Virus record (IMG/VR): IMGVR_UViG_3300032315_000210
Location: 1-36,957 of that record
Reading direction: 5' to 3' (one strand)
Origin: a virus
Length of the DNA stretch: 36,957 nucleotides
This document shows positions 1-36,957 of the stretch, one piece after another. The translations under genes and the position numbers were made by a program. Positions within the stretch are counted from its first letter, which is position 1, and each line of letters starts with the position of its first letter. The notes under the pieces were generated by a model. It worked only from the letters and a program-made list of their open reading frames with translations, had not been told where the DNA came from and searched no databases.

Positions 1-123
1 AGTTTGCCACACATAACCACCACTACCAGCAATACCAGTAGAAAAATACATTTTGTCACCCCACTGTGCCATACACACACCATGAGGGCTAGCGGAAACA
101 ATATCGTTACCAGCAGAATACTG
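1..123. repeat. Terminal direct repeat, left copy
   Basis: Bases 1-123 are identical to 36835-36957. An exact overlap of this size at the two ends of a contig is the usual sign of a circular or circularly permuted assembly. The unit genome is therefore 36,834 bp. The repeat lies inside the coding sequence of the tail-hub gene and leaves its reading frame intact (36,834 is divisible by 3). It is more likely an assembly overlap than a physical terminal repeat, although headful packaging with circular permutation would also produce it. Confidence 0.95.
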
Positions 124-411
124 TAAAGTAGTAAAGTTTCCACCAGTAGAACGAAACACCTTAGTGCTATTAGCCAACATTATTGTTGAGGTTGCACCAG
201 TAAAAGAATACAGTTTTTGTGGTGACCAAGTACCAGCAACTGCTGTGGTGTTCAACCTATGTTGACCACCACGGCTAAAGACACCGCCACGGGGGTCAAT
301 TTCAACATTCAACATATCGGGTGATTCGTAACTAGCCAACTGGAATTGGTCTGCACGAAAGTTCAAGCCACCAGTAAAGTCCGATACTTCACTAATTTGT
401 ATCTGGCTCAT
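1..411 (-). CDS. Tail hub / P22 gp10-like stabilisation protein, N-terminal part (continues at 36834)
   Basis: This is the beginning of a gene that crosses the contig join. It starts at ATG 411, overlapping the TGA of the adaptor gene as ATGA, reads down to base 1 and continues at 36834 to a TAG at 35635, giving 536 residues. The N-terminus carries the motif FTGGLN followed by a segment on 'ESPDMLNVEIDPRGG', a pattern seen at the start of podoviral head-tail stabilisation (P22 gp10-like) and beta-propeller hub proteins. Position directly after the head-tail adaptor agrees. The exact family assignment is inferred from motif and gene order. Confidence 0.75.
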   Translation of the reverse strand, partial: MSQIQISEVSDFTGGLNFRADQFQLASYESPDMLNVEIDPRGGVFSRGGQHRLNTTAVAGTWSPQKLYSFTGATSTIMLANSTKVFRSTGGNFTTLQYSAGNDIVSASPHGVCMAQWGDKMYFSTGIAGSGGYVWQT

Positions 412-1127
412 TGCTGATTAACTTTTAGATTCTTACCCATAGTCTGCATCCAACCATTAAAGGTAGGACGACCAGATGTTTGACCAGCGTTCAAACGCAA
501 ATTAGCATGACTAGCAGGCTTGCTAATGTTAGTTGCAGCCAAAGTAACAGCCTCATCAAAAGAACGCTTATATTCACCAGACATCAAAGTGTCTTCAAGA
601 CGCTGATATACACGACTGCAAGCATAATACACTAAAGCAAAATGCAAGTTAGCACTTGCGTCCACATTGCCCTCAGCGTTAATCCAGTCAATCGGCTCAC
701 GATAAGCACGGACAGTCAAAGTACGCACATTGTTAGGCTTAGGAAACAAATGAACCTTACCTTCCCAAATGCTGTAAAATAATGGGTCACCGCTAGTGTC
801 ATACGAACCAACATATGTTTGCTCAGCCATGTCGTGACCAACCATATCTAAACGCAAACCAATATTAGTGTTATCCACAATAGACACAACCTGCGAAATC
901 GGGTCAGCGGTAAAAGCACTAATAGGATAAGCACGCTGTTCGGCAACGGTGTTAAAAGTAAAAGTTTTTTCCAGAAAAGTCCAACGCTTTTCCAAATCCA
1001 AAATACGATAATACCCGTCACGCAGATACAGATTTAACAGCGAATCTGGCAAATCCTCGGAATCAAGGTCAGTAATGTCACGAACTGTGTCCCGCAAGTT
1101 TGCGGCACTCATCTGCACATAAGCCAT
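408..1127 (-). CDS. Head-tail adaptor (P22 gp4 / T7 gp11-like)
   Basis: 239 residues. The helical N-terminus (residues about 10-50), rich in Asp and Leu, followed by a beta-rich middle containing YREPIDW and a C-terminal helix with RVYQRLED, fits the podoviral adaptor proteins that sit on the portal and receive the tail. It begins one base inside the previous stop codon (TAATG at 1127) and ends in an ATGA overlap with the tail-hub gene, so the two are translationally coupled. The role comes mostly from fold-like pattern and position between the head genes and the hub; no catalytic residue is expected. Confidence 0.7.
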   Translation of the reverse strand: MAYVQMSAANLRDTVRDITDLDSEDLPDSLLNLYLRDGYYRILDLEKRWTFLEKTFTFNTVAEQRAYPISAFTADPISQVVSIVDNTNIGLRLDMVGHDMAEQTYVGSYDTSGDPLFYSIWEGKVHLFPKPNNVRTLTVRAYREPIDWINAEGNVDASANLHFALVYYACSRVYQRLEDTLMSGEYKRSFDEAVTLAATNISKPASHANLRLNAGQTSGRPTFNGWMQTMGKNLKVNQQ

Positions 1128-1378
1128 TATACACCCTCATCAATCTTGTCCGCAACCTCAGCCAACGCCTTAGCCTGCTTCAGATGCCCTGCACAAAACT
1201 GCTGTCCACGCACCTTATTAGCCCCACAAGTATCCTCGTTACCAGAACACTTATCCCCACGACCAATATAGGGTCCACTAGGTGCAGCGATACGGGACTC
1301 GGATACAGCCGCAAGGCGGTATCCAGTCTGAGGAGTGCCATAATAGGCGTAAGCGGGAACACTAGAATTAGCCATCAT
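1127..1378 (-). CDS. Small late protein with Cys/His cluster
   Basis: 83 residues, function not recognised. Its notable feature is a possible zinc site, CSGNEDTC followed about ten residues later by FCAGH, giving Cys-x6-Cys-x(n)-Cys-x2-His. It lies immediately before the adaptor gene with a one-base TAATG overlap, so it is probably a minor virion or assembly protein made with the connector. The ATG at 1378 is preceded by GGGG and, about 12 bases further up, by the repeated TAGGGAACA motif. Confidence 0.65.
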   Translation of the reverse strand: MMANSSVPAYAYYGTPQTGYRLAAVSESRIAAPSGPYIGRGDKCSGNEDTCGANKVRGQQFCAGHLKQAKALAEVADKIDEGV

Positions 1379-1400
1379 ATAACCCCAAATGTTCCCTAAG

Positions 1401-1925
1401 TTACTTTAAACGATTAAGGATGTCAATCATAGCCTTGGTGCTACCTTTTTTTACAGCCTGTTTGGTAGGTGTAGTGATAGCCTTAATACCTTTACCAGCA
1501 GGTCCAGTACCATAAGTTAAAGCCAACCATAAAGCATCCATAGGACCAGCCTTGCCTTTGAACAATTTATCTAGTTCAGGCATAGCAGCCAACTGACCTA
1601 CACCAGAATAATTGATTGCACCAGCATAATCACCCTGCTTAAAACGGTCCCGTGCTTCCTGACCAATAGTGTAAGAATCAATAGTAGCCTTAAGACTCCC
1701 CATAGGGTCATTCTTTAAAGTATTAAACTCATCCTTGGCAAGACCACCCATAGCAGATAACACATTCCAAATAGCAGCACTACCCTTATCAAGTGCACCC
1801 ATTGGTGGTGCAGCAGGCATATTTCTTACACCAATTTGTGACTCAGCATAAGCAGGTTGAGCCTCAGGAATAATAGGTGCACGCCCACCACCCATAGGTT
1901 TATTCTTCTTAAAGCGTGCAGCCAT
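1401..1925 (-). CDS. Hypothetical structural-region protein, 174 aa
   Basis: Not recognised by family. The N-terminus is basic and Gly/Pro/Met-rich (KKNKPMGGGRAP), the middle is Ala/Gly-rich with short predicted helices, and the C-terminus is lysine-rich. It is encoded two bases downstream of the large basic protein gene and 22 bases before the Cys/His gene, so it belongs to the same late block. Composition and place suggest an internal head or ejected protein, but this is inference. Confidence 0.6.
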   Translation of the reverse strand: MAARFKKNKPMGGGRAPIIPEAQPAYAESQIGVRNMPAAPPMGALDKGSAAIWNVLSAMGGLAKDEFNTLKNDPMGSLKATIDSYTIGQEARDRFKQGDYAGAINYSGVGQLAAMPELDKLFKGKAGPMDALWLALTYGTGPAGKGIKAITTPTKQAVKKGSTKAMIDILNRLK

Positions 1926-1927
1926 AA

Positions 1928-3067
1928 CTAACTGCGGTTGCCGTAACGGTCAATTCTAGGGTAAGGACCCAACTTACGCTTATCAGAAACCAACTCACGC
2001 TTACCCAAATCAGCCAACATATCCTTAGCATCCTTGTCAGCAATTCCACGACCAGAAGGTTTAACTTTCTTTAAACGCTTCCACTCTTTATTCTGTTCAG
2101 CCAAAAACTTTTTACGCTCAGCAGGAGACATCTTAGCAACCCGTGGGTCAACAACACTCTTCTTAGCGTTCTTTTCCTGCTGTGCACGCAAACGCTTAGA
2201 CGATTCCTGTTCAACAACCTTCTTAGGTTTCTTTGGTTGTGAACCCCTAGCAACACCCATCTTGCTATCAGCCTTCTTGATAACCGCATCAAACTTACGC
2301 TTCTCTTCCAAAGCAGATAAACGCTTCTGCGTTTCAGACATCTTTGCAGTTATACGAGCAGGCTTACTACCAGTAATAATCTTACCAGTTTTAATCTCTT
2401 GTGCACGAGCACGGCGAGAACCCATCTCAACAACTTCCTTAGCCGTCTTACTCTTGGTTTCGTTAACAATGTTAGCCAAACGCTGCTTAGCAAAAGCATT
2501 AGCCTTAGCAGAATCAGACAAAGCATCCTTTACAATAGCACGAACATCACCAAGTTTAAGTTCATAACCTTCCTTAGTGGCATATTCTTTCATCTTGTTA
2601 ATCTGCTTAGTTAACATGTCACGGCGACCCTGCGAACCTTTAACACCCATACGGTTAGTGGCGTCAATAATGCGTTGAGCCTTATCAACCTCACGCTCAA
2701 AAAACGCTTTAGCCTTATTGGTCTTTAACTGGTTGGCACCATAACCGTAAGCCTCTTCAGCCTTACGATTACCTCGTTCACGACCCAATCGTTTCGCTTC
2801 CTCTGTCCTCGCTGCTTTCTTCGCTGGACGCTCAGCAGCAAGTTTAGCATCAATCTTAGCACGGTCAGCCGCACTCCTAGCCCTGTTGGCAGCAGACCGT
2901 TCAGCCTTAGTCATGGTTTTAGCGGGGACAGAAGCAGCCTTAGATGCACCACGCCGACCAGCAGTACTGGCGGCTTTTTTGGCAACAGTTTCAGTAGCCT
3001 TCGGTGCGTTAGCACCAAGGCGTTCTAATACTTTGCGAACAATGTCATCGTAAGGACCTTTAGCCAT
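1928..3067 (-). CDS. Large lysine/arginine/alanine-rich basic protein
   Basis: 379 residues with a very high Lys, Arg and Ala content and almost no hydrophobic core. Runs such as KKAASTAGRRGASKAA and many A-x-x-R/K heptads suggest long charged helices or coiled coil resembling histone H1 tails. No enzyme motif is visible. It starts at ATG 3067 overlapping the preceding TAA by one base. It is the largest member of a run of consecutive basic proteins (4503-1928) between the decoration and connector genes. A role in binding or condensing packaged DNA, or an ejected internal protein, is inferred from charge and position only. Confidence 0.65.
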   Translation of the reverse strand: MAKGPYDDIVRKVLERLGANAPKATETVAKKAASTAGRRGASKAASVPAKTMTKAERSAANRARSAADRAKIDAKLAAERPAKKAARTEEAKRLGRERGNRKAEEAYGYGANQLKTNKAKAFFEREVDKAQRIIDATNRMGVKGSQGRRDMLTKQINKMKEYATKEGYELKLGDVRAIVKDALSDSAKANAFAKQRLANIVNETKSKTAKEVVEMGSRRARAQEIKTGKIITGSKPARITAKMSETQKRLSALEEKRKFDAVIKKADSKMGVARGSQPKKPKKVVEQESSKRLRAQQEKNAKKSVVDPRVAKMSPAERKKFLAEQNKEWKRLKKVKPSGRGIADKDAKDMLADLGKRELVSDKRKLGPYPRIDRYGNRS

Positions 3068-3447
3068 TAGTTGCTTTTCTTTGCTTTCCTTAACATCATG
3101 CGCTTACGCATGTCGTCTAATGCTTTTTTCTGTCTTGCTTGTGCTTGTGCTTCTGTTGAACCCATAATTCCTTTAGCAGCATCTTTAGCAGGAAGTGCAC
3201 GCTTAGGGTCACGGGCTTCCATAGAACTACGCTTATCAGATGCTTTTCTTCCTAGTGGTGATGCACTTGCTTTAGGAATCTTGGGAATCTTAGGCAAACG
3301 GTCCCTAGGGTCACTAATGCGCTTAGGCATTTCCATTTTGTTACGCAAATCTTTATCCATCTTAGGAGGCTTAGGTTTCTTCTTCCTAGGTCCAGCATTG
3401 GGTTTAGGTTTTGGTTCTGGTGGTATCTGACTCATATAGTAAGACAT
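3067..3447 (-). CDS. Proline/lysine-rich basic protein
   Basis: 126 residues. The first half is a Pro-Lys repeat-like tract (PPEPKPKPNAGPRKKKPKPPK) and the second half is a charged helix ending MRKRMMLRKAKK. Probably intrinsically disordered. It is coupled to the next gene by a one-base overlap and follows the previous gene by two bases. No known domain is recognised. It is grouped with its neighbours as an H1-like basic late protein. Confidence 0.6.
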   Translation of the reverse strand: MSYYMSQIPPEPKPKPNAGPRKKKPKPPKMDKDLRNKMEMPKRISDPRDRLPKIPKIPKASASPLGRKASDKRSSMEARDPKRALPAKDAAKGIMGSTEAQAQARQKKALDDMRKRMMLRKAKKSN

Positions 3448-3449
3448 TA

Positions 3450-3815
3450 TTATTTACCGTAAACCTTTTTTCTTATCATCTTAATATCTTTATTAACAGT
3501 TTTTTGAGAACGCTTCAATGGCTTGCCAGTTGTTTTTTCAACATCTTTTCTAAGTATTCCACGAAGTTTCATTTCATCTTTAATATCAAAATACTTTGAT
3601 AAACCTTTTTTTTCTGCTTTTGCAATACGGCGTGGAGTAGGATTAGCCATTGCATTAGCCTTAATTCTCATTCGCTTACCACTTTGCATAAAGACTGTTG
3701 CGGCATCATTTGTTTTTGGGCGCAAAACCTTTGTGCCCATTTCAAGAATATCATCAATAATACCACTAGGGTGACCTTGACGGGCTTCAATAGCAGATTT
3801 CTTTTTAGCAGCCAT
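3450..3815 (-). CDS. Basic late protein, 121 aa
   Basis: 121 residues, lysine-rich throughout, with more order than its neighbours: a segment around residues 20-60 (DDILEMGTKVLR, FMQSGKRMRIKANAM) could form a small folded unit. The coding strand carries a run of eight A residues at about 3606-3613 (codons for EKK), a site where slippage of the polymerase could change frame. It starts at ATG 3815 overlapping the stop of the preceding gene. Function unknown; part of the basic cluster. Confidence 0.6.
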   Translation of the reverse strand: MAAKKKSAIEARQGHPSGIIDDILEMGTKVLRPKTNDAATVFMQSGKRMRIKANAMANPTPRRIAKAEKKGLSKYFDIKDEMKLRGILRKDVEKTTGKPLKRSQKTVNKDIKMIRKKVYGK

Positions 3816-4339
3816 TACTTTCCTTCCTTCTTTTTCTTATTCATTTTTTCACGACCAGCCAAACGCTTCGCTTCCATCTCATCCTGACGCTTAGCCCAAG
3901 CAGCACGATTCGCTGCACGAGTTTCCTCTTTAGCAGCCCGTGATTTAGCACTAGATTCAGCCAAATATTTAGAGCGATTAGCCCAATGATTAGCAACATT
4001 AATCTCACGCTTCTCAGCACGAGTCATCTTCTTAGCACCACCACTAGGCTTCTTAGGCTTAGGTGACGGTTTAGGCGCAGCAGCAGACGCTGTAGGCGGC
4101 TTAGGTGGCTTCTTACCACCACGACCACCAGTAGCAGTCTGAGGCGTAATCTTAGGTACAGTACGGGCTGGCTTAACGGCAGCAGCACCCTTCAATGGAG
4201 CCTTAGGTGCACGGCGACCAACAGACTTGGTTACAGAACCAAGAGCCTGTTTAATTTCACTTGAACCAACATTCATCCCAGCAGCCTTAGCAGCCTTAAG
4301 GATTGCTTCCATCAAATCATCTACAGGAGGCTTAGGCAT
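3815..4339 (-). CDS. Histone H1-like Lys/Pro/Ala-rich protein
   Basis: 174 residues. A short helical N-terminus (about 1-35, DDLMEAILKAAKAAGMN) is followed by a disordered Pro/Lys/Ala tail (about 50-105, with PKPSPKPKKPSGG) and a highly charged C-terminal helix ending in KKKKKEGK. This head-plus-basic-tail layout is the one seen in bacterial and viral H1-like proteins. It is joined by a TAATG overlap to the gene before it. DNA binding is inferred from composition. Confidence 0.6.
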   Translation of the reverse strand: MPKPPVDDLMEAILKAAKAAGMNVGSSEIKQALGSVTKSVGRRAPKAPLKGAAAVKPARTVPKITPQTATGGRGGKKPPKPPTASAAAPKPSPKPKKPSGGAKKMTRAEKREINVANHWANRSKYLAESSAKSRAAKEETRAANRAAWAKRQDEMEAKRLAGREKMNKKKKEGK

Positions 4340-4503
4340 TATGAACCGTACTCCATTTTGCGTTCAGATTTACTTTCCTTACGCTCATGCGCTTTACCAG
4401 ACTTATGCTTAGAGGATTTACTCTTAGGATACTGTGAGGTTTTTGTCCCCGCCTTAGGTTTAGCATCAGCATGGCTGGACAGAATCTTATATTTAACTGG
4501 CAT
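4339..4503 (-). CDS. Small basic protein, 54 aa
   Basis: Start chosen at ATG 4503 because TAGGAG lies about seven bases upstream; the frame stays open further up but that part overlaps the hairpin and the decoration gene. About a third of the protein is Lys/Arg with many Ser, for example PKSKSSKHKSGKAHERK. It resembles a short nucleic-acid-condensing tail. It is the first of the basic block after the decoration gene and its hairpin. Confidence 0.6.
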   Translation of the reverse strand: MPVKYKILSSHADAKPKAGTKTSQYPKSKSSKHKSGKAHERKESKSERKMEYGS

Positions 4504-4526
4504 TACTGCTCCTAGATAGAGAAATA

Positions 4527-4548
4527 GTGGGGGAATTGCTTCCCCCAC
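4527..4548 (-). terminator. GCAA-tetraloop hairpin after the decoration gene
   Basis: On the minus strand a perfect 9-bp stem (GTGGGGGAA with TTCCCCCAC) closes a GCAA loop, a GNRA tetraloop. It falls in the 73-base gap between the decoration gene and the basic cluster. The bases that follow in the transcript (TATTTCTC) are only moderately U-rich, so it may be a partial terminator or an mRNA-stabilising hairpin. Confidence 0.55.
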
Positions 4549-4576
4549 CATTATCAATTTGTTCCCTGAAAGGGTA

Positions 4577-4996
4577 TTATGCTCGGTAGATTGAAACCGT
4601 GTTTGCAGCAGTAAATACTGCAACATACGATGCTGATGATGCTGCGGCAACTGAGAAAGTTGCTGATGCACCAACAAGTGTTACACCCGAAGCACCAGCA
4701 GTTACCACGATTGGGTGGGTTGCTGCGGCTGCGTTAACTACGGTGAAACGGAAACTTGAACCGACACCTTCGTCTGTGAACGCTGCACCAAGTTCCGCAC
4801 CAGTTGGTGTGGTCAAGGTACGGGATGCTGTTGGGGTCATGGTGTAAAGCGTTGTTGCCGCACCAGCCAGCGTTGCTGCTGACTGTACTGTTGCAGCGTC
4901 AGTTGCTGCTACTACGGTTACTGCTTCTTCCTTGGTTGCCCAAGCGGCTAGACGGCTACGGTCAATCGCACCATTGTCATTTGAAATAAGTGGCAT
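4577..4996 (-). CDS. Putative capsid decoration protein
   Basis: 139 residues, Ala/Thr/Val-rich, with alternating patterns typical of an all-beta protein and ending in a short hydrophobic strand (VAVFTAANTVSIY). It is encoded directly after the major capsid gene, with TAGGAG upstream of ATG 4996 and hairpins on both sides, the usual arrangement for an abundant head protein. A head-decoration or cement role is inferred from position, size and composition; a small fibre-like role cannot be excluded. Confidence 0.55.
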   Translation of the reverse strand: MPLISNDNGAIDRSRLAAWATKEEAVTVVAATDAATVQSAATLAGAATTLYTMTPTASRTLTTPTGAELGAAFTDEGVGSSFRFTVVNAAAATHPIVVTAGASGVTLVGASATFSVAAASSASYVAVFTAANTVSIYRA

Positions 4997-5047
4997 TTTA
5001 ATCTCCTAGATTAATGTTTTTGTTTTTTGTTGTTGTAATAATAATAA

Positions 5048-5065
5048 TGGGGGCTTGCGCCCCCA
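5048..5065 (-). terminator. Intrinsic terminator / hairpin after the major capsid gene
   Basis: The minus strand reads TGGGGGC-GCAA-GCCCCCA, a 7-bp stem with a GCAA tetraloop, followed by TTATTATTATTA. Located 16 bases past the capsid stop codon, it looks like a leaky rho-independent terminator that lets more capsid than downstream message accumulate. Confidence 0.65.
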
Positions 5066-5081
5066 CTATCGTATTGGTTAA

Positions 5082-6020
5082 TTAGGCGGTCTTAGCCGTC
5101 AACTTGCCTTGCTTTGCAGCGTTGCGGCAGGTTAGGTTACCGTAGCACATGATAAGAGCGTAACGAGCATCCAAGTCTTCTGGACGAACGAACTCTGTTT
5201 GTGCGAACCACTTAGCAGAGTGACCAACCAAAGTCAGGTACTTGCTGTTCAAGAAGTACACAACACCTGCGGTGCAATGCTCATCGTAAACAACAGGAGC
5301 AGCCTTGAACAACAGGTTCTGGAATCCAGCATCTGCGGTACGGGTGTCCGTGTAACGGAGTTGTGGTTGTAGCAATGCTTCGTACTTCTCAAACAATGTT
5401 TGGGTTGTGAGAACCATGTCTGGGTGGTCGTTACCAACAGAAACGCTGTTGTAACCAGTTGCGAGTTGTGCGAGGGTTAACGCCGTTGCGGTGTTTTCCT
5501 CATATGAACGCCAGTACTCGTTACCAGATGTTGCACGGTTGATACCGCCAACAGTTCCTGATGCTTCAACGATATTGCCTAGACCGTTCCAGTCCTTGCC
5601 ACTGTTGCCAGTTCCATCGGCGTAGAACATGCGGTTGAAACCTTCACGCATTGACTCTTCAGCCTGCATGATTTTGGCTTCCAACAAGTTAATGATTTCC
5701 TGTTCGCCGTTGTTCTTGGCTTCTTCAATACCGCTAATTGCGATTGAAGCAGCATACTGCTTCCAATCGTATTCAGCAGCAGTGATTCCACCCTGTGCGG
5801 TCAATGCAATGGAATCATATCCACTGTACGATTTTACAGTTGAACTTTCTGCGTAGATGAGTGGTTCAACAATCTTCGTACCGCCGTTAAGCATACGAAT
5901 ACGACCCTTGTCCTGAAGGAAGTAGGTCAACGGACGAGCCGTGAAAATGTTGTCCGTGAGTTGGTCACGATAGTTTGCGAGCGTTGTACTTAGCAACGCA
6001 TCAAAGTTTGGGTTTGCCAT
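5082..6020 (-). CDS. Major capsid protein
   Basis: 312 residues, the expected size for an HK97-fold capsid subunit without a long cleaved delta domain. It follows a scaffold-like gene by 29 bases. The region KSYSGYDSI followed by AEYDWKQYAASI, the long helix rich in Glu and Gln (about residues 95-125), and the C-terminal FVRPEDLDARYALI segment match the pattern of capsid proteins from small podoviruses and siphoviruses. A terminator-like hairpin follows the gene. No protease gene is present nearby. Confidence 0.85.
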   Translation of the reverse strand: MANPNFDALLSTTLANYRDQLTDNIFTARPLTYFLQDKGRIRMLNGGTKIVEPLIYAESSTVKSYSGYDSIALTAQGGITAAEYDWKQYAASIAISGIEEAKNNGEQEIINLLEAKIMQAEESMREGFNRMFYADGTGNSGKDWNGLGNIVEASGTVGGINRATSGNEYWRSYEENTATALTLAQLATGYNSVSVGNDHPDMVLTTQTLFEKYEALLQPQLRYTDTRTADAGFQNLLFKAAPVVYDEHCTAGVVYFLNSKYLTLVGHSAKWFAQTEFVRPEDLDARYALIMCYGNLTCRNAAKQGKLTAKTA

Positions 6021-6049
6021 GATAATCTCTCTTTAAGAATAGTAGTTAG

Positions 6050-6841
6050 TTAATTTGCACCCATTTGACGCTTAGCCGCTTCCCAAGCATCCGCTACCGA
6101 TGTGATAGGAACAAAAGATTCATTCGTTGTACTGGCTGTAGCCGAGGCTCCACCAGACACAACAGATGCAACACGCTTCGCTTCCAACACACCATCCTCA
6201 ACTTTTTGTTGATGCTGTTGTGCTGCTTGCTCTGTCCGTGCTTTTGCTACCATCTTATCAAAAGCAATTTGCTTGTAAACGCCCTCAAGGTCATTTGAGT
6301 CCATCCGCAGAGCGGTGGTCACAACTTCCTTGACATCAAAATCAGGATACTTGGTTTGCAAACCCTGAATCTCACGCTCAATAGCCTGCTGACTCTGGTA
6401 ATCCTCAAAAGATGCTATACGCTGGTCTAGTTCACGATACCTTGCCTCCACAGGGTCCATATACTCTGGTTCAGCATCCTGAACCATTGCTTGAGCCTGT
6501 GCACGACTAATACCGTAATGCTGACTTAATAGGTCAATCGTAGCCTTAGGGTCATTCTCAAGTGCCGCACTAAGCGCACTAGCAAACTGGAACTGTTCCC
6601 GTTGCTGTGATAACTCTTGCGTCTTGCGAGTATAATCCGATTGGCGTTGATAACCTGCGATAGCCTCTGATAAAGGAACTTGCAATTCCTCGCCATCAAT
6701 CTTGATTGGAACTCTATAATTAGAATATTCCTCAACAGATAATGTCGGTGTATCGGGTGCTTCTGTATTTACACTAGTCTCAGTTGACCCAGTACTTTCT
6801 GGTACAGGTTCCGTTGCTGGTGTCGTGAGTTCATCACTCAT
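6050..6841 (-). CDS. Capsid scaffolding protein
   Basis: 263 residues. An acidic, disordered N-terminus (Thr/Glu/Pro-rich, about 1-35) is followed by a Gln/Glu-rich region forming long helices or coiled coil (about 65-200) and a short basic C-terminal helix, AWEAAKRQMG. This is the typical build of a scaffold that packs inside the prohead and contacts the capsid through its C-terminus. It sits between portal and major capsid genes, the conventional scaffold position. Confidence 0.8.
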   Translation of the reverse strand: MSDELTTPATEPVPESTGSTETSVNTEAPDTPTLSVEEYSNYRVPIKIDGEELQVPLSEAIAGYQRQSDYTRKTQELSQQREQFQFASALSAALENDPKATIDLLSQHYGISRAQAQAMVQDAEPEYMDPVEARYRELDQRIASFEDYQSQQAIEREIQGLQTKYPDFDVKEVVTTALRMDSNDLEGVYKQIAFDKMVAKARTEQAAQQHQQKVEDGVLEAKRVASVVSGGASATASTTNESFVPITSVADAWEAAKRQMGAN

Positions 6842-6901
6842 TAAATATATTTCTCCTATAGAGTCCTATAATGGTTGCTCTATATAAGCATTAGGCGTTC
6901 C

Positions 6902-8650
6902 CTATGCTTGAGGTGGTTGTCCTTGTTGTAACATTGCCAACATTTCTGGTGGTAATTGTCCTTCGGGAGCAGGAGCAGGTGCTGGAGCACCAGTAGGTGC
7001 ACCAGCCCCAGCAGTAGCGGGGACAGGAGGGGTGCCACCTGCTTGCTGCTGAGGCTGTGCGAGAAACTCGTCAGGGTTCTTAACACCGAAACCAAACTGT
7101 AGAACATGGGCAGCCAACTTAGACATGTCAACAATGCCAGCACCAGCGAACGGTGCCATAGCATCAACTAGTTGCAATGCCATCTGACGCTTAAACGATT
7201 CGTTATGTGGCTGTGTGGAACCTGCTGCTACTTCAAAGTCAAAGTCACCCTTGAGGTAGTCACGGTCAAAGTTAATCCAAATAGGTTCACCGTCACGACC
7301 CATAACACGGGCAACCTGTTCACCTTGCATAAATTGTTGTGCTAGTTGTAGCATACGGCGACCCACTTCAGCGATGGCTTGTTCAACTACAGCCAACTTA
7401 TCTGAGGTTCGTGCGTTAGCAGCATCCTGCATCAAAGACGACTCTGTTGCGGTACGGCGGATTTCCGATACAGCACCACGCTGAAACTCTGACACACCAG
7501 AAATACGGTCAATGTCACCAATAATCATGTTAGACTGGTTATAGAACTCTGGTGGGTTAATAACAGCAGGGAAGGCTGTAACAACATTACCAATAGGTTC
7601 ATCGCTGGAGACTGGTACCATAACATTGTCGTCATCAGACTCCAATGCTGAACGACCCAACTGGTCAAACGCTGATTCCTTATACAGATATTTGCGACTA
7701 AACTTCTTGCGATGGTTCATCATTTGTGAACGGGTTTCGTTCAACTCTAGTTGCAACGGTTCAATGGATTCCAAGTCACCAATAGGATAGAAATGGTCTG
7801 GGACATCATAGTTGCGAATCATAACAAAAGGCTGACCAAAAGCATAAGGCATCTTCATAGGTTTAACCAAGAACATGTCCGAGCCATCAGCAAATACGCT
7901 CATGGTGTTACTGGAAACATCATAGTATTCCCAAATCTCTGCGTAACCTTCATTTTTGTCGTATACTTTGCGGCGACTAGGGTCGTCCGCATAACGACTA
8001 ACAGCCATAGGAGAAACATCTAGTCGTGCAGCCTTAGAGTAACGCTTATCGTTACGAACATCAGCGATAGGGCGGCGGATACGCTGCGCTATCCACTTAA
8101 TGTCTTTCATTGATGTTGCATCAGGGTCCACAAAAACATCGTTAATAGAAACACGCTCAGCAAACGGACTATCTTCACGAACAATAGTGTTCGGATGTCC
8201 GATACCATCAGGGTTTGCTTCCGAAATCTCTGATTCACCTTCAACTTCTTCTTCAACAAAACGGTAACCAACTTTAATCCAACCATGACCAAAAGCCAAC
8301 ATGTCCTTAACAGCACGGCGGAACTCGGTGCGAATATCCTTATGCTTCCACCAATAGTTTACAACCGCTTCAGCAACAACCGCCTGTGCAGCAAACTCTG
8401 AACTAGTAGCATTAACAGTAATCTTAGGATAGTTAACCGAAATACTAGGTGAAATAACATTAATAGTAGAAAACGCAATGTTAACCAACATTTGGTCTTG
8501 GTTCTTGTAATCATCAAAATGTTTTCCACGATACAAGTCATTCATGCGCTTCCAAAGACCATCGTAACCATCTTGTTTGCGCCATTTCTTTGACGCTTCC
8601 AAACGCAACTTAGCATGCTTCAAATGGTCTGCACTATTTTTCCTAGCCAT
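6902..8650 (-). CDS. Portal protein
   Basis: 582 residues, a usual portal length. The N-terminal half contains segments typical of P22-like portals: WRKQDGYDGLWKRMNDLYRG near the start, YVDPDAT-like 'DVFVDPDATS', and a central region with the long helices around PLQLELNETRSQMMNHRKK. The C-terminus is a low-complexity Pro/Ala/Gln tail that may project into the head. It forms the dodecameric vertex through which DNA enters. It lies between terminase and scaffold; the stop TAG is part of a TAGGGAACG motif. Confidence 0.85.
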   Translation of the reverse strand: MARKNSADHLKHAKLRLEASKKWRKQDGYDGLWKRMNDLYRGKHFDDYKNQDQMLVNIAFSTINVISPSISVNYPKITVNATSSEFAAQAVVAEAVVNYWWKHKDIRTEFRRAVKDMLAFGHGWIKVGYRFVEEEVEGESEISEANPDGIGHPNTIVREDSPFAERVSINDVFVDPDATSMKDIKWIAQRIRRPIADVRNDKRYSKAARLDVSPMAVSRYADDPSRRKVYDKNEGYAEIWEYYDVSSNTMSVFADGSDMFLVKPMKMPYAFGQPFVMIRNYDVPDHFYPIGDLESIEPLQLELNETRSQMMNHRKKFSRKYLYKESAFDQLGRSALESDDDNVMVPVSSDEPIGNVVTAFPAVINPPEFYNQSNMIIGDIDRISGVSEFQRGAVSEIRRTATESSLMQDAANARTSDKLAVVEQAIAEVGRRMLQLAQQFMQGEQVARVMGRDGEPIWINFDRDYLKGDFDFEVAAGSTQPHNESFKRQMALQLVDAMAPFAGAGIVDMSKLAAHVLQFGFGVKNPDEFLAQPQQQAGGTPPVPATAGAGAPTGAPAPAPAPEGQLPPEMLAMLQQGQPPQA

Positions 8651-8856
8651 TATTCTGCATCCTTTTGTCCGTCATGCCAACCAATATGGTTATCCAATTT
8701 ACTACCAATTTTATCAACTTTAGTACCAATCATCTTTAACAAGATTCTTCCCTCTGCATGTTGCTCAGTATTCTCTTTACGAAGTTTCTGTAACACCACA
8801 ACAACTGGTCCCATAATAATAGCAACGATTATTGGGACCCATACGGATGAAAACAT
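8650..8856 (-). CDS. Small membrane protein with coiled coil (holin-like candidate)
   Basis: 68 residues. One hydrophobic segment at about residues 4-22 (VWVPIIVAIIMGPVVVVL) is followed by a charged helical tail with heptad-like spacing (ILLKMIGTKVDKIGSKL). The gene overlaps the portal start by one base. Its topology, with a single N-terminal membrane span and a cytoplasmic helix, resembles accessory holin-type proteins of actinophages, but no firm family can be given. Confidence 0.6.
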   Translation of the reverse strand: MFSSVWVPIIVAIIMGPVVVVLQKLRKENTEQHAEGRILLKMIGTKVDKIGSKLDNHIGWHDGQKDAE

Positions 8857-8862
8857 GACTCA

Positions 8863-9090
8863 TTACATCCAGTTCGTAACTGGTTCTGCGTTGTAACCGT
8901 TAATTTTAGCCTGTTCCACAGTTTGACGCTGACGCTCAGCAACAGTAGGACCATGAAAATCTTCTTGACCATAGGTGAAACCCAATCTGACGGTACGAAC
9001 ATGACATGCAAAACAAATCTCGCCCCTACGAGGCAATTCTTCAGCAGAAAACTCACGCTGACACTGGGAACAAGTAAAATTGTGCATCAC
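8863..9090 (-). CDS. Zinc-ribbon protein near the terminase
   Basis: 75 residues, with CSQC at about 8-11 and CFAC at about 31-34, a four-Cys zinc ribbon, followed by a Phe/Tyr-Gly-rich segment and a Gln-rich tail. Either GTG 9090 or ATG 9087 could start it; no clear Shine-Dalgarno is present, but the TAGGGAACA motif lies about a dozen bases upstream. Small zinc-ribbon proteins encoded next to the terminase are common in this kind of phage; a role in packaging is inferred. Confidence 0.65.
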   Translation of the reverse strand: MMHNFTCSQCQREFSAEELPRRGEICFACHVRTVRLGFTYGQEDFHGPTVAERQRQTVEQAKINGYNAEPVTNWM

Positions 9091-9114
9091 AAATACAAAA
9101 ATTGTTCCCTAAAA

Positions 9115-10716
9115 TTAGAAAGGAGTCCGTTGACGCACATTATGTGCACCCAAAAAGGTCTTTTCAGGACCACTAGGACCATACATATGCTGCTCCCACC
9201 ACAAAAGGCTGTTAGTTGGGGGAGCCAAATCCTCACGATACTCAGGAAGCCACACATATTTTAACATCTGAACAGCAATAGCCAACGAAATCACTCTGTC
9301 ATCATGTGGGCTACCAGCCATCTTACCATTCTCCTTACGCACAAAGGTGCGTAACTCGGCAATAGTCAAACGGTCATACACCTCAACACTAGCGTCACGC
9401 AAAGCAGCACTAAGTTCATCAATTAATAACGGCTTAGAAGAAGCCGTAGTACGCCAACCCAAAATGTCTGTAGCCTCAGGACGAATCCGAGCCAACTTCC
9501 GTTGACGATACAGATTCTTATAACCATACTTCTGTGCACCCTTAAGAGTAGTCAAACCGTGGTTGTTATTTTCCACACCCAACAACGCCTTATTGTACCA
9601 CCAACCCAACTCAGACAACAGTTCACCAAATAGGTCTGGCTCAATTCGTCCATGCCAATGCGCACAAACAATACCAGTAGTAGCATCAATAATATGTGCA
9701 GAACTATAGTCACCATAACTAAGCCCTTCAGCGACATCAGCCCCAATCACATAAACACCCTCAGCCCTAGGGAAATCCCAAATAGACAACTCACCATCTT
9801 CAGCATAACGGAACTCACCATTACCAGCAGAATACAAATGATAATATCCATCATCAGAATCAACAGTAGTCATATCATCCAGCATCTGAATATCAAATAC
9901 AGGGTTACCTGATTTGATAAATGCTTCTTCAGGGAATGATGGGTATTCTTGGTGTAGTTGCCAAGGGTGCATGTTGGCTGCCTTACTAGCATACCAATCT
10001 TCGTCACGCTCACCATCAGCAGACCAAGGGAAAAACACTCCCTTAAACTTGTTGGTTCCTGTTTGGGAACCAACCCATAACTGATGGTAAAAGTTGCCCG
10101 AACCATTAGCAGTGGACAAACCAATAACTCGTCCACCGACATCGGCTACAGGTTCAATAGAAGCCCACGCTTCCTCAGCATTAGGCAAAAACGCCCACTC
10201 GTCCACAATAACCAAATACACCGACTCACCACGAGCAGGGTCATTACTAGATGGCAATGACTCAATACTGGATTCGTTACTGAAAACCATTTTAAGTTGA
10301 TGTTCAGTTGTTTGTGACGGTCCACGCTCCTTCATCCATTGCGGCATAAAACGGTAACCATACTTAGCCTTAGCCAACAACTTCACAGACTCACGCTCCG
10401 TGCGTGACAACATAACAATAAAACGGTCCTGCCAAAAAAACGCTAACCAAAACGCATAAGCAGAAACCAAAGTAGAAAACCCAATCTGACGGGCTTTCAA
10501 AACAATACTATAGCGTTCCTCCAACCAAACAGAAATAGTTTCCAACTGTGCTTCACGCAACTCAAACTTTGTTCTGCCCTTTTCAGGATGTTTAATAAAC
10601 CAAAAGTTTGAACAAAAATAAGAAAACGCTTCTAACAATTCTTCGTTCGTGGCGTTTTCTGGACCACGACATTTACGAAACTCTTGCTCGTTTAATAGTT
10701 CTCTTAGTTCCATTTC
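9115..10716 (-). CDS. terL: Terminase large subunit
   Basis: 533 residues from ATG 10716, chosen because GGAG lies seven bases upstream; an in-frame ATG at 10740 would add eight residues with a poorer ribosome site. The ATPase half shows a Walker A-type LKARQIGFST (about 73-82), Walker B with catalytic Glu in LVIVDEWAF (about 168-176) and a coupling motif LSTANG (about 200-205). The C-terminal RNase H-like nuclease shows an Asp in VIGADVAEG (about 327) and a conserved HDDR (about 471-474). The protein translocates and cuts DNA during packaging. It overlaps the transglycosylase gene by 13 bases. Confidence 0.9.
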   Translation of the reverse strand, partial: EMELRELLNEQEFRKCRGPENATNEELLEAFSYFCSNFWFIKHPEKGRTKFELREAQLETISVWLEERYSIVLKARQIGFSTLVSAYAFWLAFFWQDRFIVMLSRTERESVKLLAKAKYGYRFMPQWMKERGPSQTTEHQLKMVFSNESSIESLPSSNDPARGESVYLVIVDEWAFLPNAEEAWASIEPVADVGGRVIGLSTANGSGNFYHQLWVGSQTGTNKFKGVFFPWSADGERDEDWYASKAANMHPWQLHQEYPSFPEEAFIKSGNPVFDIQMLDDMTTVDSDDGYYHLYSAGNGEFRYAEDGELSIWDFPRAEGVYVIGADVAEGLSYGDYSSAHIIDATTGIVCAHWHGRIEPDLFGELLSELGWWYNKALLGVENNNHGLTTLKGAQKYGYKNLYRQRKLARIRPEATDILGWRTTASSKPLLIDELSAALRDASVEVYDRLTIAELRTFVRKENGKMAGSPHDDRVISLAIAVQMLKYVWLPEYREDLAPPTNSLLWWEQHMYGPSGPEKTFLGAHNVRQRTPF

Positions 10717-11135
10717 GGTTCTCCGCCCCAAGGACCCCATCCATCACCGTAGCGGTTATCAGCATAATCATAAATAGCCATCATAGCCCTGCCGCTAACA
10801 ATAGGATTGTATAAATCTTTACATTTTGTTAAAACACCAGCATCCTGAAGAAAACCTTGCTTAGTGTACTTGTTTGGTTTACACCAAAACTTGTTAATCT
10901 GGAATAGCCCAATAGAACCACCCATGGGGTCATCGCGGTTAATCACCGATGCGTTGCATCGTGATTCACGCCACATAATATAATCCACCTCGTACATCAT
11001 GTCCTCGCTATTAGAAACCATTTCTATAATATTATAATGGTTCCAACATTTAATAGTAGGATACTTTTTAGCGTGGACAACAGTAGGTGAAGCCAACAAA
11101 CATATGGCAATAGCCAACATAATTATCTTCTTCAT
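10704..11135 (-). CDS. Secreted lytic transglycosylase / lysozyme-like endolysin
   Basis: 143 residues. The first 22 form a Sec signal peptide: Lys-Lys, a hydrophobic core IIMLAIAICLLA, and a VHA cleavage site. The mature part carries the SLT/goose-lysozyme-type motif with catalytic Glu in MWRESRCN (Glu about 57) and the GGSIGLFQINKFWC block that lines the active site. It would cut glycan strands of peptidoglycan. Because it has its own export signal it may reach the wall without the holin. It is the last gene of the lysis module, ahead of the terminase. Confidence 0.8.
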   Translation of the reverse strand: MKKIIMLAIAICLLASPTVVHAKKYPTIKCWNHYNIIEMVSNSEDMMYEVDYIMWRESRCNASVINRDDPMGGSIGLFQINKFWCKPNKYTKQGFLQDAGVLTKCKDLYNPIVSGRAMMAIYDYADNRYGDGWGPWGGEPKWN

Positions 11136-11174
11136 ATTACCATCCTAAATGACCGTAGTCATTGATTGGGGATA

Positions 11175-11630
11175 TTACTTGAACAAAGCCTTAAACGCTT
11201 CGTGGACCTTCTTCGGGTCATCTGCAAACTCTGGACTAAGTTCTAGGTGGTACCAATCACCATTAGGCGAACCCGCTAAGGTTGCCTTACTATAAGAACT
11301 CCAACCCTTACGAGTACACTTATAACCCCGACCATAAGGCTTAGGAAAATAATCTAGGATTAGTTCTACGCCTAATGCGTCAGCATTGGCGACAATCATC
11401 TCAATAACCTTATTGGCTTCTTGACGGGATTTACCACGCCAACTTAAATCCATAGCCCTACCCGTTGAGTGAACACTAAGGTATTGTGGTTTTCCCTTGA
11501 TTGAGCGAACACCAAATGTCCCATTATTCCAAAGGTTACCCTTGGATAATAGTGACACATGTTTTACAAAGGCTTCTGTACCTTTTCGTTTACCTTTGGC
11601 TATCCCATCGGATACGCCAGTATATTTCAA
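11175..11630 (-). CDS. M15-family peptidoglycan peptidase (endolysin)
   Basis: 151 residues. Zinc ligands are visible: HSTGRAMD gives His54 and Asp61 in the His-x6-Asp motif and DWYHLEL gives His128, the D-Ala-D-Ala carboxypeptidase/endopeptidase arrangement. It should cut the peptide part of the cell wall and works with the neighbouring transglycosylase and holin. The start is a TTG at 11630 that overlaps the holin stop (TTGA), indicating translational coupling. No signal peptide is seen, so it probably depends on the holin. Confidence 0.75.
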   Translation of the reverse strand: MKYTGVSDGIAKGKRKGTEAFVKHVSLLSKGNLWNNGTFGVRSIKGKPQYLSVHSTGRAMDLSWRGKSRQEANKVIEMIVANADALGVELILDYFPKPYGRGYKCTRKGWSSYSKATLAGSPNGDWYHLELSPEFADDPKKVHEAFKALFK

Positions 11631-11857
11631 ACTAGGTCGTCCTCGTTAGGGATTTCACTGAACAACGCTTCATCAGTTTTGCGATTCTCTGCTCGTTGGG
11701 CGTATTCGCCCAACCCCAGCGCAGACAAAGCAAAAGCGACAACGGTTTCAGTTGGTACATCTGGTACCAGAAAAGAAGCAACTAAGGCAACAGCAGAAGA
11801 AACAAACGCCGCTATACGGACAGGGTTGTTATAAACAAAGGCTTTAATCTTTTCCAT
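11627..11857 (-). CDS. Holin
   Basis: 76 residues with two close hydrophobic stretches: about 14-30 (RIAAFVSSAVALVASFLV) and 37-50 (TVVAFALSALGLGEYA), then a polar charged tail. This hairpin membrane topology next to an endolysin, sharing a 4-base start/stop overlap with it, is the classical holin context. It would form lesions in the inner membrane that release the M15 peptidase. The start at 11857 lacks a good Shine-Dalgarno but has the TAGGGAACA motif about 13 bases upstream. Confidence 0.7.
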   Translation of the reverse strand: MEKIKAFVYNNPVRIAAFVSSAVALVASFLVPDVPTETVVAFALSALGLGEYAQRAENRKTDEALFSEIPNEDDLV

Positions 11858-11892
11858 ACTATAGGGTTTTTGTTCCCTAGTAATATATCAGA

Positions 11893-12237
11893 TTATCCAG
11901 CGTCTGGAGTTGGAAGCCATGATAATGAACTTTCATCCCAGTAAAAATTACCATCTGGTTTAGGAGTTGGTGGTTGCCAATCATGGTTCGCATCTAGTGA
12001 CCAAGATAGAAATGGTTGGGCTTTAATAAATGCGTCAGCAGTTTCGTTGTAAGTAAATCCGATGCTTGCATATTGTTTGCGAATGTTGTTGTTGTATGAA
12101 GTTCGCACACAGGTCTGCCCACGAAAGTTGCCATACCAAACTTCAGGTGTTAAACCTTCAATAAGTTCAGTTTCATCAACTCCTGTTATTACTTCAGTAA
12201 CAACATTGTTTTCATCTAGAAATGCGTAATGTGCCAT
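11893..12237 (-). CDS. Conserved tail-region protein, 114 aa
   Basis: The pattern MAHYAFLDENNVVTEVI at the N-terminus, TSYNNNIRKQYASIGFTYNE in the middle and a Trp/Pro-rich C-terminus is a small protein shared by many aquatic phages, often beside tail-fibre genes. Its function has not been established to my knowledge. Here it lies directly after the glycine-rich fibre gene with a TAATG overlap, so a fibre-associated or fibre-assembly role is reasonable. Confidence 0.6.
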   Translation of the reverse strand: MAHYAFLDENNVVTEVITGVDETELIEGLTPEVWYGNFRGQTCVRTSYNNNIRKQYASIGFTYNETADAFIKAQPFLSWSLDANHDWQPPTPKPDGNFYWDESSLSWLPTPDAG

Positions 12238-13376
12238 TAGAAAGTCACCGTACCCGTTCCAGCAGTGAACTCATAAATCTTGAATCCACCAGTTGTTGTT
12301 GTTGGAGTCAAACCACCACCTGTTTTTGTTACACCACTAATTGCTTGCAAATCAGGCAAACTATCCGCATAACGAATAACCACAATTCCCGAACCACCGC
12401 TTGCACCTCCCGAAGCAGTACTTGCAAATGCACCACCACCGCCACCGCCAGTGTTTCCTGTACCTGCAACTGCGTTGTTTCCGTTGAAAACCGTACCTCC
12501 AGCACCACCACCGTTCACACCAGCACCGCCACGACTTCCGCCACCGCCACCAGCACGAACAACAGCCGAACCAGTTATTGAACTTGAAACACCTGCACCA
12601 CCGTTACCGCCAGTTACAAACGCTGTTGCGTTACCACCAACAGCACCAGCACCACCACCGCCACCGCCACGAGCACTTGCTGCGGTACCACCGTTGTAGC
12701 CTTGATTTGCTGTTCCTGCTCCACCAGTAAACGATGGTTGTCCACCGCCACCGCCTGAGCCACCATCAAAACCGTTCGCATAGCCTCTACCACCACCGCC
12801 ACCTGCGCTACTAATTGATGAAAACTGAGAAGGATTACCGTTGCTTTCACCACCACCACCACCACCGATGGTAACGGTTACTACATCACCTCTGGTAATG
12901 CTCAAAGCAGATTCAGCACCAGCACCACCACCCGATGTAGCACCTGTTACAGATGTTCTATAACCGCCTGCACCACCACCACCTGCTTCGTCAGATAGTC
13001 CAGGAGCACCATTACCACCACCACCGCCGCCAGCAATAACAAGATATTGAACGCTGAACACAGCAACAGTTGTAAAGGAAGTTCCACTAGACGCTGGACC
13101 AGAACCAATTATGTTCACAGCACGCAAATAAACCGTGTATGCAGTATTTGACGAAAGACCACTAATCGTAATTGGGCTTGTTGCGTCAGCAGGGCTGAGC
13201 GCAGTCCAAGACGACAGGTTAAATGAATACTCGTAGTTTGTGATAGGCGACCCACCATCATTGGTGGGTGCCGTGAATGAAATAGCAACGCTAGTTGTTG
13301 ACGGAGCATTACTTAGCGATGTTGGGGCGTTAACTGGAGCCGATGCGTATGGACCACCAATAGCAAGAATCTGCAT
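12237..13376 (-). CDS. Tail fibre with fibronectin type III domain and glycine-rich receptor-binding region
   Basis: 379 residues from ATG 13376, two bases after the previous stop; an in-frame ATG at 13409 is open but lies inside the upstream gene. Residues about 15-105 form a fibronectin type III domain (P-x-SLSNAPSTTSVAISFTAP through YTVYLRAVN). The following 200 residues are dominated by Gly tracts (GGGGGGN, GGGGAGGY), likely polyglycine-II type sandwiches as in some phage adhesins, and the C-terminus ends SGIVVIRYAD. It probably recognises the host surface. The gene is rich in repetitive GGT/GGC codons, so recombination-driven variation is possible. Confidence 0.75.
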   Translation of the reverse strand: MQILAIGGPYASAPVNAPTSLSNAPSTTSVAISFTAPTNDGGSPITNYEYSFNLSSWTALSPADATSPITISGLSSNTAYTVYLRAVNIIGSGPASSGTSFTTVAVFSVQYLVIAGGGGGGNGAPGLSDEAGGGGAGGYRTSVTGATSGGGAGAESALSITRGDVVTVTIGGGGGGESNGNPSQFSSISSAGGGGGRGYANGFDGGSGGGGGQPSFTGGAGTANQGYNGGTAASARGGGGGGAGAVGGNATAFVTGGNGGAGVSSSITGSAVVRAGGGGGSRGGAGVNGGGAGGTVFNGNNAVAGTGNTGGGGGGAFASTASGGASGGSGIVVIRYADSLPDLQAISGVTKTGGGLTPTTTTGGFKIYEFTAGTGTVTF

Positions 13377-13378
13377 AA

Positions 13379-13822
13379 CTATGCCGCCGTGTTGCCGATA
13401 AGTACCCATTCATCAGTAGCAATCTTCAACAAAGAAGCAGCAGCATACTGACCATTCAACTTGAACTTAGAACCCTGAGAACGCAAAGTCACACCAGCAC
13501 CAGCGGCAACTGTAACCTGACCAGCACCAGTCTGAACCAAGTTAACCTGAGAACCGACAGGAAAAGCAACAGAAGCATTAGGAGGCACGGTAGCCGTAAT
13601 TGCACTAGCATTGTTTAGTGTAACAACCTTGGAGTCATCAACAAGCAAAAGCGTGTATGTGGTTCCAGTTTGTGCGTTAAGAGTTAAAGCCTTAGAAACT
13701 TTACCAGCATCACTAGTTTCAACAGTGTCAAGAAGTGTTTTTACAGCAGAAAAGTTGCTGTTAACCTCAGTGGCAACAGCAGGTGTGCCGTTAACAAAAG
13801 TGTTTGGAATAGTTAGTGGCAT
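13379..13822 (-). CDS. Tail fibre protein, 147 aa
   Basis: The N-terminus NTFVNGTPAVATEVNSNF is a common opening of phage tail-fibre or tip proteins, followed by a helix and Thr/Val/Ala-rich beta-repeats. It ends just before the glycine-rich fibre gene, so the two may form a complex. AAAGGAC stands upstream of ATG 13822 and the TAGGGAACA motif precedes it, overlapping the end of the preceding gene. Confidence 0.65.
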   Translation of the reverse strand: MPLTIPNTFVNGTPAVATEVNSNFSAVKTLLDTVETSDAGKVSKALTLNAQTGTTYTLLLVDDSKVVTLNNASAITATVPPNASVAFPVGSQVNLVQTGAGQVTVAAGAGVTLRSQGSKFKLNGQYAAASLLKIATDEWVLIGNTAA

Positions 13823-13842
13823 ATATTATAGTCCTTTGTTCC

Positions 13843-14190
13843 CTAGCCCCAATAAGCCTGTTGACCGACAAGGGCAACAGTTCCAGTTGCATTAGGGAAA
13901 GTAATAGTTCGGTCAGCAGTAGGGTCTGTAACTGTCAGAAATGTTTCAAAAGCATTATCTGTTGAACCTTCAAAACGAATCATATGACCCGTAGGTAATT
14001 CAATACCATGAATAATAGTAGGAACACTTTCACCAGCATTTAAACCAATAGCAGCAATGCTGGCAGCCAAAGAACTAACAGTAATCTTTTTAGTAGTAGT
14101 AGCACTAGTATCCACAATAGGCAAAACATCAGTTGAGGCAGCATCAATAGAGGTCAATTCCGTCAACTGTGAAATCTTAAGGTCAGCCAT
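13843..14190 (-). CDS. Tail fibre protein, 115 aa
   Basis: KISQLTELTSIDAASTDVLPIVDTS at the N-terminus and the C-terminal TLTV-type block 'TVTDPTADRTITFPNATGTVAL' are standard building blocks of tail fibres in aquatic phages. This is a short version, probably a fibre segment or adaptor joining the distal fibre to the tail. It overlaps the preceding gene by one base (TAATG). Confidence 0.65.
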   Translation of the reverse strand: MADLKISQLTELTSIDAASTDVLPIVDTSATTTKKITVSSLAASIAAIGLNAGESVPTIIHGIELPTGHMIRFEGSTDNAFETFLTVTDPTADRTITFPNATGTVALVGQQAYWG

Positions 14191-14486
14191 TATACATTAC
14201 CTACTTCCAACAACATAAAAGACCCATCTTCTAGTAGCAAATCGTTCCCTAATTCATCCTCTAGGTTGGAAACCGAGAAGTCAGGGTCAGACCAAAAATT
14301 GTTTACTAGGTCACCTAAAGTGGTGCCCGTAGCACCCTGAGAAACATAATAGTCAAACTGAAGAGAACCACGAAAACCCAAACCGACATTAGACCAATGG
14401 GCATACAACAAATCACCCAAAGTGTCACCAACCGTAGGATACATAGCCTTCAAGGCGACATACATGGCATCATTGGTTGTTGTCAT
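14190..14486 (-). CDS. Small tail-region protein, 98 aa
   Basis: Function not recognised. The C-terminus NDLLLEDGSFMLLEVGNV is a short acidic/hydrophobic repeat that recurs in phage tail-tip and fibre proteins. An aromatic-rich N-terminal half (AMYVALKAMYPTVGDTLGDLLYAHW) suggests a compact helical domain. It overlaps the terminase small subunit gene by 17 bases. Confidence 0.55.
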   Translation of the reverse strand: MTTTNDAMYVALKAMYPTVGDTLGDLLYAHWSNVGLGFRGSLQFDYYVSQGATGTTLGDLVNNFWSDPDFSVSNLEDELGNDLLLEDGSFMLLEVGNV

Positions 14487-14940
14487 CGCTAGCCTTTATT
14501 GTTCTGGTTTCCAAACGGAAACGCTGTTCCGAAGCCGCATTAGCGGCAATTAACTCCGCTAACTCTATATCAGACAACTCGCTGGCTTTACCACTATGTT
14601 CAACCTGAAGTTGAACTGGAGCCAAACGACCAGTAGCCTGTAGATACAGTTTAGCCGAATTGTTATCCCCCTCAAGAGCACGCTGGAATAGATTGTCCAG
14701 CAAAGTTTGTGTTCTTTCGGGTGACTGTTGAAGTTCATTAACACGGCGTTCCCATTCTTGTTTGAACGCTGGTTTCTTTTTCCATCGTCTAAGGGTGGTT
14801 TCGTCCACGCCTTCAGTTTTGGCATATTGGTTTTGGCTGGATGGCACCCTGCCGTTAGCAGGTGTGCATAGCCAGTTTAAAAACTTTTCTTGCCTAGCAT
14901 CTAGGGTGAGTTCGGTGCTTTCTGACATTCTATAGAACAC
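14470..14940 (-). CDS. terS: Putative terminase small subunit
   Basis: 156 residues from GTG 14940, which has AGGGA about seven bases upstream; ATG 14928 is an alternative. The N-terminal part (about 15-60) is a helix-turn-helix of the type that recognises DNA (KFLNWLCTPANGRVPSSQNQYAK then TTLRRWKKKPAFKQEWERR), followed by helices for oligomerisation (LLDNLFQRALEGDNNSAKLYLQ). This is the usual build of small terminase subunits that mark phage DNA for packaging. It is the first gene of the late unit and is far from terL, which is unusual. Confidence 0.7.
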   Translation of the reverse strand: MFYRMSESTELTLDARQEKFLNWLCTPANGRVPSSQNQYAKTEGVDETTLRRWKKKPAFKQEWERRVNELQQSPERTQTLLDNLFQRALEGDNNSAKLYLQATGRLAPVQLQVEHSGKASELSDIELAELIAANAASEQRFRLETRTIKASDDNNQ

Positions 14941-14956
14941 CGCATGTTCCCTAGTG

Positions 14957-15000
14957 TGTTACAGTTGTGTTAAATATTTGTTACAGTTTTGTTACAACTT
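14957..15000 (-). repeat. Four TGTAACA-type repeats at 11-bp spacing (left array)
   Basis: On the plus strand GTTA begins at 14958, 14969, 14980 and 14991, exactly 11 bp apart; read on the minus strand the units are TTGTAACAAAA, CTGTAACAAAT, ATTTAACACAA and CTGTAACACAC. The third is degenerate. The array lies about 20 bases upstream of the first late gene, in its leader or operator. The same unit occurs four times at the same period, inverted, at 16114-16153. Confidence 0.85.
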
Positions 15001-15008
15001 TAGGTTGT

Positions 15009-15036
15009 TTCATACTGGCATTAGGTTTTCTGTAAA
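15009..15036 (-). promoter_or_regulatory. Candidate late-unit promoter
   Basis: Reading the minus strand, TTTACA (15036-15031) and TATGAA (15014-15009) are separated by 16 bases, a sigma-70-like pair. Transcription would start near 15002 and the TGTAACA array would fall in the first bases of the message, where a regulator bound there could control the late genes. Only moderate matches to consensus. Confidence 0.35.
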
Positions 15037-15212
15037 CTTGTATTGAACTTGTATAGGGAACAGCAGGTTTTTAGTATGGGGGGTAACAGGGGGGACTCAA
15101 CCTGTTGGTTTCGTCCCACAAACGCCAGTGTAGTGGGGCGTTAACCGAGATAATCTATTATAAAATATAATATACAAGAAACCATGTTTAGCGTGGACAA
15201 AAGGGATGGGTG
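15037..15212. other. Intergenic divergent control region
   Basis: Gene-free stretch between the late and early units (with the two features above it spans 14941-15212). It contains a plus-strand TAGGGAACA at 15054-15062, two G6 runs separated by TAACA (about 15077-15094), an inverted pair CAGGTT/AACCTG (15064-15104), a hairpin AACGCC/GGCGTT (15121-15142) and an AT-rich block (15151-15174) with a TATAAT at 15166-15171 that could be the -10 of an early promoter. No gene is supported apart from a nine-codon frame at 15184. Confidence 0.5.
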
Positions 15213-15341
15213 ATGAAAACATTGGTTGTTATTGTAGGGACAGCGTTTTTTACATTTGGTTCAATAGCGTTGTTTACTAGGGCTGTGTTTAAAGCGTTTG
15301 ATGGTATTGATTATGATTGGGATGAGTATGACCGTAAGTGA
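15213..15341 (+). CDS. Small single-span membrane protein, 42 aa
   Basis: ATG 15213 has AAGGGA eight bases upstream. Residues about 3-24 (TLVVIVGTAFFTFGSIALF) are one membrane helix; the short tail is acidic (DGIDYDWDEYDRK). It is the first gene of the plus-strand unit. Early phage membrane peptides often alter host physiology, but no family is recognised. Confidence 0.6.
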   Translation: MKTLVVIVGTAFFTFGSIALFTRAVFKAFDGIDYDWDEYDRK

Positions 15342-15399
15342 CCAAGATAGAGTATTGCTAAAGTTACTTGCTAAGCGTAAGCCGAAGCCAAAGAAGTAA
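15328..15399 (+). CDS. Possible 23-aa basic peptide
   Basis: The frame starts at ATG 15328 inside the end of the previous gene and stops at TAA 15397-15399, whose last A begins the next ATG (TAATG). The peptide ends KRKPKPKK. Its only support is tight coupling on both sides; it may simply be a translational bridge. Confidence 0.35.
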   Translation: MTVSDQDRVLLKLLAKRKPKPKK

Positions 15400-15794
15400 T
15401 GGGTTACACTAAACCTGAACTGAGAAAGCGGATTGTGTCAGCCGTTAAGGCTGGAACATCTGGTGGTAAGGCTGGACAGTGGTCAGCCCGTAAAGCACAG
15501 ATAGTGGCGCAACGCTATGAGAAGGCTGGTGGTGGTTACACTGGTGCGAAAACCAAGGCTCAGTCCAATCTGAGTAAATGGACTAAAGAGAAATGGACTA
15601 CATCAGATGGGAAACCTGCTATTAGAACAGGTGGCACGACACGATACCTACCTAAGAAGGCATGGTCTGAACTTTCGCCGAAACAAAAGCAGGCAACAAA
15701 TAGCAAGAAACTACAAGCGTCTAAAAAAGGTAAACAGTTTGTGGCGAATACACCAGCAGCAAAGAAGGCTGGAAAGAAAGCAAGGACAGCATAA
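15399..15794 (+). CDS. DUF5872-domain protein
   Basis: 131 residues and strongly basic. The whole length matches the pattern of the DUF5872 family: PELRKRIVSAVKAGTSGG, GQWSARKAQIVAQRYEKAGGGY, a KWTKEKW block and RYLPKKAW. The family occurs in phages, giant viruses and scattered bacteria; I know of no established function. The Lys-rich C-terminus suggests nucleic acid contact. It is joined by one-base overlap to the gene before it and by a TAATG-type overlap to the gene after it. Confidence 0.75.
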   Translation: MGYTKPELRKRIVSAVKAGTSGGKAGQWSARKAQIVAQRYEKAGGGYTGAKTKAQSNLSKWTKEKWTTSDGKPAIRTGGTTRYLPKKAWSELSPKQKQATNSKKLQASKKGKQFVANTPAAKKAGKKARTA

Positions 15795-16111
15795 TGGCAA
15801 CATCTAAGCGTGACCCACGGCTAGCACGAGCAGGAGTTAGCGGTTACAACAAGCCAAAGCGCACACCTAGCCATCCTACTAAGTCACATATTGTTGTAGC
15901 CCGTAGTGGTGGTACAGTTAAAACCATTAGGTTTGGTCAGCAGGGTGTTAAAACTAATCAGACTGCTGGACAACGCAAAGCGTTTAAGTCCCGTCACGCA
16001 TCAAATATCTCTAGAGGACCTCTGTCCGCTGCCTACTGGGCAGATAAAGTAAAGTGGTCACCATCAAAGACTAGTCAACCCCGTAACCAGAAGTGGGTTA
16101 AGGGTTCATAA
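15794..16111 (+). CDS. Conserved basic phage protein, 105 aa
   Basis: Opening RDPRLARAGVSGYNKPKRTP followed by SHIVVARSGGTVKTIRFGQQG and the C-terminal SAAYWADKVKW match a small basic protein often found in aquatic phages and next to DUF5872-type genes. Function is not known to me. High Lys/Arg/Ser content suggests DNA or RNA binding. It closes the first early cassette: the second repeat array and a strong terminator follow at once. Confidence 0.65.
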   Translation: MATSKRDPRLARAGVSGYNKPKRTPSHPTKSHIVVARSGGTVKTIRFGQQGVKTNQTAGQRKAFKSRHASNISRGPLSAAYWADKVKWSPSKTSQPRNQKWVKGS

Positions 16112-16113
16112 TT

Positions 16114-16153
16114 CTGTAACACTACTGTAACATTCCCGTAACATTACTGTAAC
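16114..16153 (+). repeat. Four TGTAACA-type repeats at 11-bp spacing (right array)
   Basis: GTAAC occurs at 16116, 16127, 16138 and 16149, exactly 11 bp apart, in units CTGTAACACTA, CTGTAACATTC, CCGTAACATTA and CTGTAACAAAC. It begins three bases after a stop codon and abuts the terminator hairpin. Unit sequence, copy number and period match the left array at 14957-15000, which is in the opposite orientation. Confidence 0.9.
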
Positions 16154-16179
16154 AAACCACCCCTAGCGGGGTGGTTTTT
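16154..16179 (+). terminator. Rho-independent terminator
   Basis: A perfect 10-bp stem, AAACCACCCC with GGGGTGGTTT, with a TAGC loop, followed by TT then CTATAT. It ends the first early cassette. Placement directly behind four phased repeats suggests that a bound factor could affect termination here. Confidence 0.85.
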
Positions 16180-16764
16180 CTATATACAACACTATATGAA
16201 ATAAGGGTCCCAACCTATCAGACCCCCACCCCATGTGACCAAAGTCATAGCATAGACAAGCCATATAACACCACAATCCCAAAACTGCCCTCTGGCTCTA
16301 TCGTCATAGAGTACCAGACAGAGCGAGCCGTAGCCCCCCCCATGCGCCCCCCCGTCCGCATTGGGACTGGAAATCCTTGTATCCATTGCGTGGGCGGACC
16401 CGAACGCACCTTAACCCCAACTTTTTTGCTGTTACATGCAGGCGGGCGGGTACTAGCGGAGCAGACTACTATTTTGGGCTGTCATATCCTGCGGGGGCGG
16501 GCGTGAGCGTCAAAGAAGGAATTGCAACGGTTCAGCGATGAACACACATTCATTCACACATGTTAGTGTGTGGGTGAGGGCGTGTGCGTCAAAGAGGGAT
16601 TGTGTCGTTCGGTGTTGCCGAGCGACTTGGTGTTCACACACACTCTAGTGGGTGGGTGTGAGCGTCAAAGAGGGAATGTTGTGGTGGTTGCGACATGGTG
16701 TTGCGACATTAGATGTCCGTGAACGGACAGCCACGAGTTATGCCGATTAGTCTGGGAGGACATC
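16180..16764. other. Gene-free early control region with three stem-loop/CGTCAAAGAGG elements
   Basis: No convincing gene. A 111-codon frame at 16171-16506 begins inside the terminator and has unrelated composition. The stretch has long C and G runs (about 16334-16351 and 16491-16499), a compound hairpin TCTGG/CCAGA around TCTAT/ATAGA (16291-16318), a small hairpin TGTCCG-TGAA-CGGACA (16714-16729), and three copies of GCGTCAAAGARGG at 16507, 16586 and 16662, about 77 bp apart. Copies two and three are preceded by CACACA/TGTGTG-type stems (16555-16572 and 16634-16661). It probably carries the promoters of the main early unit. Confidence 0.55.
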
Positions 16765-17007
16765 ATGGCACGCAAGAAATTAGCAGTAGTTGTAATGGGT
16801 CGTTACGCAAAGTGCGACAAGTGGTGGACGGTTGCGTTTGATAACGCTACCGAAGTGTTGGAGACTGGTACGGTTGTGGATGTTCGTAAGGTGGACGGAA
16901 GCGAGCAGAAGGTCATCGTGCAGGCTTTGATTGCATCGTCAATCGTGGAGTCGGACACGCAGAACCCAACATTGTTCTACACTTACACGAAGGTGTCGGG
17001 CAAGTAG
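16765..17007 (+). CDS. Hypothetical early protein, 80 aa
   Basis: Starts at ATG 16765 with GGGAGGACATC upstream, a strong ribosome site. The protein is a mix of short strands (KLAVVVMGRY, QKVIVQALI) with no recognised motif. It is the first gene of the main early unit and its stop codon is four bases before the hammerhead ribozyme, so its message would be cut just behind the coding region. Confidence 0.6.
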   Translation: MARKKLAVVVMGRYAKCDKWWTVAFDNATEVLETGTVVDVRKVDGSEQKVIVQALIASSIVESDTQNPTLFYTYTKVSGK

Positions 17008-17010
17008 CAA

Positions 17011-17067
17011 GGACGAAACGGGAGTTCCCCACTCCCGTCCACGGATATTGTCCGTGCTGATGAGTCC
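17011..17067 (+). ncRNA. Type II hammerhead ribozyme
   Basis: All conserved core positions are present in the order expected for a molecule opened at stem II. GGAC (17011-17014, stem II 3' side), GAAA (17015-17018), stem III of 8 bp (17018-17025 with 17031-17038, loop TCCCC), the GTC cleavage triplet ending at C17039, stem I of 6 bp (CACGGA 17040-17045 with TCCGTG 17051-17056, loop TATTG), then CTGATGA (17057-17063) and GTCC (17064-17067, stem II 5' side). Every stem is perfect. Cleavage is predicted after 17039. A bulged continuation of stem II (TTG 17071-17073 with CAA 17008-17010) could provide the loop-loop contact. Confidence 0.9.
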
Positions 17068-17092
17068 AGTTTGACTACGCTGGGAGGCGTGT

Positions 17093-17245
17093 ATGAGTAA
17101 TGCAGTAATGGAGCGGAAACTACTGTCTAAGGGTATTTATGAGTGCCCATCGTGCAGTAAGCGGACGGAAGTGTTCGTCAAAGTTGTTGAGGTGGCTTGT
17201 GGTTGCAAGCCACAACGGGTTTCTATGCGAAAGGTAGGCAAGTGA
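17093..17245 (+). CDS. Small zinc-ribbon protein, 50 aa
   Basis: ATG 17093 has GGGAGG upstream (17082-17087). The peptide contains CPSC and, about 16 residues later, CGC, an arrangement able to hold one zinc ion. It is the first gene behind the ribozyme; the cleaved message would start 54 bases before this codon. Its TGA overlaps the ATG of the next gene. Confidence 0.6.
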   Translation: MSNAVMERKLLSKGIYECPSCSKRTEVFVKVVEVACGCKPQRVSMRKVGK

Positions 17246-17385
17246 TGGATAGGAAGTATTCGGTGTGGGTTGGTGGTGGCGAGGTGAACGATTATGCGCT
17301 GGATTATGAGACAGCGTTGCGTGTTGCCGAGGGTTGGCGTAATGATGGGTATGATGAGGTTCAGATTCAGGAGGTTGCGCAATGA
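17245..17385 (+). CDS. Hypothetical early protein, 46 aa
   Basis: Start at ATG 17245 overlapping the previous TGA (TGATG); the frame is open further upstream but that part shadows the zinc-ribbon gene. The peptide KYSVWVGGGEVNDYALDYETALRVAEGWRNDGYDEVQIQEV has a strand-helix-strand pattern common in small phage proteins that act on host targets. Function unknown. Confidence 0.55.
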   Translation: MDRKYSVWVGGGEVNDYALDYETALRVAEGWRNDGYDEVQIQEVAQ

Positions 17386-17573
17386 CTACTAGACCGAAGT
17401 TTGGTTATGGTGACATCGTGTACATAAAGGGTCGTAAGGGTCATTGGATTGTCCGTGATGCTGATGAACGGTTTGATAATGCTATGATGCTAGTGTATGA
17501 GCAGAAGGCTAGCGGGTTTGTCCTGTTGGCTGTACGAGGTGCCGATTGTTATATGGTGGAGGAGAATGTATGA
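17382..17573 (+). CDS. Hypothetical early protein, 63 aa
   Basis: Overlaps its neighbours by four bases on both sides (ATGA). The sequence FGYGDIVYIKGRKGHWIVRDAD followed by hydrophobic strands suggests a small SH3-like beta barrel. No family assigned. Confidence 0.55.
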   Translation: MTTRPKFGYGDIVYIKGRKGHWIVRDADERFDNAMMLVYEQKASGFVLLAVRGADCYMVEENV

Positions 17574-17851
17574 TTACGCTAGATGCTTATGATATTGCTG
17601 GCATAGTGTTCGTAGTGTTAGTGTTTGGCTTGCTTGGGCTTATGAAGTGGGCGAGTCGTGATACTTGTGAACCTGAGGTTGGTACCATTAGGATTGTGTG
17701 GTCGTGGGAGGATATACAAATGTTGCGTCCTGATTTGTCCGAGGACGATTGCTGTGTTATGCTTATGCGTATAGGTGATAGTTTGCATAACCGTAGCATT
17801 GAGGTTGGTTGGGAGATTATGGAGTTTCTAGTTCGCATGGAAAGCGAATGA
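17570..17851 (+). CDS. Membrane-anchored early protein, 93 aa
   Basis: Start at ATG 17570, coupled by ATGA. A single transmembrane helix covers residues about 7-25 (YDIAGIVFVVLVFGLLGLM). The soluble part holds several Cys and acidic residues (DLSEDDCCVMLMRIGD) and a helix at the C-terminus. It has no recognised domain. Confidence 0.55.
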   Translation: MITLDAYDIAGIVFVVLVFGLLGLMKWASRDTCEPEVGTIRIVWSWEDIQMLRPDLSEDDCCVMLMRIGDSLHNRSIEVGWEIMEFLVRMESE

Positions 17852-17852
17852 T

Positions 17853-17928
17853 GCACATGTGGGTGGGTGTGCGTGTCAAAGATAAGGTTTCGGCTTGGCA
17901 ATTCCGCCATGCCGATATAACGCCGAAA
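17853..17928 (+). promoter_or_regulatory. Structured leader of the AAA+ gene, with CGTCAAAGAGG-type element
   Basis: A stem GCACA/TGTGC (17853-17857 and 17868-17872) precedes GTGTCAAAGATAAGG, the fourth copy of the early element. Next comes a leader in which TTTCGGC (17888-17894) can pair with GCCGAAA (17922-17928) just before the ribosome site AGGAGG, or with the alternative GCCGA (17911-17915), supported by GGCA/TGCC inside. These two folds exclude each other, the layout of a translational switch. Confidence 0.5.
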
Positions 17929-17945
17929 GGCAGGAGGAAATAATA

Positions 17946-19265
17946 ATGGCTGGGAAAGCAAACATTGTGGTGAGCATTAATTGCGCCACGAAGAAAGCAA
18001 TAACGAAATACAGTGAGGCTGGTCGTGAGATAGAGAACGAGTTACGCTATCTAGACCGCAACACGCTAATCAAGGTGGCAGGCTTACTTGGGCACAAGTT
18101 CGTTGGCAAGTCACCGTTGTCCTATACACAGTACGAGTTGCGTAACTTGTGCAATGAGAAGATGGAAGGTCGTACCGACATTGTGTTGGGTGCTGGTTCT
18201 CGTCCTGCGGTTCCGTCACCTGTGGTGACACAACCTAATCCGATTCTTCGTACTACGGAGCCTGTCCGTGTTACACCATCGGGTGTTGAGGATGCGTTGC
18301 GTAATGTTATCACCGAGGCTATGTCCGCTTACACCGAGAGTGGCGTGGACAAGGAAGTGGTCAATGGTATTGTTGCCGAGGCGATTAGTAATCATGCGAT
18401 TGCTGTCAAGGCACAGATTGACCATCTCACACGGGTTATCCGTGAGTCTAAGCCTGAGGTGATACAGATTGACCTAACGGGTGGTGTCACTCGTAAGGTT
18501 GAGGGTCGTACACATTACCTGTTCCCGAAGGTGCTCAAGGTTGTGAACGCTGGGTTGTCGCCTTGGATTACTGGCACGGCTGGTGTTGGTAAGACGATGA
18601 TGGCAGAACAGATTGCATATGCGTTGGGTCTGGAATATTCACCAGAGTCGTTCTGTTCACAGTCGTCCAAGTCGGAAATCAAAGGCTATAAGGATGGTCA
18701 CGGGTTGTATCAGTCAGTGGAGTTCCGCCAACGCTTTGAGCATGGCGGAGTGTACCTGCTAGATGAGATTGATGCCGCTAATCCGAACATCCTGCTTACG
18801 CTGAACAGTGCGTTGTCCAACGGTTGGATGATGTTCCCTGATGGTAAGGTCAAGCGTCACGAGAAGTTCGTGGCGATTGCCTCTGCGAACACATACGGCA
18901 ACGGTGCTACAGCCGAGTATGTTGGTCGTCAGGTGATTGATGGTTCCACGCTTAATAGATTCGTCAAGATGGATATGCAGATTGATGAGGTTATGGAGGC
19001 TGGTATCGTTGGTGACCTTAGTGTGGACGCTGATGCTGGTAGGTCATGGTTGAACATTGTGCGTAAGGCAAGAAGCAATGTCTCTGCTCATGGTCTTAAG
19101 GTTATCGTGTCACCACGAGACTCATATCATGGTGCACGGTTGCTTAACACTGGGTTCACATTCCAAGAGTGTGTGCCGATGACCTTTGCCAGTGGGCTTA
19201 AGCCTGAGCAGTTCGCTAAGGTGATGGAAGGTGTTACTGTCCCATCGGGTGGTGCTACACTATAA
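17946..19265 (+). CDS. AAA+ ATPase, CobS/MoxR-like
   Basis: 439 residues from ATG 17946, preceded by AGGAGG at eight bases. An N-terminal half of unknown fold (1-170) precedes the ATPase: Walker A GTAGVGKT (210-217), Walker B LLDEID (271-276), sensor ASAN (312-315), and LNRF (336-339). The layout matches the AAA_5/CobS type often found in aquatic phages. Members usually act with a VWA-domain partner to remodel a metal-binding or DNA-associated complex. The gene behind the next one is the candidate partner. The target in the phage cycle is not known. Confidence 0.8.
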   Translation: MAGKANIVVSINCATKKAITKYSEAGREIENELRYLDRNTLIKVAGLLGHKFVGKSPLSYTQYELRNLCNEKMEGRTDIVLGAGSRPAVPSPVVTQPNPILRTTEPVRVTPSGVEDALRNVITEAMSAYTESGVDKEVVNGIVAEAISNHAIAVKAQIDHLTRVIRESKPEVIQIDLTGGVTRKVEGRTHYLFPKVLKVVNAGLSPWITGTAGVGKTMMAEQIAYALGLEYSPESFCSQSSKSEIKGYKDGHGLYQSVEFRQRFEHGGVYLLDEIDAANPNILLTLNSALSNGWMMFPDGKVKRHEKFVAIASANTYGNGATAEYVGRQVIDGSTLNRFVKMDMQIDEVMEAGIVGDLSVDADAGRSWLNIVRKARSNVSAHGLKVIVSPRDSYHGARLLNTGFTFQECVPMTFASGLKPEQFAKVMEGVTVPSGGATL

Positions 19266-19276
19266 TGGCTTGTGTG

Positions 19277-19325
19277 TGCCCACCCATTCTCCCAGCGTGG
19301 GTGGGCATGCTCGTCAAAGAGGAGG
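19277..19325 (+). promoter_or_regulatory. Stem-loop plus CGTCAAAGAGGAGG element
   Basis: A perfect 10-bp stem, TGCCCACCCA (19277-19286) with TGGGTGGGCA (19298-19307) and an 11-base loop, is followed by TCGTCAAAGAGGAGG (19311-19325), whose end is the ribosome site of the 37-aa gene. It is the clearest copy of the early element and separates the ATPase gene from the next genes. Confidence 0.65.
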
Positions 19326-19329
19326 ATTT

Positions 19330-19443
19330 ATGAAGTTGCTAATTGGTTATTCACTAGATATGCTGTGTCGCTTATCGGGACACCGCTTATGTCACACTTG
19401 GGTAGGTCGCACGGCTTACACTATGATTAACGGAGGAGAGTAA
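19330..19443 (+). CDS. Small early protein, 37 aa
   Basis: ATG 19330 stands four bases past GAGGAGG; the frame stays open upstream but through the regulatory stem. The peptide has two Cys and three His (MLCRLSGHRLCHTW), possibly a metal site. It is one base away from the next gene. No function assigned. Confidence 0.5.
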   Translation: MKLLIGYSLDMLCRLSGHRLCHTWVGRTAYTMINGGE

Positions 19444-19444
19444 T

Positions 19445-20275
19445 ATGAAAGTACATACAGTAGATAATGTGTGGATTGATGAGTTCGCCTCGTTAGGCGA
19501 GGCTCTCACATATGCGAAGAGCAACACCAACAGGCGTTCATCCGATACCAAGTCCGAGAAAGATTGGTATGGTTCGCCTGACCTAGACACAGCAGTGCAG
19601 ATGGGCTTTGATGGTTGGCAGGAGATTCGTCCTAAGGTGGAGGCTATGTTCTCACGGATGGAGGAGCAGATTAACATGGCGATTGGTGATGTGTTTGAGA
19701 TGCGCTACGATTATGGTGGCGATAGCGTGGACATTGACCGATTCCTTATGGGTGACCCTGAATGTATGTTAGAGTATGATGTGGTTCCTGCTGGTAGGAT
19801 GGGTCGTGTCGTTAAGGTTCTCGTCAATGGTGCTGCTAGTTGTTCGGTTAGTGCCGAGGATATCCAACGCCGAGGTGCTTTAGCGGTAGCGTTAGTGGAT
19901 GTGCTTAACAAGTTGGGTGTGGGTGTTGAGGTGTGGCTAGAAAGTGCTACCGAGTATGATAACAAGTATCATTCACAACTAATCAAGTTACATTCATCCG
20001 AGGAACGCCTTGATGTGAACAACCTTATGTTTGCTATGGCTCATCCGTCCATGCTAAGACGGGTTGGGTTTAGTATTCTTGAACAGACTGGTTGGGCACC
20101 TGCCAAGAAATGTGCACAGATTGGTGCAGGGTATGGTCGTCCACATAACCTTACACAAGCGAAGCGTATTGAGGCTGATGTTTCAATAGATAGGATTCAG
20201 AACGCAACAGGTGACCCTGTTGCGGATGGTGTTGCTTATATCATGTCCACCGTTAAAGGTCTGGACCTGCTATAA
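19445..20275 (+). CDS. Putative partner of the AAA+ ATPase (possible degenerate VWA-like domain)
   Basis: 276 residues. The N-terminal part carries GSPDLDTAVQMGFDGWQE, a feature of a phage family of unknown function (DUF7192-like by pattern). The middle reads VKVLVNGAASCSVSAED followed by a helix with RRGALAVALVDVLNKLGVGVEVWLE. This strand, Ser-rich loop, helix and strand order is like the first half of a von Willebrand A domain, but the metal-site DxSxS is replaced by NGAASCS. It sits 180 bases behind the ATPase, as VWA proteins do behind MoxR/CobS ATPases. The VWA idea is inference. Confidence 0.55.
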   Translation: MKVHTVDNVWIDEFASLGEALTYAKSNTNRRSSDTKSEKDWYGSPDLDTAVQMGFDGWQEIRPKVEAMFSRMEEQINMAIGDVFEMRYDYGGDSVDIDRFLMGDPECMLEYDVVPAGRMGRVVKVLVNGAASCSVSAEDIQRRGALAVALVDVLNKLGVGVEVWLESATEYDNKYHSQLIKLHSSEERLDVNNLMFAMAHPSMLRRVGFSILEQTGWAPAKKCAQIGAGYGRPHNLTQAKRIEADVSIDRIQNATGDPVADGVAYIMSTVKGLDLL

Positions 20276-20309
20276 TGCACAAGCGGTGCCTACGCCGTTA
20301 TACAGTGGG

Positions 20310-20342
20310 GCGGGGGCTGGACAATAAAACTCCAGCCTCCGC
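20310..20342 (+). other. Stable 12-bp hairpin in an early gap
   Basis: GCGGGGGCTGGA (20310-20321) pairs with TCCAGCCTCCGC (20331-20342) with one G-T pair; the loop is CAATAAAAC. No U-tract follows, so it is not a classic terminator. It stands between the ATPase-partner gene and a small gene and may protect the 5' end of the downstream message. Confidence 0.55.
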
Positions 20343-20377
20343 TAAGGATAACAACAACAAACATATGGGAGAATATG

Positions 20378-20536
20378 ATGGAATATGAAGTGCGGTTAGT
20401 CGTCACCTATGATGGTGCCGAGATAGATGAAAGTATTATTCAAGCGTTAGAAGATGCTGGTATCAAGGTGGATTTCATGTCTATTGTTGATGCTAGTGGC
20501 GAGTTTCATCCTGAGTTTATGAGCGTGGAGGCTTAA
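20378..20536 (+). CDS. Hypothetical early protein, 52 aa
   Basis: Two ATG codons in tandem (20375 and 20378); the second is chosen because GGGAG lies six bases before it. The peptide EYEVRLVVTYDGAEIDESIIQALEDAGIKVDFMSIVDASGEF has a beta-alpha-beta pattern and an acidic charge. One base separates it from the next gene. Confidence 0.55.
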   Translation: MEYEVRLVVTYDGAEIDESIIQALEDAGIKVDFMSIVDASGEFHPEFMSVEA

Positions 20537-20537
20537 C

Positions 20538-21140
20538 ATGAGTACAGTACATGGGTTATTGATTCACAGTGGCGTTGGTGCCAAGGTGGAACGCATACAA
20601 GTAGGAGAACTAGAAAACATCCAGCATTATGTTGGTGGTATGATTGATGCGGTTCGTAAGCAAGTATCCAAAGACATTGTGGCTGTTGGTTATGTCCACG
20701 ATGAGGGATTGATTTTGGATATGGAAATGAATTGGATTGCTAGTGCCCTGTTCATGCAGGAGATTCGTGGTCCAGTGGTTGTCGTTAATGGTTTGAGTAA
20801 CGATTACGAGTATGATGGTGACAACCATGATTTGCCTGATGAGTTCATTACTTACATGCAAACCAAGTTCATTGATAAGGTTGCCGAAACATATAACGAG
20901 TCCAAACTTGTTCAGTCAATGTTGGAATATGCTTTCAACAAGGATATGATGACCGAGGATGAAGTGTCAGAATTGCTTAAGCATCTGGAACTAGGTGTTG
21001 AAGGCAATCAAGAGTCTATGGATTATGTTAATAACGAGTTCGCTCGTATTTACGAAATGATTGAACAAGAAATGACTGTTGGTGCAACCACACAATTAGT
21101 TGATGAAATCTACGACTATCTAAAGAAACAAGGAGCGTGA
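20538..21140 (+). CDS. DUF3846-like early protein
   Basis: 200 residues. The N-terminal 75 residues follow the pattern of DUF3846: LENIQHYVGGMIDAV, a HDEGLILDMEMNWIASAL segment, and IRGPVVVVNG. The C-terminal part is helical and acidic. DUF3846 proteins are small phage and plasmid proteins without an established role. It is coupled to a zinc-binding gene one base behind. Confidence 0.65.
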   Translation: MSTVHGLLIHSGVGAKVERIQVGELENIQHYVGGMIDAVRKQVSKDIVAVGYVHDEGLILDMEMNWIASALFMQEIRGPVVVVNGLSNDYEYDGDNHDLPDEFITYMQTKFIDKVAETYNESKLVQSMLEYAFNKDMMTEDEVSELLKHLELGVEGNQESMDYVNNEFARIYEMIEQEMTVGATTQLVDEIYDYLKKQGA

Positions 21141-21141
21141 T

Positions 21142-21348
21142 ATGAAATCTATACAGACACCTATGTGTCCCGTATGTGGTGCTACTACGATTATGTTCGT
21201 GGATGAAATCGCTTATGAAAGGTGGCAGAGTCAGGAAATCCTTATCCAGCAAGCGTTTCCCGACATGTCGTTAGGTGAAAGAGAGTTAATGAAAACAGGA
21301 TTCCATCCTGAGTGTTGGGATTCTTTATTTACCGAGGAGGAAAGTTAA
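21142..21348 (+). CDS. Small zinc-binding protein, 68 aa
   Basis: CPVCG at residues about 9-13 and HPECWD near the end give three Cys and one His able to hold a zinc ion. AAGGAG lies six bases upstream of ATG 21142. It is next to another zinc-binding protein. No family assigned. Confidence 0.55.
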   Translation: MKSIQTPMCPVCGATTIMFVDEIAYERWQSQEILIQQAFPDMSLGERELMKTGFHPECWDSLFTEEES

Positions 21349-21349
21349 T

Positions 21350-21514
21350 ATGTCATGTCCAATATGCAATGGTCCAATTCCTAATGCTATGGATGAGGGA
21401 AAATATTCAGGTGCTTTATCTCGCAGAGATAACAAGACGGAGATTTGTTCCGCTTGTGGTGTTGATGAAGCGATTCAGGATTATCAAAGATTACTAGAAA
21501 AAGGAGAAGCGTAA
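21350..21514 (+). CDS. Zinc-finger protein of the 'ALSRRDNKTEICSACG' type, 54 aa
   Basis: Starts at ATG 21350 after GAGGAGG. It carries CPIC at residues 3-6 and the widely shared phage motif SRRDNKTEICSACG, forming a four-Cys zinc ribbon. Proteins with this motif are common in phages of many hosts and remain without a defined role. Its TAA shares a base with the next ATG. Confidence 0.7.
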   Translation: MSCPICNGPIPNAMDEGKYSGALSRRDNKTEICSACGVDEAIQDYQRLLEKGEA

Positions 21515-21696
21515 TGAAACGGAAAGTATTCCAAGGAACATTCAGCGTAAACCTAACCGTCACAGCATATGACGAAGAGGAAGCAATAGATAAACTTTAT
21601 GCACGATTAGACGAAGCAATCCATAACCAAGAGATGTGGTCTGAAGATTATGTTTTACACGAACAAGATGTTGAGGAGGTAAGTCCTAATGACTGA
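21514..21696 (+). CDS. Hypothetical early protein, 60 aa
   Basis: A strand-rich N-terminus (KVFQGTFSVNLTVTAYDEEEAIDKLYARLDEAI) resembles a small alpha/beta fold often found in phage early regions. It overlaps the next gene by eight bases, and GAGG of its own 3' end serves as that gene's ribosome site. Confidence 0.55.
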   Translation: MKRKVFQGTFSVNLTVTAYDEEEAIDKLYARLDEAIHNQEMWSEDYVLHEQDVEEVSPND

Positions 21697-22240
21697 CACA
21701 TTCATTAAGGTTGATGCAGTGTACGGTATGTGGCAAGGTGAACGCATATGTGAAATCATGGGTTACACACAAGAGATGGGTCATGTGTGGACAACCGACA
21801 CAATGCTCAACTACTTTGACAAACTAGTACAATGCTATGACCTGTTCCGTTCCACCAATGGATTTATGTCGCAATCGTTTGACACGATTCCGCCACTAGA
21901 ACTATCAGGCTTAACATCGTTACAGAAATGGCAGCACATAAGGAACTCTGTACTAGATTATAGTAAACAGTTCCCAAATGCCGAAGTAATGGACATACTA
22001 GATAAACTGGGTGTTTCATTAGATGAGTTCTATACTGCTGTTACAGTAAACAAGAAGCAAAACATCATGAACGAAACTCAGTTCCGTTCATTCTGTTATG
22101 CCTGTCTAGCAGATAATCCTAACTTTGCTAAGATTGGCAGAGACTATGGTACTGGTGTAAACACTATGCTTTATTTCAAGAAACTATTTAGAGCAGTAAA
22201 GATGGCAAGGACAGAAGTGATTGACAAGGAGAGTGTATAA
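21689..22240 (+). CDS. Hypothetical early protein, 183 aa
   Basis: Mainly helical with several Trp and Phe residues; the segment TQFRSFCYACLADNPNFAKIGRDYGTGVNTMLYFKKLFRA resembles a DNA-binding helix-turn-helix, with a helix, a glycine turn and a second basic helix. It might be a regulator of phage transcription, but that is a weak inference. Confidence 0.5.
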   Translation: MTDTFIKVDAVYGMWQGERICEIMGYTQEMGHVWTTDTMLNYFDKLVQCYDLFRSTNGFMSQSFDTIPPLELSGLTSLQKWQHIRNSVLDYSKQFPNAEVMDILDKLGVSLDEFYTAVTVNKKQNIMNETQFRSFCYACLADNPNFAKIGRDYGTGVNTMLYFKKLFRAVKMARTEVIDKESV

Positions 22241-22251
22241 TAAACCTAGAG

Positions 22252-22277
22252 GGTTTCGGTACTAAGGTACCTCAACC
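22252..22277 (+). other. Leader hairpin upstream of the nuclease gene
   Basis: GGTT-TC-GGTAC-TAAG-GTACC-TC-AACC: a 5-bp stem with a TAAG loop extended by four pairs beyond a symmetric internal loop. A TATAAT sequence (22236-22241) lies just upstream and could be a -10 box, which would place the hairpin at the 5' end of the message for the replication block. No proper -35 was found. Confidence 0.45.
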
Positions 22278-22322
22278 ACTGTCCATGCTATCTAGTATCA
22301 TTTCTAATAGAAAAGAGAATAT

Positions 22323-23129
22323 ATGAAAATAGATAATGTTAATAAGATAGTTTATGTTAGACAGTCATGGTTGAATGACATGGCTATCTGTCCAGAGAGA
22401 GCCAGACTAGGTATTATTAGACCAGAGTTTCGTACTGGTAGTGATGCCACTATTATTGGTACTGCTATTCATGCTGGTATTGAGTCGGTGTTAGATGGTA
22501 GGTCGCCTGATGTTGATGGTATGTTAGAGGTTGTTAATAACGAGTATGAAACTTTGGAGACAACGAACTATAAGAAAACTAACATTGATGAGGCTAAGAT
22601 TCCCGAATATCTTGAGGCTATGTCATTGGCGTTTTACAACGACATTCTACCGCAGGTAGAATTAGGAGGCAAGGTTGAACATTATTTTAAGGTTCCTTTG
22701 GGTATTGTTGTTCAGGACTATGCTGTGTGGCTTGAGGGAACGATGGATTACATCACGCCAAGCGGGCTTATATGGGACTGGAAAACATCTTCCCGTGCTT
22801 ACTACATCAAGGACAAACAGAAGTCTGCTATCCAGCCTACGGTCTATGGTTATGCGGCGCAATATGAGGGGCTAAGCAGTGGACCTGTTACAAACTTTAA
22901 TTATGGTGTTATGGTACGGAACAGTCCTAGTAAGTCTCAGGTTGCCAGTATCACCCGAACGCAAGGTCACTATGATTGGCTTAAGTATTTTGTTCGTGGC
23001 GCAGTTGGGTCATGTCTTAAAGTGGGTACCGACAGCGAATGGTTTATGAATGACAGCAGTACGCTATGCTCGTCATCATGGTGTTCGTATTGGAGCATCT
23101 GTAAAGGTGCGTTCAATACGAATGATTGA
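22323..23129 (+). CDS. Cas4/RecB-like PD-(D/E)XK nuclease
   Basis: 268 residues. The catalytic series is visible: His50 in GTAIHAG, Asp142 in LEGTMDY, and Asp152-Lys154 in IWDWKTSS. One Cys near the N-terminus (Cys23) and three at the C-terminus (Cys249, Cys254, Cys260) match the iron-sulphur cluster of Cas4/AddB-type exonucleases. It probably processes DNA ends in recombination or replication, since it is the first gene of the block with helicase and primase. It is a phage nuclease and not a CRISPR component: no repeats or cas1/cas2 are present. Confidence 0.8.
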   Translation: MKIDNVNKIVYVRQSWLNDMAICPERARLGIIRPEFRTGSDATIIGTAIHAGIESVLDGRSPDVDGMLEVVNNEYETLETTNYKKTNIDEAKIPEYLEAMSLAFYNDILPQVELGGKVEHYFKVPLGIVVQDYAVWLEGTMDYITPSGLIWDWKTSSRAYYIKDKQKSAIQPTVYGYAAQYEGLSSGPVTNFNYGVMVRNSPSKSQVASITRTQGHYDWLKYFVRGAVGSCLKVGTDSEWFMNDSSTLCSSSWCSYWSICKGAFNTND

Positions 23130-23154
23130 CAGTAACATGTTAATCTAGTAATAC
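23126..23154 (+). promoter_or_regulatory. Candidate internal early promoter
   Basis: TTGACA (23126-23131), a perfect -35, is separated by 17 bases from TAATAC (23149-23154). It overlaps the stop codon of the nuclease gene and would start transcripts about 20 bases before the following gene's AGGAGG. The -10 is a weak match. Confidence 0.4.
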
Positions 23155-23180
23155 AAACAACAACAAATAGGAGGAAAGAT

Positions 23181-23633
23181 ATGAGTGCCGTATCAAAAGA
23201 CCAAAGCATTATTTTGCAGGTCGCAGGTAAAATTGCTGCCGACTTGACGAATAAGCATGAGGACATTAGCCAAACCATTACGGATTGGTCTATTGCCTTT
23301 GATGCTGTTTCAGACGCTCTGCTCACCACAATGGGCATGAACATTGTTACACCTGAACAGGGTGAGGCTATGATTATGGAAGCATTTGGTGGTACCGTGG
23401 TAACACAATCAGCACCAGCACCAGCGTATCAGCCTGCTCCTACTAGCGGTGGATTTCAAGTCCGCATTAAAGGTCAGCAACACGGACCAATCCCTGAATG
23501 GCTACACACAGAGTGTGCTAAGGTAGGGGTTACCGAAGTGTGGGACAACCGTGATGGTTTGTCCGCTAACCCTAAGCGTCCTTGGTTCAAGGCAGTACAG
23601 GGTGACAAAGCCTTCTGGGCACCACGCAAGTAA
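23181..23633 (+). CDS. Replication-associated protein, possibly ssDNA-binding
   Basis: 150 residues. A helical N-terminus (1-65) is joined by a Pro/Ala linker (SAPAPAYQPAPTSGG) to a C-terminal domain with Trp and aromatic residues (EWLHTECAKVGVTEVWDNRDGLSANPKRPWFKA). A similar C-terminal pattern occurs in actinophage early proteins between nuclease and helicase genes. Position and aromatic content fit a ssDNA-binding or helicase accessory role, which is inference. AGGAGG precedes ATG 23181. Confidence 0.5.
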   Translation: MSAVSKDQSIILQVAGKIAADLTNKHEDISQTITDWSIAFDAVSDALLTTMGMNIVTPEQGEAMIMEAFGGTVVTQSAPAPAYQPAPTSGGFQVRIKGQQHGPIPEWLHTECAKVGVTEVWDNRDGLSANPKRPWFKAVQGDKAFWAPRK

Positions 23634-23640
23634 CGATAGG

Positions 23641-24732
23641 ATGACAATGGCTCCTGATTACACGGAGCGTTGGGCGAAAGCAGGGCGGGGAGAACTTATC
23701 TCCCCGCCTCTTGCGTCTAAGGCTTCATACAACTATTATGTACCTTTGGTTAAAGCAGCCGATGATTATGTGCATTGGGCGCAAACACCACACGAACGAA
23801 TCTATCTAGGGTTCCCTGAAATTGACTCACAGATGCGTGGCATTGCGCCATCGGAAATGTGTTTGATTAACGGTTACTCACATAGCGGTAAGACCTTAGT
23901 GTTACTGCAAATCCTTGCGGCTAATCGTGACAAGCGTGTAATCTATTTCTGTCCTGATGAACCACGAACCTTAACTTTAATCAAGTTGGCATGTGTTACA
24001 CATGGTATTGATGCCAATGTCCTAGAGTCCAACATTACCTTAGGTGACCAAAAAGCAATATCACTACTCAGGGAAACAGCGCAAGAGTTCTTTCCGAACC
24101 TTGCGGTGTTTGACCAAACCGTGTCACTGATTGACATGGAGAGGGCATTATCTGAATATGCTGATGCTGTTGGTGAGCCACAACTAATCGTTGTGGACTA
24201 CTTGGATTTGATTACTGGTGGTGGCGAGGACATACCATCCAAAGCCAATAGCATTAAAGCGTTTGGTAAACGACATAATGTACCCATGTTGGTGTTACAC
24301 CAGTCGTCCCGTACAGCAGGTGCTGATGGTAAGAAGATGACGATTAGTTCAGGTGCGTTTGGTGGTGAACAACAAGCAACACATATTATTGGTGTACGCC
24401 GTAAGCGTTTTGAGATTGAGGGTTATATCCGTGAACTACAAGAGAAACTGGATAGAGCCTCTAACGCTGAACGAATCATAGAGAAAATAGAATCATTACA
24501 GTACGAGTTGCGTATTCACCAAGATACTGTGACCGTGAACTTGGTTAAGTGTAAGCGTCCAGCGTCACAACTGTTGGATGATATGCACTTCACTATTGAA
24601 GCGGGGACAGGACGGTTACATAGGTTGGAAGATGGTGTGCTACCTTATAAGGATGAACGCCCTAATCCTCCTACGATAGCCGAAATGGTTGGTGAGCAAC
24701 CAAGCCTTGTAGATGCACTAACAGATTGGTGA
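23641..24732 (+). CDS. DnaB-type replicative helicase
   Basis: 363 residues from ATG 23641, seven bases after the preceding stop; ATG 23647 with AGG before it is an alternative. It is a RecA-fold ATPase without the DnaB N-terminal domain: Walker A GYSHSGKT (78-85), Walker B IVVDYLD (183-189), an HQSSR motif (220-224) as in DnaB motif H4, and GGEQQATHIIGVRR. A helical insert with Lys/Glu precedes the last strands. It unwinds DNA at the fork and would work with the adjacent primase. Confidence 0.85.
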   Translation: MTMAPDYTERWAKAGRGELISPPLASKASYNYYVPLVKAADDYVHWAQTPHERIYLGFPEIDSQMRGIAPSEMCLINGYSHSGKTLVLLQILAANRDKRVIYFCPDEPRTLTLIKLACVTHGIDANVLESNITLGDQKAISLLRETAQEFFPNLAVFDQTVSLIDMERALSEYADAVGEPQLIVVDYLDLITGGGEDIPSKANSIKAFGKRHNVPMLVLHQSSRTAGADGKKMTISSGAFGGEQQATHIIGVRRKRFEIEGYIRELQEKLDRASNAERIIEKIESLQYELRIHQDTVTVNLVKCKRPASQLLDDMHFTIEAGTGRLHRLEDGVLPYKDERPNPPTIAEMVGEQPSLVDALTDW

Positions 24733-24736
24733 TATT

Positions 24737-25654
24737 ATGATACCAGAGTTCTTGCTTAAAGACTTCGTAACTTTGTTTCGTGGTCGTGGCGATGTTTACG
24801 GACATGACGAGGGTCGTTGTGTCAAAGCCCCATTAACCTTAGATGTATTTCAGAATCATTTCACGGATGCACCAATCGGTGTGTACCCTATGGTTCCTCA
24901 TGCTGGCGACTATTATGTTGCTTGGGGTTGCTCGGACTTTGACACAACAGATGCCTTGGATAATGCCGTCAAACTACATGACGCATTGCTAGAGGCTGGT
25001 ATCGTATCTTGGATAGAGAAGTCACGCTCCAAGGGTTATCATGTGTGGGTGTTCGCTGCCAATCTTGTCCGTGCTATAGACATGCGTTATATGTTGCTTA
25101 TGGCATCACAGGTGGCAGAGGTTCCAACTACAGAGGTTAATCCAAAACAGAAAGCGTTGAAGCATGGGCAGTATGGCAACTATGTTCGGTTGCCATACGC
25201 CCACATAGATGACCTGCATACTGATAGGCAACGCATAATCCTTAGGGCAACAATCAAGGACAAGCATGTGCCAATGCAACTATTGGACTTTGTGCGTAAC
25301 GCTGTGGACAATCGTGTTCCAGTGGAACGCATACAGCAAATCGCTAGCATGTATGTTCCACCAGTCCACACGCCAGTAACCGTTACGGATTATGACGACT
25401 ATGATGCCACACTACCTGAGGCTATGGAATCGTTATCACCATTGGGTAAGGTTATATGGCGTGATGGTCCGCTTGCTGGTAAGGACCGTTCAACTACCTT
25501 AGCCAAACTTGGGCACGAGTGTGTGCGCTCAGGTCTTAATCCCTCCCAGACTAAGACCATTGTGCGCACCGCCGATAAGCGTTGGGGCAAGTATCATCTT
25601 CGCCCCAACGGGGAATTAGAAATAGACAAACTAGTAGTGAGGGTACATTCGTGA
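24737..25654 (+). CDS. Archaeo-eukaryotic-type primase (AEP)
   Basis: 305 residues. The AEP catalytic signature is present: two acidic residues in CSDFDTTD (about 66-71), the helix preceding SWIEKSRSKGYHVWVF with the conserved Ser-x-His motif (about 91-106), and a third motif around YGNYVRLPY. The C-terminal 130 residues look like a helix-rich accessory domain. It makes primers (or acts as a primase-polymerase) for the fork opened by the helicase. A four-base overlap (GTGA) joins it to the next gene. Confidence 0.8.
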   Translation: MIPEFLLKDFVTLFRGRGDVYGHDEGRCVKAPLTLDVFQNHFTDAPIGVYPMVPHAGDYYVAWGCSDFDTTDALDNAVKLHDALLEAGIVSWIEKSRSKGYHVWVFAANLVRAIDMRYMLLMASQVAEVPTTEVNPKQKALKHGQYGNYVRLPYAHIDDLHTDRQRIILRATIKDKHVPMQLLDFVRNAVDNRVPVERIQQIASMYVPPVHTPVTVTDYDDYDATLPEAMESLSPLGKVIWRDGPLAGKDRSTTLAKLGHECVRSGLNPSQTKTIVRTADKRWGKYHLRPNGELEIDKLVVRVHS

Positions 25655-26235
25655 CAACAATTCTAGCGATACAAGGTGACGGTTGGGCTTGCATAGGTTC
25701 CGACACACAATGGACAGACGACTATAATCGTGTTGGTAGGATGAACCAGTCTAAGGTTATTACCGTAGGCAAATATCTTATAGGTGTGGCAGGTGACACA
25801 CGAGGAGCAAATGTTGTTCAACATGCTTTCACACCGCCAGCATTACCACCCAAAGTTGGTGGTAACAAACTATCCAAGTTCATTGTGTCACAATTTGTTC
25901 CAGCGTATAAGGAATGTTTGGAATCACATGGCGCAGGCAGACCACAATACGATGACCAACCAGCGCAGTCAGCAAACGAAATCCTAGTTGTTGCTAATGG
26001 TGTTGTGTTCCAAATAGACAATGATTATGGTACCGAAGTGGATACATGTAATCTGTATGCTATTGGTTCTGGCGCACATTACGGGCTTGGTGCATTGCAG
26101 GCTGTAACAGAAAAGAAAAAGATTACCGTAGCAACAGTACGCCCGTTAATGCTTAAGGCATTAACTATCTCAGCGAAGTTTGACTCAGGTACTGGCGCAC
26201 CGTTCCACATGTTTATTCAACAGGCACAAGCATGA
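25651..26235 (+). CDS. Proteasome beta / HslV-like Ntn hydrolase
   Basis: 194 residues from GTG 25651, overlapping the primase stop (GTGA). The N-terminus is Met-Thr-Thr; removal of Met would expose Thr1, the nucleophile. Counting from it, Asp17 lies in IGSDTQ, and a Lys occurs at 34 (SKVITVGK), close to Lys33 of the family. GVAGDTRGAN and GSGAHYGLGAL match the conserved glycine and Ser-Gly segments around the active site. It should be a threonine protease assembled as a ring. No ATPase partner such as HslU is encoded beside it, so it may use a host unfoldase or act alone. Confidence 0.75.
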   Translation: MTTILAIQGDGWACIGSDTQWTDDYNRVGRMNQSKVITVGKYLIGVAGDTRGANVVQHAFTPPALPPKVGGNKLSKFIVSQFVPAYKECLESHGAGRPQYDDQPAQSANEILVVANGVVFQIDNDYGTEVDTCNLYAIGSGAHYGLGALQAVTEKKKITVATVRPLMLKALTISAKFDSGTGAPFHMFIQQAQA

Positions 26236-26573
26236 GCCATACAATAACAGTAAACACTAAGCCTGTACCTAAAGGTCGCCCACGGATGACACGCCGAGGG
26301 CGTGTCTTTACACCGCAAACAACAATAGATGCTGAAACTATTGTGCGTGAGGCGTGGACAGGACCATGTTATGATGGTGATGTAAGTTTGGTGTGTCAGT
26401 TCACTAAAGAAGGAATCAGAATAACTGTCAGCGAAATAGCAGAAGGAACATTAACAAAATCCACATTGCGAGGTGACCTAGATAACTATGTCAAACTGTT
26501 GATGGACGGACTGAACGGAGTAGCATGGCAGGACGACAAGCAAGTAAAACTATTGATAGCGACAAAAGAGTAA
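26232..26573 (+). CDS. rusA: RusA-type Holliday junction resolvase
   Basis: 113 residues, a usual RusA size. The motif PKGRPRM (13-19) and the acidic catalytic region RGDLDNYVKLLMDGLNGVAWQDDKQV, with Asp residues spaced as in RusA, are clear. It resolves four-way junctions before packaging. It overlaps the previous gene by four bases and the following gene by 49. Confidence 0.85.
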   Translation: MSHTITVNTKPVPKGRPRMTRRGRVFTPQTTIDAETIVREAWTGPCYDGDVSLVCQFTKEGIRITVSEIAEGTLTKSTLRGDLDNYVKLLMDGLNGVAWQDDKQVKLLIATKE

Positions 26574-27043
26574 AGCAATCAGACTATGACATTGGACCAA
26601 AACAATATGACTTCCACACCGACTTACGGTACGGTAAACAAGGAGAAAAACTTGTTGAAGAGTTTCTACAGACCCTTAGCGGAGGGGCGTTTGAAGTTAA
26701 AACAGACCGTTATAGAAACGGGCGCATGGTATTGGAAATGGAACACAATCCCCGCAGGGAAACTGATGAAGAAGGTAAACCTAAATGGAAGCCGTCAGGG
26801 CTTGCAGTCACTAAGGCACGCTGGTGGGTCTATGTTTACACACTTGATGGGTCGTTCATTATCGTTGATGTTCAACGCATTAAACGATACCTTAAAGGAA
26901 ACAAAGACAGATTCAACCCGAAAAAATATAACAACTTCGCACAACGCAGTAGCAACCCCAGCCGAGGATACCTGCTGCAACCCGAAGATGTAATGGACCT
27001 AATGATTAATCCCGCTTATGACACAGTACCCAACATACTTTAA
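26525..27043 (+). CDS. Putative PD-(D/E)XK-like endonuclease
   Basis: 172 residues, beginning inside rusA. After a basic N-terminus (KTIDSDKRVKQ), the segment LRYGKQGEKLVEEFLQ (Glu helix) is followed by AFEVKTD and RMVLEMEHN, a Glu-x-Lys core typical of PD-(D/E)XK nucleases. The C-terminal part is basic and aromatic. A nuclease next to rusA and the nuclease/helicase block suits recombination, or host DNA degradation for nucleotide supply. The family call is from pattern only. Confidence 0.6.
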   Translation: MAGRQASKTIDSDKRVKQSDYDIGPKQYDFHTDLRYGKQGEKLVEEFLQTLSGGAFEVKTDRYRNGRMVLEMEHNPRRETDEEGKPKWKPSGLAVTKARWWVYVYTLDGSFIIVDVQRIKRYLKGNKDRFNPKKYNNFAQRSSNPSRGYLLQPEDVMDLMINPAYDTVPNIL

Positions 27044-27392
27044 CCCCCTATCAGATGGCAAGGACATACCTGATGTAAAGTCGTATGACCCCGACAGCAC
27101 CGAATGGCTGATGATGCCCAACCAAGTTATCGTCCCAATGGTGGACGATGACGAAATGGTTGCGTTAGTTCGTGAACTTCTGTCCACGCTAGACGACATT
27201 GACCAGCAGATGATACAATTAATTTACTATGAAAGAAAAACATTTCAAGAAGCAGCACAACTCATAGGTATCAGAGCCAAGTCACATGCTTGGCGTAAAA
27301 CAAAATCAGCAATGAACAAACTAGAAAACGCATTACGCAGTAATGCGCAACTCATGGAAATGTTGGAGAAAAAATATGACATCCGCAACTAA
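27018..27392 (+). CDS. Sigma-70 region 4-like regulator
   Basis: 124 residues. Residues about 52-105 have the region 4 pattern: LSTLDDIDQQMIQLIYYERKTFQEAAQLIGI followed by the recognition helix SHAWRKTKSAMNKLENAL. The N-terminal 50 residues lack regions 2 and 3. It could act as a partial sigma factor or an RNA-polymerase-binding regulator that shifts host polymerase to late promoters. It overlaps the gene before it by 26 bases and the next by 17. Confidence 0.65.
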   Translation: MTQYPTYFNPLSDGKDIPDVKSYDPDSTEWLMMPNQVIVPMVDDDEMVALVRELLSTLDDIDQQMIQLIYYERKTFQEAAQLIGIRAKSHAWRKTKSAMNKLENALRSNAQLMEMLEKKYDIRN

Positions 27393-27885
27393 GAAACATA
27401 ACTACAAAAACTTTAATCAAGCCGCACAAGGCGCATATGATTCCATAATGCTAGATGCAAAGAACACTTTGTCTGACCGCAACAAGTTTGACCCCATTGA
27501 AACCTTTATGTCACGATGGATTAAAGGACTACAATCAGGTGACTACAACTCAGACGACCTAGAGTTGGCAACAATGGTTGCCAAGCGTGCAGGAGTAGAA
27601 GCATTATACTGGCTGAGCAACAACCTAGGTACAGAGATGCCAAACATTGTTGATATCGTGTGCGCCAAGCAACACGATTACGGTCATAACAATATCACCA
27701 ACTTTGGTGTAATCGGAATTGGTATCCGCTTATGCGACAAGATTGCTCGCATCAAAAACCTAGAGAACCAACCTAAACCAAAGAACGAATCCTTAATTGA
27801 CTCTTATGTGGACATTGTGGGTTACGCTATGATTGCTGTTATGCTTGACGAAGAATCATTCCAACTACAACTCAAAGGAGTTTAA
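27376..27885 (+). CDS. Nmad1 / DUF1599-type protein
   Basis: 169 residues from ATG 27376; the frame is open earlier but in the preceding gene. The C-terminal 90 residues hold the Nmad1 pattern: AKQHDYGHNNITNFGVIGIGIRLCDKIARIKNL, followed by ESLIDSYVDIVGYAMIA. The family (Nucleotide modification associated domain 1) is related to all-alpha NTP pyrophosphatase-like folds and often accompanies DNA base-modification genes. Its presence hints at nucleotide pool control or base modification, yet no modifying enzyme is seen here. Confidence 0.75.
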   Translation: MTSATKKHNYKNFNQAAQGAYDSIMLDAKNTLSDRNKFDPIETFMSRWIKGLQSGDYNSDDLELATMVAKRAGVEALYWLSNNLGTEMPNIVDIVCAKQHDYGHNNITNFGVIGIGIRLCDKIARIKNLENQPKPKNESLIDSYVDIVGYAMIAVMLDEESFQLQLKGV

Positions 27886-27886
27886 C

Positions 27887-28120
27887 ATGTACGGCAAAAA
27901 GGGAACACCCTACATTCTTGAAGGCGTAGAGTTCAATGTGGACCAAAAGTTTATTATTGCAACACTCATGGCTATCATAGTTTCAATACGAGAAACAAAC
28001 CAAGACGAATATCCAGCAATAGATTCGGCTATAGAACATTTGGCAGAAAGCATTTATGAGCAAATCAAAGAAGTTGAACCTAGCGATACTGAACGAACAA
28101 CTAATGAACCTGCATCATGA
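27887..28120 (+). CDS. Hypothetical early protein, 77 aa
   Basis: AAAGGAG lies seven bases before ATG 27887. It has an aromatic strand (GTPYILEGVEFNV) then helices and an acidic tail. Function unknown. Confidence 0.55.
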   Translation: MYGKKGTPYILEGVEFNVDQKFIIATLMAIIVSIRETNQDEYPAIDSAIEHLAESIYEQIKEVEPSDTERTTNEPAS

Positions 28121-28211
28121 ACTTAAGCAGGCTGGTGCACCCAAGACCGCTATAAGGCGTGTAGAAGATGTCGCTGTTTCTGTTCGCTGGTTAGAAGATA
28201 ATCGTGAGTGA
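28104..28211 (+). CDS. Tiny protein, 35 aa
   Basis: ATG 28104 to TGA 28209-28211. It overlaps the gene before it by 17 bases and the gene after it by eight. The peptide LHHELKQAGAPKTAIRRVEDVAVSVRWLEDN is a plausible amphipathic two-helix protein. Supported by coding-like composition and by the way it fills the gap between genes. Confidence 0.5.
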   Translation: MNLHHELKQAGAPKTAIRRVEDVAVSVRWLEDNRE

Positions 28212-28446
28212 CTGGGACTTTGACCCTGATGATGTAACAGAACTATCGGGTATTTTCGCTGAAATGATAGCAGATAACGAGGACGGTTTCATTATGGAGT
28301 TCGGCATCAGCCGACTCGCAGCCAAAGAACTAGTTGACCTACATAAGCAGGCAACATTAGGTATTAAATCTGCACAAGTAGCATCATGGGTGGAGTACAC
28401 CAAGATAATTAATCAGGTTAAGAAAGCCTTAAGAGAAGAATACTAA
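28204..28446 (+). CDS. Acidic early protein, 80 aa
   Basis: GTG start at 28204 inside the preceding gene. The sequence SDWDFDPDDVTELSGIFAEMIADNEDGFIMEFGISRLAAKELVDLH is acidic and helical. It is the last gene of the early unit; its TAA (28444-28446) overlaps the stop of the converging late gene. Function unknown. Confidence 0.55.
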   Translation: MSDWDFDPDDVTELSGIFAEMIADNEDGFIMEFGISRLAAKELVDLHKQATLGIKSAQVASWVEYTKIINQVKKALREEY

Positions 28447-28453
28447 GATTCTT
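28436..28453. terminator. Weak hairpin across the convergent stops
   Basis: AAGAAT (28436-28441) pairs with ATTCTT (28448-28453) across a six-base loop that contains both stop codons. On the plus strand a U/G-rich run follows, so it could be a weak terminator for the early unit; it is also the end of the late unit. Six A/T-rich pairs make it uncertain. Confidence 0.35.
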
Positions 28454-31400
28454 GTGTTGTTGTTTGACTTGCTATAAGACCCTTAAGTTCTTTCTCAAGG
28501 TCCTGCAAATTAAACTTACGCCTAATCGCTTCACCACGCTGTTGTGATTCACCAATCTGACGATACGGAACACCAAACCAGTTCAACACATTACCAACCC
28601 AACGCTCCTCAAGCGATTCCTTACCACCCAACTTGCCTCCAGTTAAACGGAAACCTTGAGCCAGAGTAGGTAACGCTTGTTCAATAACATATGTAACTCT
28701 TGGGTCAATCATCATCTTGCCATTAGCATCAACATCAGCATAAGTAGTACCACCAAGGCTATATAAAACCTTAGCAACAGCAGACTCAACGCCCCGTGCT
28801 GTACGCTTATCACCAAATGGGATGTCCAATGCTACTTGCTTGCCCATCCAAAGTTCTACGGGTACACGCAATAGCGGTGTACCCATACCAATCAAACCAC
28901 TAGGCGTACCAATGTCTTTCAAGTTTTGTGTCAAACGAACCATCGGTAAGTCAGGTGTAATTACAGCACCTATACCAGCACCAAATGGACCGCTCTTCTG
29001 AATCCAACTAGGAACCATTAACTCTTCGTTAACAGGGAACTCACGCTTCAAGCGTTCGTACTGAACATAAGCCTTAGGGCGTGTAGTCATCTGGGCAACC
29101 TGCAACGGTATGTTACGGCTAGTCCAAATCCAAAACGGAACATAGCGTTTCATCTTCTCATCAAACTTGGACAAGTCAGTGTAATCAAAATGAACACGGC
29201 GAATACGAGCAACCGCTTCATCAAAGTTCATGCCACGGCGAAACGAATCCAACGCCATTGGAATACGCAAAGCGTTTTCCACAAGGTCATTCTTACGGCT
29301 ATAAAAACCTAAATAACTATTGCTTGCACGGGTAATAACATTACCGTTAGCACCCTCAAGACCGAAAGTTGGTAATGCAAAGTCATCACTTTGTCCACGC
29401 CCAGTAGCAGCGACAACCTGTTGAACAAACTCTGCTTCAGCAAGTTGCTCAGGTGTAGTTAAACCAGCCCTAGCAGTCCAGTTGGCATAAGTTTCACCAA
29501 CACGAATCTTTGCCTTAGAGTCTGCTTGTGCCCTAGCCCACTGCAAACCAATACGCATCTCGTCCAAGCCAACACCATCAGCATAGTTCATAAAGGCACC
29601 AGAGAAACCGTTACGCATAAAGAAACCTACGGAAGCGGTGACATACCGCTTCCAATAGTTGTTAAGGTTATTAACATACTTCCACATCTTCTCTGCCTCA
29701 GCAGTGTCACGCAACTTCTTAAGGTTAGGTGCCCACTTAGCGGCAACCTCATCAGGAACCTGAACACCCATACCTTCAAGTTCTTTCCAACCTTTTTCAG
29801 TATCTTCAAATGTAACTTTCATAAGGTCACCAACTTGCGCCCTAGTAAGTTTCAAAGCGTTATCAGCAATCTCGGCATCAATCTTACCCAACTCTATTTC
29901 ACCAGCATGAACCAAAGTTATAACACGCTCATAAGCGTCCCTAAGAGCAGGGTCAAAATCAAGCAACTCACTATCAGCCAAATGGCGTTCAACATCACGC
30001 ACCCAAGCCGCATTAGAAGCACCAGTAGAACCCTTAGCAGGTTTCCTCATTAACAACAACTTTGCGTTGGCAACTTCGGTACGAAGTTTGCTACCCATAG
30101 TTGCGTCCCAGTTAGCAATAGCCTGAGCATTATCCAACACAATAGGCATACGCTCTTCAATAGCCATACGAGTCTCTTGAGCCTCACGGCTCAAACCAAA
30201 CTCATCCGCCAACACATTATCAATCTGACGGTCAACATTCCTTGTTTCTCTAGCGAGGACAGAATCCGCTTCTGCAACCATCTTCCTTGCCTTCTTAACA
30301 GGGATGTCCTTGCCATCAACACGAACAGTTTCGGTGGAGCGCATACGCTCCGCCGCAACAATATCGGGTGTTGAAGTATCATTTAGTTCTTTTGCCAAAG
30401 CAGTTTTTGCCTCATCAAGAGCCTGAAGGTCCAAGCCTTCCGTGCGCAACGAATCACCCTTACTCATAAGGTCAAGTTCATAAGACTCCTTAGAGCCACG
30501 CAACAAACTTTCCGCCAAAGGATTATCAACAACACTTTGCCATTCATCAACAATAGAATCACCAACCATAGGGGTTGGTGTATCACTAGGTAGAATTACA
30601 GCCCACTCTGAACCAATATCATCTACATCGTTAAAGATTGTGCGCATAGGAACCAATGTGCCACGGAAACCACTATCAACAGCATCATCTGTTAAGCCAC
30701 GAATAAAATCGTTTAACATACTATTAGCAACATTATCGCTGTTATCAAGAGAGAACTCCGCTGCTACTGCCTGAAAGTTTTGACGCAACCATCCAAAGAA
30801 ACTTTCAATTTCAAAACTAGTAAGGTCAGCACCCTGCTCAACAGCGTCATCAACCATTCTAGTGAAATCAAGGAACCCGTCAAGTAAGTCCGCTTTAGCG
30901 GGACTTACAATACGCAATGTTTCGGAAACTTCACCAGTAGTAAATACTTCATCAACAACACTAGCCCAAGTTGGGTCCTCAATACCAACCTCACGAAAAA
31001 CTCTAGCAACAGTATCCGAAACTGTTTCAGGAGAAATAACCTGTTGCATCATATCAGCATTACGGAAGTCAACCAAATCTTCTTCAGGTATAGCATGACC
31101 CATAAGGCTATCTGGCATACGCCCGAAAGTACCAAACTCATCATCAACAGGCTTAGTAGTCCACACCTGAAACGGTGCCTCAACATCAGTAGCGTCAGGA
31201 ACAGAACCCCAAATCACACCATCATTAGCATAACTAGCAGATTCACGGACATCACTAAGAACACGAACACCTTCAAGTTGATTATCAACAGCATCAAGTT
31301 CAGCAACAATACGCTGACGACTAGCATCAAACTTTGCTTCACTAGACATTTCATCTAAGGTTTGACGCAAATAATCACGGCGTTTAATTAACGCTGCCTG

Positions 31401-33635
31401 CTCCCTAGGGACAGACCTACCATTATTCATCATACGGTTAATGCGTTCAGCAAACCATTCAATAGGCTTATCGTCAAGTTGCTCAGCACCCATGTCCACG
31501 CCAGCCAAACGAGCATACTCTTTACGCAAATCAAAACCCAACGCATAACGCTCATAAGTGTTATTCGTTAAAGCATCACGCATAGCCTCCGCTTGACGCA
31601 AATATCCACCCCACAAATCATCAAACTCACCCTTAGCATCATCAGAAACCCTAAGGCTTTTTAGACGGGCAGATTCAATAACATCAAAAATCTCATCCAA
31701 CTCATTACGAATCGCATCAACCTCAGCGTTACTCAAAGACCGTTGCATATAGATGCCATCAAGAATATCTTGCAAAGTATTCGCAAAATTGTTAACAGCC
31801 CCAGCAACACCCTCCCTTGTCCCCGCTAACCTTGGAGCATTACGCACCTGAGTGCGTAACTTCTTCTGGGTCTTAGCCAGAATCTTTCCCATACGAATCA
31901 AATCAGCAGCCAACTCCTCGTCAGCAACAATCTCTTTAACAACCATAGGCTTAATAGCATCAGCACCATAACTCATAGCACGGTTAACATAAGCAATACG
32001 ACTCTTAGCCTTGGCAATGCTTTCAGCATAACCTTGAGCAATAGTTCCCAAGTCATCAGCAAACCATTTGAAACCGACTTCCTCCATAGAAATCTTATTC
32101 AAACCATCAATCGTGGCATCGGTAACATCACGACCCAAAAACTTTGACATCTTAATAACTTTGCCATCTTCATCCAGAACAGGTGCACGCAACTTACGGA
32201 AAGACAAAGTACCACCAGTCTCCAACAAATCCCGTTCAGTCAAATCACCAGCACGATAACCAGATTTAGTTACAGCACCCTCACCCAACATCCAGCCCCT
32301 AGCCTCAGGAGTAATCTTGTGATACAAATGGTTTTCAATATAACCCATTTGGCTAACTTCCAAACCATAAGCATCACCAAGGTTGCGTTGAAGTTCAACA
32401 ACTTCATTACGCAACTGGTCACGCCAATCCTTATAAACTACATAAACTTCTTTAGCGGTATCACTAAGACCCTCATCGGAACCACGCTCTATAGCCCTAT
32501 ATACATCATTGATGGTAGGGTCATCAGGAGCAGCAGCCTTAGCCTTCTCCATAGTTGTAACAATATCTGCTAAAGCCTTCCTTAATGAAGTTGTTTCAAC
32601 CGACTTAGCCCAGTCACTAGAAGACATTTCCATCAAGCCCTGAATAAACTGTGGCTTATAAATGTTTTGGTTCGCACTGCGACCAAAACCCTGAAGAGTT
32701 AAATCCCTCAAAGACTCAGCAGTAGTTTTCTGCAACAACGCCTTACCAGCAGTAGTTGAACCAACAACATCACCAATAGTAGCACGGACAGGAGCGAGAG
32801 TATAACGCCAAGCCTTAGCCAAACCACTAGAATAAGGAATCTCCTTACCCATATACTTCACACCAGAAGTAATATTCTCAGCCTTACGAATAGCACTAGG
32901 AATCTCAGTAGCACCATAACGAGCAATATTAGACAACAAAGGTTTAAGTTCAGGATACTTAGGAACCAACTCCAAAGCAACCTTATTAGCCAAAGCAAAT
33001 CGTGTAGCCTTAGAAGCAGCACTAGCACCCAAAGTCAGATATGTTGTTGGGTCAAAAACAGTGTCCAAGGTAAAGTTAAGTATTCCCTTAACAAACTTGT
33101 TTTGTACGCCAGCGGCTTCGGCTGCACTGAATCCTTTTGTCCGTGCTTGCTTTAAGAAGTCATCAACACTAAAACCCTTGCCAGTAAGAATGTCTGAAAG
33201 TTCTTTAACACCACTTTGACCAACCTGTTGAAATGGTGAAACAGCCTTATCATAAATGTTAAAAGCACCCTTAGCGGCTGCGATAGGCAAAGCCGAAGCA
33301 GCCTTAAGCAAACCACCAACAGGACCAGTATCCTTAACAGAACCCTTACCACCACCAGCAATCGCTAAAGCAGCCGAGCGTGCTTGAGCCGACTGAACAA
33401 AACTAAGATTAGGGTCATTAGCCAAACCGTTAACAACCTTTTTGGTTTTTAACTCTAAGATGCTTTTTTCTTCAGCAAAAGTACTCTTAGGTTTATCACC
33501 TTTTTTACCACCAATAGACAGTTGCATAACCGAACCATCAGCCTTAACATATATAGGATTGCCTTCAGCATCAAAGCCGTATCCGCTAGCACCCGACGCT
33601 TGGGGCTGCGAAAACGGCGAACGCTTAACGGACAT
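28443..33635 (-). CDS. Giant internal virion (ejected) protein, 1,730 aa
   Basis: The largest gene of the genome and last in the late unit. No enzyme domain is recognised. The N-terminal part is Ala/Lys-rich with hydrophobic stretches (LLKAASALPIAAAKGAF). The middle has extended charged helices. The C-terminal third contains a segment common to large phage virion proteins: YWKRYVTASVGFFMRNGFSG, then HFDYTDLSKFDEKMKRYVPFWIWTSRN. In podoviruses proteins of this size and place lie inside the head and are ejected to form a conduit across the envelope. It starts in an 11-base overlap with the gene before it. Confidence 0.75.
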   Translation of the reverse strand: MSVKRSPFSQPQASGASGYGFDAEGNPIYVKADGSVMQLSIGGKKGDKPKSTFAEEKSILELKTKKVVNGLANDPNLSFVQSAQARSAALAIAGGGKGSVKDTGPVGGLLKAASALPIAAAKGAFNIYDKAVSPFQQVGQSGVKELSDILTGKGFSVDDFLKQARTKGFSAAEAAGVQNKFVKGILNFTLDTVFDPTTYLTLGASAASKATRFALANKVALELVPKYPELKPLLSNIARYGATEIPSAIRKAENITSGVKYMGKEIPYSSGLAKAWRYTLAPVRATIGDVVGSTTAGKALLQKTTAESLRDLTLQGFGRSANQNIYKPQFIQGLMEMSSSDWAKSVETTSLRKALADIVTTMEKAKAAAPDDPTINDVYRAIERGSDEGLSDTAKEVYVVYKDWRDQLRNEVVELQRNLGDAYGLEVSQMGYIENHLYHKITPEARGWMLGEGAVTKSGYRAGDLTERDLLETGGTLSFRKLRAPVLDEDGKVIKMSKFLGRDVTDATIDGLNKISMEEVGFKWFADDLGTIAQGYAESIAKAKSRIAYVNRAMSYGADAIKPMVVKEIVADEELAADLIRMGKILAKTQKKLRTQVRNAPRLAGTREGVAGAVNNFANTLQDILDGIYMQRSLSNAEVDAIRNELDEIFDVIESARLKSLRVSDDAKGEFDDLWGGYLRQAEAMRDALTNNTYERYALGFDLRKEYARLAGVDMGAEQLDDKPIEWFAERINRMMNNGRSVPREQAALIKRRDYLRQTLDEMSSEAKFDASRQRIVAELDAVDNQLEGVRVLSDVRESASYANDGVIWGSVPDATDVEAPFQVWTTKPVDDEFGTFGRMPDSLMGHAIPEEDLVDFRNADMMQQVISPETVSDTVARVFREVGIEDPTWASVVDEVFTTGEVSETLRIVSPAKADLLDGFLDFTRMVDDAVEQGADLTSFEIESFFGWLRQNFQAVAAEFSLDNSDNVANSMLNDFIRGLTDDAVDSGFRGTLVPMRTIFNDVDDIGSEWAVILPSDTPTPMVGDSIVDEWQSVVDNPLAESLLRGSKESYELDLMSKGDSLRTEGLDLQALDEAKTALAKELNDTSTPDIVAAERMRSTETVRVDGKDIPVKKARKMVAEADSVLARETRNVDRQIDNVLADEFGLSREAQETRMAIEERMPIVLDNAQAIANWDATMGSKLRTEVANAKLLLMRKPAKGSTGASNAAWVRDVERHLADSELLDFDPALRDAYERVITLVHAGEIELGKIDAEIADNALKLTRAQVGDLMKVTFEDTEKGWKELEGMGVQVPDEVAAKWAPNLKKLRDTAEAEKMWKYVNNLNNYWKRYVTASVGFFMRNGFSGAFMNYADGVGLDEMRIGLQWARAQADSKAKIRVGETYANWTARAGLTTPEQLAEAEFVQQVVAATGRGQSDDFALPTFGLEGANGNVITRASNSYLGFYSRKNDLVENALRIPMALDSFRRGMNFDEAVARIRRVHFDYTDLSKFDEKMKRYVPFWIWTSRNIPLQVAQMTTRPKAYVQYERLKREFPVNEELMVPSWIQKSGPFGAGIGAVITPDLPMVRLTQNLKDIGTPSGLIGMGTPLLRVPVELWMGKQVALDIPFGDKRTARGVESAVAKVLYSLGGTTYADVDANGKMMIDPRVTYVIEQALPTLAQGFRLTGGKLGGKESLEERWVGNVLNWFGVPYRQIGESQQRGEAIRRKFNLQDLEKELKGLIASQTTTQES

Positions 33636-35034
33636 TGCGTTTAATGTTGGTTGGCTTTACCACAGGAGAAACTACTGGAGTGACCGTTTTGGGTTTTACA
33701 ACAGGAGTTTTAGGTTTAGTTACCGCAGGTTTAGTTGGCTTAAGCGCAGCAATCGCAGCATCTTCTTCCTGTTTGATTTTCTTTTCTTCATAAGGAAGCA
33801 AACCATAATTTGCCATGGTGTCAGCACGCATCTTATTTGCCTCACTAATAAGGTCGGCAATAGTTTCATCAACCTTGCTTTCCGCACCAGTTTGTTCTGC
33901 ACCAATTTTTGCCAAAGCATCAGCAAACTGTTGTTCAATTCCACTCTTAACATCGGCACGGCGACCACCTAACTGTTGTAAAGCAGCCATAGTACCCATC
34001 TGTGCAGCGTTCTGCACAGCAGAACCATAATTCTGTTGACCAACATTCAACTGACTCAAAGCCCACTTCTCCAAATCACTAGTGGACTGACCCATCTGTC
34101 GTGCATAATCTGTAGCAGCCTGAACCTGTTCAGTACCTGCACCTTGCGACTGTAAAGCAGCCAGTAACGGATTATCTGCAACATTAAAGGTGCTAATAGG
34201 AACACCTTCATATGCGCTTGATGGACGGAACTGTTGCTCAAAGTTTGTTTGAGCACCAGAAACTTGTTCTTCAGCCAAGTCAAAAGCCTCAGACGCAGAT
34301 TTCAAAACAGCCTTCAAATCATCATCAGTCTTGGTTTTTTGTGGGTCATACAAATCTGCAACCCTTTTAAGCATTTCCTCTTTACGAGTAGCAGCCTCTT
34401 CAATAAGAAACGCTTCACCTTGACGACCACCTCTAATTTTGCGAATACGCTCTGTTTCTTCCTTCTTTGCCTTTGCGGCAGCAGTAGCAGCAGCACTAGC
34501 ACCAGCATTACCACTTTTAGAAGTTGTGTCAAGACGCTTTTGTGCCGCCTCAATAGGTGCTGTCCTAGCACTCCACCATCCAGAAGGAGGAGCCTCACCA
34601 TAAATAGTTTGATACTGCGCAGCCTCATCATAAACATTTTGCCACAAAGCATTAATAACACCCTGAGGGTCATTAACCGTTTCAGCATCAGTAGGTGCTT
34701 GGGTTGGTGCTGTACGACCAATCCATTCTCGGTCACCCTTCTTGGGTGGTTCAGCCAAACTCATTTGACCAGAAGTTCCCTGACCAACACCATAAGGTGT
34801 TGAACTGGTAGCAGTTGCCTTTTTGTAAGCCTGATTAGCAGCCTTGTTTTGTGGAGTAGTACCATACAAAAGTTGTTGAGGTGACATACCAAACTGTGAA
34901 GAAAGTTGACGCAACTTGGGGTCAGATTTTTGTGCAGTTGTCAAAGGAGGAAACGGGCTTTTATTCTCACTAGGTTTTTGAGTGCTGGGTACAACCTCAA
35001 ACTTTCCAGTAGCAGAATTAAACTTAAATGCCAT
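33625..35034 (-). CDS. Internal virion protein, 469 aa
   Basis: AGGAG is six bases before ATG 35034. The first 170 residues are Ser/Pro/Gln-rich and probably disordered, the middle is an Ala/Glu-rich coiled-coil region (about 195-400, with many helices such as KSASEAFDLAEEQVSGAQ), and the end is a Lys/Pro/Thr/Val tail (KPAVTKPKTPVVKPK). The make-up and location between two other internal-type genes point to an ejected core protein. No catalytic motif is visible. Confidence 0.65.
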   Translation of the reverse strand: MAFKFNSATGKFEVVPSTQKPSENKSPFPPLTTAQKSDPKLRQLSSQFGMSPQQLLYGTTPQNKAANQAYKKATATSSTPYGVGQGTSGQMSLAEPPKKGDREWIGRTAPTQAPTDAETVNDPQGVINALWQNVYDEAAQYQTIYGEAPPSGWWSARTAPIEAAQKRLDTTSKSGNAGASAAATAAAKAKKEETERIRKIRGGRQGEAFLIEEAATRKEEMLKRVADLYDPQKTKTDDDLKAVLKSASEAFDLAEEQVSGAQTNFEQQFRPSSAYEGVPISTFNVADNPLLAALQSQGAGTEQVQAATDYARQMGQSTSDLEKWALSQLNVGQQNYGSAVQNAAQMGTMAALQQLGGRRADVKSGIEQQFADALAKIGAEQTGAESKVDETIADLISEANKMRADTMANYGLLPYEEKKIKQEEDAAIAALKPTKPAVTKPKTPVVKPKTVTPVVSPVVKPTNIKRNVR

Positions 35035-35042
35035 AATAACTC

Positions 35043-35483
35043 CTAGTAAGCCGAATACTGCTTCAAAGCAGTAGCCGCATTAATAATATTCTGTTTCTTT
35101 TGCAACTCTAATTGTGCCAAATAATCATCCAACTCCGCCTGAGCATTAGCCTCCTGCATGGCAGCCATATTAGCCTCATCCTGCAACTGTTGAGTAGCCT
35201 CACCCAAACGCTCCTGCATATCAGCCGCATACCTAGACAGACCAGCACGCTGAATACCAGACTGCACATTAGGACCAGCCAAACCACGCTGACCATACTC
35301 AGCCATCTTGGGCTGAAAACCTTCGGTTAACTGTTGGGTCAACTTTGACAGGGACCTTTGTCCACGCTGCTGACCTAGACGGGAAGCCTGAAGATTGGCA
35401 ATAGAACTACGGGCACGCTTTTTGCGTGCCGTAGCCTCAGACATACCATAATCACCATAATATGCGTCTAACATGCTCATCAC
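35043..35483 (-). CDS. Internal virion protein, 146 aa
   Basis: GTG at 35483 or ATG at 35480 may start it, with AGG about ten bases up. Ala/Gln-rich, with a long amphipathic helix or coiled coil over residues about 70-145 (YAADMQERLGEATQQLQDEANMAAMQEANAQAELDDYLAQLELQKK). Similar short helical proteins stand between the tail hub and large ejected proteins in other podoviruses. Confidence 0.6.
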   Translation of the reverse strand: MMSMLDAYYGDYGMSEATARKKRARSSIANLQASRLGQQRGQRSLSKLTQQLTEGFQPKMAEYGQRGLAGPNVQSGIQRAGLSRYAADMQERLGEATQQLQDEANMAAMQEANAQAELDDYLAQLELQKKQNIINAATALKQYSAY

Positions 35484-35485
35484 TA

Positions 35486-35632
35486 TTACCTGTTTCGTTC
35501 CTTGACCATAGATTTTAGTTCCTCAATCTCTTTAGCCATCTTAGCCAACTCTGTTTGCAACGACCTAAAGATGCTTTGTAAAGCATCCTTATCGCTACTA
35601 TTTAGCACGGACAAAAAGGGTGGCTGCCACAT
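35486..35632 (-). CDS. Small coiled-coil protein, 48 aa
   Basis: A short frame between the hub gene and the next internal gene: ATG 35632, two bases after the hub stop, to TAA at 35486. The sequence MWQPPFLSVLNSSDKDALQSIF then LQTELAKMAKEIEELKSMVKE has a clear heptad coiled coil in its second half. Spacing on both sides (2 bases each) and coding quality support it. It may be a minor tail or needle-like component. Confidence 0.6.
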   Translation of the reverse strand: MWQPPFLSVLNSSDKDALQSIFRSLQTELAKMAKEIEELKSMVKERNR

Positions 35633-35634
35633 AA

Positions 35635-36957
35635 CTAACCCTTAACCCGTCTAGCATTATATTTGTATCCGATGCTGTTGACACCCCATTTTTGGCTGGC
35701 TGGACCAATGAACTCTAATTGTATTGACCTAGCCAAACCAAGGTTTCTTCCTGTGACCAACTTGGAACTAATAGCACCACTTGACCAATCCTCACCCCAC
35801 AAGCCTGTACCCCATAAAAGGGATGTTGTTGGTGGTGCTTGGCTAATGTTGAATGTTTTTCTTTCGTTACCATTTCCTTCGGTGAAGTCATGGTAAACAT
35901 TAACAGAAATGCTTTGAGCCAAATCGGACTCTTTGACAACAAAGTCTGGTCTGCGAAACATTTTCTTTTGCATATAAGACCCACCATCAAACCAACGAGT
36001 TTTATAATATGATTCAAACGCCGATGCTGTTCCAGTAATGTTATCTGATTCTTCAGAATACAAATCAACCTTCATGACATACGCCTGTGTTGGATGACAC
36101 ATCAAACGATAATCATTGTTTGATGCGTCAGTCCAGTTGCAACCACCAATCAAACCATAACCATCAGAAGATTGAAACTGGGTATAAACACCATCACGAA
36201 TAGATGGGTCTAGGATAAAGTTAACACTAGGATATGCAACAGTTGATTGAACAGAGTATGGTGCAGAAACCCATACACGCCTACCAACCCAAGACACGCT
36301 AATAGATTCATGTTCGGCAGGATTAATATAATTCAGGTCAATCGCTGTACGCAAGTTGCTAAACATATCTTGGATGCTGGAGCCGTTATAGTAAAACAGT
36401 CCTTGGTTGTGGCTGAAAAAATATACACCATCTTCTGATTGCGCTATGGCATGATGGCTTAGGCAACCAAGACGGGTTGTTAATTCCACAACTTGAAAAG
36501 TTGCGGAATCATAACCCAAAATAGCATACACAGCATTAGGTTTAAACACAACTAACTGACCGTTAACAACAGCCATACCAGTAATACCTTGTCCGCCACC
36601 GTTTAAATCAAAATAGTCGTCCTCATCCCAGTTTTCAGGAGAGTTTTCCAAAGACCAATGAATGCGATTAGGGTAATCAACAGTGGCAATATCAACATTA
36701 GCAGCCCACATTTTGTTAGCATGGACAATAAGATGCTCAGCCGTAGGCATCTTGCGTTGCGAAGCATCAGGTGTTGTTTGCCAAGCATTAGGAGCAGTAC
36801 CAGATGCTGTCAATGCTGTAGCATAAGTGTCAGTAGTTTGCCACACATAACCACCACTACCAGCAATACCAGTAGAAAAATACATTTTGTCACCCCACTG
36901 TGCCATACACACACCATGAGGGCTAGCGGAAACAATATCGTTACCAGCAGAATACTG
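35635..36957 (-). CDS. Tail hub / P22 gp10-like stabilisation protein, C-terminal part (starts at 411)
   Basis: This is the main part of the 536-residue protein whose start lies at 411; bases 36835-36957 repeat 1-123. The central and C-terminal sequence is beta-rich with repeated blades: QLVVFKPNAVYAILG, EDGVYFFSHNQGLFYYNG, and GRRVWVSAPYS, which suggests a beta-propeller. In P22, gp10 fastens the tail hub to the adaptor ring; the neighbouring adaptor gene supports that reading. The ATG at 36912 is internal and is not the true start. A TAG at 35635-35637 ends it. Confidence 0.75.
   Translation of the reverse strand, partial: QYSAGNDIVSASPHGVCMAQWGDKMYFSTGIAGSGGYVWQTTDTYATALTASGTAPNAWQTTPDASQRKMPTAEHLIVHANKMWAANVDIATVDYPNRIHWSLENSPENWDEDDYFDLNGGGQGITGMAVVNGQLVVFKPNAVYAILGYDSATFQVVELTTRLGCLSHHAIAQSEDGVYFFSHNQGLFYYNGSSIQDMFSNLRTAIDLNYINPAEHESISVSWVGRRVWVSAPYSVQSTVAYPSVNFILDPSIRDGVYTQFQSSDGYGLIGGCNWTDASNNDYRLMCHPTQAYVMKVDLYSEESDNITGTASAFESYYKTRWFDGGSYMQKKMFRRPDFVVKESDLAQSISVNVYHDFTEGNGNERKTFNISQAPPTTSLLWGTGLWGEDWSSGAISSKLVTGRNLGLARSIQLEFIGPASQKWGVNSIGYKYNARRVKG
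36835..36957. repeat. Terminal direct repeat, right copy
   Basis: Exact copy of bases 1-123; see the left copy. Together they show that the contig closes on itself. Confidence 0.95.

Follow-up and report, generated by a model that had tools for sequence, protein, structure and literature searches.

We find two inverted arrays of four TGTNACA-like half-sites, each at an exact 11-bp step, in the 36,957-nt stretch of viral DNA analysed here, which we call the window (the whole of IMG/VR record IMGVR_UViG_3300032315_000210). One array immediately precedes the small terminase gene and the other faces the early genes. We give even chances to the reading that they are a pair of operators facing outward, by which a regulator of the host controls the late/packaging unit and, probably, the early unit as well. 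The ends of the window carry a 123-bp direct terminal repeat, and the window is therefore probably a complete circularised phage contig of ~36.8 kb.

Two phased arrays and the genes around them

The left array (14957-14996, minus strand) points to the small terminase gene and reads TGTAACA-AAAC-TGTAACA-AATA-TTTAACA-CAAC-TGTAACA on the strand of that gene, and the right array (16115-16154, plus strand) points to the early genes and reads TGTAACA-CTAC-TGTAACA-TTCC-CGTAACA-TTAC-TGTAACA. The sequence-only reading, which placed GTTA at 14958, 14969, 14980 and 14991 and GTAAC at 16116, 16127, 16138 and 16149, had these coordinates exactly right, and its four sites per array at an exact 11-bp step are confirmed by TRF, which reports both arrays as period-11 tandem repeats independently of any motif search. 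Scored as four TGTNACA units at 11 bp, each array reaches 23 of 24, against a best score of 18 in 60 order-1 shuffles of the window and of 19 in the real window at other periods from 8 to 21; the same 11-bp scan finds no third array in the window. The statement that the units share CTGTAACA was slightly overstated, this 8-mer being exact in two of the four left units and three of the four right ones. Isolated TGTAACA words are frequent across the window; it is the phased arrays alone that are exceptional. In both arrays the weak unit is the third, one base off in each and with the 3' AACA retained.

The gene terS for the small terminase subunit (14470-14925, minus strand, ATG start; PF13022 E 2e-8, phrog_2538 E 1.5e-8; a longer GTG-start ORF reaches 14940) is the first of a leftward late unit that continues with genes including those for the large terminase, portal and capsid, and the left array sits just upstream of it. 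Beyond the right array, the rightward genes encode, among others, an AAA ATPase, a DnaB-like helicase, a primase of the AEP type and a RusA nuclease. With late genes to the left and early genes to the right, the arrays thus head, and point toward, two outward-going units. Between them lie a DUF5872-like gene (15399-15794, plus strand; PF19197 at 26.2 bits, below the Pfam cut-off of 27.5) and the gene of a second small basic protein (15794-16111, plus strand; phrog_7595 E 1e-31, a family of unassigned function). The right array lies, as the earlier reading had it, between the stop of the latter gene and an intrinsic-terminator-like hairpin that abuts the array (16154-16185, plus strand; 10-bp stem and T tract). 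This hairpin is kept in relatives; the region as a whole is not enriched in such hairpins (4 versus 3.0 expected). An Rfam search and a tRNA scan gave no matches.

Several further elements surround the arrays. A TAGGGAACA element lies between the left array and terS (14945-14953, minus strand) and an inverted copy on the far side of the array (15054-15062, plus strand). The element recurs shortly upstream of late gene starts at 1390-1398, 9103-9111, 11871-11879 and 13837-13845, and the five minus-strand cases read lie 13-16 nt ahead of an ATG; allowing up to one mismatch, the window holds 18 matches versus 8.1 expected. The SAS/ESAS elements of cluster K mycobacteriophages, in which SAS is a 13-bp GGGATAGGAGCCC in non-structural genes, are likewise described as short repeats that closely precede start codons, some of them accompanied by additional inverted elements upstream (PMC3203893), whereas the comparable element of the window occurs in late genes and is separate from the 11-bp array. 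An inverted GGGAAC/GTTCCC pair flanks the left array (14936-15071), and a comparable GGGACA/TGTCCC pair brackets the arrays of two other phages (L401 and L257). Three 31-nt direct repeats with a GCGTCAAAGA core, 76-79 bp apart at 16490-16675 in a long non-coding stretch, are retained in G01 and G02, with fewer or none in other relatives, and may be promoters or the iterons of an origin.

A C6-N5-C6 tract pair also lies upstream of the left array (15078-15094, minus strand), and each of the 18 relatives compared, array-bearing or not, has a counterpart of it. A second, inverted pair (CCCCCCC-ATGC-like; 16334-16353, plus strand) has a counterpart in most relatives compared. These pairs may be a cos/packaging mark or a transcription element. 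Contigs of several relatives end 34-151 bp upstream of terS with no common base, and because these ends fall at no single base, a physical cos end is unsupported.

Conservation in relatives and the array reader

We retrieved 80 terS relatives among the IMG/VR matches listed, 78 of them scorable (L123 and L146 are too short). Left-array scores are bimodal: the four-unit score is at least 20 of 24 in 37 relatives and below 17 in 41, with none at 17-19. Type A relatives (L081-L100) carry the window's four units; type C relatives (L102-L119) have up to six or seven, the last three of which align with type A units 2-4; type B relatives (L120-L160) have no left array; and in L101 and L107 it has decayed. 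An ACAAGTT direct repeat, also at an 11-bp step (15035-15052, minus strand), is present in most type A and type B relatives and absent in type C. In the 19 rows of the type A alignment, changes fall in the spacers and flanks, and the units are conserved. This conservation shows that the array sites are under selection. Unit 3 is TTTAACA or ATTAACA in every type A row (unit 2 is damaged in L094), and the retention of this weak unit across type A fits a directional binder. The suggestion that a protein lines up on one face of the DNA is supported by the conservation of the sites. Among 18 whole or partial records, a two-unit pattern occurs in 11; ten of these bear arrays, and the other, of type B, has one stray unit pair at 19209. 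Two further records used in the comparisons, G018 and G001, are fragments.

The right array varies more among relatives than the left, and most relatives carry the left array only. Four right-hand sites, some degenerate, are found in the window, L081, L082, L083, L084, L086 and L107; one or two remain in L091, L092, L094, L095 and L101; and the array is absent from L087-L089, where the second gene between the arrays lies at the same place and is 96% identical. Type B rows reach the next gene and were hence left out of the losses beside the terminator. Loss of the motif with retention of the genes, which the sequence-only reading had named as evidence against itself, is seen at the right array and in type B overall, but not at the left array in the window's own clade.

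These comparisons leave very little room for two other proposals of that reading, an RNA-binding antiterminator acting on a leader motif and the borders of a mobile gene cassette, together highly improbable in our estimate. The positions of the arrays, in a leader and before a terminator, would suit them. An RNA reader is contradicted by type C, in which several units are TGTTACA or TGTCACA instead of TGTAACA on the same sense strand, with the outer TGT/ACA and the 11-bp step unchanged, so that the sense-strand sequence is not conserved between type A and type C. Nor are arrays and cassette gained and lost together: L087-L089 keep the cassette gene without the right array, and type B has the cassette genes, in reversed order, without any array.

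A packaging site is the next candidate, the left array being read by the small terminase as a cosB- or pac-like element. In phage lambda, the cosB repeats lie beside the small terminase gene. SPP1 pac repeats are also described as adjoining that gene (PMC4737164), as the left array does directly upstream of terS, amid the C-tract pair and the inverted GGGAAC elements; arrays also precede the diverged PF13022-like and Terminase_2 small terminases described below. In cosB/pac systems, unlike here, the small terminase would be expected to track its motif. The TerS helix-turn-helix around ETTLRRWKKKPAFK is near-identical in the window, which has the array, in L107, where it has decayed, and in L121, L133 and L137, which have none, and TerS is therefore an unlikely reader as judged from these proteins. 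Conversely, the TerS helices of L401, L257, L304 and L322 are very unlike these although all four phages have the motif, so the motif does not follow the recognition helix. Only the left array adjoins terS, many arrays of other phages are at non-terminase genes, and the DNA-binding domain of SF6 TerS is reported to be little specific for pac repeats (PMC4737164). We regard a packaging site as improbable, though less so than an antiterminator or cassette borders.

Similar arrays in other phages

Two blind pattern scans of IMG/VR returned at least 219 arrays (loci L196-L402). Among the matches listed in the first scan, 118 of 126 arrays with period 11 fall outside ORFs of at least 100 amino acids, compared with 20 of 129 listed period-12 control arrays, a control that informs on location and not on number because it consists mostly of coding repeats and itself lists at least 129. 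A TerS model derived from the window gave at least 22 matches above the inclusion threshold on array loci, 14 from the window's clade and eight diverged. In seven of the eight the array is upstream of, and near, the terS start (in L379 it is not adjacent), and the diverged TerS proteins of L401, L257, L304 and L322 match PF13022 below the Pfam cut-off. Small terminases of the Terminase_2 family adjoin arrays in L321 and L249, and proteins with an L321-like start follow arrays in L323, L331, L380, L382, L391 and L398. Array-adjoining terminases thus belong to two Pfam families, PF13022-like and Terminase_2, in unrelated phages. Many other arrays, among the matches listed, precede non-terminase genes.

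Promoter-like sequences recur at set distances from these arrays. Among the matches listed, 47 of 106 TATAAT occurrences in 350 flanks lie at a preferred 37-38 or 47-50 bp from the last unit, placements that are not independent events because the contigs are related, and a TTTACA-like -35 often falls between the last unit and TATAAT. The contig G022 has two arrays: one precedes terS, and the other ends 8 bp short of a promoter-like TTGACA-17-TACAAT sequence. In the window, a candidate -10, TATATG (16193-16198, plus strand), lies 38 bp past the last unit of the right array, an offset that recurs for TATAAT in the other phages; it is suggestive only, being weak and without a -35, the hairpin occupying that region. 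Ahead of terS, the type A alignment (19 rows) has no conserved -10 downstream of the left array, and the spacing of array and gene is not constant among type A relatives.

Several array-bearing contigs appear to be T4-like, given their CobS/CobT-type neighbours and TATAAATA late-promoter-like sites. In L326, L371 and related T4-like contigs, TGTAACA units 1, 2 and 4 come directly after TATAAATA sites, in the leader. In L207, L219, L228 and L230, arrays of TGTTACA, TGTNACA or TGTAACA lie beside a gene of ~380 aa that we named integrase-like by eye. The cultured phage HTVC008M, which has CobS and peptidase genes like those neighbouring the arrays, carries none with a score of at least 20. TerS and one array-neighbour protein gave no match in cultured phages. 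The nearest TerL is that of an uncultured spring phage, MW202803 (51%), with no array within the 8-kb stretch examined.

A candidate host regulator and its consequences

The arrays most closely resemble operators of the OmpR/PhoB family of response regulators (WalR/VicR box, OmpR sites, Pho box, ArcA box), which share 7-bp TGTNACA-like half-sites, an 11-bp step, exact in both arrays, and two to five tandem units. The reported VicR/WalR half-sites are TGTWAHA-N4-TGTWAHA (PMC4168254) and the OmpR site is given as TGTWACAW (PMC3586657); the TGTWACA-N4 units here fit both published consensuses. ArcA is described as binding three to five repeats at 11 bp, four of which give a 44-bp footprint (PMC3798270). 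GlnR sites are given as GTnAC-n6-GTnAC, with four-site a-b-a-b boxes (PMC10704036), so that the GlnR/MtrA boxes of Actinobacteria are alike in both spacing and four-site layout; the GaAAC b-site of S. coelicolor has no match here. What sets the arrays apart from known OmpR/PhoB operators is their place in phage DNA at a terminase/late unit, their exactly four sites and a putative binder that the phage does not encode.

The DNA-binding domain PF00486 (Trans_reg_C) is absent from all 11 window-clade records and from all 13 other array records searched, several of them fragments, and was found in 10 of 14 control genomes. As no such regulator is encoded by the phage or its relatives, a host protein is the most likely binder. 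Each array would then be a four-half-site operator on which monomers line up head to tail, one every 11 bp, with two tandem dimers of an OmpR/PhoB-family regulator covering ~44 bp. The left array would serve terS and the leftward late/packaging unit and the right array the rightward early genes, and the arrays would be inverted because each points along the transcription unit beyond it. Phosphorylation-dependent binding by the host protein could tune both units to host state. Expression of the late unit may depend on promoter elements of another kind, perhaps together with a sigma-region-4-like phage protein (27018-27392, weak matches). The motif, its period, its conservation, the lack of an encoded regulator and the recurrence in other phages are observed; which protein binds, that it comes from the host, whether it activates or represses and which promoters it serves are inferences. 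TGTNACA would suit many regulators that are unrelated to one another, and the sites are close to palindromes. We count against a host regulator that several close relatives have lost all or part of the right array, that the left array has no conserved -10, that its distance to terS varies and that HTVC008M has no array scoring at least 20. A host search with the major capsid protein in bacterial and archaeal genomes matched a single MAG contig, labelled 'Euryarchaeota' (56% identity), which has no array and was not accepted as host.

The strongest competitor, to which we assign about one chance in four, is a phage-encoded regulator of another fold that binds the arrays and switches early to late transcription. 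Its leading candidate is a predicted all-beta protein of 80 aa (16765-17007, plus strand), the first gene past the long non-coding stretch, with homologs in 10 of 10 array records and in 0 of 8 records without terS arrays, a split repeated among terS loci. This split follows early-region phylogeny, so the co-occurrence amounts to one or few events. The AlphaFold model of the protein is all-beta, without a helix (mean pLDDT 80.5), and has no PDB match at E<=0.001, and its HMM found no member near the arrays of other phages, in loci that are partial.

An architectural or filament-forming protein (BldC-like, Xis-like or a nucleoid protein) that bends the DNA between the arrays would account for two helically phased arrays 1.1 kb apart. 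We hold it to be rather less probable than a packaging site: most relatives carry the left array alone, the HTH_17 family is absent in 13 of 13 records searched, and BldC repeats are reported at 9 bp (PMC5859096).

Repeats of 11 bp also make up parC, the centromere bound by ParR. Among the subset of window proteins scanned there was no ParR/ParM-type partition gene.

For a host regulator there is precedent. Cyanophage genes, P-SSM2 pstS and those of S-PM2d, are described as controlled by host PhoB, which binds some phage promoters, so that a host two-component regulator acts on phage genes as proposed here; the same account cautions that boxes predicted in phages cannot be relied on until binding has been tested (PMC10976474). 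The cyanobacterial Pho box is of another sequence (PMC10976474), and packaging/late-unit arrays are not known to be part of that system. Host control of phage genes is thus known in cyanophages, and a four-site operator at the packaging/late unit is what differs here; we found no published description of such a layout in the open-access literature that we searched. We propose only tentatively that four-site host response-regulator operators before terminase/late and early units are a recurrent, independently acquired control element of phages. If so, a host two-component system would gate packaging and virion production by host physiology, TGTNACA every 11 bp outside genes would be a simple signature for such phage promoters in metagenomes, and commitment to virion production would be a readout of the nutrient or stress state of the host.

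Follow-up and report, generated by a model that had tools for sequence, protein, structure and literature searches.

In the 36,957-nucleotide viral DNA analyzed here (IMG/VR record IMGVR_UViG_3300032315_000210; hereafter the window), a type II hammerhead sits between a gene for an 80-aa protein (p80) and one for a Zn-ribbon-like protein, and at this one orthologous gene boundary near relatives carry either a hammerhead, a different structured RNA (here termed X) or a tRNA-like minihelix. This variety of RNA elements among related phages suggests that the job of the boundary is cutting mRNA: the best explanation appears to be that two early mRNAs are parted here by a cut that leaves their ends protected, for which any cutting module would do. 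The hammerhead belongs to a class common in phages and is ordinary within it but unusual in its context, and the value lies in the swap set, which makes the idea of an mRNA cutter directly testable and supplies a few candidates among which to look for a new ribozyme class. Should the minihelix and X likewise break the RNA between these two genes, the function would be the cut and not the ribozyme.

As read from the sequence, positions 17011-17067 of the plus strand hold a complete type II hammerhead core. The 5′ strand of stem II (GGAC, 17011-17014) leads into the GAAA core (17015-17018; G12, A13, A14 and A15.1), the 8-bp stem III hairpin (17018-17025 with 17031-17038, loop UCCCC at 17026-17030; folding energy -11.8 kcal/mol), the stem I hairpin (17040-17045 with 17051-17056, loop UAUUG at 17046-17050; 6 bp, or 7 with a U-G, at -7.9 kcal/mol), the CUGAUGA core (17057-17063, from C3 to A9, with G8 at 17062) and finally the 3′ strand of stem II (GUCC, 17064-17067); the stem II strands and the core segments were placed by pairing and sequence mapping, respectively, and by covariance model. 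From the pairing map, the cut is predicted between 17039 and 17040, immediately after the triplet GUC (17037-17039); GUC is likewise the triplet of 204 among the 209 type II hammerheads compared from phages. The features that define the class are found together, namely the CUGANGA and GAAA core with its A15.1-U16.1 pair, a stem II closed by G10.1-C11.1, loop-closed stems I and III with stem II open, and an NUH cleavage triplet in the form of this GUC. Flanking the core is an outer stem II helix of GUAG (17004-17007) and CUAC (17075-17078), its pairs checked in the sequence, which includes the stop codon TAG (17005-17007) of the p80 gene; it is found in the window and in the contig L003, and is only partly possible in L104. 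The internal loop CAA (17008-17010) is complementary to the UUG of loop I (17048-17050), with which it could possibly form a tertiary contact; by eye, UUG/CAA or AUUG/CAGU could pair to join stems I and II. The 3′ tail AGUUUGACUAC (17068-17078 on the pairing map) comprises an internal loop followed by the CUAC strand, and the tail sequence AGNNNGACU is found again in hammerheads of related phages. The minimum-energy fold of the core alone is the hammerhead, and for the core with its flanks a nearest-neighbour model, which ignores tertiary contacts, gives a competing fold that is 4-6 kcal/mol more stable. Judged by its sequence, the transcribed strand encodes a natural hammerhead ribozyme of type II.

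The hammerhead match in the window is not due to chance: a loose type II descriptor gives 0.07 matches per simulated window, and with stems of at least 4, 8 and 6 bp the descriptor gives none in 300 simulated windows. Moreover, the pattern GGACGAAA..GTC..CTGATGAGTCC matches at least 120 IMG/VR contigs, where a rough estimate would have about four. A covariance model (R2) trained on 39 phage hammerheads from outside this phage family, with the window excluded, scores the window at 59.5 bits (E 2.9e-17) and the hammerheads of its relatives at 49-67 bits; in the training alignment 99.2% of the cells pair, and 12 of the 16 pairs change on both sides. A search of the window with Rfam 15 did not match the hammerhead family RF02276 even at E 10, its gathering score of 37 bits not being reached. 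This silence reflects low sensitivity of the model, because RF02276 reports just 2 of 46 descriptor-found hammerheads in nine comparable phage loci (L118, L115, L126, L103, L096, L104, L062, L003 and L058) and misses the other 44; surveys based on it will undercount phage type II hammerheads. The preliminary description of this DNA had claimed a complete type II hammerhead with stems of 8, 6 and 4 bp, which both the mapped parts and the R2 score bear out, and had inferred a cut after 17039, which holds as the predicted position; the covariance-model check that it proposed came out divided, with RF02276 below threshold and the phage-built R2 passing strongly. It further proposed that a cut leaving a 5′-OH stem I hairpin may influence mRNA stability or expression, and it overlooked both an outer extension of stem II and the exchange of the element for other RNAs in relatives.

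The hammerhead lies on the plus strand within the gene order p80 (16765-17007), hammerhead, Zn-ribbon (17093-17245; 50 aa with CxxC, downstream of the predicted cut), three further small genes and an AAA+ ATPase, a context that the preliminary description had given correctly. Its assignment of these genes to an early operon is a fair inference, because the plus-strand replication genes face structural genes on the minus strand. The p80 protein is conserved at 80-95% in seven IMG/VR contigs; it has no match in Pfam and PHROG searches and no homologue in GenBank phages, among which the region also lacks a DNA match. The Zn-ribbon gene is preceded by a Shine-Dalgarno sequence (SD), GGGAGG (17082-17087), placed by eye in a small hairpin with the stem ACGC/GCGU (17077-17090). 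Inspection by eye also indicates that the stem of this hairpin, which bears TGGGAG in its loop, covaries in relatives (ACGC/GCGT, TTGC/GCAA, TGAC/GTCA and TGGC/GCTA).

Relatives were fetched as IMG/VR contigs by means of the p80 and Zn-ribbon genes. In L003 the hammerhead of the window recurs with a single change, in loop I, and the p80/Zn-ribbon boundary also features hammerheads in L104 (with an ATPase 53% identical), L062/L250 and L251. In the more distant relatives L104, L062/L250 and L251 stem III is wholly different yet paired, and L251 also has a compensated change in stem I; the letters of the catalytic core do not vary despite this exchange of stem III. Other relatives bear hammerheads in other gaps of the same operon, for example before the ATPase gene or after the gene for a DUF7192 protein. 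A broad scan with marker proteins returned mostly unrelated phages, without hammerheads or X.

At the same boundary X replaces the hammerhead in L002, L004, L005, L006, L007, L012, L014, L016, L017 and L019. It spans 70-85 nt, in most copies with 0-4 nt between the stop codon and its start. From the 5′ strand (ACGGU) it runs through a joint, UGGUUGAG, into the hairpin P1, which has 12 bp and a loop containing UCCC; a second joint (CUGAUU) leads to the hairpin P2, and the P2 loop (ACCGU) and the 5′ strand are complementary. Like the hammerhead of the window, it lies upstream of the same SD and combines covarying stems with conserved joints; unlike it, X has no hammerhead core. Across seven distinct sequences every one of the 119 pair cells holds a standard pair, and both sides vary in 8 of the 17 pairs; sliding the partners as a control destroys the standard pairing. 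A model built from the X sequences (R1) finds second, divergent copies between other genes in L062/L250 and L251 (29.5-31 bits), where the 5′ strand and the P2 loop read UUCGC:GCGGA and UCCGC:GCGGA, with 5/5 positions paired; the support from L062 is moderate, because its 5′ strand was chosen within about 17 nt. Representative copies lie at L004:3388-3470, L012:2701-2773, L005:6245-6318, L251:6944-7010 and L062:6066-6150. The pairing of the 5′ strand with the P2 loop may form a pseudoknot, or it may give an alternative helix incompatible with P2. No Rfam family matches X. We rejected the view that it is a degenerate or permuted hammerhead, as GAAA is absent and CUGA is not kept in L006 and L015. 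Six pattern matches in bacterial genomes (13-15 bits) are at the level of chance, and a match in L215 (33.5 bits) with the 5′ motif, no P2 and a different context was also taken as chance; the R1 matches between the ATPase and DUF7192 genes of L005 and L012 (28.5 bits) are not X but a different element, composed of a hairpin plus GTCAAAGA.

We regard X as a candidate for a new ribozyme or processing element. That it would represent an undescribed class of RNA that cleaves itself as a ribozyme or is cut under the guidance of an RNase is a tentative and, on balance, unlikely proposition, because a precedent advises restraint: a 2023 study of permuted hammerheads (PMC10085705) reported that similar locations are occupied by different ribozyme classes and used this to seek new ones, and that ten such location-associated candidates did not cleave.

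A third kind of element is seen at the same boundary in L252 (6244-6310), in the form of a tRNA-like minihelix with a 7-bp acceptor-like stem (GTGTGCG/CGCACAC) set on a canonical T-arm (ACGGG-TTCGATT-CCCGT). ARAGORN does not call it, and its Rfam matches, one to the T-arm of tmRNA (E 0.004) and one to mascRNA, are weak. Minihelices of tRNA-like shape are cut by RNase P and RNase Z, and hence this one fits a signal to cut as the common job of the boundary. In the ATPase tree the window falls outside a pair formed by L003, with a hammerhead, and L004, with X (support 96/97), and the supported branches force two module changes. The argument that any cutter would serve is weakened if X does not cut.

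The placement of phage type II hammerheads relative to genes was examined in about 200 fetched examples, a set that includes relatives and was retrieved with a pattern that fixed GGAC/GTCC. The stop codon of a long upstream ORF is no more than 3 nt away from where stem II begins in 119 of 201 (59%, as against 2.6% of random positions; neither this nor any other percentage for the set is unbiased, because of the fixed pattern and the inclusion of relatives), and in 51 of 96 when one hammerhead is taken per contig. In 37 hammerheads stop and stem II share a base, the last of the one being the first of the other, as in TAG|GAC, and the median gaps are 1 nt from stop to stem II and 13 nt from stem II to the SD. 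A downstream gene starts within 60 nt for 150 of 197 hammerheads in the sense orientation, as against 23 of 209 in antisense and about 13% of random positions. In Perreault et al. 2011 (PMC3088659), in whose text the term "stop codon" does not occur, we found no mention of this phasing, though our coverage of the literature is incomplete.

Taken together, we consider it rather probable that the hammerhead splits the early transcript by cutting after C17039, leaving both ends protected and possibly under the gating of translation; the RNA is very likely able to cut itself between the two early genes. The polycistronic mRNA, once cut, would yield a p80 message in which the flush stem III hairpin, ending in a 2′,3′-cyclic phosphate, follows the stop codon within a few nucleotides, and a downstream message that begins with the flush stem I hairpin and a 5′-OH, with the start codon of the Zn-ribbon gene about 53 nt further on. 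By topology, among the three circular permutations of the hammerhead type II alone leaves closed hairpins at both new ends, and therefore the likely effect would be two units with protected ends, which could decay at different rates. In bacterial mRNA decay, hairpin-closed and 5′-OH ends resist 3′ exonucleases and RNases that depend on the 5′ end. Further, since stem II directly follows the stop codon, which is part of the outer helix, the cut may be translation-gated: a ribosome terminating at the p80 stop would cover stem II and GAAA, and translation of p80 may hold back the cutting. Cleavage in the cell, end protection and translation gating are what we infer from this arrangement. Against this reading, simple RNase sites would also split the transcript.

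Other accounts of the element differ in what they make of the cut. It might act as a translational switch, with loop III (UUCCCC) pairing with the SD GGGAG of the Zn-ribbon gene to keep it closed until cleavage separates the loop from the downstream RNA and frees translation. Indeed, the GGGA of the SD is complementary to the UCCC of loop III, L104 has UUUCCCC as its loop III, a UCUCC loop faces a GGAG SD in L023 and L079, and UCCC recurs in the long-hairpin loop of X. However, an SD-complementary loop III is present in only 9 of 209 phage hammerheads, a survey that leaves a general role for such pairing unsupported; L062 has a UUCG loop at the same boundary, in L062b the loop of X keeps UCCCC although the SD is different (AGGAG), and with only two to three independent cases, chance could account for them. 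We accordingly hold the switch to be improbable. We give equally little credence to a structural insulator, in which the folded block after the stop codon is what counts, by stopping ribosomal read-through or reinitiation or by blocking 3′ exonucleases, and cleavage is incidental. The flush placement of hammerheads against stop codons would suit such an insulator, as would the filling of similar gaps by X and other hairpins in an operon full of intergenic hairpins, but a plain hairpin needs neither CUGAUGA nor GAAA, and the invariance of the core amid the wholesale replacement of stem III speaks against it.

Finally, the hammerhead might be a selfish or neutral passenger that moves from one intergenic site to another and brings the phage no advantage, an origin hinted at by the presence of hammerheads at different gaps of the operon in different relatives and by the swap at the same boundary that sets the window and L003 apart from L004. 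This is likewise improbable: core and pairing are kept across phages with ATPases that are 36-53% identical, the sense orientation and stop-codon phasing are strong, and the element is swapped for other structured RNAs and not lost.

Both the hammerhead class and a transcript-splitting role for it were already proposed in 2011 (PMC3088659), and the context is the new part. Perreault and colleagues described type II hammerheads, including clusters that flank single genes in prophages, showed that tandem bacterial copies self-cleave and proposed the processing of long phage transcripts by splitting. The element in the window shares with that class (PMC3088659; RF02276) the core, the permutation, the GUC cut site and an intergenic location in phage operons, and members of the class sometimes occur several to a genome, flanking single genes. 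It differs in that the loop I-3′ tail pseudoknot of at least 4 bp common in the 2011 set is not clearly present, in going unrecognized by RF02276 and in having outer stem II pairs that include the upstream stop codon. The HHphage elements of the haloviruses HF1 and HF2 (PMC3088659) similarly precede an early replication gene at close range, 13 nt from the start of a helicase; these are, however, a structural variant in archaeal viruses, whereas the window belongs to a tailed phage and has a core of the standard type II form, before a Zn-ribbon gene. The theta (HDV-like) ribozymes located next to tRNAs in gut phages (PMC10879173) are also small phage ribozymes that set RNA ends, adjacent to a further processed RNA, but they belong to another class and act at tRNA ends, while the element studied here lies between two protein genes.

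Several additional observations concern the neighborhood and the wider set of contigs. Intergenic gaps of the window contain five copies (at 16508, 16587, 16663, 17874 and 19312) of a variable hairpin followed by [CT]GTCAAAGA, and such hairpins with a tail of this type are also seen in relatives, with GTCATAGA in L062. This tail is reminiscent of GGTGGMTGTCAAG, the stoperator of mycobacteriophages, a likeness that we take as a lead only. An ORF at 25582-26235 of the window with a weak Pfam match to a proteasome subunit (E 1e-5) adjoins a primase-like gene. In a group of other phage contigs (L118, L103, L115, L126 and L096) there are 7-11 type II hammerheads per contig, nearly one per gene boundary.
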